A DNA stretch of 64,000 nt. It comes from Gaiella occulta. Its GTDB lineage: Bacteria > Actinomycetota > Thermoleophilia > Gaiellales > Gaiellaceae. The position numbers and the translations under genes were made by a program. The notes below the pieces were generated by a model, which saw only the letters and a list, made by a program, of their open reading frames with translations, made no database searches and was not told the DNA's origin. The stretch's first letter is position 1. Each line of letters starts with the position of its first letter. The stretch covers positions 434,001 through 498,000 of the forward strand of contig NZ_QQZY01000001.1 of the NCBI RefSeq assembly GCF_003351045.1, in the 5' to 3' direction. Shown here piece after piece: positions 1-64,000 of the stretch.

Positions 1-1
1 C

Positions 2-274
2 GGCGCGGTCGTCGGTGCGACGGTGCCCCGGGCGATCGGCGAGGCGCGCCGCGCGATGCCGCAGGCGATCATCCTGCTTCCCGGCGTCGGGGCGCAGGGG
101 GCGACGCCGGCCGACGTCGCCCGCGCCTTCACGAGCGGCCCGGCGAGCGCCCTCGTGAATGCGTCGCGCTCGGTCATCTACGCCTACCGCGAGAGCGACG
201 ACGACTGGCGCGCCGCCGCCGGGGCCGAGGCGGCCCGCCTCGCCGCCGAGATCTGGGCGGCGGCGGGCTGGTAG
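2..274 (+). CDS. pyrF: Orotidine 5'-phosphate decarboxylase, C-terminal part
   Basis: The frame is open from the first complete codon, so the 5' part lies outside the window; 90 residues remain. OMP decarboxylase makes UMP from OMP in pyrimidine synthesis. The visible part has the end of the TIM barrel: GAVVGAT, then LLPGVGAQGA, the phosphate-binding loop of the type-2 (mycobacterial-like) PyrF family, then the strand ending in VNASRSVIYAY before the C-terminal helix. The LysM-protein gene follows 2 nt after the stop. The family call rests on these two C-terminal motifs. Confidence 0.85.
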   Translation, partial: GAVVGATVPRAIGEARRAMPQAIILLPGVGAQGATPADVARAFTSGPASALVNASRSVIYAYRESDDDWRAAAGAEAARLAAEIWAAAGW

Positions 275-276
275 CC

Positions 277-567
277 GTGACGAGCCGGGCGACGGTGGCA
301 CGGGTGGCGGCGCCGGCGGCCTTCCTGCTCGCCGTCACGGTGGCGGTCCTGCTCGTGCGCTCCGGGCTGCGGGCCGGCGAGCGGCCGGCCGGATCGAGCG
401 GCGCCGTCGTCGCGCCCGCGGGCGGGCAGACCGTGAGCGTGCGCGCCGGTGACACGCTCGAGCGGATCGCGGCGCGCCACGGCACCTCCGTGGCCGAGCT
501 GCTGCGCCTCAACCCCGGCATCGACCCGATCGGCCTGCGGGCCGGCCGGCGGATCCGGGTCAAGTAG
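277..567 (+). CDS. Small membrane-anchored LysM protein
   Basis: A 96-residue protein with a GTG start 2 nt after pyrF. Residues 8-27 form one hydrophobic segment (anchor or uncleaved signal). Residues 50-96 are a single LysM domain: VSVRAGDTLERIAARHGTS, then LLRLNPGID and a closing GRRIRVK. LysM domains bind the glycan of peptidoglycan, so the domain should lie outside the membrane. The next gene is a D,D-carboxypeptidase, also a cell-wall protein. No catalytic domain is present; it may be a wall tether or adaptor. Confidence 0.75.
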   Translation: MTSRATVARVAAPAAFLLAVTVAVLLVRSGLRAGERPAGSSGAVVAPAGGQTVSVRAGDTLERIAARHGTSVAELLRLNPGIDPIGLRAGRRIRVK

Positions 568-580
568 ATTGCCGGACGCA

Positions 581-1696
581 ATGCGCAGGGCATTCCTCGT
601 CGCCCTCGTCGCCGCGGCCGCGCTCGGCGCGCCCGCCGCCGCCGCGCCCCCCGCGGTGCAGGCGCAGGCGTACTTCGTCCGCGGCAGCGACGGAGCCACG
701 CTGGCCGCGCGCGCTCCCGACGCGCGCCGTCCGCTCGCGAGCATCACGAAGCTGATGACGGTGCTCGTGGCGCTCGAGCGCGTGCGGCTCGACGAGGTCG
801 TGACCGTCTCCCCGCGGGCGGCGCGCATCGGCGAGTCGACGATCTCCCTGCGCCCGGGCGAGCGCATCAGCGTCCGCGACCTCGCCATCGCCGCGCTCGT
901 GCCGAGTGCCAACGACGCCGCCACCGCGCTCGCCGCCTATGCCGGCGGCGGCTCGATCCCGCGTTTCGTGATGTTGATGAACCGGAAGGCACGGCAGCTC
1001 GGGCTGCGCAACACGCACTTCGCCAACCCGCACGGTCTCGACCAGAAGGGTCACTACTCGAGCGCCCGCGACACGGTGGCGCTGCTCGACGCCGCGCTGC
1101 GCAACCCGTTCATCCGCACATGGTCGACGCGGACGCGGGCCACCATCGCCGGCGGACGCACCGTCGAGTCGACCGACGGCCTGCTCGGGCGGCTCCCGCT
1201 CGTCGCTGCGAAGACCGGCCACACGAGCGGCGCCGGCTGGTCTCAGGTGGCGGCGGTGCAGCAGGGCGACGTGCGCATCACCGCGGCCGTGCTCGGGTCG
1301 CCCGGCGAGGACGAGCGCGACGCCGACCTCGAGGCGCTGCTGCGCTGGGGGCTCGCGCAGTACAGGGGCGTGCGCGCGGTCGACCGCGCGCGCACCTACG
1401 CGCTCGCGGCGACCGGCTACGGCCTGCCGCCGGTGCGCGTCGTCGCCGCGCGTACGATCGTGCGCACCATCCGCGTCGGACAGCCGCTCGTCGAGCGCGT
1501 CGTCGCGCCGACCGCGCTCGCGCTCCCCGTCGCCGCCGGCGCTCCCGTCGGCGAGGTGCGGGTGTACGACGGGCGTCGCCTCGTCGCCCGTGCGCCCCTC
1601 GTCGCGGAGCGCGCCGCCGCGGCACCCACCCTTTCGGGCAAGGTTCGCTGGTATGCCCGACGCACCGTCCACCATCTCCTCAGGCTCGTCTCGTAG
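581..1696 (+). CDS. D-alanyl-D-alanine carboxypeptidase (low-molecular-weight PBP, DacA type)
   Basis: Removes the terminal D-Ala from peptidoglycan stem peptides outside the membrane. The chosen ATG gives a 371-residue protein with a clear signal peptide (about residues 1-22, ending AAAA). All three serine-transferase motifs are present: SITK (S54 nucleophile, K57), SAN (109-111) and KTG (211-213). The 100 residues after the KTG domain are beta-rich, like the C-terminal domain of DacA/DacF proteins. The frame is open further upstream, but those residues overlap the LysM gene and would bury the signal peptide. Confidence 0.9.
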   Translation: MRRAFLVALVAAAALGAPAAAAPPAVQAQAYFVRGSDGATLAARAPDARRPLASITKLMTVLVALERVRLDEVVTVSPRAARIGESTISLRPGERISVRDLAIAALVPSANDAATALAAYAGGGSIPRFVMLMNRKARQLGLRNTHFANPHGLDQKGHYSSARDTVALLDAALRNPFIRTWSTRTRATIAGGRTVESTDGLLGRLPLVAAKTGHTSGAGWSQVAAVQQGDVRITAAVLGSPGEDERDADLEALLRWGLAQYRGVRAVDRARTYALAATGYGLPPVRVVAARTIVRTIRVGQPLVERVVAPTALALPVAAGAPVGEVRVYDGRRLVARAPLVAERAAAAPTLSGKVRWYARRTVHHLLRLVS

Positions 1697-1711
1697 GGAA
1701 GGGGTCGTTCC

Positions 1712-2665
1712 GTGATCGTCACCGTCACTCTCAACGCCGCGCTCGACCGCTCGCTCACCGTTCCGATCTTCAAGCTCGGGCACCGGCACCGGGCGAGCTC
1801 CGTGCTCGTCCTGGCCGGCGGCAAGGGCATCAACGTGGCGCGCGCGTTGAAGCGGCTCGACGTTCCCGTCGTCGCCACGGGGCTCGCCGGCGGCCGCAAC
1901 GGCACGCGCATCGTCGAGGAGTTGACCGCGGAGGCGATCCTCAACGACTTCGTCCGCATCCGCGAGGAGTCGCGCACGTCGACGGCCGTCGTCGACCCGA
2001 CGTCGGGCACGTACACGGAGATCAACGAGTGGGGGCCGAAGGTGTCGCCGGGGGAGCTCGAGATGCTGCTCGAGAAGCTGCGCTATCTCGCGCGCGGCGC
2101 CTCGATGGTCGTGTTTGCCGGTTCGCTGCCGCGCGGCGTCGACGAGGACTTCTACGCCGACGCGGTGCGTGAGCTGTCGCGTCTCGGCGTGCGCGTCGTC
2201 CTCGACGCCGAGGGCGAGCCGCTGCGGCGCGGGATCGAGGCGGAGCCCTGGCTCGTGTCGCCGAACCAGCACGAGGCCGAGCAGCTCGTCGGCCAGGAGC
2301 TCGAGGACGACGAGGATTTCGTGATGGCGCTCGACGCGATCGCCGAGATGGGTGCGCGCAACGTCCACATCACGATGGAGGCCGGCTGCTTCGCGCTCGT
2401 GCGCGAGGACCGGCAGGTGCGGCGCTACCACGCGATCGCGCCGCAGCTCGAGCCCGTCTCGGTGCTCGGAGCGGGCGATGCGCTGCTCGCCCGCTGGCTC
2501 GCGGCGCAGCGCGAGGAGCGGCCGGCGGACGAGGCGCTGCGACTTGCGGTCGGCGCCGGCTCGGCGTCGGTGCTCGAGGTGGGGGCGGGCCGCTTCGACC
2601 CCAGGGAGGCCGCACGCCTCGCCGCGCTCGTCGAGGTGCACGAGCTCGCCGCCGTCGCGCCGTAG
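1712..2665 (+). CDS. PfkB-family kinase, 1-phosphofructokinase-like
   Basis: A 317-residue sugar kinase of the PfkB/ribokinase fold, closest in motif pattern to the FruK/LacC/PfkB branch: TLNAALDRS at residue 6, the GGKGINVARAL substrate loop at 36-46, FAGSLPRG at 135-142, and the anion hole plus catalytic base GAGD at 253-256. These enzymes phosphorylate fructose-1-P or tagatose-6-P at the other end. The GTG start is 15 nt after the carboxypeptidase stop and is preceded by GGAAGGGG. There is no PTS or fructose operon nearby, so the substrate is not fixed by context. Confidence 0.8.
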   Translation: MIVTVTLNAALDRSLTVPIFKLGHRHRASSVLVLAGGKGINVARALKRLDVPVVATGLAGGRNGTRIVEELTAEAILNDFVRIREESRTSTAVVDPTSGTYTEINEWGPKVSPGELEMLLEKLRYLARGASMVVFAGSLPRGVDEDFYADAVRELSRLGVRVVLDAEGEPLRRGIEAEPWLVSPNQHEAEQLVGQELEDDEDFVMALDAIAEMGARNVHITMEAGCFALVREDRQVRRYHAIAPQLEPVSVLGAGDALLARWLAAQREERPADEALRLAVGAGSASVLEVGAGRFDPREAARLAALVEVHELAAVAP

Positions 2666-6911
<4,246 letters not shown>

Positions 6912-7049
6912 GGGCGCTCGAATCGCGAGCGGCGGCCGTGCCTGCGTGGCCGATCGCTTGCGCGTGCGGGGGCGGCGGCCGATCGTCTAGCGTTCCGCCG
7001 GGTGCCCTTCCGGGCAGCCGACGACCTGCCGGCGACAAGGGAGCGAATC

Positions 7050-7172
7050 GTGAGTGCGATGTGGGACGACGAACAGCTCGTCGATCTGGACGACGACGAG
7101 CTGTTCGTCGATGACGACGAGGACGGCGGCGGCCTCTGGGACGAGCCCGAGGACGTCGACGACGACCTGTAG
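7050..7172 (+). CDS. Very acidic 40-residue protein
   Basis: A GTG-initiated 40-codon frame beginning MSAMWDDEQLVDLDDD and ending EPEDVDDDL; about half the residues are Asp or Glu. The purine-rich AAGGGAG sits 6 nt before the start, and a perfect hairpin follows the stop by 23 nt, so it is framed like a real cistron. No domain is recognised. The D-rich composition uses GAC codons, which also arise by chance in GC-rich DNA; the Shine-Dalgarno and terminator are the main support. Confidence 0.45.
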   Translation: MSAMWDDEQLVDLDDDELFVDDDEDGGGLWDEPEDVDDDL

Positions 7173-7195
7173 GGCGTCGAACGGGCCTTCCACGG

Positions 7196-7218
7196 GGCGC
7201 CCGCGCCGAGCGGGCGCC
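7196..7218. terminator. Perfect 9-bp hairpin between convergent genes
   Basis: GGCGCCCGC, a 5-nt loop, then GCGGGCGCC. It lies between the acidic small ORF (+) and the 3' end of the thiamine ABC ATPase gene (-), so it can serve as a bidirectional terminator. There is no T-run, as is common in high-GC actinobacteria. Confidence 0.6.
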
Positions 7219-7228
7219 GGGCCGCCGG

Positions 7229-8182
7229 CTATGCGCGCGGGATCTCGACCACCCCCGCCGGGTCGATGTCGACGCGGACGCGCTCGCCCGGCGCGGGGTG
7301 GTCGACGCCCGTCGCCGCCGCCTCGATCGCGCGCCCGTCGTCGAGCTGCGCGCGCAGCCGTACGAGCGGGCCGTCTCGCTCCACCGCGGAGACGACCGCT
7401 CCTCCCGCCGGGTCGGCGACGAGCCGCACGGCCTCCGGCCGGGTGACGCGGACGACGGAGCCGTCCTCCTCGACGTTCGCGAGCCCGAGGAAGCGGGCGA
7501 CCCACGCGTCGGCGGGCTGCGACCACAGCGTGTCCGGCTGCGCGACCTGGACGACACGGCCCGCGCGCATCACGGCCACCCGGTGTCCGACGGCAAACGC
7601 CTCGCCGGCGTCGTGCGTCACGTAGACGACCGTGAGGCCGAGCGCGGAGAACACGGCGCGCAGCTCCTCGAGCAGCCGGTCGTGCAGCGGGCGGTCGAGG
7701 GCGCCGAGCGGCTCGTCGAGCAGCAGCACGCGCGGGGCGGGGGCGAGTGCCCGCGCGAGCGCGACGCGCTTGCGCTCGCCGCCCGAGAGCGTCGCCACCC
7801 GGCGCCGCTCGAGCCCGGCGAGCCCGACGAGGTCGAGCAGCTCGGCGACGCGGCGCGCCGCGGCGGCGTCGCTCGCGCCGGCCATGCGGAGGCCGAACGC
7901 GATGTTCCCCGCGACGTCGCGGTGCGGGAAGAGGGCGTCGTCCTGGAACATCAGCCCGACGCCGCGGCGGTGCGCGGGCACGCTCGTGACGTCCTGCCCG
8001 TCGATGTGCACGGTGCCGCCGTCGAGCCGCTGGAGGCCGGCCACGGCGCGCAGCAGCGTCGACTTCCCGCAGCCGCTCGGCCCGAGCACCGCCGTCGTCT
8101 CGCCGCGCCCGACCTCGAGATCGACGTCGTCGACGGCGGCGCGCCCGGCGAAGACGACCCGCGCGCCTGCGATGCGGAGCAT
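7229..8182 (-). CDS. ABC transporter ATP-binding protein, thiamine uptake (ThiQ-like)
   Basis: The energy-coupling subunit of the importer encoded with ThiP- and ThiB-like genes. Walker A is [11 protein letters not shown] (about residue 34), the signature is LSGGERKRVALARAL, Walker B is VLLLDEPLGALD, and the H-loop is VTHDAGEA. At 317 residues it is longer than enterobacterial ThiQ; the last 90 residues look like a TOBE regulatory domain. The stop of thiP is 1 nt upstream. Thiamine specificity is inferred from the upstream TPP riboswitch and the pyrophosphokinase in the same operon. Confidence 0.88.
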   Translation of the reverse strand: MLRIAGARVVFAGRAAVDDVDLEVGRGETTAVLGPSGCGKSTLLRAVAGLQRLDGGTVHIDGQDVTSVPAHRRGVGLMFQDDALFPHRDVAGNIAFGLRMAGASDAAAARRVAELLDLVGLAGLERRRVATLSGGERKRVALARALAPAPRVLLLDEPLGALDRPLHDRLLEELRAVFSALGLTVVYVTHDAGEAFAVGHRVAVMRAGRVVQVAQPDTLWSQPADAWVARFLGLANVEEDGSVVRVTRPEAVRLVADPAGGAVVSAVERDGPLVRLRAQLDDGRAIEAAATGVDHPAPGERVRVDIDPAGVVEIPRA

Positions 8183-9754
8183 CTAGATCGCCCCTCGGCG
8201 CCCGGCCGCGGCCCGCTCCGCAGCGAGCGCGGCGGCCACCGCGACGGCGGCCAGGAGCACCGCGAGCGCCGCCGCGAGCTGCTGGTTCTCGGCGCCCGGA
8301 CGCCCGAGGAAGCGGAAGATCGCCACCGGCAGCGTCGGCCGGTCGGCGCGCGCGAGGAACACCGTCGCCCCGAACTCACCGAGGGCGATCGCGAAGGCGA
8401 AGCCCGCGGCGGTCGCGATCGCCCGCGCCGCGAGCGGCAGGTCGATCTCCCGCCGGGCGCGGGCGGGCGTGGCGCCGAGCACCGCCGCGGCCTCGCGCAA
8501 GCGCGGGTCGATCGCGCGCAGCGCGGGAGTGACGATGCGGATCACGAACGGCATCGCGACGAGCGACTGCGCCACGGGCACGAGCCACCACTGCGAGCGG
8601 AAGTCGAGCGGCGGGCTGTCGAACGCGATGAGGAAGCCGAAGCCGAGCATCACCGCCGACGCCCCGAGGGGGAGCAGCACGAGGGCGTCCGCCGCGCCGG
8701 GCCGGGCGTCCGCGAGCGCGGCGGCGGCGAGCGTCCCCGCGGCCACCGCGATCGCCGCCGCCGCCGCCGCGAACAGGACGGAGTTCACCGCCGCATGCCA
8801 GGGCGTGACGAGCAGCGCCGGCGTCTCGCGCAGGAGCCCTTCGTAGCCTCCGAGCGAGCGCTGCACGAGCACGGCGAAGGGCAGCCCGAGGGCGACGGCG
8901 GCGCCGCCCAGCACCGCCGCGACCGCGATGCGCTCGCGGCCGGCGGGCCGCCGCAGCGCGTCCGCGCCGGCCGCCGCCGCGCCGACGCCGGCCACCCGCG
9001 ATTCGAGCCTGCTCGCGACCACGAGGACGGCGGCGACGGCGGCGAGCTGGAGCAGCGACAGCGCCGCCGCCGCGCGCAGGTCGAAGGCGCGGGCGGCCTG
9101 GTTGTAGATCTCCGTCTCGAGCGTCGCCCGCCCGGGGCCGCCGAGGATCAGCACGACCCCGAACGACGTGAAGCAGAAGAGGAACGTGAGCGCCGCGGAC
9201 GCCGACACGGCGGGCGCGAGCAGCGGCAGCGTCACCTCTCGCAGCCGCCGCAGCGGCCCCGCGCCGAGCGTGGCGGCGACGTCCCACTCCGTCCGGTCGA
9301 GCCCTGCCCAGGCGCCGCCGACGATTCGCGTGACGACGGCGATGTTGAAGGTGGCGTGTGCCGCCAGGATGGCCCAGATGCCGTGCTCGAGGCCCGCGGG
9401 CAGGAGCGCCAGGAAGGCGGTGGCGACGACGACGGTGGGGAGGACGAACGGCACCAGCACGAGCGCGCGCACGAGGCCGCGCCCGCGGAACGAGAACCGC
9501 CCGACGACCCAGGCGAGCGGCAGGCCGAATGCCAGCGTGACGGCCGTCGACGCCGCCGCCTGCCACGTCGTGAACCAGAGCAGCAGGGCGGTCTCCGGCG
9601 AGAGCAGCACGTCGGAGGGGAACGAGAGGCCGCCGGAGTCGACGAGGCCGCGGCGCACGATCGCGGCGAGCGGCAGCACGAAGAACACCGCCGCGAACAG
9701 CGCCGGGACGGCCGCTGCGGCGGTGCGCCTCAGCGCAGCACGATGCGCGTCCAC
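8183..9754 (-). CDS. Thiamine ABC transporter permease (ThiP-like, fused two-domain)
   Basis: A 523-residue membrane protein with about twelve hydrophobic segments in two homologous halves, as in ThiP/FbpB permeases. Each half has the EAA loop contacting the ATPase: EWDVAATLGAGPLRRLREV in the first and REAAAVLGATPARARREI in the second. The chosen GTG overlaps the 3' end of the thiB-like gene by 25 nt. Much longer open frames exist upstream but run antisense to sense genes. It should form the channel that takes thiamine from the lipoprotein. Confidence 0.87.
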   Translation of the reverse strand: MDAHRAALRRTAAAAVPALFAAVFFVLPLAAIVRRGLVDSGGLSFPSDVLLSPETALLLWFTTWQAAASTAVTLAFGLPLAWVVGRFSFRGRGLVRALVLVPFVLPTVVVATAFLALLPAGLEHGIWAILAAHATFNIAVVTRIVGGAWAGLDRTEWDVAATLGAGPLRRLREVTLPLLAPAVSASAALTFLFCFTSFGVVLILGGPGRATLETEIYNQAARAFDLRAAAALSLLQLAAVAAVLVVASRLESRVAGVGAAAAGADALRRPAGRERIAVAAVLGGAAVALGLPFAVLVQRSLGGYEGLLRETPALLVTPWHAAVNSVLFAAAAAAIAVAAGTLAAAALADARPGAADALVLLPLGASAVMLGFGFLIAFDSPPLDFRSQWWLVPVAQSLVAMPFVIRIVTPALRAIDPRLREAAAVLGATPARARREIDLPLAARAIATAAGFAFAIALGEFGATVFLARADRPTLPVAIFRFLGRPGAENQQLAAALAVLLAAVAVAAALAAERAAAGRRGAI

Positions 9755-10791
9755 TCGTCGATCCAGGCGTCCCGACGGCTGCCGATCGTCGCGGGCGGGA
9801 GCTCGAGCGGGTGGGCGGGGGAGACGGCGAACCGCGTGAATGCCGGCGGCAGCGGCGTCCCCTTCCGCACGGGCAGGACGAACATGCTCCCGGGCACGTC
9901 GGCCTGGAAGCGCTCCGACAGCATGAAGTCGATGAGCTTCCGCGCGCCCGCCTCGTTGCGGGCGCCGCGGAGGACGCCGGCGAGCTCGACCTGGCGGAAG
10001 CAGCTGTCCTCGACGACCGCCGTGGGCGCCTGCGCGAGCGGCTTGCCGGCGAAGATGACCTCGGCCGCGGGGCTGGTCGCGTACGAGACGACGATCGGGC
10101 GTGTGCCCTTGCTTCCGGAGGCACCCGAGAACTGGGCCGTGTAGGCCTCCTCCCAGCCGTCGACGACGAGGACGCCGCCCGCGCGCAGGCGGCGCCAGTA
10201 GTCCTGCCAGCCGTTCGCGCCGTAGCGGGCGACGGTGGCGAGCAGGAAGGCGAGCCCCGGGGTCGATGTGGCCGGATTCTCGACGACGAGGAGCTTGCGG
10301 TAGCGCGGCGCGACGAGGTCGCCGAGCGAGCGCGGCGGCGCGACGCCGTGGCGCCGGAACCAGCCACGGTCGACGTTGAGGCAGACGTCGCCGTGGTCGA
10401 CCGGCGTCACGCGATGCTCCGGGTCGAGCCGGTACGCCGCCGGCACCTGCTCGAGCCCGGCGGCCTCGTAGGGGCTGAACAGGTTCGCGTCGAGCGCGCG
10501 CGAGAGCAGGTTGTTGTCGATGCCGAAGAGCACGTCTCCCTGCGGATTGCCCTTCGTCAGCAGCGCCCGGTTCACGGCCTCGCCGGCGTCGCCGCCCTGC
10601 AGGATCGTCAGCTTCAGGCCCGACTCGCGCTCGAACGCCGCCTTCACCTGCTTCGAGATGGCGAACGAGTCGTGCGTGACGAGCACGACCTCCTTCGGCG
10701 CGCCGTTGCCGCCTCCGCATCCGGCGACCAGCGCGGCGACGGCGGCGAGCACGACGAGCAGGCCGAGCCGGTGTGCGTGACGACGCTTCAT
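9730..10791 (-). CDS. Thiamine-binding lipoprotein (ThiB/TbpA-like)
   Basis: A 353-residue extracellular solute-binding protein. The N-terminus is a lipoprotein signal: basic MKRRHAHR, a hydrophobic stretch, and lipobox LVAGC with C25. The mature part starts EVVLVTHDSFAISK, the characteristic beginning of ThiB/TbpA proteins, followed by GDAGEAVNRALL and DVLFGIDNNLL, which fit the same family. It overlaps the end of the pyrophosphokinase gene by 4 nt (ATGA-type), so translation is coupled. Confidence 0.88.
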   Translation of the reverse strand: MKRRHAHRLGLLVVLAAVAALVAGCGGGNGAPKEVVLVTHDSFAISKQVKAAFERESGLKLTILQGGDAGEAVNRALLTKGNPQGDVLFGIDNNLLSRALDANLFSPYEAAGLEQVPAAYRLDPEHRVTPVDHGDVCLNVDRGWFRRHGVAPPRSLGDLVAPRYRKLLVVENPATSTPGLAFLLATVARYGANGWQDYWRRLRAGGVLVVDGWEEAYTAQFSGASGSKGTRPIVVSYATSPAAEVIFAGKPLAQAPTAVVEDSCFRQVELAGVLRGARNEAGARKLIDFMLSERFQADVPGSMFVLPVRKGTPLPPAFTRFAVSPAHPLELPPATIGSRRDAWIDEWTRIVLR

Positions 10792-11447
10792 GAGCGGTCC
10801 TCCTCGTGTGTGCCGGGGCGGACTGCGAGCAGCAGCCCGTGCTCGACCGAGATGCGCGCCTCGTCGCCGGCGAAGGTGTTGGAGACGCCGCGGGACGTGC
10901 CGGCGGCCAGGGTCTCGTCCGCGAGCCCGTACGTGAGCCCGTCGGTGCTGACGCCTTCCGCGGCGCCGCCGAGCGGCAGCAGGGACACGATCTCCCCCCG
11001 CTCGCCGCTGATCGTGCGCGCGTCGCGAACGACGTGCACCAGCGCGGTCCCGAGAACGGCGTCGATCTCGACGCCCGCGTAGCGCTCGTGGCCGAGCAGG
11101 AGCATGCCGGCCGCCAGGTGGTCGAGCCGGCCGCCGCCGTCGCCGACGACCACGACCCGCGTGGCGCCGCTCGCGAGCGCCGCGTCGAGCGCGAGCTCGA
11201 GGTCGGTCGCGTCCTTCTCGACGGGGTGGCGCTCGATGCGCGCGCCGGCGGCCTCGACGGCCGCGAGCCCCGCCGCGGTCGCCGAGTCGAAGTCGCCGAC
11301 CGCGAGGTCGACGTGCAGGCCGAGCGCAACGGCCCGGTCGACGCCGCCGTCGGCGGCGATCACCGCCGCCGCGGGGGGCAGCGTGCGGGGCAGGGGGAGA
11401 GCGGCGGAGTCTCCGCCGCTGACAACGATCACGATGCGTTCGCGCAT
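10788..11447 (-). CDS. Thiamine pyrophosphokinase
   Basis: Transfers pyrophosphate from ATP to thiamine to make TPP. The ATG at 11447 gives 219 residues and is preceded by GGAGGA with 4-nt spacing. Family motifs: VIAADGGVDRAVALG, DLAVGDFDS (metal/ATP-binding Asp residues), EKDATDLELAL and VVGDGGGRLDHL; the C-terminal thiamine-binding domain ends with GTSRGVSNTF. A frame open further upstream runs through the riboswitch and is not coding. First gene of the thiamine operon, so uptake and activation are expressed together. Confidence 0.9.
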   Translation of the reverse strand: MRERIVIVVSGGDSAALPLPRTLPPAAAVIAADGGVDRAVALGLHVDLAVGDFDSATAAGLAAVEAAGARIERHPVEKDATDLELALDAALASGATRVVVVGDGGGRLDHLAAGMLLLGHERYAGVEIDAVLGTALVHVVRDARTISGERGEIVSLLPLGGAAEGVSTDGLTYGLADETLAAGTSRGVSNTFAGDEARISVEHGLLLAVRPGTHEEDRS

Positions 11448-11451
11448 GCGT

Positions 11452-11545
11452 TCCTCCGCTGGCATTACCCAGATCAGGTTGTGCGGGTCGGCGGCGCGCT
11501 CTGTCCACCCTCTCAGCCCGGTTGCCCCGAGCTCCCCGAATCGCA
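11452..11545 (-). ncRNA. TPP riboswitch (THI element)
   Basis: On the minus strand this reads GGGCTGAGAGGG, then ACCTGATCTGGGTAATGCCA, followed by GCGGAGG: the conserved P2/P3 (CUGAGA) and P4/P5 (ACCUGAU-CUGGGUAAUGCCA) elements of the TPP aptamer in the right order and spacing. Its 3' edge overlaps the Shine-Dalgarno (GGAGGA) of the pyrophosphokinase gene, 4 nt before the ATG. TPP binding would therefore be expected to hide the ribosome site and reduce expression of the whole kinase-transporter operon; translational control is inferred from that overlap. Confidence 0.95.
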
Positions 11546-11691
11546 CCCGGCATCCTAGCGCGGAACACTGCGCCGTGTGCGCGGGCGCTCCGTCAGGGGT
11601 CGGCCGGCGTGGCCGGCCCGGCCGGGGCTCGCGGCGTCCCGCTTACTTCCCGTCGACGGAGGGCACGCTCGCGCATGCGGGGACGCCGTTC

Positions 11692-12648
11692 TCAGAGGTG
11701 CGATCGCAACCGTTCAACGAACAACCTGATCGCTTCGGCGCCCCCGTGAGGCGCGTCGGGGAGCTCGTCGACGCTCAGCCAATTGGTTCCGGCGGGGACT
11801 CCCGGGTAGCGTGGATACAGATGTTCGTGAAAGTGGGGCACACCGAGTCCGATGACGGCGACGTGGACGCGTTCGACGCCTTCTTCGCGCAGGGCGGCGG
11901 CAAGCACACGCGAGGCCCGCGCCACCGATTCAGCTTCGCTCTCGGTTAGATCACCGAGATGGTCGACATGTCGGCGCGTCACGATCATCAGGTGACCGAG
12001 ATAGGGCTCTGGGTTCTCCTCGATCGGGGGTATGTGGAAGGACGTGACGTTGGCGTCCTCCCACACAAGACCGCCCGGTATCTCGACTCGGCCCGCAAGC
12101 TCCTCGCAGATCAAGCACTCGGCCACGACCAGAGCCTCAGCGCCCGTCGGGGGACATTCCGCATATCGGCCCAGGCGGTGGTGCTCTGACCGTGCCATCG
12201 CCGCGGGGCGAACAGAGGTTCGGCTTCCGGCAGGAAGGACGACATTGCCGTCGTCGTCCAGGCCGAAGCCCGGGTTGTGCGCGATCTCCCAGGCGTGACC
12301 GTCAAGATCGTGGAAGGCACCAGCGTAACCCCCGTAGAAGGTCTCCGCGGGCTCGCGCGTGATCTCGGCGCCGTTCCTGCGAGCCTGCTCGATGACCTCG
12401 TGCACTTCCCCCCGCGACCGGACGTTGTGAGCCAACGCGATGCCGCTCCAACGTGCGCCGTCGTCGGGGAGCCCGATGTCATCCGCAAGCCTGTCCCTCG
12501 CCCAGAGGACGAGAATCACGCCGTTCGCCTGGAAGAAGACCGTTTCCTGCACATCGAGAGCAGGCGACCACCCCAGCGCCTCGTAGAACGCCTTCGCTCG
12601 CCCGTAGTTCGACACACCGAGCGTGACCAGGTTTACACGCTGCTCCAT
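11692..12648 (-). CDS. VOC (glyoxalase-like) - HIT domain fusion protein
   Basis: One uninterrupted 318-residue frame joins two unrelated folds. Residues 1-135 are a VOC-superfamily unit: VNLVTLGVSNYGRAKAFYEAL, FFQANGVILVLW, and FHDLDGHAWEIAHNPGF. Residues 175-318 are a HIT-family nucleotide-binding unit: CLICEELAGRV, YLGHLMIVTRRHVDHLGDL, and the histidine-triad-like HFHEHLYPRYPG. The linker (about 140-172) is Arg-rich and contains an in-frame Met (MARSEHHRLGRY), so a separate internal start for the HIT half is possible. Function is unknown; HIT proteins act on nucleoside phosphoramidates or dinucleotides. Confidence 0.75.
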   Translation of the reverse strand: MEQRVNLVTLGVSNYGRAKAFYEALGWSPALDVQETVFFQANGVILVLWARDRLADDIGLPDDGARWSGIALAHNVRSRGEVHEVIEQARRNGAEITREPAETFYGGYAGAFHDLDGHAWEIAHNPGFGLDDDGNVVLPAGSRTSVRPAAMARSEHHRLGRYAECPPTGAEALVVAECLICEELAGRVEIPGGLVWEDANVTSFHIPPIEENPEPYLGHLMIVTRRHVDHLGDLTESEAESVARASRVLAAALREEGVERVHVAVIGLGVPHFHEHLYPRYPGVPAGTNWLSVDELPDAPHGGAEAIRLFVERLRSHL

Positions 12649-12826
12649 GGTGCGAGGCTACCTGGGAACAGCTGGTCGTTCGGGGGACATTCCCGCGCAC
12701 CGGCGCAGGCCGAGGTCGTTCCCCGAGAGCGCTTCTTCGCCGATCCGCCGGCGCCGGGCGCTTGCGATCGAGCAGTGTCTGATGTAGTTGTCGCATTCCG
12801 CTGCGACCCGACGCGAGGAGGATCGT

Positions 12827-13162
12827 GTGACTGATCCAACGACGACCGACCCCGACAAGTACGAGGTCATCTTCGAGAATGACCGCGTGAGAGTCCTGGA
12901 ATACCGTGATGAGCCCGGTCAGAAAACGAGCCCGCACGACCACCCGGACAGCCTCATGTACACGCTGAGCAGCTTTCGGCGACGGCTGATCGGGGGCAGC
13001 GGTGAGCGTCGTGACGTCGCTCTCGAGCGGGGCGAGGTCCGCTGGCTCGACGCCCAGACCCACAGCGGCGAGAACATCGGCTCAACGCCGACGCACGTGC
13101 TCTTCGTCGAGTTGAAGGAGTCGCGCGAGCCCGCATCCGGCGGAACGCTCGGCCCGTCGTAA
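12827..13162 (+). CDS. Cupin-fold protein
   Basis: A 111-residue single-domain protein. GTG at 12827 is chosen because AGGAGG lies 5 nt upstream. Motifs: VIFENDRVRVLEYRDEPGQK, the metal-type cupin motif SPHDHPDSLMYTL, and a second motif ALERGEVRWLDAQTHSGENI. Related small cupins are mostly uncharacterised stress or metabolite-binding proteins. It is divergent from the VOC-HIT gene across about 180 nt. Confidence 0.7.
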   Translation: MTDPTTTDPDKYEVIFENDRVRVLEYRDEPGQKTSPHDHPDSLMYTLSSFRRRLIGGSGERRDVALERGEVRWLDAQTHSGENIGSTPTHVLFVELKESREPASGGTLGPS

Positions 13163-13374
13163 CCCGCACTCCGTGCCCCGAGCTTCGGGTGGCATTCCCG
13201 CACGCTCGCCCGTGCGACGTGTGGGGCTCTCGGCGCGGTCGCGCGCCGCAGGCCGGGCAGCACGGCTCGAGATCGCGGCCGGCGGGTCTTCTTCGTCGCC
13301 CCCTGCCCGGAGGGCGCGCCGCTCGCATCCCGGGATCGGCATCGTGCGATCGCGAGCTGTCGTACGATGCGACC

Positions 13375-13878
13375 GTGCCCAGCAGCGATGAGACGTTCGC
13401 CGACGTGCTCGCGGCGAACGAGACGTACGCGCACGACTTCCGGCTCGCGGGGCTGCAGGCGCGCGCGGCCAGGGGCCTGGCGGTCATCACGTGCATCGAC
13501 TCGCGCATCGAGCCGCTGGCGATGCTCGGTCTCGGTCCCGGCGACGCGAAGATCCTGCGCAATGCCGGTGCCCGCGTCACCGACGACGTCCTGCGCACGC
13601 TCGTGCTCGCGTCATACCTGCTCGGGGTCGACCGCGCGATGGTCATCGCACACACGCGATGCCGGATGGCGGCAGGGAGCGAAGACGACGTGCACACGGC
13701 GGTGGCCGAAGCCGGGGGCCCCGACACCCGGAGCCTTTCCTTCCTCGTGGCGAGCGATCAGGAGGCGACCGTCCGCGCCGACGTGCAGCGGGTGCGGTCG
13801 TGGCCGTACCTCACGCGCCTCCGGGTGGGCGGGTTCCTGTACGACGTCGACAGCGGGCGCATCACCCGGCTCTGCTGA
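13375..13878 (+). CDS. Beta-carbonic anhydrase
   Basis: Hydrates CO2 to bicarbonate in the cytoplasm. The GTG at 13375 gives 167 residues, typical of the short mycobacterial/cab-type beta class. The zinc ligands and the catalytic dyad are visible: C-x-D-x-R in VITCIDSRIEPLAM, and H-x-x-C in VIAHTRCRM. Also ILRNAGARVTDDVLRTLVLAS, the usual active-site strand. The C-terminus FLYDVDSGRI fits the family. It stands alone, with no bicarbonate transporter nearby. Confidence 0.92.
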   Translation: MPSSDETFADVLAANETYAHDFRLAGLQARAARGLAVITCIDSRIEPLAMLGLGPGDAKILRNAGARVTDDVLRTLVLASYLLGVDRAMVIAHTRCRMAAGSEDDVHTAVAEAGGPDTRSLSFLVASDQEATVRADVQRVRSWPYLTRLRVGGFLYDVDSGRITRLC

Positions 13879-13934
13879 TCGCCGCGCCCCGTGACGGCCG
13901 CCCGAGCCGGTGAGGCGGGCGGTGCCTGCGGTCG

Positions 13935-14375
13935 CTACGCCTCCTGTCGCTGCAGCGCCGCCTGGCCCTCGGCGAGCTCTTCGGGCGGGAGATCCATGTT
14001 GTGCATGACGGCGATCGACCAGCCGCCGCGCTCGCGCGTGAGGACGAGGTTGATGAGCCCGCGGCGCAGCGGCCACTCGTGGCCGCGGGGATCGCGTGCG
14101 CCCGTCATCTCCCAGCGCATGTCGACGGCGGCGACGTCGGGCCGCAGGAAGCGCACCCGCGTTGCGGTCGCGCTCAGACAGCTGTCCTTGAACATCGTCC
14201 GGAAGACCGGCGCGTGGAAGCGCTCGATCGCATCGCGTCCCTTCGCCTCCATCCCGAACACGTTCGTGAAGTCGGCATCGTCCGCGAAGCAGGCCGCGAA
14301 GGCTGTGGCGTCGTGGCTGTTCCACGCCTCGACCAGCGACTCGAGAAGCGCCTGAACGGCTCGTTCCTCTGCCAA
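13935..14375 (-). CDS. SnoaL-like / NTF2-fold protein (SgcJ/EcaC family)
   Basis: A 146-residue cone-fold protein: VQALLESLVEAWNSHDATAF, FADDADFTNVFG, and the C-terminal strand GGWSIAVMHNMDLPPE, as in the DUF4440/SgcJ-EcaC group. No catalytic residues can be assigned. It is transcribed away from the MarR-type regulator at 14430 across a 54-bp gap holding a perfect palindrome, so the regulator probably controls it. Members of this fold bind small hydrophobic molecules. Confidence 0.75.
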   Translation of the reverse strand: MAEERAVQALLESLVEAWNSHDATAFAACFADDADFTNVFGMEAKGRDAIERFHAPVFRTMFKDSCLSATATRVRFLRPDVAAVDMRWEMTGARDPRGHEWPLRRGLINLVLTRERGGWSIAVMHNMDLPPEELAEGQAALQRQEA

Positions 14376-14397
14376 AGATCCCCCTCTCCTGTATCTG

Positions 14398-14412
14398 GTA
14401 TGGAAACCATAC
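14398..14412. promoter_or_regulatory. Palindromic operator candidate for the MarR regulator
   Basis: GTATGG-AAA-CCATAC, a perfect 6-bp inverted repeat in an unusually AT-rich spot between the divergent SnoaL-like and MarR genes. Its size and position fit a MarR-family binding site controlling both promoters. Inferred from symmetry and location only. Confidence 0.6.
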
Positions 14413-14429
14413 GATATGGGCGCCGAACT

Positions 14430-14879
14430 ATGATGTCAAGCATGGCCGGGGCCTACACGCAGTCGCTGCTCCTCTACGCGTACCAGGGGTCGGCACGCGA
14501 GCTGACGGAGGCGCTGCGCGAGCGCGGGCATCCCGCGATCCGTCCGAAGCACGGCGCCGTCTTCGCGAACGTCGAACGGGAGGGGACGCGGGCGACGACG
14601 CTCGCCGAGCGGGCCGGCATCGGCAAGGCCGCCATGGGCGAGCTGATCGACGAGCTGCAGGCGCTCGGCTACGTCGAGCGCCGCCCCGACCCGAGCGACC
14701 GGCGCGCGAAGCTCGTCGTGCCGACTGCGCGGGCGCTCGAGGTGAGCGCGATCGTGCACGAGGTCAACCGCTCGCTGGAGCGGCGCTACCGCCGCGCGCT
14801 CGGCCGCGAGGCGTATGCGTCGCTCCGATCGTCGCTGCGGCTGCTCGCGGGGCGGGACGAGCGGCAGCCGCGCATCTGA
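14430..14879 (+). CDS. MarR-family transcriptional regulator
   Basis: A 149-residue winged-helix protein. ATG codons at 14430, 14433 and 14442 are all possible; the first is given. The helix-turn-helix and wing read TLAERAGIGKAAMGELIDEL and LGYVERRPDPSDRRAKLVVP, the standard MarR pattern with the DxRxK wing. The flanking helices are the dimer interface. The divergent SnoaL-like gene and the palindrome at 14398-14412 suggest local autoregulation; the ligand is unknown. Confidence 0.88.
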   Translation: MMSSMAGAYTQSLLLYAYQGSARELTEALRERGHPAIRPKHGAVFANVEREGTRATTLAERAGIGKAAMGELIDELQALGYVERRPDPSDRRAKLVVPTARALEVSAIVHEVNRSLERRYRRALGREAYASLRSSLRLLAGRDERQPRI

Positions 14880-15406
14880 CGGCGCTGCTTCCCGCGCTGG
14901 CGGATAGCTGCGTCTCGTCGGACGTCGCGCCTCTCGACAATGGTTCCCGTGGGGCGGTAGGATCGCCGCCGCCGGGCGGCGCGCGCTCCCCGCTGATCGC
15001 CATGGTGGGTGATCCAACGCTCCGCCGGGCGGCAGCCGCTCTCGCGTCGTACCGGCTAGCGGAGCTCGACCCCCGGGTCGCGATGGTCGTGTTCGCCCAT
15101 GCGCCGGGCGGAGCCACCACGACCGGCGTCGTGTCTCCACTCGGCCGGCTCCGGTGGTCGCCCACCTCGAAGGGCGCGCTGCATCGGTATCTCGAGCGCC
15201 TACGTCGCTACGGAGTGGTCGAGGGCCGGGGCCGTTCGCTCCGCGTCTGCCGCTAGCGCGATCTGAAGTGCGGATTCCCGTTGGGATGACCGAGCCACAG
15301 CATGTCGCGCCGGGCCGTCATGAGGGCTCGTCCGAGCCGTCATTTCGGTATCGAACATCGCGTCAAAACAGTCCACTATCGTCCGTCATAATGGTACAGT
15401 TGCGAT
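14880..15406. other. 527-nt stretch with one doubtful small ORF
   Basis: The stretch holds an 84-codon frame on the plus strand (15002-15256; MVGDPTLRRAAAALASYRL to RYGVVEGRGRSLRVCR), whose last third could be a winged-helix fragment, but it lacks a Shine-Dalgarno and a recognised family. The last 60 nt before the ATPase gene are AT-richer and include CATAAT at 15387-15392, a possible -10 element for that gene without a convincing -35. Nothing else was recognised. Confidence 0.35.
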
Positions 15407-16714
15407 GTGGACTCTCCCGAGCCAGACACCCGCGCATACACACGCCGTGTCGTCGACGACGAGCTCGACGCGCTCTTCGGTAGTCTCGCCGCGGTCTCAA
15501 TCGAAGGCGCGAAGGCGGTTGGTAAGACGGCGACTGCGCTCCAACGCGCCCGGACGGTCTACCGTCTCGACGACGACGACCAGCGCAGCTTGATCGAGGC
15601 GGATCGGACGCGCCTCCTCGAAGGCGAACGGCCCATTCTGATCGACGAGTGGCAGCGGCTGCCGGCAGCGTGGGACATCGTTCGGCGGGAGGTCGACAAA
15701 CCGCGGACGCCGGCGGGCTCGTTCCTGCTGACCGGGTCAGCGGCAGCCGCGTCCGACGCGAACATCCACTCCGGTGCGGCTCGAATCGTGTCGATCCAGA
15801 TGCGCCCGCTGACGCTCGCAGAACGAGGGGTCGAGACACCAAGCGTCAGCCTCGCCGACCTTCTCCGGGGCGTCCAACCGGCGATCGTCGGGGAAACGTC
15901 GGTCAAGCTCGCCGACTACGTGGACGAGATCCTCGCGTCAGGGTTCCCCGGTTTACGCGGCCTTGCCGGACGCGCGCTGCGCGCGCAGCTCGACGGGTAC
16001 ATCGACCGCATCGTCGAGCGCGAGTTCCCGCAGCTCGGGATCACGGTGCGCAGCCCGACAGCGCTGCGCCGGTGGCTTGCCGCGTATGCGGCTGCGTCGT
16101 CGACAACAGCGTCATACGAGACGATCCGCGATGCCGCCACGGGCGGGCAGGGAGAGAAACCTTCGAAGATGACAGTGGGGCCGTACCGAGATGTGCTCGA
16201 GCGACTGTGGGTTGTCGACCCGGTCCCGGCATGGGCGCCGACACGGAACCACCTCCGACGGCTCTCATCCCCACCCAAGCACCAGCTCGTCGATCCTGCC
16301 CTCGCAGCTCGACTTCTCGGCGTAGGGACGGGTGCGCTGTTGCAGACCGAGAAAGCGCCGGTCGAGCCCGCGGTTCCCCGCGACGGAACGCTCCTCGGCG
16401 CCCTCTTCGAATCGCTCGTGACGAACGACGTTCGCGTGTACGGCCAAGCAGCCGAAGCCCGTGTCGGGCACCTGCGGACGGCAAGCGGCGAGCACGAGGT
16501 CGATCTCGTCGTCGAGCGGGACGACGGGCGCATCATCGCGATCGAGGTGAAGCTCACCGCAACTGTCGACGACAAGGATCTACGCCACCTGAAGTGGCTG
16601 AAGCGCCGACTCGGAGACGACGTCCTCGACATGGTGGTGATCACAACAGGTTCCTACGCCTACCGTCGCCCCGACGGAATCGCGGTCGTGCCGGCCGCGC
16701 TGCTCGGCGCTTAG
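15407..16714 (+). CDS. AAA+ ATPase with DUF4143 domain
   Basis: A 435-residue protein of the ATPase/DUF4143 type common in bacteria and archaea. The N-terminal ATPase half has Walker A GAKAVGKTATA (about residues 34-44), Walker B RPILIDEWQRLP and the sensor segment FLLTGSAAA. The C-terminal half carries the DUF4143 region with a nuclease-like core: EHEVDLVVERDDGRIIAIEVK, which has the D...E-x-K spacing of PD-(D/E)xK folds. The cellular role of the family is poorly known; members are often mobile or strain-specific. The GTG start is preceded by a 130-nt AT-richer stretch. Confidence 0.85.
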   Translation: MDSPEPDTRAYTRRVVDDELDALFGSLAAVSIEGAKAVGKTATALQRARTVYRLDDDDQRSLIEADRTRLLEGERPILIDEWQRLPAAWDIVRREVDKPRTPAGSFLLTGSAAAASDANIHSGAARIVSIQMRPLTLAERGVETPSVSLADLLRGVQPAIVGETSVKLADYVDEILASGFPGLRGLAGRALRAQLDGYIDRIVEREFPQLGITVRSPTALRRWLAAYAAASSTTASYETIRDAATGGQGEKPSKMTVGPYRDVLERLWVVDPVPAWAPTRNHLRRLSSPPKHQLVDPALAARLLGVGTGALLQTEKAPVEPAVPRDGTLLGALFESLVTNDVRVYGQAAEARVGHLRTASGEHEVDLVVERDDGRIIAIEVKLTATVDDKDLRHLKWLKRRLGDDVLDMVVITTGSYAYRRPDGIAVVPAALLGA

Positions 16715-16797
16715 AACTGGAGGGGCAGTCCCGCCGGCCTCGAGAACCCGGCGCCGAGGAAGAAGAGCTTCTGCGGAACGTAGGCCTCCTGGTTCAT
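16711..16797 (-). pseudogene. N-terminal stump of a SIR2-like gene
   Basis: A 28-codon minus-strand frame ends LFFLGAGFSRPAGLPLQF. The string FLGAGFSRPAGLP is the characteristic first NAD-binding loop (GAGxSxPAGLP) of SIR2-domain proteins, many of which are phage-defence NADases, yet the frame stops right after it at the 3' edge of the ATPase gene. It looks like a gene start cut off by insertion or deletion of neighbouring DNA. A chance match in so short a frame cannot be excluded. Confidence 0.4.
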
Positions 16798-16810
16798 GCG
16801 GTGGCCCTGA

Positions 16811-16840
16811 GTGAGGAGGCCCCTTTCGGGGCCTCCTCAC
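16811..16840. terminator. Strong hairpin, 13-bp perfect stem
   Basis: GTGAGGAGGCCCC, loop TTTC, GGGGCCTCCTCAC. It lies between the convergent ATPase (+) and ribonucleotide reductase (-) genes and can terminate both. TGCATTTCG follows on the plus strand, only weakly T-rich. Confidence 0.85.
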
Positions 16841-16911
16841 TGCATTTCGTGTCGTAACCCACTACTCGTGTGTCATGTCGCGTTTTGCGTCACGACCACG
16901 CCGCGGAACAG

Positions 16912-19900
16912 CTACGAGCAACCCGTGTTCGTGCCGCAGTCGCGGCACGTGTAGCACGACCCGGTCCGCACCATGCGCCCGCCGCAGCGGGAGCACTCCA
17001 CGGCATCCTCCCAGCTGTTGAACAGCGCCGTCTGGCCGGCGGGCGGAGCCTCGTGGGACGGGGCCGCCGCCTCGCCGGCCGCGTAGGCCGCGGCGAGGCG
17101 GGCCTTCACCTCGGGCGTCAGGATCCCGGCTTCCTCCTGCTGCTCGGCGGTGAGGAACTTCTTCCCCATCCAGCGGAAGATGTAGTCGACGAGCGACTTC
17201 GCGACGCGGACATCCGGGTCGTTCGTCATCCCCGACGGCTCGAAGCGCATGTGGCTGAACTTCGAGACGTACACCTCGAGCGGCACCCCGTACTGGAGGC
17301 CGAGCGAGACGGAGATCATGAACGAGTTCATGAGGCCGGCGAGCGTCGTGCCCTCCTTCGCGATGTCCACGAAGATGTCGCCCGGCGTGCCGTCGTCGAA
17401 CAGGCCGACGTGGATGTAGCCCTCGTACTCGCCGACGCGGAACTTGCGCCCCACCTCGGTGCGGTCGTCCGGCAGGCGCCGGCGCCTCGGTGCGGCGACG
17501 ACGCCGCCGAGCGCGGCGATCTGTGCGGCGACGCCCGCCTCCGACCTGTCCTTCGAGCCGGACAGCGGCTGCGCGACCTTGCAGTTGTCGCGGTAGATCG
17601 CGATCGCCTTGACGCCGAGCTGCCACGCCTCGATCAGGAGCTGCGACACCTCGTCCACCGTCGTCTGCTCCGGCAGGTTGACCGTGTTGTGGTTGACGAT
17701 GCCGTTCGCGACGAACGCGTGCGTCTCCGGCACCGAGACGTCGAACACCTCGCGCTCCCCTCCGTCGCGGACATCCGCGACGGGGCTGAAGTGGAGGTTG
17801 CGCTCGAGCACCGTCTCCACCCAGTCGTCGAGCTCGACGCCCGGAAGCGTCGCCACGCGTTCCAGGGACTCCCGGCTCACCCACCCTGTCCGTGGGTCGC
17901 GCAGGTGGTTGAACTCCTTCGACGTGCCGGTTCCCTTGCCGTACCGACCGGAGCGCCCCGCCGGAATGAGCCCGTAGAGGCGACGGCCGTCGAGGCCGGG
18001 GACGACATCCGCGGTGCTCTGCGCGGGCGACGAGGCGACGAGCTCCCTCGCACGGGCAGCCTTGTGTGGCTCGGGGAAGCTCAGCATCGACACGAACCGC
18101 TGCGCGTACCTTCCGGTGACGTACACCTCGTCGAACGATCGGTCGTACTCCGCGTTGTGCTTCGTGATCCGGCTGTGAACGATCCCGAGATTGGTCAGCA
18201 CCGCCTGGAGGTCATCGAGCAGCCCGTTCGACGCGACGCAGATCGCCCATTTCGGCAGGCTCGAGGTGATGTACGAGTCGAGGCTGAGCCCTTCCAGGAA
18301 CGCGAGCACCATCGGCCGCGGCGACCGCAGCACGGCATCCGGAATGCGCTTCGCCCGCGACCTGTCGCCGCACCCGAGGTAGTCGAAAAACTCGACGAGC
18401 GTCTTCGAGCTGAGCTCGACCGACGGGCACCTGCCCGCATGGCGAGCAACGCGTGCATCGATCTCGAACAGCTCGCGCGCGGACGCCACGAGCCGGTCGA
18501 TCACGCCCTCGTCCGTGTTGGCGATACGCACCGTGTGGACGCTTCGACTGATGTGCCCTTCGGCCACGTACGCGCCGAGGAAGAACGCAAGCTCCTCGGA
18601 CATCTCGGTCGGGATGTCGATCCTCTTCTGGCTGCCGTACGGCTTGGACGGGGCGAAGCTCTTGAAGCGCGCGGGAGTCTGCGACCAGAGGTCGTCGCCG
18701 TACTGTGTGGCGACCTGGTCGCCCGGCTCCAGCTCGTCGAGGCGCTTCCAGTCGAGCCCACCTTCGGGTAGAGCGATGAGCACGCGGTGGTTCGGCGTGC
18801 CGACGACACGGTGGCCTGAGCGCAGCGAGATCTCGACCGTGCCACGCGTGCCTCCGTAGTAGAAGGCGTCGGTCTCCCTGGTTCCGTCGAGCGACGCGAG
18901 CCGCAGCCGCATCTCGCGGAAGCTGTCCTCCCGCTCTCCCGCGTGAAGGCTGCCGATGCGGACGAGGCCGTCCTCGCTGGTGACGAGGGTCTCGCCGACG
19001 ACGCACTTCGAGATCGCGCCGGAGATGAACGGCTGCACCGCCCCCATCATCTTCACGTGACCCATGTAGTGGATCGCGCGATCGCCGATCGCGCAGTCGA
19101 ACACCGGGTAGTGCTCGCTCTTCACGTACGGCGCGCCGACGATCGTGTTGCGCTCGTCGATGAACGCGACGATCTCCTCGACCTCGCCCGGCGCGTAGCC
19201 GAGCTCGGTGAGCGCCATCGGCACCGTCTTGTTGACGATCGTGATCTCGCCGCCGCCGACGAGCTTCTTCGACTTCACGAGCGAGAAGTCCGGCTCCACA
19301 CCGGTCGTGTCGCAGTCCATCATGAAGCTGATCGTCCCGGTCGGCGCCAGCACCGTCGCCTGCGCGTTGCGGAAGCCGGCCACCTCGCCGATGTCGAGCG
19401 CGTCGTCCCAGGCCTTGCGGGCCGCCGTGATCAACTCGGCCGGCACCGAGTCGGTGTGCTGGATGTTCCCGACCGCGGCGCGGTGCTTCGAGATCACGCC
19501 GAGCATCGCGGCGGCGTTCTCCGCGTAGCCGGCGTGCGCGCCCATCCGCCTGGCCACCTCGGCCGACTTGCGGTAGGCGCGGCCGGTCATCAGCGCCGTG
19601 ATCGCCGCCGCGTAGGCACGGCCCTCGTCCGAGTCGTACGGGAGGCCGCGGGCCATCAGCAGCGCGCCCAGGTTCGCGTAGCCGAGGCCGAGCTGGCGGA
19701 ACCTGACCGCGTTGCGACCGATCTCCGGCGTCGGGTACGACGAGTAGCCGACGATGATCTCCTGCGCGAGGAACATCACGTCGACCGCGTGCTCGAACAT
19801 CGGCACGTCGAACTCGCCGTCCTCCTTGCGGAACTTCATCAGGTTCAGCGACGAGAGGTTGCAGGCCGAGTCGTCGATGTGCATGTACTCGCTGCACGGG

Positions 19901-21000
19901 TTCGAGGCGTTGATGCGGCCCGAGTTCGGGCTCGTGTGCCAGGCGTTGATCGTCGTGTCGTACTGCACGCCCGGGTCGGCGCACTGCCACGCCGCCTCGG
20001 CGATGTCGCGCAGCAGCGCGCGTGCGTCGACGGTCTCGACGACGGAGCCGTCGGTGCGGGCGGTGAGGTTCCACTCCCTGCCCTCGACGACCGCCTGCAT
20101 GAACGCGTCCGTCACGCGCACCGAGTTGTTCGCGTTCTGGTACTGGATCGAGGCCCAGTCGGGCGAGTCGAGCGACATGTCGTAGCCCGCCTGCTCGAGC
20201 ACGCGCGCCTTGCGCTCCTCCTTCGCCTTGCACCAGATGAACTCGTCGACGTCCGGATGGTCGATGTCGAGCACCACCATCTTGGCGGCGCGGCGCGTCT
20301 TGCCGCCCGACTTGATCGTGCCCGCCGACGCGTCCGCGCCACGCATGAACGAGACCGGGCCGGAGGCGTAGCCGCCCTTCGACAGCTGCTCCTTCGACGA
20401 GCGCAGCCGCGACAGGTTGACGCCCGACCCGGAACCGCCGCGGAAGATGATGCCCTCGCGGCGGATCCAGTCGAGAATCGACTCCATCGAGTCCTCGATC
20501 GAGAGGATGAAGCAGGCGGAGCACTGCGGCTTCTCCTCGAAGCCGACGTTGAACCACACCGGCGAGTTGAACGACGCGATCTGGTTGACGAGGATCGCCT
20601 TCAGCTCCGCCTCGAACGTTTCCGCCTCCTCGTCGCCGGCGAAGTAGCCGCCGCTCCGCCCCCACCTGCCGATCGTGTCGACGATGCGGCCGATCATCTG
20701 CTTCACCGAGCGCTCCCGCTCCGGCGAGCTCATGCGGCCGCGGAAGTACTTCTGCGCGACGATGTTCGTGGCCGTCTGCGACCAGAAGCGCGGGAATTCC
20801 ACGTCCTTCTGCTCGAACGCCGGGCCGTCCTTGCCGGGGATCAGCGCGTGGCGCAACTCCCACTCGACCTCGTCGAACGGGTCGCGGCCGGGGATCGTGA
20901 AGAACCGCTGCGGTGCGACACGCGCCTCCTCGTCGACGACCGTGTTGACGTACTCCTCCAGGGTGTCAGGCACCTTGGTCGCTCCCTTGGCGGTGGCCAT
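16912..21000 (-). CDS. nrdJ: Adenosylcobalamin-dependent (class II) ribonucleotide reductase precursor with intein
   Basis: Makes deoxynucleotides using a B12-generated thiyl radical. The precursor is 1362 residues; without the intein (666-1105) it is 922. Visible motifs: FFTIPGRDPFDEVEW at the start, RGGSGSGVNLSRLRSS, NPCSEYMHIDDSACNLSSLN (active-site Cys region), LAPTGTISFMMDCDTTGVEP, and after the intein TVNLPEQTTVDEV. The C-terminus is a Cys-rich zinc ribbon (CSRCGG, CYTCRDCGTN) ending GCS, expected to shuttle reducing equivalents. The ATG is preceded by GGGAGGA. A palindrome at 21118-21139 lies 118 nt upstream. Confidence 0.96.
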   Translation of the reverse strand: MATAKGATKVPDTLEEYVNTVVDEEARVAPQRFFTIPGRDPFDEVEWELRHALIPGKDGPAFEQKDVEFPRFWSQTATNIVAQKYFRGRMSSPERERSVKQMIGRIVDTIGRWGRSGGYFAGDEEAETFEAELKAILVNQIASFNSPVWFNVGFEEKPQCSACFILSIEDSMESILDWIRREGIIFRGGSGSGVNLSRLRSSKEQLSKGGYASGPVSFMRGADASAGTIKSGGKTRRAAKMVVLDIDHPDVDEFIWCKAKEERKARVLEQAGYDMSLDSPDWASIQYQNANNSVRVTDAFMQAVVEGREWNLTARTDGSVVETVDARALLRDIAEAAWQCADPGVQYDTTINAWHTSPNSGRINASNPCSEYMHIDDSACNLSSLNLMKFRKEDGEFDVPMFEHAVDVMFLAQEIIVGYSSYPTPEIGRNAVRFRQLGLGYANLGALLMARGLPYDSDEGRAYAAAITALMTGRAYRKSAEVARRMGAHAGYAENAAAMLGVISKHRAAVGNIQHTDSVPAELITAARKAWDDALDIGEVAGFRNAQATVLAPTGTISFMMDCDTTGVEPDFSLVKSKKLVGGGEITIVNKTVPMALTELGYAPGEVEEIVAFIDERNTIVGAPYVKSEHYPVFDCAIGDRAIHYMGHVKMMGAVQPFISGAISKCVVGETLVTSEDGLVRIGSLHAGEREDSFREMRLRLASLDGTRETDAFYYGGTRGTVEISLRSGHRVVGTPNHRVLIALPEGGLDWKRLDELEPGDQVATQYGDDLWSQTPARFKSFAPSKPYGSQKRIDIPTEMSEELAFFLGAYVAEGHISRSVHTVRIANTDEGVIDRLVASARELFEIDARVARHAGRCPSVELSSKTLVEFFDYLGCGDRSRAKRIPDAVLRSPRPMVLAFLEGLSLDSYITSSLPKWAICVASNGLLDDLQAVLTNLGIVHSRITKHNAEYDRSFDEVYVTGRYAQRFVSMLSFPEPHKAARARELVASSPAQSTADVVPGLDGRRLYGLIPAGRSGRYGKGTGTSKEFNHLRDPRTGWVSRESLERVATLPGVELDDWVETVLERNLHFSPVADVRDGGEREVFDVSVPETHAFVANGIVNHNTVNLPEQTTVDEVSQLLIEAWQLGVKAIAIYRDNCKVAQPLSGSKDRSEAGVAAQIAALGGVVAAPRRRRLPDDRTEVGRKFRVGEYEGYIHVGLFDDGTPGDIFVDIAKEGTTLAGLMNSFMISVSLGLQYGVPLEVYVSKFSHMRFEPSGMTNDPDVRVAKSLVDYIFRWMGKKFLTAEQQEEAGILTPEVKARLAAAYAAGEAAAPSHEAPPAGQTALFNSWEDAVECSRCGGRMVRTGSCYTCRDCGTNTGCS
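17686..19005 (-). other. Intein in NrdJ (440 residues, LAGLIDADG type)
   Basis: Starts with Cys1 (CVVGETLVTSEDG), block B is RVVGTPNHRVLI, and it ends FVANGIVNHN before Thr+1 of the C-extein, so all splicing residues are present. The central homing-endonuclease region keeps acidic residues in both helices: FFLGAYVAEGHIS and LAFLEGLSLDSYIT. It therefore looks less decayed than the GuaB intein. The insertion point ISGAISK/TVNLP is a conserved loop of the reductase. Confidence 0.93.
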
Positions 21001-21117
21001 GCTGTTCCTCCCGAGCCGTCCGTGAGATCAGAATCCTCCCCCTCCGGCGCGGCGGGCGCGCCTGGGAGGGATCGGGGATGCTAGGAGGTCGGTCGGACGA
21101 CACCCGATCCGCGCTTG

Positions 21118-21139
21118 TTTTCCGCAATTTGCAGGAAAA
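21118..21139. promoter_or_regulatory. Palindrome upstream of the ribonucleotide reductase gene
   Basis: TTTTCC-GCAA-T-TTGC-A-GGAAAA, a 10-bp inverted repeat with one bulged base, AT-rich in a 70% GC region and 118 nt before the nrdJ start. It may be an operator or promoter element. It does not resemble the NrdR box. It also lies 44 nt past the stop of the upstream minus-strand gene, so a terminator role is possible but a T-run is absent. Confidence 0.45.
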
Positions 21140-21182
21140 GTCGCGCCTCCAGCCCGTCCCCGCAGTGTACCGCGGCGGAGCG

Positions 21183-21770
21183 TCAGAGGGCGGCCGGCGG
21201 CGCGCCGTCGTCCCCGTCGCCGCCGTTGCGCCGGCGGGTCAGGTAGCCGGCCGAGCCGGCGGCGAGCAGCAGCACGGCGAGGCCGCCGAGCACGATGAGC
21301 GGGATCGGCACCGCGGACGGGCCGCTCGTGTCCGGGATCGTGCCGGGGGCGGCGGTCGTGTCGGTCGGCGTCGAGTCCGTCGCGGTCCTGCCGGTCGGCG
21401 TCTTGCCGGTCGACGTCTTGCCGGTGCCCGGCCTGACCACGGGCCCCTTGCCACCGGGATCGGGCTTCCCCTGCTTGGCGAACGCCCATGCGCGGCCGAT
21501 CTCCTCCGGCGCGTTCGAGTAGTCGATGAGATCGGTCGCCAGGCTGTCGATCGCCTCGCGGTAGCAGTGGAGCGGGTAGATCGTGTTCACCCGTCCGTCG
21601 TTGTACCAGTCGGCCACGACCTGCTCGGCGCAGCTGGGCTTCTTCTTCGCCTCCGCGCTTCCGGCCGCCACCGCGGCGAGCACGACGAGCGCCACCGCAG
21701 CGGCGAGCATGCGGGCGGAGGCGCTGGTGTGGAGGCGGCGGATCACAGCAGGGGCGAGGCGGACGGACAC
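21183..21770 (-). CDS. Exported protein with Thr-rich linker and C-terminal membrane anchor
   Basis: A 195-residue protein if started at GTG 21770 (ATG 21710 is an alternative). The N-terminus is a signal peptide (LAAAVALVVLAAVAAGSAEA). The mature region has two Cys (PSCAEQVVADW and HCYREAI) that could form a disulfide, then a low-complexity linker of TGKTSTGKTPTGRT type, a hydrophobic segment IPLIVLGGLAVLLLAAGSAG and a basic tail LTRRR. The topology is signal, small domain, spacer, anchor. The pattern VADWYNDGRVNTIYPLHCYR is seen in uncharacterised actinobacterial proteins; function unknown. Confidence 0.7.
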   Translation of the reverse strand: MSVRLAPAVIRRLHTSASARMLAAAVALVVLAAVAAGSAEAKKKPSCAEQVVADWYNDGRVNTIYPLHCYREAIDSLATDLIDYSNAPEEIGRAWAFAKQGKPDPGGKGPVVRPGTGKTSTGKTPTGRTATDSTPTDTTAAPGTIPDTSGPSAVPIPLIVLGGLAVLLLAAGSAGYLTRRRNGGDGDDGAPPAAL

Positions 21771-21929
21771 GTCGGCCGAGGCGAGTATCGAGGCTGCGCT
21801 TGAGTCAACAGTGAGTGCAGGGTAAACGATTTGTAAGACGTCCCCGCCCCGGAGGCGGGTCGCAAGCGGCCTCGCGCGCGGGCGGCGGCGCCCGGAAGGG
21901 CGGACACGACCGTGGTAGCGTGGCCCGCC

Positions 21930-23921
21930 ATGGACGCGGCCCCGGAAGGCGCCGTCGAGCGCGGGAGCGGCCGCAGCGGGTGGGCCGGGCGTCTCGTGCT
22001 CGCCGTCGCCGCGGCATTGCTCGCCTGGGCGGTGCTCGCCGGCGGCGGCTCGGGGAGCGATGCGCTGCCGTGGCTCGGCAGCGCCGCCGTGCTCGCCGCG
22101 GCGGCGGCGCTCGCGGCGGTTGCTCAAGGCGTGCTGCCGGCGCCGCGCCTGCCGCCCGCCGGGACTGCCGCCGTCGCCGCCGCCTGCGCCCTCGTCGCCT
22201 GGAGCGGTGCCTCGATCGCATGGTCGATCGCGGGCGACCGCTCCTGGGAGGCGCTCGACAAGGGTCTCGTCTACGGGGCCTTCGCGGTGCTCGGGCTGGT
22301 GCTCTCGGGCCTCGGCGCGCGAAGCATCCGCGGTGTGGCGGCGGTGCTCGCCGCAGTGATCGGCGCGGCTCTCGTCTGGTCGCTGCTCGGCAAGGCCGTG
22401 CCGGCGCTCGGCCCCGACGACGCCGGGCGGGTTGCGCGCCTCCACGGCCCGGTCGCATACTGGAACGCGCTCGCGCTGCTCGCCGGAGCGGCGATCGCGC
22501 TCGGCCTCTGGCTCGCCGCGGCCGTCCGTGGCCGCCTCGGCCGCCCTGCCGGGATGCTGCTCGTGTACCTCGCCGCGATCGCCCTCCTCCTCACCCAGTC
22601 GCGGGCCGGTCTCGTCGGCGCCGTCGCCGTCACCGGGCTCTGGCTCGCGCTCTCCGCGGAGCGTGTCGAGGGCGCGCTCCTCGCGCTGCTGGCGGCCGCT
22701 CCCGGCCTCGCCGTCGGCGCCTGGGCGTTCACGCGGCCCGCGCTCGTCGAGGACGGAGCCGCGCGCGCGCAGCGCGTGTCCGACGGCGCGCTGCTGGCAG
22801 CGCTCGTGCTCGCGGGCGCGGTCATCGTGCTCGCCCTCGGCCTCCGCGCTCCGGTGGAGCGGCTGGTCGCAGCGCGCCGCGCCGCGGTCGTGCGCGCGCT
22901 CGCCGGCGGGGCCGCCGTGATCGCCGCCGCCGGCGCGATCGGCCTCGTCGCCGCGGTCGGCAACCCCTTCACGTGGGCCGTCGACCAGATCGGCGCCCAG
23001 GGCGAGGTGCCCAACGACCCGAGCCGCTTCGGCGACCTGAGCACGAACGATCGCCTCACCTGGTGGGGAGAGGCATGGCAGGTGTTCCGGGCGCACCCCG
23101 CGAGAGGCACGGGCGCCTACACCTTCGAGCTTGCGCGCAGGCGCTACCGCGACGACGCGCGCAACGTCAGCGAGCCCCACAGCGTGCCGCTGCAGATGCT
23201 CTCCGATACCGGCGTGCCCGGTCTCGCGCTGCTCGTCCTGCTCGCCGCGGCGCTCGCGGTGGGCCTGCGCTCGACGCTCGCGCGGCTGCACGGCGGCGAG
23301 CGAGCGGCCGCCGCCGCGCTCGTCGCGCTCCCGGCCGCCTACGGCGTGCACGCTCTCGTCGACTACGACCTCGACTTCGTCGCGGTCAGCGCTCCGACGG
23401 CGCTCGTCGCCGCGGCGCTGCTCGGCGCCGGCCTTCCCGCCCGGCGCCTGCGGGCGAACATGCTCGCGGGCGCCGGCGTGCTCGCGGCGGGCCTCGCCGC
23501 CGTCTACGCGCTCGTCGCGCCCGCCCTCGCCGCACGCAACGTCGACACGGCCTACCGTGACGCCGAAGCCGGGCGGCTTGCCGCGGCCGCGGCGGCTGCG
23601 CGCCGCGCCCAAGGACTGAACCCGCTGTCGCCCGAGCCGCTGTGGGCGCGTGCCGACGTCGCCGACGCCGCCGGCGACGATGCCGCCGCCGAGCGCTTCT
23701 ACGAGCAGGCCGCGCGGCTCCAGCCGGAGAACCCGGCGACCTGGTATCGGCTCGGTCTCTACCGGCAGCTCGCGCGCGGCGACCAGTGCGGCGCCTACCA
23801 GGCGCTCAACGCCGGCTACACGCTCGACCCGAAGAGCACCCTGTGGGCGGCCGGAGGGCCCCTGGACGTCGCCCGCGCCGCGGTCGACGATCCGAAGCAT
23901 CCGGCCTGCGGGCGCGGCTGA
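21930..23921 (+). CDS. O-antigen ligase/polymerase (WzyC) family protein with C-terminal TPR
   Basis: A 663-residue integral membrane protein with about a dozen hydrophobic segments. The Wzy_C signature region is around AIALLLTQSRAGLVGAVAV and the large periplasmic loop carries RLTWWGEAWQVFRAHP and GTGAYTFELARR with EPHSVPLQMLSDTGV, the usual ligase loop. After the last membrane segment two TPR-like units follow ([38 protein letters not shown]). ATG 21930 is preferred to GTG 21912. It should polymerise or transfer surface glycans outside the membrane; the adjacent epimerase fits. Confidence 0.82.
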   Translation: MDAAPEGAVERGSGRSGWAGRLVLAVAAALLAWAVLAGGGSGSDALPWLGSAAVLAAAAALAAVAQGVLPAPRLPPAGTAAVAAACALVAWSGASIAWSIAGDRSWEALDKGLVYGAFAVLGLVLSGLGARSIRGVAAVLAAVIGAALVWSLLGKAVPALGPDDAGRVARLHGPVAYWNALALLAGAAIALGLWLAAAVRGRLGRPAGMLLVYLAAIALLLTQSRAGLVGAVAVTGLWLALSAERVEGALLALLAAAPGLAVGAWAFTRPALVEDGAARAQRVSDGALLAALVLAGAVIVLALGLRAPVERLVAARRAAVVRALAGGAAVIAAAGAIGLVAAVGNPFTWAVDQIGAQGEVPNDPSRFGDLSTNDRLTWWGEAWQVFRAHPARGTGAYTFELARRRYRDDARNVSEPHSVPLQMLSDTGVPGLALLVLLAAALAVGLRSTLARLHGGERAAAAALVALPAAYGVHALVDYDLDFVAVSAPTALVAAALLGAGLPARRLRANMLAGAGVLAAGLAAVYALVAPALAARNVDTAYRDAEAGRLAAAAAAARRAQGLNPLSPEPLWARADVADAAGDDAAAERFYEQAARLQPENPATWYRLGLYRQLARGDQCGAYQALNAGYTLDPKSTLWAAGGPLDVARAAVDDPKHPACGRG

Positions 23922-23933
23922 CCCTGCTGTCCG

Positions 23934-24326
23934 TCAGGCGCCGACGACGACCACGACGTGCGCGCCGTTCAGCTGCGCCGGGCGCACTCCGTCGAGCGGA
24001 CCGACGATGCGGATGCCGAGGTCGCGCGCAAGGCGCCGCCCCTCGCCCTCGAAGCCGCGCCGGTACATGACGAGGCTGCGCGTGAAGCCGCCGCGCGGCG
24101 CATTGGCGACGCCGCCGATGCGGTAGCCGCGCCGGGAGGCGCGTGCGGCCGCTGCGGCGGCCGCACCCTGGCGGCCGTTGCCGTTGAGGACGAGCACCGA
24201 CACCCGGCTTCGCGGGAGGTGCGCCGCGGCCGCGGCGAGGGCGGCGGTGCGCCAGGGTCGGACGAGGGCGTCGTCGTGATGGAGGGACACGTCCACGGCG
24301 ATGAGGGTTTCGCCCGCCGCGGCCAT
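23934..24326 (-). CDS. LytR_C domain protein
   Basis: A 130-residue protein whose core is a LytR/CpsA/Psr C-terminal domain: VSVLVLNGNGRQGAAAAAA, RRGYRIGGVANA, and the ending GAHVVVVVG. It has no clear signal peptide or membrane segment, unlike most LytR_C proteins, which are anchored. It lies 15 nt after the stop of the epimerase gene on the same strand, so they are likely co-transcribed. LytR_C domains are found with wall-polymer attachment enzymes; the stand-alone role is unknown. Confidence 0.75.
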   Translation of the reverse strand: MAAAGETLIAVDVSLHHDDALVRPWRTAALAAAAAHLPRSRVSVLVLNGNGRQGAAAAAAARASRRGYRIGGVANAPRGGFTRSLVMYRRGFEGEGRRLARDLGIRIVGPLDGVRPAQLNGAHVVVVVGA

Positions 24327-24341
24327 GCTCCTTCCCGCCGG

Positions 24342-25247
24342 CTACGACGCGCGGATGTGCTCCCACGTGCGCGCGATCCCGTCCGCGACGGCCGTCGCGG
24401 CCGTGAACCCGAGCACGCGCTGCGCGAGCGACGGGTCGAGCACGCTGCGGCCGAGCTCGCCGGGGCGCGCCGTCTCGTGTACCGGGGCGAGGTCGGATCC
24501 CGCCACGCGCCGGCACGCCTCGTACAGATCGGTGACGGAGGTCTCGACCCCGGTGCCGACGTTGAAGACGCCGCCGTCCGCTGTGAGCGCCGCCAGCACC
24601 GCGCCGACGACGTCGCCGACGTAGACGTAGTCGCGCGTCTGGCGCCCGTCGCCGAAGATCCGGCAGACCTCGCCGTCGCGCAGCCGCCCCAGGAAGATGG
24701 CGACGACGCCCGCCTCGCCGTGGGGGTCCTGCCGCGGGCCGTAGACGTTCCCGAGGCGGAGCGACACGTGACGGGCCCCGTAGAGCCGGCCGTACATGGC
24801 CAGGTACTCCTCCCCCGCGAGCTTGGCGGTGCCGTACGGGGACAGCGGCAGCCGCGGGTCGTCCTCGCGGGCCGGGCGCTCGCACTCGCCGTAGATGGCG
24901 CCTCCCGTGGAGGCGAACACGACGCGGGCGCCGGTCGAGCGCGCCGCTTCGAGCACGTTCACCGTGCCGAGCACGTTGACGGCGGCATCGCGTGCGGGCT
25001 CTGCCACCGAGACGCGCACGTCCGCCTGCGCGGCCAGGTGGATCAGCGCCTGCGGGGCGGTCTCGGCGGCGATCGCGTCGAGGGGCTCGCGCACGTCGTG
25101 CACGTGCAGCGTCGCCTGCGCGGGGACGTTCTCGCGCCTGCCGTTGGAGAGGTCGTCGACGACGTGCACCTCGTCGCCGCGCGCGACGAGCGCCTCGACG
25201 ACGTGCGAGCCGATGAACCCGGCCCCTCCGCTGACGACGACGCGCAT
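24342..25247 (-). CDS. NAD-dependent epimerase/dehydratase, UDP-glucose 4-epimerase-like
   Basis: A 301-residue extended SDR. NAD site SGGAGFIGSHVVEAL at residue 6, the catalytic pair as STGGAIYGE and SPYGTAKLAGEEYLAMY (Y-x-x-x-K), then LRLGNVYGPRQDP and a substrate strand IFGDGRQTRDYVYVGDVV. This is the GalE/WbpP pattern, so it interconverts nucleotide sugars for cell-surface glycans. It is divergent from tmk with only 20 nt between start codons. Confidence 0.88.
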   Translation of the reverse strand: MRVVVSGGAGFIGSHVVEALVARGDEVHVVDDLSNGRRENVPAQATLHVHDVREPLDAIAAETAPQALIHLAAQADVRVSVAEPARDAAVNVLGTVNVLEAARSTGARVVFASTGGAIYGECERPAREDDPRLPLSPYGTAKLAGEEYLAMYGRLYGARHVSLRLGNVYGPRQDPHGEAGVVAIFLGRLRDGEVCRIFGDGRQTRDYVYVGDVVGAVLAALTADGGVFNVGTGVETSVTDLYEACRRVAGSDLAPVHETARPGELGRSVLDPSLAQRVLGFTAATAVADGIARTWEHIRAS

Positions 25248-25267
25248 GCTCGTATCCTAGGCGGGAC

Positions 25268-25864
25268 ATGTTCATCAGCCTCGAAGGTCTCGACGGGTCG
25301 GGCAAGACGACGCAGGCGCGGCTGCTCGGTCGGCGGCTCGAGGCCGAGGGCCACGAGGTCGTGGTCACGCGCGAGCCGGGCGGCACGGCTCTCGGGGAGG
25401 AGATCCGCGCGCTGCTCCTGCACGGCGGCCACGTGGCGCCGTGGGCGGAGGCGGCGCTGTACGCGGCGTCGCGGGCGCAGCACGTGGACGAGGTGATCCG
25501 GCCTGCGCTCGAGCGCGGCGCCGTCGTCGTGTGCGACCGCTACGTCGACTCGTCGGTCGCCTACCAGGGCATCGCGCGCGGGCTCGGCCTCGAGCGCGTG
25601 CTCGAGCTCAACCTCGCCGCGGTCGACGGGCTCCTGCCCGACCGCACCTTCCTGCTGCAGGTCGGCGTCGGCGACGCGGCTGCGCGCATGGGCGGCGAGC
25701 TCGACCGCATCGAGCGCGAGGGCGACGAGTTCAGGGCGCGCGTCGCGGAGGCCTACGGCACGCTTGCGGCGCGCTTCCCCGAGCGCTACGTCGTGGTCGA
25801 CGGCACGCGCGCTCCCGACGAGGTGGCCGAGGAGATCCGTGGAGCGCTTCGCGGCGGTTCCTGA
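25268..25864 (+). CDS. tmk: Thymidylate kinase
   Basis: Phosphorylates dTMP to dTDP. A 198-residue protein beginning MFISLEGLDGSGKTTQARLL (P-loop GLDGSGKTT), with the substrate motif VTREPGGT, DRYVDSSVAYQG (the DR(Y/H) catalytic pair) and the LID region after RMGGELDRIE. The gene for the polymerase III delta' subunit overlaps its 3' end by 26 nt, the common tmk-holB pairing. Confidence 0.96.
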   Translation: MFISLEGLDGSGKTTQARLLGRRLEAEGHEVVVTREPGGTALGEEIRALLLHGGHVAPWAEAALYAASRAQHVDEVIRPALERGAVVVCDRYVDSSVAYQGIARGLGLERVLELNLAAVDGLLPDRTFLLQVGVGDAAARMGGELDRIEREGDEFRARVAEAYGTLAARFPERYVVVDGTRAPDEVAEEIRGALRGGS

Positions 25865-26903
25865 GCAGCCGGAGGCCAAGCGCCTGCTCGTCTCGGCCCT
25901 CGATGCCGGCGCCGCGCACGCCTACCTCTTCCACGGCCCGTCCGGGGTCGGAAAGGCGACCGCCGCCACCGCGTTCGCCGGCGCCCTGCTCGGCGACGCG
26001 CGCCGTGTCGAGCAGCGCACCCATCCCGACCTGAGGGTGGTGGAGCCGCTGGGGGAGATGATCCGCATCGACGAGATCCGCGCGCTGCACCACGACCTGC
26101 ACATGCGGCCGTTCGAGGCCGACCGGCGCGTCTACCTGCTGCTCGACGCGCACCTGCTCAACGGCGAGGCGGCCGACGCGCTGTTGAAGGACCTGGAGGA
26201 GCCGCCGGCGTACGCGACGATCGTGCTCGTCGCCGACGAGCTCGGGCCGATTCCCGAGACGATTCGCTCGCGCTGCCAGCTCGTCCCGTTCCGCCGCCTG
26301 TCGGAGTCTGCGGTGCGCGCCTGGCTCGCCGAGCACGCGGCGGGCCTGGGGGAGGCGGAGGCGACGGCGCTCGCGCGCGTCGCGGCGGGCCGGCTCGACC
26401 GGGCGCGCCGGCTGCTGGATCCGGCGGCGGCGGAGCGCCGGGCGGCGCTGATCGCGTGCGCACGGGCCGCCTACGCCGCCGAGAGCTTCGACGCCGGGGA
26501 AGCGGCGGCGACGATGCTTGCCGCGATGGGAAGCGCCGGCGCGGCCGCGAAGGCGTGCGAGGAGGCCGCGATCGACGGGCTCGACCTCAGCGCGCGCGAG
26601 GCGGAGCAGCGCGTCAAGCGCGCCCAGCGCGGCGCCGAGCGGGAGGAGCTGCTCGCGCAGCTCGACGAGCTCGCCGCCTGGTACCGCGACCTCGTCGTCG
26701 TCGCGGCGGGGGCCGAAGCGGCGGCGGCCAACGCCGACCGCCTCGACGACCTGCGCGCCGACGCGTCCGGCCGCGCCGCCCGCGGCGCCGAGCTCGCCGC
26801 CGAGGCCGTCCGGGGGCTGTGGCGGACGGTGGAGGAGTTCAACGTCAGCGCGCCGCTCGCGCTCGAGGCGCTGTTCGTGCGGCTGCGCCGCGTCTTCGCC
26901 TGA
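25839..26903 (+). CDS. holB: DNA polymerase III delta' subunit (clamp loader)
   Basis: Part of the clamp-loading complex. The GTG at 25839 gives 354 residues starting MERFAAVPEQPEAKRLL; the frame is open upstream but overlaps tmk fully. AAA+ features: AYLFHGPSGVGKATAA (Walker A), LLDAHLLNGEAADALLKDLE (Walker B region, as usual in delta'), SRCQLVPFRRLSE (SRC motif). The zinc-finger cysteines of enterobacterial delta' are missing, as in many actinobacteria. Confidence 0.9.
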   Translation: MERFAAVPEQPEAKRLLVSALDAGAAHAYLFHGPSGVGKATAATAFAGALLGDARRVEQRTHPDLRVVEPLGEMIRIDEIRALHHDLHMRPFEADRRVYLLLDAHLLNGEAADALLKDLEEPPAYATIVLVADELGPIPETIRSRCQLVPFRRLSESAVRAWLAEHAAGLGEAEATALARVAAGRLDRARRLLDPAAAERRAALIACARAAYAAESFDAGEAAATMLAAMGSAGAAAKACEEAAIDGLDLSAREAEQRVKRAQRGAEREELLAQLDELAAWYRDLVVVAAGAEAAAANADRLDDLRADASGRAARGAELAAEAVRGLWRTVEEFNVSAPLALEALFVRLRRVFA

Positions 26904-26961
26904 GCATCGGGTCGCGGGGAGCCTGCGACGCCGCCGCCGAAGTCCCTACAATGCGCGGCGC

Positions 26962-27034
26962 GCCGACGTAGCTCAGCTGGTAGAGCACTTCACTCGTAAT
27001 GAAGGGGTCCGCGGTTCGAATCCGCGCGTCGGCT
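26962..27034 (+). tRNA. tRNA-Thr (anticodon CGT)
   Basis: Full cloverleaf: acceptor GCCGACG / CGTCGGC, D arm GCTC...GAGC, anticodon stem CTTCA/TGAAG around CTCGTAA (anticodon CGT, reading ACG), T arm CCGCGG-TTCGAAT-CCGCG[C]. No encoded CCA. The 3' half from the anticodon loop onward is repeated exactly at 45674-45717, so this gene is the integration site of the element to its right. The left copy keeps the whole tRNA intact. Confidence 0.96.
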
Positions 27035-27036
27035 TC
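26993..27036. repeat. Left attachment site (attL), 44-bp repeat
   Basis: CTCGTAATGAAGGGGTCCGC onward to GTCGGCTTC, from the anticodon loop of tRNA-Thr to just beyond the gene. Identical over 44 nt to 45674-45717 and, over 31 nt with one mismatch, to 44630-44660. Tyrosine recombinases of this kind cross over in the anticodon or T arm of tRNA genes. Confidence 0.93.
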
Positions 27037-28184
27037 CAGGATTGATGCGGGATCCGGGGGTTCCGCAGTAACCTCCTCCCCCAGTTCCGCGTACATCTCG
27101 CGTACATCGAACTCGGCGCGCGCCGCCTCGATCGCTTCGAGGGCACTGACGCGCACGTTCGGATCGAACTCCTCGAACACGTGCGCGTAGGTCTTGAGCG
27201 TAACCTCCGGCGCATTGCCCATCTGCGCGGCCACCTCGACCACCGTCCCGCTTTCGTAGATCAGCAGGGACGCGAAGGAGTGCCGCAGATCGTAGGGCGG
27301 CCCGGTCACGCCGACCAGCTCGGCTACGGGCTCGTAGACGCGCGTTCGCCAGTTGCGCCAGTCGTAGTCGCTCCACAACGTTCCGCGCGGCGTCGGGAAG
27401 ACGAGCGCGCGCTCGCCAGCGTCGCCTGACGCCTGTCGCCACTGCCGTAGGTCGGAGGCGAGGGGAGGGAGGAGCCGGACAGTCCGGAGCTTTCCGGTCT
27501 TGGTGCTCTTGATGCCTGAGCCGGCCGCGGCCCGTTCGACGCGGACTGTCCGCTTGCCGATGTCCCCCTATTGCAGCGCTCGGGCCTCCTCCGGCCGCAG
27601 CCCCGCATATGCGAGGACGGAGACGAGCGTTGCGTCGAGAAGCCGTCCCTGGACGAGCAGCTGTCCGCGGAGCGCTTCCACGGTCGCGGGCGGGAGCGGC
27701 CGCACGTACCGAGCGCGCTTCGGGGTAGGCACCTTGATCGCGTCGACGGGATTTCGCTCCACGTGATCCCACTTGACCGCGCACGTGAACATGCCGGACA
27801 GGATGACGAGCGCCTTGTGCACGACCGAAGGGCCGGCGCCCGCCGTGATCAGATCGGCCTTGAACTGGTCGACAATGCCGGGAGTGATGTCGCGCAGCCG
27901 GTAGCCACCGAGCCGCCGTCGGATGTGCTTCTCCCACGTCGGCCCGTAGCTGTCGCGGGTGTTCTTGGCGAGGTTCGGGACGACGTGTCGCCGCCACCAC
28001 GTCTCTACGAACTCGGACAGAAGCTCTTTGCCGCGGTCAATGTCGAGCGGCCGCCCGAGCTCCCGCGACCGGCGCACGTCGCCCTCGAATCGTTGCGCGT
28101 CCGCTTTGCTCGTGAACGACTTCGAGCGGTTGCGGCCGTTCTCGCGCCAGCGCACTTCCTACTTGCCCGTGTCCTCCCGGCGTT

Positions 28185-28463
28185 TCACGCCGCTTCCTCA
28201 ATCGCGCGTAGGGCGGCGAGGGAGCCGCGACCTGCCGGCGCCGCGATTGGGCGCGGATTCGACCGTTGACGGGTCGGCTTCACGCGCGCCCCGCTGATCC
28301 AGAGCCAGAAGTCCTCTTCAGTGATGCGGTAGTGAGCGCCGATTCGTGAGGCCACGAGATCACCGGATCGAATGGCGCGGTAAACGGTCTTCGCAGAAAC
28401 CTGCGCTCGCCGAGCCACGTCAGCCGGCGAGAGCAGAGCCGCACCTTGAGCCGATGTCGTCAT
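28185..28463 (-). CDS. Excisionase-type helix-turn-helix protein
   Basis: A 92-residue protein with a MerR/Xis-type DNA-binding unit: LLSPADVARRAQVSAKTVYR, AIRSGDLVASRIGAHYRIT and EEDFWLWI, the helix_turn_helix_17 pattern. It directly precedes the integrase gene with a 4-nt overlap, the classic xis-int arrangement. It should bend DNA for excision and may repress its own operon. The frame is intact although the integrase is not. Confidence 0.82.
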   Translation of the reverse strand: MTTSAQGAALLSPADVARRAQVSAKTVYRAIRSGDLVASRIGAHYRITEEDFWLWISGARVKPTRQRSNPRPIAAPAGRGSLAALRAIEEAA

Positions 28464-28499
28464 GTCGGAAGAGTAGGACGATCGTCCTACGTTGTCAAG

Positions 28500-28790
28500 C
28501 TAACCGCTCGACCCGAGCCACTTCTCGATATCAGCGATCGGCCTACCAACTTTCACGGCGTAGTCGCGGATATCGACGATCGGGATGTAGACCCACCGCG
28601 GCGTGTACTTGTCGGCGTTCTCATCGCTCCGAAACGCCCGCAGCTCGCCTCTCTTACAGAGCGTGTAGATGGTCTTCCGTGACAGCCCGAGGAGATGCGC
28701 CGCACCGCCCGGCGAGATCACATGACCCTCGAACTCCGCGAAGAGCCTCGCGAGCTTCTCGTCGCCCGACTCCCGTGCAGCCTCAGCCAT
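28500..28790 (-). CDS. Helix-turn-helix domain protein of the mobile element
   Basis: A 96-residue protein (ATG 28790; GTG 28811 also possible). After a short acidic helix it shows HVISPGGAAHLLGLSRKTIY, TLCKRGELRAFRSD and WVYIPIVDIRDY, the same excisionase-like winged helix as its downstream neighbour. A second Xis-type protein beside the first could be a repressor or a replication-control factor. The stop of the next upstream gene overlaps its start by 8 nt. Confidence 0.7.
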   Translation of the reverse strand: MAEAARESGDEKLARLFAEFEGHVISPGGAAHLLGLSRKTIYTLCKRGELRAFRSDENADKYTPRWVYIPIVDIRDYAVKVGRPIADIEKWLGSSG

Positions 28791-29136
28791 CGTCAGACCA
28801 TTGTCGCACACCCATCCGATACTCCGCCACGCTCCGCCTCACGAAGTCCCCGTCAGCCTCCTTCGCGTACTGCGACTCGTCGATGACCGCCCCGTACTCA
28901 TCAACGATCCGCACGCCGGCATCCCGCAGCTGGCGCTCGAACGGTCGCAGCTGCGCTCGCGGAACGCAGACCTTCACGCGCTCGCCTGTCATGAGGTGGA
29001 AGAAGAACCCGCTCCTCCCAACGCGACGTTCAGCCGACAGGATCTCTCCCCACGCCAGCGCCATCCCACCGCGACGCGGACACCGCGCACGCAGCCCCAA
29101 TCCGAGGTTCCTTTCGAACGACACCCGGAATCGCAT
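28783..29136 (-). CDS. Hypothetical protein of the mobile element
   Basis: A 117-residue protein, MRFRVSFERNLGLGLRARCP to GVRQWSDDG. The middle segment FFFHLMTGERVKVCVPRAQL followed by RPFERQLRDAGVRIVDEYG suggests a small alpha/beta domain. No family recognised. It overlaps the following helix-turn-helix gene and is co-oriented with int-xis, so it probably belongs to the element backbone. Confidence 0.5.
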   Translation of the reverse strand: MRFRVSFERNLGLGLRARCPRRGGMALAWGEILSAERRVGRSGFFFHLMTGERVKVCVPRAQLRPFERQLRDAGVRIVDEYGAVIDESQYAKEADGDFVRRSVAEYRMGVRQWSDDG

Positions 29137-29187
29137 GCCACCGACGCTAACCGGTGTCCAGGCTGTTACCGGCGTGGTCTACGTGAT

Positions 29188-29691
29188 CTAGCCGAGCGGC
29201 GTGTCGGTGAGATCGCTGACGATGCGCTCAGGACTCGATAGGCAGAGCATGACCCCGTACGACGGTTTTCCCGGCTCGCCTCCAATCAGAAAGGCAGGGC
29301 ACGACGCCGTCTCACAGCCATGCCGACGCAGGGCCGCAAACATCGGTTGGTACTCCGCCGCGTCATCGCGACTGAGGTAGCCAACGAGTCCGACTCCATC
29401 GGCCCACACGGAGATTGCGTTGAGGTCGTACTCGTTCGCCTTCTCATGAATGAGCGCGGCGCGGAACCATCGCCCGTCTCGCTTCTCTTCCGCAATCTTC
29501 CGTGCGCGCCCGCTCAGGTCGTCGAGGAAGGTAGCGCTGCCGACCGTACGACCAGCCAAGCGCTTGAGAACGTCCTGCCGGTGGCTCTCGCCGACCACCT
29601 CGACCAAGCCGCCCGCGTGCACCGTCATTGCTGCCGCCCTGCGGGACGAGGGACGGCCCAGCAGCCTTCCGAATAGACCCATCGGGCGCAT
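29188..29691 (-). CDS. HIRAN-domain-like protein
   Basis: ATG 29691 is chosen because GGGGAA precedes it; this gives 167 residues (MRPMGLFGRLLGRPSS). The central part FRAALIHEKANEYDLNAISV, then VGLVGYLSRDDAAEYQPMF, fits the HIRAN/SH3-like pattern that binds DNA ends or stalled forks in helicases such as Rad5/HLTF; here it is stand-alone, a form seen in bacterial mobile elements. The final 50 residues have three Cys. Role unknown. Confidence 0.65.
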   Translation of the reverse strand: MRPMGLFGRLLGRPSSRRAAAMTVHAGGLVEVVGESHRQDVLKRLAGRTVGSATFLDDLSGRARKIAEEKRDGRWFRAALIHEKANEYDLNAISVWADGVGLVGYLSRDDAAEYQPMFAALRRHGCETASCPAFLIGGEPGKPSYGVMLCLSSPERIVSDLTDTPLG

Positions 29692-29756
29692 TGTAATTCC
29701 CCGTGTCGCCCGCAGCAAGGCCGCGTTGCCACGGTGCTATACGTAGTCAAGTCTTC

Positions 29757-30092
29757 TCAGCAGAGAACGCCGCACAGCATCGCGAGCCTGTCCTGTGCGA
29801 TCCGGTAGTAAGCCCAGTTGCCCCGCTGCTCGCGCTCGATCAGCCCTGCCTCACGAAGAACTCTCAGGTGGTGGCTGACCGTCGGCTGGCTCAGTCCGAG
29901 CGGTTCGGTCAGGTTGCATTGACACGCCTCGCCGCCCGGTTGCGCCTGGATGAGGCTGAGTAGCCGGAGGCGGGTCGGGTCGGCAATGACCTTGAGCGCA
30001 GCGGCGAGACGCTCGGCCTCGCCCGCGTCGATCACCTCTTGCAGGATGGGCGTACAAGAGGCGGCGACCTCGATCGTGGCGATCGTCTTCAC
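29757..30092 (-). CDS. arsR: ArsR-family metalloregulator
   Basis: A 111-residue winged helix: LAAALKVIADPTRLRLLSLI, then the metal-site segment EACQCNLTEPLGLSQPTVSH, HHLRVLREAGLIEREQRGNWAYYRI. The CxC just before the recognition helix is the As(III) site of ArsR-type sensors; a third thiolate may come from Cys13 (AASCTPIL) or the C-terminal CGVLC. Divergent from arsC with a 47-nt gap holding an inverted repeat, so it should repress both directions until arsenite binds. Confidence 0.92.
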   Translation of the reverse strand: MKTIATIEVAASCTPILQEVIDAGEAERLAAALKVIADPTRLRLLSLIQAQPGGEACQCNLTEPLGLSQPTVSHHLRVLREAGLIEREQRGNWAYYRIAQDRLAMLCGVLC

Positions 30093-30101
30093 CCATCCAT
30101 A

Positions 30102-30119
30102 TTGACAGACATCTATGTC
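30102..30119. promoter_or_regulatory. ars operator/promoter
   Basis: TTGACA (30102-30107) overlaps an inverted repeat GACAT-CT-ATGTC (30108-30119) in the arsR-arsC gap. The TTGACA followed by a CAT-n-ATG palindrome is the usual ArsR box layout in actinobacteria. TATAT occurs just before the arsC ATG, so a short-leader transcript is likely. Confidence 0.6.
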
Positions 30120-30139
30120 GGTGTGCAGACTCTATATCG

Positions 30140-30547
30140 ATGAGCGTCGATACTGCTCCCGAGGTTCTATTCGTCTGTATCCACAACGCGGGCCGCAGCC
30201 AAATGGCCGCCGGTCTCGTCAGGCTTCGATCCGGCGGTCGCGTCCACGTGCGCTCGGCGGGCAGCGCTCCCGCGAGTGAGATCAACCCCGCAGTCGTCGA
30301 GGCGATGGCTGAGGTTGGTGTTGATCTGAGCGAGGAGCGGCCGAAGGCGCTCACCGACCAGGCCGTACGCGCCTCCGACGTCGTGATCACGATGGGTTGC
30401 GGCGACGCCTGTCCGATCTTCCCTGGCAAGCGGTATGAGGACTGGGTCCTTGATGATCCCGCCGGTCAGAGCCTCGCTTCCGTCCGGGCCATCCGCGACG
30501 AAATCGACGCCCGCGTCCGACAGCTTGTGGCAGATCTCCTTGGCTAG
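30140..30547 (+). CDS. arsC: Arsenate reductase (low-molecular-weight phosphatase fold)
   Basis: Reduces arsenate to arsenite. A 135-residue protein with the P-loop VCIHNAGRSQMAA (C-x5-R-S, nucleophile Cys12), and a second Cys pair in ITMGCGDACPIF that fits resolving cysteines of the thioredoxin-coupled ArsC class, then EDWVLDDPAGQ with the general-acid Asp. The aquaporin frame overlaps its stop by 8 nt. Confidence 0.92.
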   Translation: MSVDTAPEVLFVCIHNAGRSQMAAGLVRLRSGGRVHVRSAGSAPASEINPAVVEAMAEVGVDLSEERPKALTDQAVRASDVVITMGCGDACPIFPGKRYEDWVLDDPAGQSLASVRAIRDEIDARVRQLVADLLG

Positions 30548-31232
30548 GCCGGGACTTGCACGCCGCGCGCTCACCGAGGCCGTCGCCACGTTTGTGCTCG
30601 TCTTCGCGGGCTGCGGCGCAGTCGTCGCCAACAGCGAGCGCGACCAGGCGCTCGGCACCGTCGGAATCGCCGCCGTCTTCGGTCTCGTCATCCTGGCGAT
30701 GATCTACGCCACCGGCCACCTCTCCGGCGCCCACATCAACCCGGCCGTGACGATCGCCTTCACCGCGACCCGCCACTTCCCACTCCGGGACGCCGCGGCC
30801 TACATTCCCGCTCAGCTGGCCGGAGCCGTCGCCGGTGCGGTCGTGCTTCGCTCGGTCTGGAACGGAACCCCGGCCGACCTCGGCGCGACCGTCCCGACCG
30901 TCGATGCGGGCGCAGGGCTCACCTACGAGCTCCTCCTCACGGCCGTTCTCATGTTCGTGATCGTCGCAGTCGCCACCGACACCCGCGCCGTCGGAGCCGC
31001 CGCCGCGATCGCCGTCGGAGCCACGGTAGGACTCGACGCGCTCTTCGGAGGCCCCGTCACCGGTGCCTCGATGAATCCCGCCCGCTCATTCGGCCCCGCT
31101 CTCGTCGCCGACCAGTGGCACGACTTCTGGATCTACGTCGTGGGGCCGACCACCGGCGCGCTCCTCGGAGCGCTCACCTACCAAGTCATCCGCAGCCGAG
31201 CCGAACCCGTACCCGGCCCGGAAGACACCTGA
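30540..31232 (+). CDS. MIP-family aquaporin/aquaglyceroporin in the arsenic operon
   Basis: A 230-residue channel protein with six membrane helices and both half-helix motifs: GAHINPAVT and GASMNPARS. The frame is open upstream into arsC; the TTG at 30540 (MARPGLARRALTEAV) matches the family N-terminus and gives an 8-nt overlap. No ArsB or Acr3 pump is present, so arsenite made by ArsC may leave passively through this channel, as described for AqpS of Sinorhizobium meliloti; by context it is an arsenite facilitator. Confidence 0.88.
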   Translation: MARPGLARRALTEAVATFVLVFAGCGAVVANSERDQALGTVGIAAVFGLVILAMIYATGHLSGAHINPAVTIAFTATRHFPLRDAAAYIPAQLAGAVAGAVVLRSVWNGTPADLGATVPTVDAGAGLTYELLLTAVLMFVIVAVATDTRAVGAAAAIAVGATVGLDALFGGPVTGASMNPARSFGPALVADQWHDFWIYVVGPTTGALLGALTYQVIRSRAEPVPGPEDT

Positions 31233-31243
31233 AAGGAGGCCAC

Positions 31244-31291
31244 ATGCAGCTCGATTGTTGCGACGAGTGCGGCGGCGACGACTGCTGCTAG
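31244..31291 (+). CDS. 15-residue Cys-rich peptide after the arsenic genes
   Basis: MQLDCCDECGGDDCC: five cysteines and five acidic residues in fifteen. AAAGGAGG at 31232-31239 is one of the strongest Shine-Dalgarno sequences in the window and is 4 nt before the ATG. The start is 12 nt after the aquaporin stop and a large nested hairpin follows 12 nt after the peptide stop, so it is the last cistron of the ars operon. Composition suggests thiolate binding of As(III) or another soft metal; this is inference. Confidence 0.6.
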   Translation: MQLDCCDECGGDDCC

Positions 31292-31302
31292 CCCACGCCC
31301 AC

Positions 31303-31348
31303 GACTGCGGGGGCCGACGCGGCAGGCCGCGTCCGGCACCCCGCAGTC
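31303..31348 (+). terminator. Nested hairpin ending the ars operon
   Basis: Outer stem GACTGCGGGG / CCCCGCAGTC (10 bp, perfect) enclosing an inner stem GACGCGGC-AG-GCCGCGTC (8 bp, perfect). It lies 12 nt after the Cys-rich peptide and before the 3' end of the convergent rep relic. Confidence 0.8.
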
Positions 31349-32235
31349 ACGGCCCGCGCGCTGGCCACGGCCCCGCGAGCAGCACGATCTGCGCAAGCTC
31401 TGAGCCGGACCAGGTCGGCGGACCGATCAGCCCCATCCGCACCGCCCACAGCTGCCTACACCGGCGAAGGTTCCGCATCGTGATCCCCGTTGGTCTCGTC
31501 AGTGAGGGGGAGACCCAGATCAAGGCATGCGGCAGGTGAGGATTCCGTACGTTCTCCTGAAGCGTTGCCTTCGTCCCCTTGCCGCGAACGAAGTAGTTCG
31601 AGAGGTACGCCGCCGCCCGATCCCCCGGCATGATCTGCATGCTCTTGCCCTCCTTCTCCCCGACGAACCCGAAGCCGTGACGGGGCGCGAGCCGCGCAAG
31701 ATGCCCGAGATAAGCACCGAGCGACCGCTACATCGTCCGGCGAGTACAGATGAAACACCGGGTGAACGTGACCAGGGCCGCGCGCCTGCGGCTCCCAGGC
31801 GCGAGTAGCCAACGGGAGACAGCGACCACGCTCCCGCTTGCACGCGTTCCGCGCGGCGTTGTGCAGGCGCTTCCACCGCTTCGAGACATCACGCGACCAC
31901 TGCGCCAGCGCATCGCCATCCACCCTGCACCCGACCCGAGCACCGTGCTTGTGTGGCCCCAGGTGCGCGCACTTCGCCTCGTCCCACGGAAGCTCGGTAG
32001 CGCCGGGAGGCGTAATGGCCGATAGCACCACTGGGACACCGGGAGCCTTCAACGCCTCGAATAGAACTCGCCGCCAATCGCGCGCCCAGACGACCCCGCA
32101 TATAGAGCACGTCCGCTTCTTGCACGACAGCCCCTGCCAGCCCCGCCGACAACGAATACGCTCGACCGCCGCGGTCGGCGGGATAGGATCAGCCCGGCTC
32201 AACGCCTGCACCACCAGGCCCACGCCGAGGAACAC
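31347..32235 (-). pseudogene. Replication initiator (RepSA-like, HUH type) with frameshift
   Basis: The first frame (32235 down to about 31720) reads GWQGLSCKKRTCSICGVVWA, LPWDEAKCAHLGPH, then GPGHVHPVFHLYSPDDVAV: a Cys-pair finger and an HUH-like HVHPVF motif, as in the rolling-circle initiators of actinomycete plasmids and AICEs. The homology then continues in another frame as AYLGHLARLAPRHGFGFVG and MPGDRAAAYLSNYFVRGKG to 31347. A single-base change near 31714-31722 would rejoin them. The gene is thus probably inactive. Confidence 0.7.
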
Positions 32236-32428
32236 CCGACGGCCCGCGTTGCGAACGCGGGTCGTCGTCTTCGTTGTCTAAGTCGGCTTCATCGTCGTCA
32301 GTCCCCGCGTACTCTCCGCGTGCATCAGCCTGTCCTCCACCGTCCTCCGGCGTCTCAACCCTGATCCACCGCATGGTTGAGTCGGCTCCGTCCGATGCCG
32401 GGTTTTCTGCGTCAGGGGGCATGGGCAT

Positions 32429-32860
32429 CGATGATCAATTCGCCAAGGAGATTGCGACCGATGTCTGGAACGACATCTACCTGAGGAGACCGGCTGGCAG
32501 CATCTATGTGAGCCCCGACTGCCGTGACGGCGGAGCCCTCGATCTCGTGCCGGGCAACACGTCCTGGCCGACCGGGTACTGAGGTTTTACTAGCTCAAGG
32601 AGAACAGTCGTTGCTCACGGCCACGGCGGACCGCGGCGGGCTGCGACGCAGGCGTGGACGGCGTAGTGGGCGCAGGCGTGGACGGCGGCCGTCCGCGTAC
32701 ACGAGCTGCCCGTCAGCACGCTTGTAGAGTGGCCGTCCATCGGGTGTGTTCTGTCCTGATGACGACGAGGTGGCGCATGGCGCGCTGAGCGGCGCCGGAG
32801 TGCAGCCGCCGTAACTCGGCGCGACCAGTTGGTCGTGCGCTCCGTCGGCGGCAGATTCGC
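32429..32860. other. Gene-poor stretch with a tandem repeat
   Basis: Between the rep relic and the gntR promoter I see no gene that I can support. The 17-nt unit CGCAGGCGTGGACGGCG occurs at 32647-32663 and again at 32671-32687, a 24-nt period. The segment could contain the element's replication origin or a remnant of older genes. Confidence 0.4.
32647..32687. repeat. Two tandem copies of a 17-nt unit, 24-nt period
   Basis: CGCAGGCGTGGACGGCG is repeated exactly with a 7-nt spacer. It could be an iteron-like site near the rep relic or simply slippage in GC-rich DNA. Confidence 0.55.
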
Positions 32861-32889
32861 TTGACAGGAAGGGGCAGAGGGAATAGAAG
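32861..32889 (+). promoter_or_regulatory. Promoter of the gntR catabolic operon
   Basis: TTGACA (32861-32866), 17-nt spacer, TAGAAG (32884-32889; four of six match TATAAT). Transcription would begin near 32896, inside or next to the palindrome at 32899-32914. Confidence 0.6.
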
Positions 32890-32898
32890 GTGTCAACT

Positions 32899-32914
32899 AG
32901 TCTTCTAGAACACT
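32899..32914. promoter_or_regulatory. Operator candidate for the GntR regulator
   Basis: AGTCTTCTAGAACACT is a 16-bp palindrome broken at one symmetric pair, centred on TTCTAGAA. It sits right at the expected transcription start, before gntR, and is AT-rich. HutC-subfamily regulators bind sites of this length. Autorepression is inferred. Confidence 0.6.
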
Positions 32915-32932
32915 CTAACTCGACCGGTGACC

Positions 32933-33706
32933 ATGGATACGTTCGAGCGCCGCACACCGCATTACCTCCTCATCTACCGCGAGGTGAAGGAGAAGATCGC
33001 GAGCGGAGAATTCGCCGCAGGCGAGCGGCTTCCGACCCAGCGGAAGCTCAGCGAGCAGTTCGGGGTCACGGTGATGACCGTCCGCCAGGCGCTCCAGCTC
33101 CTCGAGCAGGAGGAGCTCGTCCTCGTGCGCCACGGGCTTGGCACGTTCGTCGCGCCGACGCGGATCCGCTACGCGATGGGCAACTTGCGCAGCCTCGCCC
33201 AGGAGGTGACCGCACAGGGGCTCGAGCTGAGGACTCGTGTGCTCAGCCGGAAGCTCGTCCGTCCTCACCCGCGCGTCGCCGATCTCCTCCGCCTCGCCGG
33301 CGGAGAGCGTGTCTACGCGATCGAGCGCCTCCGCTTCGTCGGGCCCGAGCCGATCGTCTACCAGTACTCGCAGTTGCAGCCGTGGCTCGCGGACGCGCTC
33401 GACGGCGCCGATCTGAGCGACGTCTCGCTCTACGATCATCTCCACGAGCAGCTCGGGCTCGAGATCACCCGGGCACAGGAGTGGATTCGCGCAATCGACC
33501 TCTCCCCGCACGAGGCGGACCTGCTCCACGAGGAGTCAGGCACGGCAGCGCTCCTGAGCGAGAGGCTTACACTCTCGGTGGACGACGAGCCGATCCTCTT
33601 CGACCGCGCCTACCTGCCCGGCGACCGCGTCTCGCTCGCGACCGAGCGCCACGTCTCTGACGTCACCGTCGGCTACCAGGTGCGACTGAGCGAGGAGGTG
33701 GCATGA
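32933..33706 (+). CDS. GntR-family regulator, HutC subfamily (UTRA domain)
   Basis: A 257-residue protein; GTG 32927 is an alternative start. N-terminal winged helix: HYLLIYREVKEKIASGEFAA, LPTQRKLSEQFGVTVMTVRQ, RHGLGTFV. C-terminal UTRA ligand domain from about residue 90: RVLSRKLVRPHP, VYAIERLRFV and the closing FDRAYLPGD...SDVTVGYQVRL. First gene of a ten-gene operon for import and breakdown of an unknown compound, so its ligand is probably the substrate or an intermediate. Confidence 0.9.
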   Translation: MDTFERRTPHYLLIYREVKEKIASGEFAAGERLPTQRKLSEQFGVTVMTVRQALQLLEQEELVLVRHGLGTFVAPTRIRYAMGNLRSLAQEVTAQGLELRTRVLSRKLVRPHPRVADLLRLAGGERVYAIERLRFVGPEPIVYQYSQLQPWLADALDGADLSDVSLYDHLHEQLGLEITRAQEWIRAIDLSPHEADLLHEESGTAALLSERLTLSVDDEPILFDRAYLPGDRVSLATERHVSDVTVGYQVRLSEEVA

Positions 33707-33769
33707 GCTAGCTCCAGCGGTCTCTGCGTTCGTTCACGTCCCTGGCGTCCTACAGATCCGAGGTTCTCG

Positions 33770-34789
33770 ATGAAGCTGAGCAGCAAGCGCGTAGTGGTAA
33801 TCGCGGCGCTCGCCGTCGCGATCGCCGTGTCGTTCACCGCCGCGATGGTCTCCGGAGCGAAGGCGGGTCGCACCGCCGAGCGGACGTACACGGTCTGTAT
33901 CGACATCCCGTTCCATCCGATCTTCGACTACGTCATGGCGAAGAAGGACACGTACTTCGCCGGGAAGCCCTACAGGGTCAACTTCAAGGTGCTCGACGCG
34001 ACGACGCAGCTCCCGGCCTTCGGCGCCGGCCAGTGCAACGTCATCACGACGCCGCCTTCGTTCATCCCGCGCGTGACCGAGCGCTACCACATCCAGGTAG
34101 CGGAGTTCTTCCCGCTGGCCCGCTGGGTGATCGGGCCGCAGATCCTCGTCAAGGTGAACTCGCCCTACCGGACCCTCGCCGACCTCAAGGGCAAGAAGGT
34201 GGCTATCTCGCCGCTTGCGACCCGGTTCGGCTCCGAGGAGGCGGCGATCCTCGCCGCCACCGGGAAGAACATCCGCACGTACTTCAAGCTCAAGCAGACC
34301 GACGCGGCGGCGCAGGAGCTGACGCTCGGCCGTGCGGACGCCGCCTTCATCGAGGCGCCGACGACGTACCCGCTCCTCCAGACCAAGAAGTTCAAGGCGA
34401 TCTACAGCGTCCACGATGCGTTCCTGAAGGCGTTCGGGGATCCCGCCGTCGTCAACGGTGGTTACATCGCGCGGACGACGTTCATCAAGCAGGCGCCCAC
34501 GTCCCGGTTTGTCAAGGACCTGATCGCGGCGACGAGCGACGCCTGGAACCGGTACCAGCGCAACTCGAAGGAGGTGAACCAGGTCGCCTCCAAGGTCAGC
34601 GGGATTCCGGCGGCGCAGCTCGAGGTCGTCGGCGACGTGCTCTACCTGAAGAAGATGCCGGCCAATCTGCGCAAGATCTCGCAGCGTGATGTGAGGACGT
34701 GGGCGAAGCTCTTCCCGCTCCTCGAGCGGTCCGGCTTCATCAAGAAGGCGCCGGCGAACCCCGCGGCGCTCTTCGTCGTCACGAAGTAG
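33770..34789 (+). CDS. ABC transporter substrate-binding protein, NitT/TauT (SsuA/THI5-like) type
   Basis: A 339-residue exported protein: signal peptide to about residue 32 (VVVIAALAVAIAVSFTAAMV), then TVCIDIPFHPIFDYVMAKKD and domain motifs FGAGQCNVITTPPS, YRTLADLKGKKVAISPLATR, LTLGRADAAFIEAP, which fit the NMT1/THI5-like fold that binds taurine, sulfonates, nitrate or pyrimidine-type ligands. It lies with a matching permease and ATPase. The true ligand is unknown. Confidence 0.87.
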   Translation: MKLSSKRVVVIAALAVAIAVSFTAAMVSGAKAGRTAERTYTVCIDIPFHPIFDYVMAKKDTYFAGKPYRVNFKVLDATTQLPAFGAGQCNVITTPPSFIPRVTERYHIQVAEFFPLARWVIGPQILVKVNSPYRTLADLKGKKVAISPLATRFGSEEAAILAATGKNIRTYFKLKQTDAAAQELTLGRADAAFIEAPTTYPLLQTKKFKAIYSVHDAFLKAFGDPAVVNGGYIARTTFIKQAPTSRFVKDLIAATSDAWNRYQRNSKEVNQVASKVSGIPAAQLEVVGDVLYLKKMPANLRKISQRDVRTWAKLFPLLERSGFIKKAPANPAALFVVTK

Positions 34790-34805
34790 GAGGAGCGACC
34801 CGGCG

Positions 34806-35666
34806 ATGACCACGATCGACGACCCGCGTGTGGACACGGATGCCGCCGCGGGCGTCGCGCGCGCGGGCTCCGGCGGCGAGCAGGGCCGCCGGAGCCCGCG
34901 GGTCACGCCTCGGGTGCTCCTCCGCGGCCTGCTCTTCCTGCTCGCGCTCGCGGGCCTGTACATCGCGTGGCTGCTCGGCTCCCACCGCTTCGAGGCCTAC
35001 ATCCTTCCGGGCCCCGGGCCGGTGTGGGACTCCTTCACGAGCATGTGGAGTCGCGGCGTCTGGACGGAGCAGGTCGGGTCGACCCTCGGCCACATGTTCC
35101 TCGCCTACGGGATCACGATCGTGATCGGGCTCCCGCTCGGAATCCTGATCGGCCGCTTCTGGGTCGTCGAGGATCTGAGCCGCGCGCTCCTCATCTTCCT
35201 CCAGACCGTGCCGACGGTTGTCCTGATTGCGCTCGCCCTGATCTTCGTCGGCACGAGCGCGACCGGCGTGGTCTCCGTCACGGTCGCGAGCTGCCTCGCC
35301 TACTTCACCCTCAACGTGATCCAGGGCACGAAGTCAATCGACGGGGATCTGGTCGAGATGGCCCGCACTTACGGCGCGAGCGAGCTGACGATCATGCGCA
35401 CGATCATCCTGCCCTCCGTCGTGCCGTTCTTCCTCGCCGGCGGGCGGATCACGCTCGGCGTCGCCTGGCAGGTGACGCTGTTCGGCGAGTACCTGATGGG
35501 GACACCGGGCGTCGGCTTCCAGATCAACGCCGCGATCAAGCTGCTCGACACGGCCTCCGTCTACGCCTGGGGGCTCTCCATCGTGGCCCTGACGATCGGA
35601 TTCGAATACGGCGTCTTCCGCCCGGTCGAGGCATTCCTGACGCGGCACATGCGGAGGCGCGGATGA
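34806..35666 (+). CDS. ABC transporter permease, NitT/TauT type
   Basis: A 286-residue membrane protein with six hydrophobic segments. The EAA loop is EMARTYGASELTIMRTIILP (about residue 190). An N-terminal cytoplasmic stretch of about 35 residues is poorly ordered (AGSGGEQGRRSPR). AGGAGG overlaps the stop of the binding-protein gene before the ATG. It should form a homodimeric channel. Confidence 0.9.
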   Translation: MTTIDDPRVDTDAAAGVARAGSGGEQGRRSPRVTPRVLLRGLLFLLALAGLYIAWLLGSHRFEAYILPGPGPVWDSFTSMWSRGVWTEQVGSTLGHMFLAYGITIVIGLPLGILIGRFWVVEDLSRALLIFLQTVPTVVLIALALIFVGTSATGVVSVTVASCLAYFTLNVIQGTKSIDGDLVEMARTYGASELTIMRTIILPSVVPFFLAGGRITLGVAWQVTLFGEYLMGTPGVGFQINAAIKLLDTASVYAWGLSIVALTIGFEYGVFRPVEAFLTRHMRRRG

Positions 35667-36433
35667 CCGGCGACCGGCCGCTGCTCGAGATCGACGGCGT
35701 CCTCAAGCGGTTCGCGGGCGACACGGACCCCGTCCTCGACTCTGTCTCCCTCGCCGTCGCCAAGGGCGAACTCGTCGCGCTGATCGGCCCGTCCGGCTGC
35801 GGGAAATCGACCGTGCTGAACATGCTCGCCGGCCTTGTCGAGCCGACCGAGGGGCAGCTGAGGCTGAATGACGGGAAGGCCCGGATCTCCTACATCTTCC
35901 AGCGGCCGCGCCTGATCCCCTGGCGGAACGTCCTCCGCAACGTCGAGTTCAGCCTCGAGCAGACGCGCCTCTCCGCGTCCGAACGCCGCCGGGCCGCCGC
36001 GGAGGCGATCGCCCGCGTCAACCTCGAGGGTCACGAGCGCAAGTACCCGCACCAGCTCTCGGGCGGGATGCAGCAGCGCGTGGCGCTCGCGCGCGGGCTC
36101 GCAGTCGAGCCGAGCGTGCTCCTGCTCGACGAGCCGTTCGGCGCCCTCGACGCCCTGACGCGCTCCTACATGCAGGAGGAACTGCTCGGAATCGTCCGCG
36201 GGAGCGGGACGACGGCGCTCCTCGTGACCCACGACATCGACGAGGCGCTCCTCCTCGCGGATCGCGTCCTTGTCATGTCGTCGCGCCCGGGAAGGATCAA
36301 GCACGAGCTGCGCGTGCCGTTCGGGCCGGAGCGCTCGATGGACGCCTTGCTCCACAACCCCGAGTACGGCCGCATCCGCTCTGAGCTGAGACACCTCCTG
36401 CGGCCCGAGGTCTCCGAGGCTCTCGTTGGCTGA
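35663..36433 (+). CDS. ABC transporter ATP-binding protein, NitT/TauT type
   Basis: A 256-residue ATPase; the ATG overlaps the permease stop as ATGA. Walker [15 protein letters not shown]-loop [11 protein letters not shown], signature [15 protein letters not shown], Walker [14 protein letters not shown]-loop [15 protein letters not shown]. These are the SsuB/TauB-type hallmarks. It completes the importer. Confidence 0.94.
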
Positions 36434-37226
36434 TCCCACGCCGGCGCTCGAGCCCGTGGCACTTGCACCCGGCCGCCTTGCCGCCGCCTTCCGACCGGGC
36501 CGGCCTGCCCTCATCTGCTACCTGCCGATCGGGGACCCCGAAGGGGGCGAGGATCTCCCCGAGCTCTACGCCGAGTGCGGAGTCGACGTCCTCGAGATTG
36601 GCGTGCCCGGCGGAGATCCCTATCTCGACGGACCCACGATCAGGGATTCGTTCCGCAGGGCCCGCAACGCCGGGGTCAACCTCCGAAGGGCGAGCGAGCT
36701 CATCTCGGCGCACCGGGTCGAGCTTCCCCGGATCGGGATGATCTGGATGACGTACCCGCCCGATGATCCGACGGGCCTCGTGGACGCGGTGGCGGCGAGC
36801 GGCGTCGACGGATTCCTCACCCCGCACGCCGCCCGGACGTACCGGGGGCTCGGACGCCAGCTCGAGGAGCGGGGCGTCCACTTCATCCACTTCCTCGAGC
36901 ACGACCCGCGGCTCAAGGACGTGCACCTGGCGGTCGAGTCAAGCAGCGGCTACGTCATGCTCCAGGCCAATCCGGGGCCGACGGGGATCCACCCGCTCGT
37001 CCTGCCGGACAACAGCGTCGTGATCGAGATGCTCCGCCGGATCGGCTTGCGCACGCCCGTCGCGCTCGGCGTCGGGATCGGGACGCCGGAGCAGGCTCGT
37101 GCGGCGGTGGAGATGGGTGCGGACGGCGTGGTCGTCGGCTCGCTGACTGTTGAGATGATGTTGAGGGGGCGAACGGCGCTGCGCGAGCTCCTGTGCTCAC
37201 TCAGGGAGGCGATCGATGGGCGGTGA
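36426..37226 (+). CDS. Tryptophan synthase alpha-chain-like lyase (no TrpB partner)
   Basis: A 266-residue TIM-barrel protein of the TrpA family. TTG start, overlapping the ATPase stop by 8 nt. The two catalytic acids of TrpA are conserved: Glu in VDVLEIGVP and Asp in GDPYLDGPTI. Also IGMIWMTYPPDDPTG, GFLTPHA and GVGIGTPEQARAAVEMGADG with the phosphate-binding GSLTVEM. No trpB or other trp gene is near. TrpA cleaves indole-3-glycerol phosphate to indole and glyceraldehyde 3-phosphate; a stand-alone copy (as maize BX1) can release free indole. Next to a kinase and StyA oxygenases it may split a phosphorylated aromatic glycerol. Confidence 0.82.
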   Translation: MADPTPALEPVALAPGRLAAAFRPGRPALICYLPIGDPEGGEDLPELYAECGVDVLEIGVPGGDPYLDGPTIRDSFRRARNAGVNLRRASELISAHRVELPRIGMIWMTYPPDDPTGLVDAVAASGVDGFLTPHAARTYRGLGRQLEERGVHFIHFLEHDPRLKDVHLAVESSSGYVMLQANPGPTGIHPLVLPDNSVVIEMLRRIGLRTPVALGVGIGTPEQARAAVEMGADGVVVGSLTVEMMLRGRTALRELLCSLREAIDGR

Positions 37227-38712
37227 GCTCGTCGTCGGAGTCGATCTCGGCACGACGGCGCTGAAGGGAGGGCTCTTCGACCTCGAGGGCAACCTCCTCG
37301 GGGTAGCCGAGGCGGGCTATCCCATCCTCCGGCCACACCCGGATCGGGCCGAGCACGACCCGGCGGCGTGGCTGACCGCGCTCGAGGACGTTCTGGCGGC
37401 GCTCGCGGAGAGCGCGGATGGAAAGCGGGCCGCCGCGCTCGGGATTTGCAGCCAGGTGAACACCCATGTCTTCGTCGACCAGCGCGGGGAGCCGCTGCGG
37501 CCGGCGATCCTCTGGCAGGACCAGCGATGCGCGGAGATCGCGGACGAGCTCAACGACCGTCTCGCCGCGACCGCTCCTGCGACGGCGGGGCGGTTCGTCT
37601 TGGCGCCTTCCTTTGCCGTCCCCCGCGCCGAATGGCTGCGCCGAGAGGAGCCGGACATCTGGGAGCGCACGCGCTCCGTGCTCTCCCCGAAGGACTTCGT
37701 CACGATGCACCTCTGCCGGCTCGATACCCCGAGGAGCGACTCGGTCGGATCGTTCGATCTCGTCGACGACGCGGGCGCGTACGATCCCGATCTCCTCGCC
37801 CTCGTCGAGGGACTCGGGGAGAGATTGCCCATCCTCGAGCGCTTCGACGCCCCGATCGGGACGGTCGAGTGCCGCGACCTGCCGCTCGTTACAGGTGCGA
37901 CAGTCGTCGCCGGGACGATGGACGCGTGGGGGAACCTCTACGGCTCCGGCGTCGTCGAGCACGGCCAGTCGATGGAGGTCGCCGGCACGTCCGAGATCCT
38001 TGGCGTCCTCTCGCGCGAGCGGCATCCGACGCCGGGCGTCGTCAGCTTTTTCGCCGTCGACGGACACCACCTGCACGCGGGGCCGACCCAGGCGGGAGGT
38101 GCGGCCCTCGCCTGGTTCGCGCGGGTCGTCGGCAGGCCGATCGAGGACGTGCTCGCAGCGGCCGCGACGATCGGCGCCGGATCGGACGAGTCGATCTTTC
38201 TCCCGCATCTCCTCGGCGAGCGTGCGCCGCTCTGGGACAGCGAGGTGCGCGGCGGCTTCGTTGGGCTGGGAAGCGACCACTCGCTCGCGCACCTCTCCCG
38301 CGCCGTGTTGGAGGGTGTCGCCTATTCGGCCAGGCACCTGTTCGGGGAGCTGGAGAAGGCGGCAGGCGTCGAGCCCGCCGAGCTGCGGGCGAGCGGAGGC
38401 GGCTCGCAGAGCGACCTGTGGTGCCAGATCAAAGCAGACGTCCTCTCCCGACCGATCGCCCGCGTGCGCGTGCGTCACAGCGGCTGTCTCGGCGCCGCGC
38501 TGCTCGCGGCCGCCGGGGCCGGACTCGTCGACGGGCTGGCCGAGGCCGCGACGCGCGCTGTCCGGGTCGAGCGGGTGTTCGAGCCCGGTGCCGACCGCGA
38601 CCACTACGACGAGCTCTACGCCGTCTACCGGGAGCTCTACGCCGCCCTGCGGCCTGCGCATGCCGCGCTCGCGGGACTTCGTCGAGAGACGCCCATCGTG
38701 CTGTCGAGTTGA
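37216..38712 (+). CDS. FGGY-family carbohydrate/polyol kinase
   Basis: A 498-residue kinase with the two actin-like domains: VVGVDLGTTALKGGLFD at the start, ILWQDQRC, MDAWGNLYGSG, VAGTSEILGVL, then LLGERAPLWDSEVRGGFVGL and LRASGGGSQSDLWCQIKADV with the ATP site. This is the xylulokinase/glycerol-kinase superfamily. It overlaps the TrpA-like gene by 11 nt, so the two are made together; phosphorylation of a glycerol-like side chain before lyase cleavage would be a logical pair. The substrate is not shown by sequence. Confidence 0.88.
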   Translation: MGGELVVGVDLGTTALKGGLFDLEGNLLGVAEAGYPILRPHPDRAEHDPAAWLTALEDVLAALAESADGKRAAALGICSQVNTHVFVDQRGEPLRPAILWQDQRCAEIADELNDRLAATAPATAGRFVLAPSFAVPRAEWLRREEPDIWERTRSVLSPKDFVTMHLCRLDTPRSDSVGSFDLVDDAGAYDPDLLALVEGLGERLPILERFDAPIGTVECRDLPLVTGATVVAGTMDAWGNLYGSGVVEHGQSMEVAGTSEILGVLSRERHPTPGVVSFFAVDGHHLHAGPTQAGGAALAWFARVVGRPIEDVLAAAATIGAGSDESIFLPHLLGERAPLWDSEVRGGFVGLGSDHSLAHLSRAVLEGVAYSARHLFGELEKAAGVEPAELRASGGGSQSDLWCQIKADVLSRPIARVRVRHSGCLGAALLAAAGAGLVDGLAEAATRAVRVERVFEPGADRDHYDELYAVYRELYAALRPAHAALAGLRRETPIVLSS

Positions 38713-38720
38713 GGAGGTAG

Positions 38721-39516
38721 GTGATACCACGGGGACTGAGGGACGGGACGGCGATCGTCACAGGCGGCGCCACGTTGATCGGCCAGGTGGTCGTCCGGGC
38801 CTTCCACGAGGCGGGCGCGAGCGCCGTGGTCGCGGACATCGACGCCGCGGGCGGCGACTCGCTCGCGCGCGAGCTCGGAGCCCGCGTCTTCTTCTCCGCG
38901 ACCGACATCCGGGACGACGGGCAGATCGAACGGTGCGTCGCCGACACCGTCGAGCGCTTCGGCGGCGTCGACGTCCTCGTCAACCTCGCCTGCTCGTACG
39001 TTGACGAGGGCGCCGCGTCGGGGCGGCAGGACTGGCTCGAATTGCTCGACGTCAACGTCGTCGGCACGGCGATGATGACGAAGGCGGTGCGCCCGCACAT
39101 GGCCGCGAAGAGGCGAGGCGCGATCGTCAACCTCACGTCGATCTCGGCGAAGGTCGCGCAGGCCGGCCGCTGGCTCTACCCCGTCAGCAAGGCGGCCCTC
39201 GTCCAGCTGACCCGGAACATGGCGATGGATCTCGCGTCCGACGGGACGCCGCGTCAACTCGGTCTCACCGGGGTGGACGTCGTCCAAGGTGATGGTCGAG
39301 ATCTCGGGAGACGGCCGCGCCAAGACCGACCGCGTCGCCGCACCCTTCCATCTCCTCGGCCGCGTCGGCGACCCCGAGGAAGTGGCTCACGTCGTCCTCT
39401 TCCTCTGCAGTGACGACGCCTCGGTCGTCACGTGGGCGGACTACGCCGCCGACGGCGGCTATTCGGCCAGGGGCCCGGAGCAGGCCGAGCCCGTCGTTCC
39501 CAAACTCATGGAGTAG
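38721..39516 (+). pseudogene. Short-chain dehydrogenase with a frameshift
   Basis: Starts with GTG after GAGGAGG. First frame: AIVTGGATLIGQVVVRAFHE, VDVLVNLACSYVD, NLTSISAKVAQ and the catalytic YPVSKAAL. Near 39246 the SDR homology switches to the +1 frame: RRVNSVSPGWTSSKVMVEIS, then PFHLLGRVGDPEEVAHVVLF to the end at 39516. One inserted base (or two missing ones) in GACGGGACGCCGCG explains it. The protein would lose its substrate-binding C-terminus. An assembly error cannot be ruled out. Confidence 0.8.
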
Positions 39517-39525
39517 GTGATCGCG

Positions 39526-40749
39526 ATGTCGAAGTTCCTGATTGTCGGAGCCGGCCAGGCCGGCCTCCAGCTTGCTCTCGGGCTCCTCCAGGACGGCCAT
39601 GACGTGACCGTCGTCTCGAACCGCACGCCGGACGACATTCGCTCCGGCCGGGTGATGTCGAGCCAGTGCATGTTCGACACCGCGCTCCAGCACGAGCGCG
39701 ACCTCGGTCTCGACTTCTGGGCCGAGGAGTGCCCGGACATCGAAGGGATCTCGCTCGCGGCGCCCGCGCCGGGCGGCGGGAAGAAGATCGACTGGGCCGC
39801 GCGGCTCGAGCGTCCCGCGCAATCGGTCGACCAGCGCGTGAAGATGCCGGCGTGGATGGAGGAGCTCGAGCGCCGGGGCGGAAAGCTCGTCCTCCACGAC
39901 GCCGCCGTCCCGGATCTCGAGGAGTACGCGCGCGACCACGACCTCGTGCTCATCGCGGCAGGCAAGGGAGAAGTCGCGCAGCTCTTCGCGCGGGATGCCT
40001 CGCGGTCGCCCTACGCCGCCCCCCAGCGGGCGCTGGCCCTGACGTACGTGACCGGGATGACTCCGCGGCCGGAGTTCTCCGCGGTCGCCTTCAACCTGAT
40101 CCCGACGGTCGGCGAGTACTTCGTCTTTCTGGCGCTGACGACCACCGGCAAGTGCGAGATCATGGTGTTCGAGGGAATTCCCGGCGGGCCCATGGACTGC
40201 TGGGGCGACGTCACCGCCCCTGCCGAGCACCTGGAGAAGAGCAGGTGGATCCTCGAGACCTTCCTCCCGTGGGAGGCCGAGCGCTGCCGGGAGATCGAGC
40301 TCACGGACGAGTACGGCGTCCTCGTTGGCCGCTTCCCGCCGACAGTCAGGAAGCCGGTGGGCGAGTTGCCCTCCGGTGCGCTCGTGCTCGGTCTGGCGGA
40401 CGCGGTCGTCCTCAACGACCCGGTCACGGGCCAGGGCTCGAACAATGCAAGCAAGGCGGCCGCCTCCTACCTTGCCAGCATCCGCGAGCACGGCGACGCG
40501 CCCTTCGACCGCAGCTTCATGGAGCGGACGTTCGAGCGCTACTGGGGCGAGGCGCAGTACGTGACCGGCTGGACAAACGCCCTGCTTGGGCCGCCGCCGC
40601 AGCACATCCTCGACCTGCTCCTCGCCGCGAATGACCACCAGGAGATCGCCGACCGCTTCGTCAACGGCTTCAACGATCCGCGTGACTACTTCGACTGGTT
40701 CATGGAGCCGGACAAGGTTGGCCGCTACCTGGCCGCTGTGGCCACGTAA
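39526..40749 (+). CDS. Styrene/indole monooxygenase, StyA type
   Basis: A 407-residue FAD-dependent group E flavoprotein monooxygenase. ATG 39526 is used (GTG 39517 possible). FAD-binding KFLIVGAGQAGLQLALGLL, then SSQCMFDTALQHERDLGLDF, TYVTGMTPRPEFSAVAFN, FEGIPGGPMDCW, and the second FAD segment VLNDPVTGQGSNNASKAA. StyA epoxidises styrene or indole with reduced FAD supplied by StyB. The next gene is a StyA-StyB fusion, the same StyA1/StyA2B pairing as in Rhodococcus opacus. Confidence 0.9.
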   Translation: MSKFLIVGAGQAGLQLALGLLQDGHDVTVVSNRTPDDIRSGRVMSSQCMFDTALQHERDLGLDFWAEECPDIEGISLAAPAPGGGKKIDWAARLERPAQSVDQRVKMPAWMEELERRGGKLVLHDAAVPDLEEYARDHDLVLIAAGKGEVAQLFARDASRSPYAAPQRALALTYVTGMTPRPEFSAVAFNLIPTVGEYFVFLALTTTGKCEIMVFEGIPGGPMDCWGDVTAPAEHLEKSRWILETFLPWEAERCREIELTDEYGVLVGRFPPTVRKPVGELPSGALVLGLADAVVLNDPVTGQGSNNASKAAASYLASIREHGDAPFDRSFMERTFERYWGEAQYVTGWTNALLGPPPQHILDLLLAANDHQEIADRFVNGFNDPRDYFDWFMEPDKVGRYLAAVAT

Positions 40750-40752
40750 GCC

Positions 40753-42479
40753 GTGCAGCGCGTCGCCATCGTCGGAGCGGGGCAGTCCGGGCTCCAGCTC
40801 GGCCTCGGCCTCCTCGGCTCCGGCTACGAGGTGACGCTCATGTCGAACCGATAAGCCGAGGTGATTGCGACGGGGCCTGTGCTCTCGAGCCAGTGCATGT
40901 TCGAGACCGCTCTCGAGACCGAGCGAGCGCTCGACCTCGACGGGTGGGCCGGCACGTGCCCGCACGTCGAAGGGATCTCATTCGCCGTGCCGGCGCCGGA
41001 CCGCGGCAAGGCGATCGACTGGTCGGCACGCCTTGACTGGCCCGCCCAGTCGGTCGACCAGCGGCTCAAGGTTCCGGCCTGGATGGAGGAGTTCAGCAGC
41101 CGGGGCGGCGAGGTCGAGGTTCGCGAGGTCCATCTCGAGCGGCTCGAACGGTATGCGGGGAGTCATGACCTCGTCGTCGTTGCGACGGGACAGGGCGCGC
41201 TCGCGAATCTCTTCGGGCGAGACGCCGAGAAGTCGCCGTACGACACGCCGCAGCGGGTGCTGGCGCTCACCTACGTGACGGGAATGGAGCCCCGGCCGGA
41301 GCACTCCGCGGTGTGCTCCAAGCTGGCGCCAGGGGTCGGCGAGTACTTCCTGTTCCCCGCCCTGACGACGAGCGGCCCGTGCGAGATCATGGTGTTCGAG
41401 GGAATTCCCGGCGGGCCGATGGACTGCTGGGCGGACGTCCGCTCGCCGTCAGAGCACCTCGCAAGGTCACTCGAGATCCTCGGGCGCTTCTTTCCCTGGG
41501 AGGCGGCGCGTTGTCGTGAGGTGGCGCTGACCGATCCGAACGGCGTGCTGACCGGCAGGCTGACGCCGACCGTGGGGCGCCCCGTGGGCCGGCTCCCGTC
41601 CGGCGCGGCCGTGCTCGGGATGGCGACGCCGTCATCCTCAATGACCCGATCACCGGCCAGAGCTCGAACAACGCAGCGAAGTGCGCGGAGATCAATCTCG
41701 CGACGCTCCTGGAGCAGGGCCGCGACTTCGACGAGCGGTTCATGCAACGCACCTTCGACCGCTACTGGCGCGGGTACGCGCAGTGGGTCGTGTCATGGAC
41801 GGATGTGCTGCTCGCGCCGCCGCAGCCTCACGTCCTGCGGCTCTTCGAGGCGGTGCAGGAGATTCCGGGGCTCGCCGAGACGATCGTCAACGGCTTCGAC
41901 GACCCGCGGATCTTCTATCCCTGGTGGTTCGACCCCGTCGAGGCCGACCGGGTGATCGCGGCGAAGCGCGAGCAGGAGACTGAGCGGCTCGACGCGCGTG
42001 GGCTCCGCCGCGCGATCGGGCAGTTCGCGACCGGCGTGACCGTGGTGACGACGCGGGACGAGGACGGCCGCCGCGCCGGCGTCACCGCGAACTCCTTCAC
42101 CTCGCTCTCGCTCAACCCGCCGCTCGTCCTCTGGTGTCTCGACCGCGATGCCCTGAGCATGCCGGTGTTCCGGGCCGCGAGCCATTTCGCCGTCAACGTC
42201 CTCAGCGCAGGCCAGCACTATCTGTCGCGCCAGTTCGCGACCCGCGCCGACGACAAGTTCGCCGACGCGGACTGCGAGAGCGGGCCGGGCGACGTCCCGC
42301 TGCTCAGGGGGGCGCTCGCGCGGTTCGTCTGCCGCAACACCCGGCACGTCGAGGCGGGAGATCATGTCTTCGTGATCGGCGAGGTCGAGCGCTTCGAGAG
42401 CTTCCCCGGTGAGCCGCTCGTGTTCCACTCCGGGGCGTACCGCGTCGCCACGCGGCATCCGGAGCTCGATGCCCGCTGA
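40753..42479 (+). pseudogene. StyA2B: StyA monooxygenase fused to StyB flavin reductase, disrupted
   Basis: Begins GTG with RVAIVGAGQSGLQLGLGLL and SNR, hits an in-frame TAA at 40852-40854, then continues as VLSSQCMFETALETERALDL, FEGIPGGPMDCWADV. Near 41625 one G is missing (GATGGCGACGCC) and the frame changes to ILNDPITGQSSNNAAKCAEI. Without a stop the chain runs from the StyA C-terminus (FDDPRIFYPWWFDP) into a flavin-reductase domain: LRRAIGQFATGVTVVTT, GVTANSFTSLSLNPPLVL to the end at 42479. The fusion is thus original, the breaks secondary. The intact reductase half could only be translated from an internal start. Confidence 0.88.
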
Positions 42480-43238
42480 GACCTCCCTGACCGGCCGGTT
42501 CGACGGCAAGGTCGTCCTCGTCGTTGGCGCGAGCGTAGGGATCGGTGCGGCCGCGGCCCGTCTCTTCTCGGAGCTCGGAGCGGCGGTTGTGCTGGCAAGC
42601 CGGAACATGGAGGCGACGAGGGCACTGGCCGACGAGCTCGTCGGTCTAGGGCGCCAGGCGGCCGCCGTCGAGGCGGACGTCGGCCACGACGGCGACGTCG
42701 AGCGGGCGGTCGCGGTGGCGGTGGAACGGTACGGCGGCCTCGACGCCGCGTTCAACAACGCCGGCATCCAGGGGCCCGCACGCCCGCTCGCAGAGCAGAG
42801 CGACGTGGACTTCGACCGCATCCTGAACGTCAACCTCAAGGGCATCTGGCGCTCGATGCGCGCCGAGCTCCCCGAGCTGATCGACCGCGGCGGCGCGATC
42901 GTCAACACCGCGTCCGTCGGGGGCCTCATCGTCGCTCCGGGGATCTCGCCGTACTGCGCGAGCAAGCACGGCGTCATCGGTCTCTCCCGGGGGCGGCGCT
43001 CGACTACGCGCCGAAGGTGCGCCTAAACGTCGTCGCGCCCGGAGCGATCGACACGGCGAGGTTCAACGACTGGATGACCGACCCTGCAGCGCGGGAGCAC
43101 ATGGTTAGCCTGCACCCCCTCGGTCGCGTGGGCGCCGCCGAAGAGGTTGCTACCATGGTCGCTTTCCTCTGTTCGGACGCCGCGTCGTACATGACGGGCG
43201 CGGTCGTTCCGGTGGACGGCGGCTACACGCTCGCCTGA
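42469..43238 (+). pseudogene. Second short-chain dehydrogenase, frameshifted
   Basis: The ATG overlaps the StyA2B stop by 11 nt. First frame: VVLVVGASVGIGAAAARLFS, LDAAFNNAGIQGPARP, NTASVGGLIVAPG, catalytic YCASKHGVIGLSR. At a G5 run near 42984 the homology shifts to AALDYAPKVRLNVVAPGAID, then HPLGRVGAAEEVATMVAFLC and the standard VPVDGGYTLA end. One missing or extra G accounts for this; homopolymers are frequent sequencing-error spots, so verification is needed. Confidence 0.8.
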
Positions 43239-43379
43239 GATCTGCAATCGCGGCGTGCCCCCGGGGGCGTCCTTATGGGCGAGCAGCGGAGATCCGAGAA
43301 CTCGTCCGGACTCCCCAAGCCGGCCCGCCCGGAGGGGGAGACGCGGGCGGGTGGGCGCACGGCTTTGCCGTCGGTGCTG

Positions 43380-44258
43380 CTACGCGGCCTGCGAAGGACC
43401 CTCCTCCTCGCGTCTCGTGAGCTCGGCGAGCCGCGCGGCCAGACGAGCGTCACGAACTTCTCTCAGGCGTCGACGCTCGGCCGTCAAGGAGGCCTCAATC
43501 GGGCCTATGTCTGCCCGCACGTTGTCGAGAACCGACGCAAGTGACTTGGTCGCCATGGGGGCAAGGATCTCGGCGGTACGCACGGTAAGCTCGACTTCTT
43601 TCAGGAACGGCGGAATCGCGCTGAGCAAAGAAGTCACGAGGTCAGCACCCTGCTTGGCCTCTCCATTGCGCCTAAACACGTGCTTCGCGCGGAACAACAA
43701 TGCCTCGTGGTGGGCGACCCGGTTCCTCATGCGCAGGAGCTTCGCCATGACCTTCGCGAGCTCCTCGGCAGAATCAAGAGGGGCGGAGTAGTTGGATGCA
43801 ACCAGCTTCCACATGTCTACGCCTGAGTCGGCCAGTAGCGCCTTCGGGCATCTGTGTACCCAGAAACCAAGCATGAGATGTGCAATGACATCATCCCGTG
43901 AGACAACGTCGCGGCCGAGCTGCCGGCGCGCCATGCGAGCCGCCTCCGCGATCGGATCGTCCTGAGTGCCGTCGTCCCGGATCCCGCTGAGGGCAAGATG
44001 ACCGGAAACCTCGAGAGCTACGAAGCCGTCTTCTCGTCTACCTGAAGCAACGAGCCAGTCCTCGCCCGCCGGGTGGTTGTCGCACACAGTTCGATCAACG
44101 GCGTTACGGAACGCGATCTCAATCAGTGAGAAGGGAAGCCACAACCTCCCGGCGATGACGCTGTTGAGCAGCTGAAGCGCTACTGCGTCACCAAGTCCAG
44201 CATCCTGAAGAACGCGGTAGCCTCGAAGACGGGCCGTGCTGAAGATGTGATCGGGCAT
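43380..44258 (-). CDS. Abi-like abortive-infection protein (Abi_2/AbiF-type HEPN)
   Basis: A 292-residue protein. LLNSVIAGRLWLPFSLIEIA and FRNAVDRTVCDNHPAGEDWL fit the Abi_2-like N-terminal part; RMRNRVAHHEALLF (about residues 190-203) is the R-x(4-6)-H signature of HEPN ribonucleases, in the form RNRVAHHE typical for this family. Such proteins are RNA-cleaving phage-defence toxins. The 5' side (44300-44370) contains two stable RNA hairpins; AbiF-type systems are known to be paired with a small structured RNA. Near the right end of the island, as expected for a defence cargo gene. Confidence 0.8.
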   Translation of the reverse strand: MPDHIFSTARLRGYRVLQDAGLGDAVALQLLNSVIAGRLWLPFSLIEIAFRNAVDRTVCDNHPAGEDWLVASGRREDGFVALEVSGHLALSGIRDDGTQDDPIAEAARMARRQLGRDVVSRDDVIAHLMLGFWVHRCPKALLADSGVDMWKLVASNYSAPLDSAEELAKVMAKLLRMRNRVAHHEALLFRAKHVFRRNGEAKQGADLVTSLLSAIPPFLKEVELTVRTAEILAPMATKSLASVLDNVRADIGPIEASLTAERRRLREVRDARLAARLAELTRREEEGPSQAA

Positions 44259-44301
44259 GGGGGGTTTACTTTGACCCAGGCGGTGCTATATTGCGAGGGA
44301 A

Positions 44302-44368
44302 CCTAGCGGCCCAGAGGGCTGGCAGGTATCCAGTGATTGCGGGACGGCCCTGAGAGGGGCCGTCGCGC
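44302..44368 (+). ncRNA. Candidate Abi-associated small RNA (two hairpins)
   Basis: In the 5' region of the abi gene. Hairpin 1 (44302-44326): CCT..CGGCCC-AGA-GGGCTG..AGG. Hairpin 2 (44339-44368): GCG-G-GACGGCCC, 6-nt loop, GGGCCGTC-G-CGC with one G-G mismatch. On the plus strand TATATT (44287-44292) lies 16 nt after TTTACT (44265-44270), a usable promoter 10 nt before hairpin 1, and TTTCC follows hairpin 2. The strand is therefore a guess; a leader of the abi mRNA on the minus strand is the alternative. The abiF RNA motif is known from comparative genomics; I cannot align it here. Confidence 0.45.
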
Positions 44369-44697
44369 GTTTCCGGACACTTTTCGACTCCGAAGTCCTC
44401 TCTAGACCCAGCGAGTTACTACGGCCTTGGCAGGGTGGGTAGGATCTCGGCGTCGCGCGCGGTTCAGCGCGGAGTTCGTATACGAGCCGACGTCGAGATC
44501 CCACGCACCCTCCAAAAGTACCTGTTTTCAGGCATTTTCTGCGCGCCGTCCCTACGCGGGCGAAGCCGTGCGACCACGGCCGACCCTCGCGTACCCCGCG
44601 ATGGACTCGCCTTCCCACCCCGGCGATCCCTCGTGATGAAGGGGTCCGCGGTTCGAATCCCCGCGTGACCGGCTCTGCTGATCGGGCTGCCGGGCTG
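44369..44697. other. Non-coding stretch holding an internal att-like copy
   Basis: About 330 nt between the RNA candidate and the DUF3800 relic. The only recognisable feature is the partial tRNA-Thr repeat at 44630-44660. Open frames here have no Shine-Dalgarno or family. Confidence 0.5.
44630..44660. repeat. Internal att-like repeat (31 nt, one mismatch)
   Basis: CTCGTGATGAAGGGGTCCGC then GGTTCGAATCC: same as the att core except G for A at the sixth base; similarity ends after the T arm. It is not a tRNA gene because the 5' half is absent. It marks a former right end or a second insertion junction. Confidence 0.85.
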
Positions 44698-45549
44698 CTA
44701 CTGCGCTCGCGGGTTTCCGCGAACACACCACGAGGCAGGGAAAAGAAGAGCGGGCTGACGGCCAGGGGCCCTCACCCGCACTCGTAGTGTAGCCGGCGGG
44801 CGGTGAAGATCAAGCAGAGCCTGCGATCCGGCTTCGATGCTGGTCGTCTTCACGTTGATGCCTCTACGATCGATTCCAGGGAGGAACGACGGTACGCCGT
44901 ATGCCTCGCGCACGTAGCGTGCGAGTTCCGCTTTCGGAGACCTCGTCCCGGCAAGGCCAAGCGCCTGCCTGAACTCGAACCGACGGCGGCGGTCAGCATG
45001 TCCACGAGTTGGAGCGGCACCGCCGCACGGGAGTCGAGCCGGCACACGCTCGTCACCGCGAGTCTCCCGAGCCGGGAGTTGACGGACTCTCGAACATCCG
45101 TCTCGAAGCACACGTGGTCAGGGGTCGAGTACTCGTCGGCGAGAACGCACACGAGCTCGTCGGGCTGGATGCTTCCGATCAGCAACTGAGCCGCGAGTCG
45201 CTCGTAGGCGGCCCACGGACTGCCGAAGCGGCTGACAGGGTCTGCCATCTGCCGGTCAGCGACGAAGCACGAGAATCTGACGCCCGGTGCACCGCGCACG
45301 ATGTCGATCACTTCTTTGTAGAACGGCACCGATTCTCGCGTCGCGTCGACACCAGTGGATCTCGTCGTACCAATGCCGCCGATCCCTCAGCTTCTGTACC
45401 GGCCGAAGAAGATCCGCCGGTTCGACAACCTTGAGACAGCCGACCGCGAAGATCCGATCGCTCGCGATCGCACCGGTCTCATCGAGGAAAGCAACAGCGG
45501 TCGGATGATCAGCCGGGAGCACCTGGGGCACGGCCACTATCATAGGCAA
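44698..45549 (-). pseudogene. DUF3800-type protein gene with two frameshifts
   Basis: Reading from 45549: VAFLDETGAIASDRIFAVGC and RDRRHWYDEIHW (the DUF3800 start with its metal-type Asp), then a shift near 45355 to TRESVPFYKEVIDIVRGAPG, CVLADEYSTPDHVCFET, AVPLQLVDMLTAA (the conserved Q-x-x-D end motif), then another shift near 44985 to EFRQALGLAGTRSPKAELAR. DUF3800 proteins are common accessory genes, probably RNase H-like. Together with the flanking att copies it forms a separate 1-kb relic. Confidence 0.65.
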
Positions 45550-45673
45550 CGCTCGACACCGATCCAGCCGCGAGTACCGCGCAGCTGCATCCCCGGGTCA
45601 CAGCGGGTTCACGCGTTCGTTCCGGCTACTCGAGATGGCCATTTACAGGGATTCCGCCTCGCAAATCCCGTGG

Positions 45674-45717
45674 CTCGTAATGAAGGGGTCCGCGGTTCGA
45701 ATCCGCGCGTCGGCTTC
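45674..45717. repeat. Right attachment site (attR), 44-bp repeat
   Basis: Identical over 44 nt to 26993-27036 (anticodon loop to end of tRNA-Thr). Only the 3' half of the tRNA is here, so no functional tRNA is encoded. The right border of the element. Confidence 0.93.
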
Positions 45718-46040
45718 GACGCGACGGCCCTCGTGCACAGGGCCCCGTAGGGTCGAGCGCTGCTCCGGCCGGGCACGCGCAGTGCCGGCTCCCTCCGTCT
45801 CGCCGCTGCCCTTGCAGGGCGACGGTCGGAACGGCAACCGGGGCGAGGAGCGAGACGCAGGCGAGCGCGAGAGCATGCTCATCTGTCCCGGCGCGGCGAT
45901 CGAGGTCGGATGTGAGCGCGCCTGTGCATCGGCGCCGGCGAGCGCTGCGCCGTGGCCTTACCGGGAACCGGGGCCCGGTCGTCGATACGGCCGGCTCCGC
46001 GAGGCCGTCTCGATGAGAGGACGCCGCCGGCAAGGCGCTG
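45718..46040. other. 323 nt without a recognised gene, right of the island
   Basis: Original chromosomal sequence downstream of the tRNA-Thr before insertion. No frame with a ribosome site or family was seen on either strand. Confidence 0.5.
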
Positions 46041-46769
46041 CTATCCGAGGATCGCCTTGTGCAGCTCCCGCGCGGCGTGGCTCGGTGTCGCCCCCAGCTG
46101 CTCGCGCAGGGTGGTGCGCAGCCGGTCGTACAGGGCGAGCGCTTCGCCGCGGTTGCCGTCTGCGTCGAGCGCGCGCATGAGCAGGCGGTAGCCGCTCTCG
46201 CGCAGGGGCGCCAGCTCGGTCAGGGCGCGGCCCGCGCGGATCGCGGAGTCGAGCTCCGGGCCGCCGAGTCCGATTCCGACCTCGGCGACGCATTCGAGCG
46301 CCCCGATGCGCACCGCTTCGAGCTGCCGGCGCCGTTCCTCGATCCAGGGGGCGTCGTCTCCGGCGAGGAAGGTGCGCGAGGCCGTGTGCAGCGCGACGCG
46401 CGCGGGTGCCCAGGCATCCGCCCAGGCGCCCCGGCGTGTGGCCGACTCGGCGCGATGGACCGCCTCGAAGGCGGCCTCGAGATCGACGAAGGCGTGCGCC
46501 GGGAGAACGATCTGCGGCTCTGGACGGCTCTCGATCGGGACGATCCGGCGCAGCTTCGAGAGCAGCGCGCTCAGCGCCGAGTCGGCCGCGGGCGGCACCT
46601 CCCCGGGCCAGAGTGCGTCCATCAACTCTGCCCGGCTGGTCGGGCGCAGGCGATTGACGACCAGGTAGGCGAACAGGTGCCGGCCCTGTCGTCCCGGAAG
46701 CCGGTCGTCGACGCGCTCGCCTCCCAGCCTCGCGACGAGCCTGCCGCACAGCTGGATCCTCGCCTCCAA
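46041..46769 (-). CDS. BTAD-domain transcriptional regulator (SARP/AfsR-like)
   Basis: TTG at 46769 is preferred (242 residues, starting MEARIQLCGRLVARLGGERV), which leaves room for a promoter before the divergent small gene; an ATG at 46835 is in frame but would overlap that gene. The N-terminal OmpR-type DNA-binding part has LPGRQGRHLFAYLVVNRLRP, TSRAELMDALWPGEVPPAAD and ALSALLSKLRRIV. From about residue 115 the BTAD helices follow: ECVAEVGIGLGGPELDSAIR, LRESGYRLLMRALDADGNRG, ALYDRLRTTLREQLGATPS. No ATPase domain, so it is a short SARP-like activator; target unknown. Confidence 0.85.
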   Translation of the reverse strand: MEARIQLCGRLVARLGGERVDDRLPGRQGRHLFAYLVVNRLRPTSRAELMDALWPGEVPPAADSALSALLSKLRRIVPIESRPEPQIVLPAHAFVDLEAAFEAVHRAESATRRGAWADAWAPARVALHTASRTFLAGDDAPWIEERRRQLEAVRIGALECVAEVGIGLGGPELDSAIRAGRALTELAPLRESGYRLLMRALDADGNRGEALALYDRLRTTLREQLGATPSHAARELHKAILG

Positions 46770-46814
46770 GGTTCCGCCAAGGTATCCGCAAGCGTGCCGT
46801 CGCACAATCGCGGC

Positions 46815-46964
46815 ATGGCGAAACTGTTGATCCACCGCACGAAAGGGCCGGAGGATCCGACGCGTGCGGCGCTCGGCTTCGAGCCGGACGGCCTCGCGGA
46901 GGCGGCCTCACCTGCGAAGCTCGTCGAGCTCACGTTCGAACACGACCGCGTCCTTACCTACTGA
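46815..46964 (+). CDS. Small hypothetical protein, 49 residues
   Basis: MAKLLIHRTKGPEDPTRAAL to FEHDRVLTY. The beginning KLLIHRTKGPEDPTRAALGF looks like the first strand and helix of a DsrE-type fold, but the protein is too short to be complete. It lies 10 nt before the DUF1059 gene and is divergent from the BTAD gene. Confidence 0.45.
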   Translation: MAKLLIHRTKGPEDPTRAALGFEPDGLAEAASPAKLVELTFEHDRVLTY

Positions 46965-46974
46965 GAGGTGCAAG

Positions 46975-47133
46975 ATGCCCAAGCTGGTCAACTGCGAGTG
47001 CGGCGAGATCATCCGCGGCGAGGACGACGACGAGCTGGTCGAGAACGTGACCGCGCACGTCGACCGCCACCACCCCGACCTCGTCGGCAAGCTCACCCGG
47101 GATGACGTCCTCGCGATGGCGGAGGAGACCTGA
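46975..47133 (+). CDS. DUF1059 small protein
   Basis: A 52-residue protein: MPKLVNCECGEIIRGEDDDE then LVENVTAHVDRHHPDLVGKL and TRDDVLAMAEET. The CxC near the start and the His residues in AHVDRHHPD could bind a metal; the pattern fits DUF1059, found widely in actinobacteria and of unknown function. GAGAGG precedes the ATG. Confidence 0.8.
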   Translation: MPKLVNCECGEIIRGEDDDELVENVTAHVDRHHPDLVGKLTRDDVLAMAEET

Positions 47134-47423
47134 CCGAAGGAACCCGGCGTTCGGCATCACGGGCGCCTCACGGGCTGCCCCGAGCGCCCCCTGGTCGGCG
47201 AGCGCGGCGACCGCCTGGCCCGGTAGCCACCCGCGGGCGGGTGAATGCCGTCGTCGACGGTCAGCAGCGCGACGCGAATGCCTCGCCCTCACCCCGAGCG
47301 CCGGGCCGGGATCGGGCTCGTCCGCCGGCTGCTGCTATCGTGATCTGCAGCGAGAGCGAGTTCGGTCTGCGCGTGTGCGCCTTCCCAATGCGTTCGTGAA
47401 CAAGTGGTGGGAGGTGTATTTCC

Positions 47424-47630
47424 ATGGCAGAAGGAACCGTGAAGTGGTTCAACGATGCGAAGGGGTTCGGTTTCATCGAGCCCGCCGAGGGGTCGAAGGA
47501 CCTCTTCGTGCATCACAGCAACATTGCTGGTGACGGCTTCAAGTCGCTCCCGGAGGGGGCGAAGGTGTCGTTCGAGGCCCGCGAGGGCGCGAAGGGCCCG
47601 GAGGCGACCAACGTCACCGTGATCGCGTAG
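47424..47630 (+). CDS. Cold-shock protein (CspA family)
   Basis: A 68-residue OB-fold RNA chaperone: [17 protein letters not shown] (RNP1 KGFGFIE) and [10 protein letters not shown] (RNP2). GGGAGG lies upstream of the ATG. A strong intrinsic-type hairpin 14 nt after the stop separates it from the infA gene. About 290 nt of leader region before it contain no gene; CSP leaders often carry temperature-responsive structure, not visible here with certainty. Confidence 0.95.
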
Positions 47631-47644
47631 CAGGGCTGCTGGAA

Positions 47645-47672
47645 GCCCGTGGCCGCCTCGGCGGCCACGGGC
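47645..47672 (+). terminator. 12-bp perfect hairpin between csp and infA
   Basis: GCCCGTGGCCGC, loop CTCG, GCGGCCACGGGC. No T-run follows. It can terminate csp transcription or attenuate read-through into infA. Confidence 0.8.
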
Positions 47673-47726
47673 GCCGCTCCCGCCTGTTGCTCGAGCAAAC
47701 CCGATCCGACCGAGAGGAGCTGCGCC

Positions 47727-47948
47727 ATCGCCGTCAAGGAAGAGAAGATCGAGATGGAGGGGGAGATCACCGAGTCCCTCCGCAACCGGATGTTCAGGCT
47801 CCGGCTCGACAACGGCCACGAGATGATCGGCTACACCGCCGGACGGATGAAGCGCTACAGGATCCGGATGCTCCCCGGCGATCGCGTGCGGGTCGAGCTC
47901 TCCCCGTACGACCTCGACCGCGGTCGCATCGTCTACCGGCTGCGGTAG
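47727..47948 (+). CDS. infA: Translation initiation factor IF-1 (apparent ATC start)
   Basis: The family N-terminus (MAKED-x-IEMEG) aligns with [I][19 protein letters not shown], whose first codon is ATC at 47727. AGGAG at 47715-47719 is 7 nt before this ATC, ideal spacing. From there the protein has 73 residues, the normal length, ending [16 protein letters not shown]. The first ATG (47754) would remove nine conserved residues and has no Shine-Dalgarno; an upstream GTG at 47649 lies in the terminator stem. It is next to csp rather than ribosomal-protein genes, so it may be a second copy. Confidence 0.85.
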
Positions 47949-47954
47949 CTCCGC

Positions 47955-48236
47955 ATGGCCGACCGAGCCGAGGAGCTGCGCGCCGAGCTCGCAGGCCTGC
48001 TCGCTCGTCACGAGCCGACGCTCACCGGCGCCGAGCGTGCCGATCTCCTGCAACTGGAGCGGCGCAGCGGGTGGCGGCCGGGAAGCAGGCCGACGCGGCC
48101 CGAGCCCAAGATCAGCGCCTTCCTCGACCTGTTCGACCGGGCAGAGCAGGAGGAGCTCACGGACCGCACGCTGGCGAGCGGCTCCGTCGACGAGCTCCGA
48201 CGGGCTTTCCGCGAACGTCTCTCGGCAGGCCTCTGA
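47955..48236 (+). CDS. Hypothetical protein, 93 residues
   Basis: Starts 6 nt after infA with MADRAEELRAELAGLLARHE, predicted mostly helical, with charged C-terminal helices (ISAFLDLFDRAEQEELTDRT). No family recognised. Tight spacing suggests co-translation with infA. A short hairpin GACGCC-GCA-GGCGTC at 48241-48255 follows the stop. Confidence 0.55.
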   Translation: MADRAEELRAELAGLLARHEPTLTGAERADLLQLERRSGWRPGSRPTRPEPKISAFLDLFDRAEQEELTDRTLASGSVDELRRAFRERLSAGL

Positions 48237-48337
48237 CGGCGACGCCGCAGGCGTCCCGGCGATCTCCGCGGTGGTGTTCCGGGCCGGAGTGCTCCCGCGA
48301 GGGGAGAGCCCCGGCCCGGGGGTTTCGTGCCGCTTTC

Positions 48338-48424
48338 CTAGCTGCCGTCGACGAAGCCGCCGCCGAGGACGGCGAGGAACGAGGCGAGCGCGACGACGAC
48401 GTACAGGAGGGTGCCCTTGTGCAT
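48338..48424 (-). CDS. Small single-pass membrane protein, 28 residues
   Basis: MHKGTLLYVVVALASFLAVL then GGGFVDGS. One hydrophobic helix with a short charged start. GGAAAGGA lies 9 nt before the ATG. Such miniproteins are known as respiratory or transporter subunits, but I cannot assign this one. Confidence 0.5.
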   Translation of the reverse strand: MHKGTLLYVVVALASFLAVLGGGFVDGS

Positions 48425-48596
48425 CGGATGCGTCCTTTCCGCGTAGAGGCCGGAGTGCGGTGCCGCTCCCTGGGGTTTCTGTGTGCGAGGGCGGCCCGTG
48501 TCTGATCGTCGGCGCGCGCGGGGGATGCCTCGACCCCCTTTGTGGTGATATCGCGGCTGCCGGCTCGACGCGGCGGATCGCCGTCCGTGGGGCGCT

Positions 48597-49964
48597 CTAG
48601 AAGGGCGAGTCGCGCAGCGCCTCTGCTGCCTGCCGGTAGCGGCGGGCAGCGGCGCGGGTGTCGCCGCGGTAGCCGGCGAGGTCGCCGAGGGCGGCGGCGG
48701 CGGCGGCCTGATGGCTGACCGAGCCGATCCGCGCGAAGCTCGTCTGCGCCGCCGAGAAGAACGCTTCGGCCTCGTCGGGCCGATCCTGCTTCAGCAACGC
48801 GTGCCCGAGCGTGAGCTCCGCGATGCCGATCTCGTGGAGGTAGTCGACGCGGCCTGCGAGCAGGCGCAGTGCCTTGCGTGCGTCGCGCTCCGCCGCCGCG
48901 GCCTCGCCGCAGGCGAGGTGGACCTCGGCGAGCGAGCACAGCGCGTGGCCGGCGTCCGGGGCGAGGCCGGTCTCGACGGCGATCTCGAACGAGCGGTTCA
49001 GCAGCTCGACCGCCCTGGTGGAGTTCCCGAGCAGGTGGGCGATGCCGCCGAGGTTGTTGAGGAGACGGCCGACGTTCGCCCGGTCGCCGAGCTCGTCGAA
49101 CAGCGCCATCGCCTGTTCGGCGTGCTGCCGCGCGAGCAGCCAGTTCCCCTGCCGCTCCGCGACGAGCGACGCCTGGAAGTACGCGTCGGCCGAGCGGCGC
49201 GGATCGCCGAGATCCTCGGCGAGCTCGAGCGCGCGCTCGGTGTCCTCGCGGGCCGCTTCCCAGTCGCGCTGGCGGCGGCGGCAACGCGAGCGCCAGTGGT
49301 GGATGTCCGAGCGCAGGCCGTCGCACGCGCGCCCGGAGCGCTCGGCCAGCGCGAGCGCGCGGGCGAACAGCTCGACCGCCCTCACCACGTCGGAGCGCTT
49401 GTAGGACAGCACACCGAGCAGGAACAGCAGGTCGGCGCGGTCCACCCCGGTGAACCCCGCGCCCTGCACGAGATCTCGTGCCCGCGCGAGCAGCGACTCC
49501 GCCGCGCCCAGGTCGCCCTTCTGCAGATGCGCCCACGCCTCGCCGCGCAGCGCGCGCAGAGAGAGCGCGGGCAGTCCCGCGCTCTCGACGAGGGCCGCCG
49601 CGTCGCGAAACTCCTCGATCGCCCGCTCGTAGCGGTGGCTCTCCGAGAGCGCCTCGGCGCGTGCGAGCGCGGACTCGGCCTGCCCGAGCTCGGCCCTGCT
49701 CACGCCCTGCTCGAGAAACTCCATGTCGGTCCCGAGCCGCCCGGCGAGCCACTCCAGCGTCTCCGCCGTCGGGCGCGTCTTGCCGCGCTCGACCTGGCTG
49801 ATGTACTCCTTCGAGAAGCGGCCGGCGGCGAGCTGCGTCTGCGTCATCCGCGCCGCCACGCGCAACGCGCGAACACGCTCGCCCACCGGCGCAGGCGCCG
49901 CCGCCACGGCGGCGATGCCGGGGGCCGCTCCGCCGTCCTCTCGTCCACCGTCGCTGGTAGCCAT
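48597..49964 (-). CDS. XRE-type helix-turn-helix regulator with TPR repeats
   Basis: A 455-residue protein from ATG 49964. HTH at about residues 25-80: VGERVRALRVAARMTQTQLA, FSKEYISQVERGKTRPTAET. From about residue 105 to the end eight or more TPR units can be seen, e.g. YERAIEEFRDAAALVESAGL, DVVRAVELFARALALAERSG, RAVELLNRSFEIAVETGLAP. This is the layout of peptide-sensing (RRNPP-like) or general XRE-TPR regulators. A frame open far upstream of the ATG is not coding. Confidence 0.85.
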   Translation of the reverse strand: MATSDGGREDGGAAPGIAAVAAAPAPVGERVRALRVAARMTQTQLAAGRFSKEYISQVERGKTRPTAETLEWLAGRLGTDMEFLEQGVSRAELGQAESALARAEALSESHRYERAIEEFRDAAALVESAGLPALSLRALRGEAWAHLQKGDLGAAESLLARARDLVQGAGFTGVDRADLLFLLGVLSYKRSDVVRAVELFARALALAERSGRACDGLRSDIHHWRSRCRRRQRDWEAAREDTERALELAEDLGDPRRSADAYFQASLVAERQGNWLLARQHAEQAMALFDELGDRANVGRLLNNLGGIAHLLGNSTRAVELLNRSFEIAVETGLAPDAGHALCSLAEVHLACGEAAAAERDARKALRLLAGRVDYLHEIGIAELTLGHALLKQDRPDEAEAFFSAAQTSFARIGSVSHQAAAAAALGDLAGYRGDTRAAARRYRQAAEALRDSPF

Positions 49965-50274
49965 CAACGGGAAGTATGGAGGCAGCGACGTCCGCGGGCG
50001 AGCGCGGCACCTGCGAGCGATCGTCCACGACGACCTCGCAGCCCGCGTGCACGGGCTCGGCGAACGCCGCCCGATGACCATCCCCGTCGTCGTGGAGATC
50101 TGACATCGGTATCGTGCTCTTCCGTCACGTGAGCGTCGAGGAGGAGCGCAGGATGCCGAGCGCAGGCCGGGCAGGGCACCATCGCAGCGGCGTCGGCGGT
50201 CCCCGCACGCCGACGGACGGCAGCATCGCGGCCCGCGGAGGGAGCGCCCGGCGCCCGCTCTCCGCCACGCGGCA
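49965..50274. other. 310-nt intergenic stretch between divergent genes
   Basis: Should contain the promoters of the XRE-TPR gene and of the 75-residue ORF. AAGTATGGA near 49972 is the only AT-rich patch. No gene seen. Confidence 0.4.
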
Positions 50275-50502
50275 GTGAGGCTCGCGCGGGCGCCCGCGTC
50301 CGGCGACGATCCGCTGGCCGCGTATCTCCGGCGCCGCGTGGACGCGGGGGAGCTGCCCGTCGGGGAGATCGTGGAGGTCGAGGGAGCGCAGTACCAGGTG
50401 CTCGGGCTCGACCCGGTCGGAGCCGACACACGCTGCGTCTACGTGCGCGAGCTCCCCGGTCGCGGTGAGATCGTGGTCGAGATCCGGTCGGACGGCCCAT
50501 GA
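50275..50502 (+). CDS. Hypothetical protein, 75 residues
   Basis: GTG start; MRLARAPASGDDPLAAYLRR, VDAGELPVGEIVEVEGAQYQ, YVRELPGRGEIVVEI. The second half looks like a small beta-barrel. No family recognised and no strong Shine-Dalgarno; convergent with the aminotransferase gene 24 nt away. Confidence 0.4.
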   Translation: MRLARAPASGDDPLAAYLRRRVDAGELPVGEIVEVEGAQYQVLGLDPVGADTRCVYVRELPGRGEIVVEIRSDGP

Positions 50503-50526
50503 GCGAGCGAGCCGGTTCGTCCAGGA

Positions 50527-51696
50527 TCAGGCGTCGAGCAGCTTGCGGATGCCGCGCACGGCCTGGCCGATGCGGTGCTCGTTCTCGACGAGCGCGAAGC
50601 GCACGAACGCGTCGCCGTCAGCGCCGAAGCCGATGCCGGGCGAGACGGCCACGCTCGCCTCGCGCGCCAGCTTCTCCGCGAACGCGAGCGAGCCGAGCGG
50701 GCGGAAGCGCTCGGGGATCGGCGCCCACACGAACATCGTCCCCTTCGGCCGCGGGAACGACCAGCCCGCCCGCTCGAGCCCGTCGCAGAGCGCGTCGCGG
50801 CGCGACTGGTAGATCGCCGCCACTTCCCGCGGGTAGCCGGGCAGCTCGTTCATCGCCACGATCGCCGCGATCTGGATCGGCTGGAAGGTGCCGTAGTCGA
50901 GCCACGACTTGAGCCGGGCCAGCGCCGCGACGACGTCGCGGTTGCCGACGACGAAGCCGACCCGCCAGCCCGCCATCGAGAACGACTTCGTCAGGGTGTA
51001 CAGCTCCACCGCCACCTCGCGGGCGCCCGGCACCTGCAGGATCGAGGGCGGCGCGTAGCCGTCGAAGGCGAGGTCGGCGTAGGCGAAGTCGTGCACCACG
51101 AGCAGCTCGTGCTCGCGCGCGAAGTCGACGACGCGCTGCATGAACGCGAGGTCGACGGTGGCGGTCGTCGGGTTGTGCGGGAAGGAGAGGATGACGACGC
51201 GGGGCTTCGGCTGCGCCCGCTCCCACGCCTCCTCCAGGTTCGCGAACAGATCCTCGTCGGCGCCCATCGGCACGCGTGTCACCGAGGCGCCCGCGAGGAT
51301 CGGCGCGTGGATGTGGATCGGGTAGCTGGGGCTCGGTACGAGAGCCGAGTCACCCGGCTCGAGCAGCACCCACATCAGGTGCGAGAGCCCTTCCTTGGCA
51401 CCGATCGTGTTCAGCACCTCGGTCTCGGGGTCGAGCTCGACCGCGAAGGTGCGCCGGTAGAGGTTCGCGCACGCGAGCCGCAGGTTCGGGATCCCCTTCG
51501 AGGCCGAATAGCGGTGGTTGCGCGGATTGTGAGCCGCCTCCGCGAGCTTCTCGACGGCGAGGACGGGCGAGGGGAGGTCGGGGTTGCCGAAGCCGAGATC
51601 GACGACGTCGTCGCCGGCGCGGCGCAGCTCGAGCGTGAGGTCGCGGATGACCGCGAACACGTAGGGGGGAAGGCTGTCGACCCGGCGGAACTCCAC
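50527..51696 (-). CDS. PLP-dependent aminotransferase, AlaC-like
   Basis: A 389-residue class I aminotransferase: [83 protein letters not shown], and the PLP lysine in [14 protein letters not shown]. These motifs match glutamate-pyruvate aminotransferase AlaC more closely than AspC. The GTG start shares one base with the cobA stop. Last gene of the sulfur operon; perhaps it supplies or uses keto acids linked to Cys/Met synthesis. Confidence 0.85.
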
Positions 51697-52418
51697 TACG
51701 CGACGAGTCTCGCAGACGCGGCCGCGTCGAGGCTCACTCCCACCGACACGACGTCGCCGACGACCACGAGCGCCGGCGAGGCGAGTCCCTCCGCGAGACC
51801 CGCCACATCGGCGAGCGTGCCGGTCACCGTCTCCTGGTCGGGCAGCGTGCCGCGCGAGACGACCGCGGTGGGCGTCGAGCCCGGCAGCCCCGCGGCGACG
51901 AGGCCCGCGCACAGCCGCGGCAGCCGCTCCAGGCCCATGAAGAGGACGAGCGTGCCGCCGGCCGCGGCGAGCGCCCCGTACTCGGGCTCGCCGCCGCCCG
52001 CGCCGTGGCCGCTCGCGATCGTGACCCGGTCGGCGACACCGCGATGGGTCACCGGGATCAGCGCCGCGGCCGGCACGGCCGCGATCGACGAGACCCCCGG
52101 GACGACGTCGAACGGGACGCCCGCCTCGGCGAGCGCGAGCGCCTCCTCGCCGCCGCGGCCGAACACGAACGGGTCGCCGCCCTTCAGCCGCACGACGTCG
52201 AAGCCGGCCGAGCCGTAGGCGACGAGCAGCCGGTTGATCTCCTCCTGCCCCATGCCGGCGCGCGAGACGACGAGGGCCTCCTCCGGCGCCTCGGCGACGA
52301 GCTCCTGCGCGACGAGCTCGTCGACGACGAGCACGTCGCACGAGCGGACGAGCTCGAGCCCGCGGGCGGTGATCAGGCCGGGATCGCCCGGGCCGGCGCC
52401 GACGAGGTGCACGCTCAC
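51696..52418 (-). CDS. cobA: Uroporphyrinogen-III C-methyltransferase
   Basis: Makes precorrin-2 from uroporphyrinogen III with two SAM. A 240-residue protein: [72 protein letters not shown]. These are the SUMT signatures ([16 protein letters not shown]). GTG start in a 4-nt overlap with the dehydrogenase gene. It supplies siroheme for the sulfite reductase in this operon. Confidence 0.94.
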
Positions 52419-52978
52419 CCGAGCGCCTCGGCCACGAGGCCGGCGAAGTACGCCTTGCGTTCCTCGTAGGTGGCGAAGTGCGACTGCGCGAACGGCCGCA
52501 ACGCGCGCAGCCGCCGCGCGAGGTCGGCGTGCTCGGGCCGCACGACCGCGGCGATCTCGTCGCGCAGGCGCTGGGCGAGCGCGGGGGAGGCGCCGCCGGT
52601 CGAGACGGCGACCGCGATCGGGTCGTGCCGGTGCACGGCGGGGAGGATGAACGAGCACAGCTCGGGCACGTCGACGACGTTGCACAGCTGCGCGCGCGCC
52701 TCCGCGTCGCGGAACACGCGGCGGTTCACCGAGGTCGTCGAGGTGGCGGCGACGACGAGGAAGCGCCCGTCCAGATCCTCGCTGCGGTACCCGCGCCGCA
52801 CGAGCGTCACGGCGAGCCGCGTGAGCTCGGGCACGACCTGCGGAGCGACGACGGTGACGTCGGCGCCGGACGCGAGCAGCCCTTCGACCTTCTCGAGCGC
52901 CACCCGGCCGCCCCCGACGACGAGCACGCTGCGCCCGGTCAGGTCGAGGCACGCCATGTAGTAGCGCGGGCCGTCCAC
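52415..52978 (-). CDS. Precorrin-2 dehydrogenase (CysG N-terminal / SirC type)
   Basis: A 187-residue Rossmann protein: [93 protein letters not shown]. Oxidises precorrin-2 to sirohydrochlorin; iron insertion may also occur here, as in CysG/Met8, or elsewhere. The second Asp of the usual NVVDD is Val, so the chelatase role is doubtful. Confidence 0.9.
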
Positions 52979-52979
52979 G

Positions 52980-53453
52980 TCAAACCTCCACCGACGCGAG
53001 CCGCGCGCCCTGGCGGTCGAGGCGGACGGACAGCGACGCCTCGTCGGTCGTCAACGAGAGGGTGAACGATCCCGGGCCGATCGCCGTCAGCGTCGCGCTC
53101 TCGAGCGCGCGGCCGCGCAGGGACGCGAGCGCGTCGGTCACCTCCCTCGCGCTCTCGGCCAGGGCCGCGCCCCGCGGCAGCTTGCGGTACAGGCGCAGCG
53201 CCGCCTGCTCGCCGGGCGGCCCGTAGACGGCGCGGATGCGGCCCGCCTGCAGGCCGAGCTCGACGATGCGCTCGAGCGAGGTCGCGTGGCTCTCGTCGAG
53301 CACGCCCTGCTCGAGCGCGAGCTCGAGCGACGAGAGCTCGCTGCGCGTCTGCGGGCGCGCGGCGGCGTCGAGCACCGCCCGCGTCTCGGCGAGCGCCACC
53401 TCGCGCTCGGCCTCCGACAGGCGGATGCCCTCCCCGGCTCCGTGCTCACTCAT
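52980..53453 (-). CDS. Unknown protein embedded in the sulfur-assimilation operon
   Basis: A 157-residue protein, helical in the first half (LSEAEREVALAETRAVLDAA, LSSLELALEQGVLDESHATS) and beta-like in the second (TLTAIGPGSFTLSLTTDEAS, LSVRLDRQGARLASVEV). Its start overlaps the cysH stop by 8 nt and its stop is 1 nt before the dehydrogenase gene, so it is made stoichiometrically with them. No Cys, so not a redox carrier. Possibly an assembly or regulatory factor for the reductases. Confidence 0.65.
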   Translation of the reverse strand: MSEHGAGEGIRLSEAEREVALAETRAVLDAAARPQTRSELSSLELALEQGVLDESHATSLERIVELGLQAGRIRAVYGPPGEQAALRLYRKLPRGAALAESAREVTDALASLRGRALESATLTAIGPGSFTLSLTTDEASLSVRLDRQGARLASVEV

Positions 53454-54231
53454 GCCTGTCCTCCCCGACGATCGCGTGCAGCTCGTGCTCGAAGCCGCCG
53501 GTCTCGATCGCGCAGTGCATGCCGCATTCCTTCGGCGCGCCGGTCTCCCACCACCAGCGCCCCGCCCGCACCGGCTCGCCTGCTGCGACCGGCCGCGTGC
53601 ACGGCAGGCAGCCGATCGACGTATAGCCCTGGGCGTAGAGGGCGTGCGTGGGCACGTCGTACCGGCGCAGGTAGTCCCAGACGTCCTCCTCCGACCACTC
53701 GGCGAGCGGGTTCAGCTTCACGATCGCGCCGTGGTCGTGGTCGATCTCCACCTTGCGGATGTCGGAGCGCGACGCCCACTGGTCGCGCCGCAGGCCGGTC
53801 ACCCACGCGTCGAGCCCCGCGAGCACGCGCGTGAGCGGCTGCACCTTGCGAACGTTGCAGCACAGGAGCCGGTGCTCGACGGAGCGGTAGAAGAGGTTGG
53901 GCCCGTGGCGGTCGACGAGCCGTTGCACCTGCGCGGCGTCGGGGGAGAGCAGCTCGAGCCGCAGGCCCTCGTAGCGGTCGCGCAGCTGCTCGACGAGGTC
54001 GTGCGTCTCCTGCGGCAGGCGACCCGTGTCGATCGAGAACACACGGACGGCAGGATCGATCCGGTACGCCATGTCGATCAGCGCCACGTCGCCTTCCTGG
54101 AACGCGGTCGAGAGCGCGAGCCCTCCTCCGAAGCGCTCGATCGCCCACTCGAGCACCTCCCAGGGCTCCTGCCCCTCGAACTCGACCGACAGCTCGCCGG
54201 CCTCCAGCTCGTCGATGAGATCGACGCTCAT
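53446..54231 (-). CDS. cysH: Assimilatory adenylyl-sulfate reductase (APS reductase, Fe-S type)
   Basis: A 261-residue protein reducing APS to sulfite. SIDTGRLPQETHDLV is the PP-loop-like substrate region; the four Fe-S cysteines occur as LLCCNVRKVQPL and SIGCLPCTRPV; ECGMHC carries the catalytic Cys near the C-terminus. The CC/CxxC set distinguishes the APS-type from the E. coli PAPS-type. Overlaps the sulfite-reductase stop by 4 nt. Confidence 0.94.
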   Translation of the reverse strand: MSVDLIDELEAGELSVEFEGQEPWEVLEWAIERFGGGLALSTAFQEGDVALIDMAYRIDPAVRVFSIDTGRLPQETHDLVEQLRDRYEGLRLELLSPDAAQVQRLVDRHGPNLFYRSVEHRLLCCNVRKVQPLTRVLAGLDAWVTGLRRDQWASRSDIRKVEIDHDHGAIVKLNPLAEWSEEDVWDYLRRYDVPTHALYAQGYTSIGCLPCTRPVAAGEPVRAGRWWWETGAPKECGMHCAIETGGFEHELHAIVGEDRHE

Positions 54232-55868
54232 GCTGCCTCCTCTTCTTCCCGGCGCGATCGGGCCGGCTCCCGGCCGATGAGGACGCCGAGCTCGTCGTCC
54301 GTGTGGCGGTCGCAGAACGACCGGAAGCTCTCCCCGCCGTCGCGGCCGCCGAGCCAGCCCGCGACCAGGCCCTCGACTGCCGCGTCGAGCTCCTCGCTGG
54401 GTACGCGGCGGAAGACGGGCCGGCCGATCGCAGCCTGCGGCCCGAGCGCGCCGCGCAGCAGCACGTCGTAGGCCTGGCGGCGCTTGCCCTCGGCGTCGCG
54501 CACCGTCGTGCCCTGGAAGCCGATGTCGCCGACCCAGTGCTGCCCGCAGGCGTGCGGGCAGCCGTCGAGATGGAGGCGCAGGCCGGCGACGTCGTCGCCG
54601 AAGCGCCCCTCGAGGTGCTCGATGAGGCGGCCGAGGCGGCTCTTCGTCTCGGTCACGGCGAAGTTGCAGTGCGGTTCGCCCGTGCAGCCGATCGAGCTGC
54701 CGCGCAGGCGGTTCGCATCGACAGGGAAGCCGATCTCGGCGAGCCCGGAGACGACGTCGTCGAGCGCGCCGTCGGACACGCCCGTGAGTACGAGGTTCTG
54801 CTGGCGCGTGACCCGGACGTCGCCCTCCCCGGCGAGACGGGCCGCGGCGATCATCTGGTCGCCCGAGATCAGGCCCAGGTGCACGGGCGCCCCGACGGAG
54901 CTTGTCCCCGGCTCGTGCTGGGGCTCGACGCCCATGTGGTCGGACGGCTCGCGCTCGAGCGCGGGCAGCGTGAAGTCGGGCAGCGCGTAGCCGAGGCGCC
55001 GCTCGACCTCCGCGCGCATCCCGTCGGCGCCCCGGTCGTCGACCATGAACTTCATCCGCGCCTTCACCCGCGAGATGCGGTAGCGCAGATCCTCCTTCCA
55101 CGCGTCGAGGAGGGCCCGCAGCACGGGCAGCGCCTCGTCGGGACGCACCCACACGCCCAGCTCGCGCGCGAGGCGCGGCACGGAGGAGAGGCCGCCGCCG
55201 ACGAGCACCGCGAATCCCGGCGCGCCGTCGCGCAACGCGCCGACGAGCGAGATGCAGTTGATCTCCGGCGCGTTGCAACGGTGCGCGCACGCGGCCACCG
55301 TGATCTTGTGCTTGCGCGGCAGGTCGGAGTAGTCGGGGTTGCCGTAGAAGAACGACGTGATCTCGGCCGTGAGCTCCGTCACGTCGAAGAGCTCGTCGCG
55401 GGCGAGGCCGGCGACGGGGCAGCCGGTCACGTTGCGCACCGCGTCGCCGCAGGCGCCGACCGTGGTCAGCCCGACGTCGCGCAGACGCGCGAACACCAGG
55501 GGGAGGGAGGCGAGCTCGAGGTAGTGGAGCTGGATCGTCTGGCGGGTCGTCAGCTCTCCCGCGCCGCGGCCGTGCTCGTTCGAGAGCTCGCCGACGGCGT
55601 GCAGCTGCTGCGGCGTGATGCGCCCGGCCGGCAGCTTGATGCGCAGCATGAACGTTCCGACCTTCGGCTTGTCGTGGTAGAGGCCCCACCACTTCAGCCG
55701 CACGATGTCCTCCTCGGCGATGTCGGCGTAGCCGGTCGCGATCAGCGCCGGCAGCTCGTCGAGCATCACGAGCGGGCTCTTCTCGCGCTTGAGCCGCTCC
55801 TGCGGGTTGCGCCTGAGCACGAGCTCGAGGGTGGGTTCCTCCATCACCGTCCGGGCGCCCTGCGCCAT
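54228..55868 (-). CDS. sir: Sulfite reductase, siroheme/4Fe-4S, ferredoxin-type
   Basis: A 546-residue enzyme reducing sulfite to sulfide. Two ferredoxin-like repeats and two siroheme domains: LKWWGLYHDKPKVGTFMLRI, GELTTRQTIQLHYLEL, RNVTGCPVAGL in the first; VRVTRQQNLVLTG and the cluster ligands GCTGEPHCNF and GCPHACGQHW in the second. ATG 55868 follows GAGGAGG. A nitrite-reductase function is not excluded by motifs, but the operon (APS reductase, siroheme genes, SAM riboswitch) points to sulfite. Confidence 0.93.
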   Translation of the reverse strand: MAQGARTVMEEPTLELVLRRNPQERLKREKSPLVMLDELPALIATGYADIAEEDIVRLKWWGLYHDKPKVGTFMLRIKLPAGRITPQQLHAVGELSNEHGRGAGELTTRQTIQLHYLELASLPLVFARLRDVGLTTVGACGDAVRNVTGCPVAGLARDELFDVTELTAEITSFFYGNPDYSDLPRKHKITVAACAHRCNAPEINCISLVGALRDGAPGFAVLVGGGLSSVPRLARELGVWVRPDEALPVLRALLDAWKEDLRYRISRVKARMKFMVDDRGADGMRAEVERRLGYALPDFTLPALEREPSDHMGVEPQHEPGTSSVGAPVHLGLISGDQMIAAARLAGEGDVRVTRQQNLVLTGVSDGALDDVVSGLAEIGFPVDANRLRGSSIGCTGEPHCNFAVTETKSRLGRLIEHLEGRFGDDVAGLRLHLDGCPHACGQHWVGDIGFQGTTVRDAEGKRRQAYDVLLRGALGPQAAIGRPVFRRVPSEELDAAVEGLVAGWLGGRDGGESFRSFCDRHTDDELGVLIGREPARSRREEEEAA

Positions 55869-55876
55869 GCCGACCT

Positions 55877-55899
55877 CCTCGTCCCCGGAAACGACGAGG
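55877..55899 (-). promoter_or_regulatory. Hairpin that covers the sir Shine-Dalgarno
   Basis: On the minus strand CCTCGTC and GACGAGG pair over 9 nt; the second arm is the start of the GACGAGGAGG ribosome site of sir. It lies between the SAM aptamer and the start codon, as an expression platform for translational control would. Inferred from complementarity. Confidence 0.55.
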
Positions 55900-55946
55900 G
55901 CCCCGTGTCCCGGAGCCCTGGACGGCGCCTGCGGCGCCTGCGCCTC

Positions 55947-56066
55947 GCCATCTTCCCGTCTGCCGCCCCGGGTCGGACGGCTCGCGGCTGGAGTTCGCAC
56001 CTGACGGACGGTCGTCCCGGTTGCGGCGGTGTCGTCGGGCCAGGTCCCTCTACCGCTCGCGATGGC
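55947..56066 (-). ncRNA. SAM riboswitch upstream of the sir-cysH-siroheme operon
   Basis: Minus strand: P1 arm GCCATC, then GAGGGACCTGGCCCGACGAC, CCGCCGCAACCGGGAC, AGGTGCGAACTCCAGCC, and GGGAAGATGGC closing P1. The elements (GGGAC.UGGCCC, GCAACC, GGUGC-AA-UCC, GAAGAUG) are those of the S-box/SAM-I clan. Bound SAM should reduce expression of the sulfite/sulfide pathway. Confidence 0.92.
55978..56043. repeat. 66-nt identical core of SAM riboswitch 1
   Basis: Identical over 66 nt to 58687-58752, covering helices and also loops free to vary in this riboswitch class. Suggests recent duplication or gene conversion. Confidence 0.9.
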
Positions 56067-56114
56067 TAACGCTTCTGAATGTATAGCAACGATACTTCCG
56101 AAATACAAGTAACG

Positions 56115-57239
56115 TCAGCGGACGGCCACGGCGGCGCCCAGGAAACCCGCGACGAGCTCGTGGTAGCGCGGCACCTCGAGCAGGAACGAGTCGTGACCCC
56201 ACGGCGAGGACACCTCCTCGAGCTGCACGGTGCAGCCGGCCCGTTCGAGCACGCGTGCGATCTCGGCGGAGTGCGCCGTCGGGAAGCGCCAGTCCGAGTC
56301 GAACGAGACGACGAGGAAGCGCGTGCCCGAGTCGCGGAGCCGCTCGACGGCGCCCTCCTCGTCCGCGAACGGGTCGAAGTAGTCCATCGCGCGTGAGAGG
56401 TAGAGGTACGAGTTCGCGTCGAAGCGCTCGAGGAAGCTCCGCCCCTGGTGCTCGAGGTAGCTCTCGACCTGGAAGTCGACGCCGAAGGTGGGTGCTTCGC
56501 GCAGGCGCCCGCGCCCGAACTTGAGCTCCAGGCCCCGCTCGGACACGTACGTGATGTGCGCGAGCATGCGCGCCACGGAGAGCCCGACGTCGGGATTGCG
56601 CCCGCTGTCGTAGTAGTCGCCGCCGCAGAAGTGCTCGTCGCCGAGGATCGACGCCCGGGCGACCGCCGAGAGGGCGATGTTCTGGGCCGTGAGCCGCGAC
56701 GACGCGCACACGAGCACGGCGTGCTCGATCTCGCCCGGGCGGTCGAGCGCCCACTGCAGCACCTGCATGCCGCCGAGCGAGCCCCCGACCGCGCCGTAGA
56801 GGCGCCGGATGCCGAGGTGCGCGAGCAGGCGCCGGTGCACGGCCACGAGGTCGGAGACCGAGAAGTGGGGGAAGCGGAGGCCGTACGGTCGCCCCGTCGT
56901 CCGATCGGGCGACGACGGGCCGGTCGTGCCGCGGCAACCGCCGAGCAGGTTCGGGCAGATCACGAACAGCCGCTCGCTGTCGATCGGCTTGCCCGGACCG
57001 ATGAGCGTGTCCCACCAGCCGGTCCGCGCCGGGTCGCCGTGGTGGCCGGCGGCGTGCGCGTCGCCGGTGAGCGCGTGGCAGACGAAGACGGCGTTCGATC
57101 CGTCCGGCGCCGGCGTGCCGTACGTCTCGTAGGCGACCTCGACCGGGGCGAGCGTCGCCCCGGAGGAAAGCACGAGCGGGTCGTCCTCCGTGAAGAGGAC
57201 GACCCGCCGCGTCTCGACGTATCCGAACGAGCCGGGCAC
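56115..57239 (-). CDS. metX: Homoserine O-acetyltransferase
   Basis: Activates homoserine for methionine synthesis. A 374-residue alpha/beta hydrolase: VEVAYETYGTPAPDGSNAVF, HALTGDAHAAG, NLLGGCRGTTGPSS, the nucleophile elbow GAVGGSLGGMQ, and Asp/His at FDSDWRFPTAHS and SSPWGHDSFLLE. GTG 57239 begins 8 nt after the metY stop. Acetyl- versus succinyl-transfer is not certain from motifs, but metX-metY pairing favours acetyl. Confidence 0.93.
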   Translation of the reverse strand: MPGSFGYVETRRVVLFTEDDPLVLSSGATLAPVEVAYETYGTPAPDGSNAVFVCHALTGDAHAAGHHGDPARTGWWDTLIGPGKPIDSERLFVICPNLLGGCRGTTGPSSPDRTTGRPYGLRFPHFSVSDLVAVHRRLLAHLGIRRLYGAVGGSLGGMQVLQWALDRPGEIEHAVLVCASSRLTAQNIALSAVARASILGDEHFCGGDYYDSGRNPDVGLSVARMLAHITYVSERGLELKFGRGRLREAPTFGVDFQVESYLEHQGRSFLERFDANSYLYLSRAMDYFDPFADEEGAVERLRDSGTRFLVVSFDSDWRFPTAHSAEIARVLERAGCTVQLEEVSSPWGHDSFLLEVPRYHELVAGFLGAAVAVR

Positions 57240-57247
57240 GTCGCGTC

Positions 57248-58546
<1,299 letters not shown>

Positions 58547-58657
58547 GAAGCGCTCCTCTCCGCCTGCCGGCGATGGTGGTGTCCCGGGAACGGCGAAGGC
58601 CCCTGACGTCGAGTCCCGGGCCTCCAGTGCTCCCGCCGGCGGCGGGTGCTGCGCCTT

Positions 58658-58774
58658 CCATCTTCCCGCTCACCGCCCGGGACGGCCGGCTCGCGGCTGG
58701 AGTTCGCACCTGACGGACGGTCGTCCCGGTTGCGGCGGTGTCGTCGGGCCAGATCCCTGAACCGCTCGTGATGG
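58658..58774 (-). ncRNA. SAM riboswitch upstream of metY-metX
   Basis: Minus strand: P1 arm CCATC, then CAGGGATCTGGCCCGACGAC, GCCGCAACCGGG, AGGTGCGAACTCCAGCC, GGGAAGATGG. Same clan as the copy at 55947-56066. The following leader (58657-58547) can form AGGCCC/GGGCCT, a possible expression platform. Confidence 0.92.
58687..58752. repeat. 66-nt identical core of SAM riboswitch 2
   Basis: Perfect match to 55978-56043; see that entry. Confidence 0.9.
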
Positions 58775-58880
58775 TCAACGCTTCACTTTGGAAAGTAACA
58801 CACGAGGGCGGCCCGCGTGGCGGTTCCTCGGGGCGCGGGCCGCTCCGTGCGGCGCCCCCGCTTGGTATCCTTTCTCTCGT

Positions 58881-59567
58881 ATGAGTGGATTCGGCCTCTA
58901 TCTCGCGTTCCTGATCCCGCCGCTTCTGATCGGCTTCCTCGTGCAGGGGTGGCTGAAGAAGACGGTGGCGGCGCAGATGCAGGTGCGGGTCGCGAACGGG
59001 ATGACCGGCGCGGAGGTCGCGCGCATGATCCTCGACCGCAACGGCCTCCACGGCGTTCCGGTGCAGGCGGCGCCCGGCGGTCCGCTCTCCGACCACTACG
59101 ACCCGCGCAAGCGCACGGTCAACCTCTCCCAGGGCGTGTACGACGGGAACGCCGTCGCATCCGCGGCCATCGCCGCGCACGAGGTCGGGCACGCGATCCA
59201 GCACGAGAAGGCGTACGCGCCGTTCAGGCTGCGCAGTGCGATGTTCCCGGCCGTGTCCTTCGCATCGAGCGCGTGGATCATGCTGCTGATCGGCGGAGCA
59301 TTGCTCGGCCTGTTCGGTCTCGTCAAGATCGCGATCGTCCTCTACGCGGTCGTCGTGCTGTTCCAGCTCGTGACGCTGCCCGTCGAGTTCGACGCGTCGC
59401 GTCGCGCCAAGCAGCAGCTGCACGGCCTCGGCCTCGTCTCCTCGGGCGAGTCGAAGGGTGTCTCCAACGTGCTCACGGCCGCAGCGATGACCTACGTCGC
59501 CGGCGCGCTCGCCGCGCTCTCGCAGCTCGCCTACTACGCTCTCGCCTTCCTCGGCAACCGGAACTAG
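58881..59567 (+). CDS. Membrane zinc metallopeptidase (YugP / Zn_peptidase_2 family)
   Basis: A 228-residue protein with an N-terminal membrane helix (LYLAFLIPPLLIGFLVQGWL), the peptidase motif AAHEVGHAIQHEKAY (HExxH), then two to three further membrane segments and LPVEFDASRRAKQQL, the third-ligand region of the family. Substrates are unknown. The frame is open upstream, but ATG 58881 matches the family start. Confidence 0.9.
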   Translation: MSGFGLYLAFLIPPLLIGFLVQGWLKKTVAAQMQVRVANGMTGAEVARMILDRNGLHGVPVQAAPGGPLSDHYDPRKRTVNLSQGVYDGNAVASAAIAAHEVGHAIQHEKAYAPFRLRSAMFPAVSFASSAWIMLLIGGALLGLFGLVKIAIVLYAVVVLFQLVTLPVEFDASRRAKQQLHGLGLVSSGESKGVSNVLTAAAMTYVAGALAALSQLAYYALAFLGNRN

Positions 59568-59786
59568 CGACCCGCCGAGATTCGCCTCGCTGCGGTAGAC
59601 GCTCTCGACGCCGCTCTGCGCGGGAGACCCGCCCCGCACGGGCTTCGCGTTGAGCGGCGGCCACGTCGCGTGGCCGCTCGTGTACGCCGGTAGCCCGCCG
59701 GCCGAGCTGCTCGCGGAAGCCACGATGACGCCGATCGCGCCGGAGATTGCCGGCAACGACACGAGCGCTGCGACGGCGCGGTGCAT
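59568..59786 (-). pseudogene. 5' fragment of a secreted-protein gene (cytochrome P460-like start)
   Basis: From ATG 59786: a signal peptide MHRAVAALVSLPAISGAIGV...ASASSSAGG, then LPAYTSGHATWPPLNAKPV, GVESVYRSEANLGG, after which the reading frame runs into the antisense of the peptidase gene without a stop. GLPAYTSG-x-x-x-W-x-x-LNAKP recalls the start of P460-type exported proteins. The rest of the gene seems deleted. The segment also contains a perfect hairpin GCGGCCACG-TCG-CGTGGCCGC (59657-59677) that could now terminate the peptidase gene. Confidence 0.4.
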
Positions 59787-59906
59787 GCGACGCGCATAGT
59801 GTGCGGCAGACGCCGCCGCACGTGCGCATCCGGCTCGGGTTGCGGCGCCGAAGGCCGGATGTGCAGACTGCAAGGGACTGGGAACGAGGATGTCTGGGGA
59901 GGCGGT

Positions 59907-60203
59907 ATGAGCTCGGAGCTTGCAGGCCCGCTCGAGCGCGGGGCACAACCTGACCGGATCCGACGCCGTTCGGCACGCATCCTCGCCGTTGAGTTGCTCG
60001 GCCCGCTGACCGTCCTCGGCGGCATCGTCTGGGCCGTCCTGCAGCCGTACCGCATCGTGTTCCTCGACCGTGCGGGAAAGGGGTTCTACGACTACCTCGT
60101 GCAGCCGCCGCTGCTCGTGATCTCCGTGGGCCTGCTGTTCGCGCTCGCGGTCGCGCCGGGGCTCGCGGAGGACATGCGGGGAGACGGTGACCCCGAGGGC
60201 TGA
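59907..60203 (+). CDS. Small membrane protein, 98 residues
   Basis: Two hydrophobic helices (LLGPLTVLGGIVWAVLQPY and PLLVISVGLLFALAVAPGL) after a basic cytoplasmic start IRRRSARILAVE. Overlaps the next membrane-protein gene by 17 nt. GGAGG occurs before the ATG. No family recognised; may form a complex with its neighbours. Confidence 0.6.
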   Translation: MSSELAGPLERGAQPDRIRRRSARILAVELLGPLTVLGGIVWAVLQPYRIVFLDRAGKGFYDYLVQPPLLVISVGLLFALAVAPGLAEDMRGDGDPEG

Positions 60204-60771
60204 GATCGTCCACTGGGCCTTCGGCGCGGGGTTCCTGCTCCTCGGGCTGATCCTGCTCGCCGAGGTGATCGTCGGCACCGACGTGTTCCGCAAGCGGCCC
60301 TGGCGTGCCTACCTGTGGCCGGCGCTCGCCTTCGTGCTCGGGGTCATGCTGTGGCCGGTCGTCGGCTTCTTCACCAGCTCGACCCTGCACGTGCTCGCCC
60401 ACGCGGCGTGGGCGCAGGCGGCGATGGTGGCGGGCGCCGTGCAGCTCGCGGTCGTGCGCGGCAAGCTCGCAAGCCCAGCCTGGGCGCTCGTCACGGCGAC
60501 GGCGATGGTGATCTCCGGCACCTCCTTCATCCTGCACGAGCAGAACACCTGGCTGTTCTCGAGGGCCGCGTTCCTGCACCACGCGCTCGGCTGGACGCTG
60601 ATCGCCGCGGCGCTGTTCCCCGTCGGCGAGGCGTTGCGGCCGCAGCGGCCGATCTGGCGCGGCGGCTTCGCGCTCACCTGGATCGTCGTCGCGGTGATGC
60701 TGTTCGCCGACCGCGACGTCGCGCCCATCTTCGGGCATCTCTCCAACCTCGCGGGCGGCCCGGGCAGATGA
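60187..60771 (+). CDS. Membrane protein with about five helices
   Basis: A 194-residue protein, GTG start. Helices include FGAGFLLLGLILLAEVIVG, YLWPALAFVLGVMLWPVVGF and ALTWIVVAVMLFADRD. Several His lie at helix ends (HVLAHAAWAQ, FILHEQNTW, FLHHALGW), which might bind heme or metal. The stop overlaps the CopC-CopD ATG as ATGA. Context suggests a copper- or respiration-linked role; not proven. Confidence 0.6.
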   Translation: MTPRAEIVHWAFGAGFLLLGLILLAEVIVGTDVFRKRPWRAYLWPALAFVLGVMLWPVVGFFTSSTLHVLAHAAWAQAAMVAGAVQLAVVRGKLASPAWALVTATAMVISGTSFILHEQNTWLFSRAAFLHHALGWTLIAAALFPVGEALRPQRPIWRGGFALTWIVVAVMLFADRDVAPIFGHLSNLAGGPGR

Positions 60772-62087
60772 GGCGCCCGTCCGCGCTCGCCGCGCTCGCC
60801 GCGCTGGCCGTCCTCGCGGCGCCTGCGTCGGCATCCGCGCACGCGACGTTGAAGAGCTCCGTCCCCGGCGTCCAGGCGCGCGTCGATCGTGCGCCGGCAG
60901 CGGTGGCGCTCACCTTCAACGAGTCCGTCACGATCACGCCGCGCGCGATCGAGGTGTTCGCCGCGGACGGGAGGCAGCTCGCGGGCACTTCGACCCTGTT
61001 CGACCGCGGCAAGCTCGTGCGCATCGCGCTGCGGCCGCTTGCGCGCGGGACGTACACCGTGCGTTGGCGGGCAACCGGCTCCGACGGCCACACGACGGCG
61101 GGCGTCTTCAACTTCGGCGTCGGCGTCGAACCGCCGCCACCCTCGCAGGCCGTCGGCGCCGTCGGGCCATCCTGGCGAGACGATGCGGCCCGCTGGGGGT
61201 ACCTCGGCGCGCTCTCACTGCTCGTAGGACTGCTCGGCTTCAGGCTGCTCGTCCTGCGCGAACCCCTTCCTGCGGCGCTCGCCAACCGGCTGTCGCTGCT
61301 GAGCGTGATCGGCGCGTTCGCCGCCGTCGACATCGGTATCGCCGCCTTCGTCATCCGCGCCAGCAACGCGCTGCAGCTCCCGTTCGTCGACCTCCTCTTC
61401 GGCGACCTGTCCCCGTTTGCGACGAAGACCCGGTTCGGCCTCGCCTTCGTCGTCACGACGATGGGGTTCGGCGCCGTTGCCGCGCTCGTGCTCCTCTTCT
61501 GGATCTTCGACTGGAGCCGGCTGCTGTGGCCCGCGTTCGTCGCCGGCGCGCTGTTCGCGTCGGGCGTGTCGCTGTCGGGCCATCAGGCGACCGAGCCGAA
61601 CGCGACGTGGCTGACGCAGTTCGCAGACTGGCTCCACCTGCTTGCGGCGACGCTCTGGATCGGCGGCCTCGTCGGGCTCATCGCGTGCGTGTGGCCGCTT
61701 GCACCGGAGCTACGGGCCCGGGCCTTCCTCCGCTTCTCGCGGCTTGCCACCGTGCTCGTCGCCGTGCTCGTGCTGGCAGGGACGTACCTCGCGGTGATCC
61801 GGCTGCCGCAGCTGTCGGATCTCTGGTCGACCTCGTACGGGCTCGTGCTGCTGCTCAAGCTCGCGATCGTCCTCGTGGCGCTCGGCTGGGGCGCCGCCCA
61901 CCACTTCCTCGTGCGCCCGCGGCTCGAGCACGGTGAGCCGGCGCCGGGTGGGCTGCGCCGCAGTCTCGCGGGCGAGAGCACGGTGGCGCTGCTGGTGCTC
62001 CTCGTGGCTGCGGTGCTCGCCAACCAGCAGCCGCCGCCGAGTGGGCCGCCTGCCCCCGTCTTGAGTGCCAGTACGCTGCCGCGGTGA
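60768..62087 (+). CDS. CopC-CopD fusion copper protein
   Basis: A 439-residue protein. Signal peptide, then a CopC domain whose mature end starts HATLKSSVPG, with LTFNESVTITPRAIEV and YTVRWRATGSDGHTTAGVFN: the N-terminal His and later Asp-x-His are the Cu(II) ligands. From about residue 140 eight membrane segments of CopD follow, with WLHLLAATLWIGGLVGL. Binds copper outside and probably moves it across the membrane. Confidence 0.92.
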   Translation: MRRPSALAALAALAVLAAPASASAHATLKSSVPGVQARVDRAPAAVALTFNESVTITPRAIEVFAADGRQLAGTSTLFDRGKLVRIALRPLARGTYTVRWRATGSDGHTTAGVFNFGVGVEPPPPSQAVGAVGPSWRDDAARWGYLGALSLLVGLLGFRLLVLREPLPAALANRLSLLSVIGAFAAVDIGIAAFVIRASNALQLPFVDLLFGDLSPFATKTRFGLAFVVTTMGFGAVAALVLLFWIFDWSRLLWPAFVAGALFASGVSLSGHQATEPNATWLTQFADWLHLLAATLWIGGLVGLIACVWPLAPELRARAFLRFSRLATVLVAVLVLAGTYLAVIRLPQLSDLWSTSYGLVLLLKLAIVLVALGWGAAHHFLVRPRLEHGEPAPGGLRRSLAGESTVALLVLLVAAVLANQQPPPSGPPAPVLSASTLPR

Positions 62088-63133
62088 CCTTGGTCTCGAT
62101 CTCGGGAGGCGCCGGCTTCCTCGGCCTGCACCTCGCCCGGCGCGTGCTCGCCGACGGCGCGGACGTCCGCACCCTCGACGTCGCGCCGCTCGATGATCCC
62201 GGGCTCGAGCGCGCCGTCCGCGAAGGGCGCATGGAGGAGGTGTGCGGCGACGTGCGAGACGAGCGCGACGCGAGAGCGCTCGTGCGCGGCGCCGACGTTG
62301 TCGTGCACGCGGCCGCGGCGCTGCCGATCCAGTCCTCACGGGAGGCGATTCGCTCCGTCAACGTCGACGGCGCCGCGACCGTGCTGGGGGCGGCCCTCGA
62401 AGCGCGTGTGCGCCGCGTCGTGCTCATCTCGTCCACCGCCGTGTACGGCGTGCCGGAGCGGCACCCGATCGTCGAGGACGACCCGCTGGTCGGCGTCGGC
62501 TGGTACGGCGCGTCGAAGATCGAGGCCGAGGCGCTGTGCGCCGCCTTCGGCCGGCGGGGGCTCGACACGGTGATCGTGCGGCCGAAGACGTTCGTCGGCC
62601 CCGAGCGGCTCGGCGTGTTCGAGATCCTGTTCGACTGGATCCGCGAAGGGCGCCGCATCCCCGTTCTCGGCGACGGCGCCAACCGCTACCAGCTGCTCGC
62701 CGTCGAGGATCTCGTCGAGGCGGTCGTGCGCAGCTTCGACGCACCGGTCGCCGGTGAGGCGCTGAACATCGGGGCGGGACACTTCGGCACGGTGCGCGAC
62801 GACCTGCAGGCGCTGATCGACCACGCCGGCTCGGGATCGCGGCTGTGGCCGCTGCCCGTCAGACCCGCCGAGGTGGTGCTGCGCGCGCTCGAGCTCGCGC
62901 GCCTGTCGCCGCTCGCCGAGTGGCACTACCGCACCGCGCACAGGGACTCGTTCGTCTCGATCGAGAAGGCCCGAGATCGGCTCGACTGGGAGCCGCGGCT
63001 CTCGAACGCCGAGACGCTGTGCGCCACCTACGACTGGTATCTCGAGCACCGTACGGAGATGCGCCGGGCCGGGACCACGCACCGGGTGCCGTGGAACCAG
63101 CAGGCGCTCGGCCTGCTGAAGCGCGTCAGCTGA
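62084..63133 (+). CDS. NAD-dependent epimerase/dehydratase
   Basis: A 349-residue extended SDR: VSISGGAGFLGLHLARRVLA, VVHAAAALPIQ, LISSTAVYGVPE, YGASKIEAEALC (Y-x-x-x-K), VRPKTFVGPERLGVFEIL, YQLLAVEDLVEAVV. GTG start overlapping copCD by 4 nt. Substrate unknown; similar enzymes act on nucleotide sugars or sterol-like compounds. Confidence 0.85.
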   Translation: MTLVSISGGAGFLGLHLARRVLADGADVRTLDVAPLDDPGLERAVREGRMEEVCGDVRDERDARALVRGADVVVHAAAALPIQSSREAIRSVNVDGAATVLGAALEARVRRVVLISSTAVYGVPERHPIVEDDPLVGVGWYGASKIEAEALCAAFGRRGLDTVIVRPKTFVGPERLGVFEILFDWIREGRRIPVLGDGANRYQLLAVEDLVEAVVRSFDAPVAGEALNIGAGHFGTVRDDLQALIDHAGSGSRLWPLPVRPAEVVLRALELARLSPLAEWHYRTAHRDSFVSIEKARDRLDWEPRLSNAETLCATYDWYLEHRTEMRRAGTTHRVPWNQQALGLLKRVS

Positions 63134-63140
63134 CACGCTC

Positions 63141-63521
63141 CTAGGCCGTCGCGAAGACGGCGACGCCGTAGCGCGCGAACACCGGATCGGCCGTGACGAC
63201 GACCAGCTCCTCGAGCTGGGCCTGTGCGACGAGGATCCGGTCGAACGGGTCGCGATGGACAGGCGGCAGCGTGCCCGCCGCCCAGCCGTGCTCGACGGTG
63301 ACCGCGAGGGGCCGCACGTCGAACTTCTCCAGGCGAGCGGCGAGGCTGCCCGTGAAGCGCAGCTTGCCGAGGCGCGCCATCGTCGAGATCTCCCACGCGC
63401 TCGCCGCACTCACGTGAACCTCGTTCGCCACGTCGTCGATCGCGTCGACGGCGGCGCGGGAGAGCCGTCGCGAGCCCTCGAGCCACCAGAGCAGCGCGTT
63501 CGTGTCGAGCAGCAGCCTCAC
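63141..63521 (-). CDS. VapC-type PIN-domain ribonuclease toxin
   Basis: A 126-residue PIN protein: LLLDTNALLWWLEG (first Asp), SAASAWEISTMARLGKL (Glu), HRDPFDRILVAQAQ (second Asp), VVTADPVFARYGV (third Asp). All four acidic residues are present, so it should be an active RNase. Starts within the antitoxin stop (4-nt overlap). Confidence 0.92.
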   Translation of the reverse strand: MRLLLDTNALLWWLEGSRRLSRAAVDAIDDVANEVHVSAASAWEISTMARLGKLRFTGSLAARLEKFDVRPLAVTVEHGWAAGTLPPVHRDPFDRILVAQAQLEELVVVTADPVFARYGVAVFATA

Positions 63522-63808
63522 CGCTCATCGTCGACTGCGTCGGGGGTCTCCGGGTCGCTCGCACCCCAGAACAGCTGCGCGATCATCTCGTTCGTCTCGT
63601 CGCTGTCCCAGTCGTCCGCGAGCCAGATCTTCCCGCGCATCGATCCGTAGCCGCGCCGCCGTCCGCTGGGCCGCTCGAGCGGAAGGAGCCGCGCCCGGGG
63701 CTCGCCGGCCTTAGCGATCACGATCTCCTCCCCTGCGGCCGCGCGCTCGACGAGCCGGGAGAGATGCGTCTTCGCTTCGTGGATGTTGACTTGTTCGGGC
63801 ATGGCCAT
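63518..63808 (-). CDS. Phd/YefM-family antitoxin
   Basis: A 96-residue protein: VNIHEAKTHLSRLVERAAAG, EEIVIAKAGEPRARLLPLE, the Phd/YefM DNA-binding fold, then a long acidic tail (DDWDSDETNEMIAQLFWG) that should wrap the VapC active site. The first ATG is used; a second ATG two codons on is possible. Confidence 0.9.
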   Translation of the reverse strand: MAMPEQVNIHEAKTHLSRLVERAAAGEEIVIAKAGEPRARLLPLERPSGRRRGYGSMRGKIWLADDWDSDETNEMIAQLFWGASDPETPDAVDDER

Positions 63809-63812
63809 AATG

Positions 63813-63831
63813 GACTAGACTAAGTCTAGTC
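63813..63831. promoter_or_regulatory. Operator of the toxin-antitoxin operon
   Basis: GACTAGACT-A-AGTCTAGTC, a perfect 9-bp inverted repeat starting 5 bp upstream of the antitoxin ATG, AT-rich against the background. Phd-type antitoxins repress their own promoters at such palindromes. Confidence 0.8.
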
Positions 63832-63879
63832 TGACCGGACTCTATCATATTCCCGCGCGCCGCGTGTCGTGCGTCGCCG

Positions 63880-64000
63880 TTACGGCACGAGCACGAGGGC
63901 GCCGCGGACGTCGCCGGAGCGGAGTCGTGCGAGCGCCTCGTTCGCCCGCTCGAGCGGAACGGCCTCGACCTCCGTCCGCACCGGAACGAGAGGGGCGAGC
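63880..64000 (-). CDS. Zinc-type alcohol dehydrogenase, C-terminal end
   Basis: The last 40 codons of a minus-strand gene extending beyond the window: VEAVPLERANEALARLRSGD then VRGALVLVP. The PLE-x-A-NEAL-x-RL-x-SG pattern with a RG-x-x-VL end is the standard C-terminus of medium-chain zinc-dependent dehydrogenases. Confidence 0.75.
   Translation of the reverse strand, partial: LAPLVPVRTEVEAVPLERANEALARLRSGDVRGALVLVP

Follow-up and report, generated by a model that had tools for sequence, protein, structure and literature searches.

An undescribed protein family encoded directly behind cysH in sulfite-reduction operons, a possible partner of one lineage of APS/PAPS reductase

The window analysed here is a stretch of 64,000 nucleotides from the genome of Gaiella occulta. 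Its minus strand, to which all the window features below belong, carries in order metY, metX, a SAM riboswitch, sir, cysH, a small gene that we call X, a precorrin-2 dehydrogenase gene, cobA and an aminotransferase-like gene, where the metY, metX and aminotransferase labels are our own reading of the translations. The SAM-I riboswitch aptamer ahead of the sir-cysH-X operon lies at 55945..56068 (RF00162, 58.9 bits vs. 44.4), and a second SAM-I riboswitch, at 58655-58777, precedes metY. The sir gene (54228..55868, with its start inferred downstream of the riboswitch) encodes a ferredoxin-type sulfite/nitrite reductase, Sir (PF01077 and PF03460). It is followed by cysH (53446..54231), encoding the APS/PAPS reductase (PF01507, E 3.6e-45; TIGR02055, 240.4 bits vs. 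a cut-off of 235.3), and by X (52980..53453). Downstream are the gene for a precorrin-2 dehydrogenase of the CysG N-terminal type (52415..52978; PF13241, TIGR01470) and that for a uroporphyrinogen-III C-methyltransferase, CobA/SUMT (51696..52418; PF00590, TIGR01469).

The genes are packed tightly. The sir and cysH genes overlap by 4 nt, as do the dehydrogenase gene and cobA; X overlaps cysH by 8 nt and is separated by a gap of 1 nt from the dehydrogenase gene, which starts with GTG at 52978. These coordinates agree with the sequence-only reading of this DNA, in which X overlapped cysH and abutted the siroheme dehydrogenase gene. Among 20 other X loci, some of which reach little beyond sir, a SAM-I riboswitch was found just upstream of sir in one from the same genus (L030) and elsewhere in another (L051), and the remaining 18 had none. 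CysG-N may itself be a chelatase, as CysG is in E. coli. PF01903 (CbiX/SirB) had no match in the window's genome, in a search whose control detected the family in 11 of 14 genomes, so that the insertion of iron into siroheme is probably the work of the CysG-N protein or of some other enzyme.

The X reading frame begins with ATG and encodes 157 amino acid residues, among them no Cys and no Trp, with a pI of 5.2. No family in Pfam or NCBIfam matched X at E values up to 1, and a search of PDB sequences with the X profile was likewise without a match. For four more distant members, Pfam returned only two sub-threshold matches, to HU-HIG and HTH_29 (E ~0.06), both in the same protein. The initial description of X as having neither a recognised family nor a Cys is therefore borne out by the database searches and the residue count. 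AlphaFold2 models X (mean pLDDT 91.3) with five helices, after which comes a sheet of four strands. Neither Foldseek (best E 0.063) nor VIA-align yielded a convincing structural relative; the best Z of the latter was 5.6, and nearly all of its rows cover about residues 100-157, so that the helical part was barely compared. That X is a chance open reading frame is ruled out by its strong homologues, by dN/dS values of 0.035-0.52 across ten pairs (computed with our own script) and by the confident model. An origin as a phage gene was rejected; phage records gave no match.

X is a real, conserved gene family. It was found in 9 of 61 relatives. The search of the class (399 genomes) gave 25 strong homologues with E ≤ 4.9e-12, and that of the phylum (396 genomes) gave 12 with E ≤ 4.5e-20, two of which were also in the class search; in both, the genomes were drawn from larger groups and at most nine candidates were scored per genome. 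When the classes to which two further X carriers belong were searched with profiles, 7 of 66 and 3 of 27 genomes proved to have X, and all of them were already in the phylum search. Left out of these counts are four of the 29 class matches (E 2.4e-5 to 6.6e-4), treated as chance, and four of the 16 phylum matches (E 0.0033 to 0.006). One of the weak class matches, L026, sits in our reading inside a helicase-like reading frame. A scan of all prokaryotes used motifs typical of the window's family, which divergent members would escape.

Within the family, X evolves much faster than its neighbour, with 65% identity for X vs. 90% for CysH in the same pair. Across 25 diverse members, L68, R74, P93 and L109 are invariant, and R72, E82 and G95 are among the nearly invariant positions. 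Cys is lacking from 29 of the 32 aligned proteins, that of the window included, and His from 8 of the 32, with no His conserved. In full-text literature searches, no title or abstract start among the matches listed describes an X-like protein, and we call the family new in that sense and no other: a new family within a known type of operon.

We compared 36 X loci: 25 from the class search, ten from other families and one on a plasmid, representing three actinobacterial classes and a planctomycete. In 35 of these, cysH lies directly upstream of X, overlapping it or within ~75 nt, and the 36th (L021) ends at a contig edge. The proposal that X is locked into the sulfite-reduction operon is thus strongly supported. 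Homologues lying mostly away from sulfur genes, which would have spoken against it, were looked for, and none of the 36 loci is away from sulfur genes or cysH. The siroheme genes behave differently. In the window's family, 23 of 25 loci have a gene for CysG-N after X. Of the other two, L025 is cut by a contig end, and L010 has no cysG after X. Judged by its matching sequence, L010 is evidently the same place as L031 (Candidatus Gaiellasilicea, Gaiellaceae), where X is followed by leuC. In the other families, 7 of 10 loci lack siroheme genes next to X and keep cysH. Operons of cysH, cysG and cobA without X also exist. Siroheme genes are no constant neighbour of X.

The CysH of the window has the CC...CxxC residues and the catalytic ECGxH motif of known CysH enzymes (PF01507, TIGR02055; 2goy), and 2goy, an adenosine phosphosulfate reductase, is the closest solved structure by sequence. 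The same genome encodes a second, different CysH in a cysH-cysD-cysN cluster (L147, G000:C2:613000-632000), these gene names being our reading of the translations. Forty-five of the 61 relatives have a CysH match; the nine genomes with X are exactly those in which the match is 71-100% identical, whereas in the remaining 36 the only CysH is 37-44% identical and X is absent. In the phylum, a CysH at E ≤ 1e-60 was found in 35 of 396 genomes; ranked by this match, the top 12 coincide with the 12 genomes that have X. In the genomes searched, co-occurrence of X with one CysH lineage is thus strict (9/9 and 12/12). One family (f19) is divided: two genomes have X and the X-type CysH, and nine have another type of CysH and no X; the presence of X thus goes with the type of CysH rather than with the organism. 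In a tree of 64 CysH proteins, of which 25 are X-linked (15 from the window's family and ten others), 24 of these 25 fall into a single clade with support of 95/86, and the X label changes twice, vs. 20.1 times in shuffles. The exception is the X-linked CysH of f53 (L110), which groups weakly with the X-less ones.

Comparison of 25 X-linked CysH proteins with 18 X-less and 21 type B proteins shows where the lineage differs. Its specific positions are mostly in the N-terminus (9-23) and at or behind the catalytic Cys (232-256), with some between, such as A153, H165, D166 and Y199. In the window, the first segment, residues 9-23 with the lineage-specific L9, E10, G12, E22 and P23, is encoded at 54163..54207, and residues 234-255, which include the KECGMHC catalytic-Cys motif and the X-linked tail with GGFEHE, at 53467..53532. 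G245, E248, H249 and A253 are present in all 25 X-linked proteins. Among CysH proteins with a readable C-terminus, GG[FL]EH just after the catalytic Cys occurs in 35 of 35 with X, in 0 of 17 X-less and in 0 of 18 type B proteins, where the X-less loci are the 18 fetched of 23 X-less matches and the only plasmid protein counted is the X-linked one of Planctomyces; the closest X-less tail, that of L119, reads GGFEK. The second Cys of ECGxHC is not specific, occurring in 35 of 35 X-linked and also in 10 of 17 X-less proteins. In the model of the window CysH (pLDDT 91.3), residues 247-255 form a helix at ~pLDDT 70. Relative to known CysH enzymes, the X-linked lineage has a longer tail with GG[FL]EHE, N-terminal residues of its own and an extra product, X.

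A member of another phylum has the sir-cysH-X arrangement as a module: Planctomyces sp. SH-PL62 contains a plasmid (NZ_CP011276.1; L151, 48332-64775) that carries a nitrite/sulfite reductase gene, a phosphoadenylyl-sulfate reductase gene and X, the last annotated as a hypothetical protein, 33% identical over 148 residues. A sigma factor gene and a secretion protein gene flank the three, and the plasmid CysH has the same GG[FL]EH tail motif as the X-linked lineage. None of the 12 annotated features within 8 kb of the plasmid X is a siroheme gene, in a gene table that is incomplete. The 72,556 records searched contained no second X-bearing plasmid; seventeen other plasmids encode a CysH, of less than 60% identity.

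In CysH, the sulfo group is borne by the catalytic cysteine, which shuttles between active site and thioredoxin, and assimilatory APS reductase is regarded as a stand-alone enzyme served by thioredoxin. We suggest that X is a dedicated non-redox partner of one CysH lineage, docking on the ends of the enzyme and steering sulfite to Sir. The proposal is tentative, with a probability that we put at about 0.42. We read X as a partner of CysH because it is never seen off one CysH lineage, because its members share no redox or metal-binding residues, and because it goes together with extra elements, conserved in this lineage, at both CysH ends. A structural role fits X better than a redox or metal-binding one, since 29 of 32 members have no Cys and 8 of 32 no His.

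In the proposed mechanism, X and CysH of the window would probably be made by coupled translation from their overlapping stop and start codons. X would then dock on the elements peculiar to this lineage at the two ends of CysH, the C-terminal one being the putative short GG[FL]EHE helix behind the sulfo-carrying catalytic cysteine. By holding this mobile end, X could steer the release of sulfite, which might be handed over to the co-encoded sulfite reductase; such a hand-over is suggested by the presence of sir in the same operon. The binding of X to CysH, its stoichiometry and its role in the hand-over are what we infer. The correlation between tail and X may, however, reflect shared ancestry and not contact, since the tail marks a lineage.

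A partnership with Sir fits nearly as well, and the two are not told apart, because CysH and Sir are inherited together in the X-linked operon. X might, for example, be an adaptor between Sir and ferredoxin that owes its place behind cysH simply to the order of the operon. All X loci long enough to show it have sir upstream of cysH, and the X-linked Sir proteins are 49-79% identical to that of the window, vs. 25-39% for the Sir near an X-less CysH, where one was found. Moreover, four loci of the window's family have a gene for ferredoxin between X and cysG (L037:7457-7762, L033:7445-7687, L034:2128-2406 and L051:7437-7721, those of L033 and L051 being confirmed with Pfam), and its product is likely the electron donor for Sir. 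However, the ferredoxin gene is there only in some loci, X in the loci read always touches cysH and never sir, and the lineage-specific ends are on CysH. We regard Sir as a possible but not a probable partner.

In other families, the X-linked Sir has a feature of its own. A C-terminal ThiS domain, ending in or near GG, was found in four of four loci tested (L070:2203-4125, L071:2194-4161, L075:6387-8309 and L078:2134-4053), whereas Pfam finds no ThiS domain in the Sir of the window. Such fusions are already known: Iyer et al. (2006; PMC1779556) reported sulfite reductases fused to a ThiS-like sulfur carrier in actinobacteria and named Nocardioides and Acidothermus among the carriers. A fusion with a ThiS-type domain is common to both sets, and the available part of that paper does not mention an X-like gene.

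It is tempting to go one step further and to see X as the third part of a mobile sir-cysH-X module. As a subunit without catalytic activity, X would hold the sulfo-cysteine tail of CysH and pass newly formed sulfite on to Sir; in this lineage, sulfate would then be assimilated through an undescribed channelling complex, which would have reached the planctomycete plasmid as one cassette. This extended version we consider doubtful. Even a partner protein confined to one CysH lineage, with the tail right after the catalytic cysteine, would mean that the sulfite step is handled in a complex in part of the bacterial world. The sir-cysH-X genes make up a defined three-gene cassette, which includes a natural plasmid-borne example in a planctomycete.

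The constant linkage of X to an Fe-S enzyme could also point to a factor that inserts or protects the [4Fe-4S] cluster of CysH, the second guess of the sequence-only reading, and the CysH of the cysH-cysD-cysN cluster in the same genome could differ in its cluster needs. We find this unlikely. The CC...CxxC ligands are invariant in 42 aligned CysH proteins and are present in 18 of 18 X-less and 21 of 21 type B loci, so CysH proteins without X have the same ligands. X itself, with 29 of 32 members lacking Cys and no conserved His, is a poor candidate for cluster assembly, and the residues that set the X-linked CysH apart lie mostly at the protein ends, although A153, H165, D166 and Y199 do not.

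Less probable again is a regulator of sulfate reduction, a metabolite sensor that throttles CysH. The two-part build of X and its conserved Arg and Glu residues around R72, R74, E82 and R90 would suit such a role, and a SAM riboswitch already places the operon of the window under sulfur control, but neither Foldseek nor VIA-align recognised a ligand-binding fold. The earlier first guess, a factor for siroheme, with which we group the missing sirohydrochlorin ferrochelatase, draws on the cysG that follows X in the window's family and on the lack of an obvious chelatase in the window's genome, but is very improbable, given that cysG is missing beside X in L010, in seven of the ten other-family loci and among the annotated features of the plasmid, with cysH kept in all, that operons of cysH, cysG and cobA manage without X, that a quarter of the aligned members (8/32) have no His at all, and that CysG-N may itself be the chelatase.

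Several described kinds of protein were compared with X and rejected. CbiX/SirB sirohydrochlorin ferrochelatases have conserved metal-binding His residues, and X has no PF01903 match and members without His. NifU and A-type proteins, scaffolds or carriers of Fe-S clusters, have conserved cluster-binding Cys residues, and ferredoxin-like donors of the CysX type have Cys motifs for Fe-S clusters; the window X and 28 others of the 32 have no Cys. The sulfur-relay proteins DsrC and TusE have a conserved C-terminal Cys, and in X there is neither a conserved Cys nor a Pfam match.

Operons with a comparable layout are known in other actinobacteria. In Mycobacterium tuberculosis, the nirA-cysH-che1 operon has, like that of the window, genes for a sulfite reductase and CysH and then a small gene; che1 encodes a sirohydrochlorin chelatase, whereas X has no conserved His and no match to a chelatase family. 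The CysX protein of Corynebacterium glutamicum is a ferredoxin-like, cysteine-containing redox protein, and X differs from it in having no Cys. The C. glutamicum cluster fpr2-cysIXHDNYZ (PMC1266029) resembles that of the window in being a sulfite-reduction operon of an actinobacterium that encodes an additional small protein.

A few X loci have peculiarities of their own. The public record of L048 is titled Acidobacteriota, and misbinning or mislabelling is possible. L082 has a second, short match to the X profile, which is not due to chance: the corresponding region of L037 holds, behind cysG, ~58 bp of X in an exact inverted copy (approximately 7184-7241 and 8341-8398). This match is either a duplicated fragment or rearrangement or an assembly fault of the draft genome, and was not counted as an X gene.
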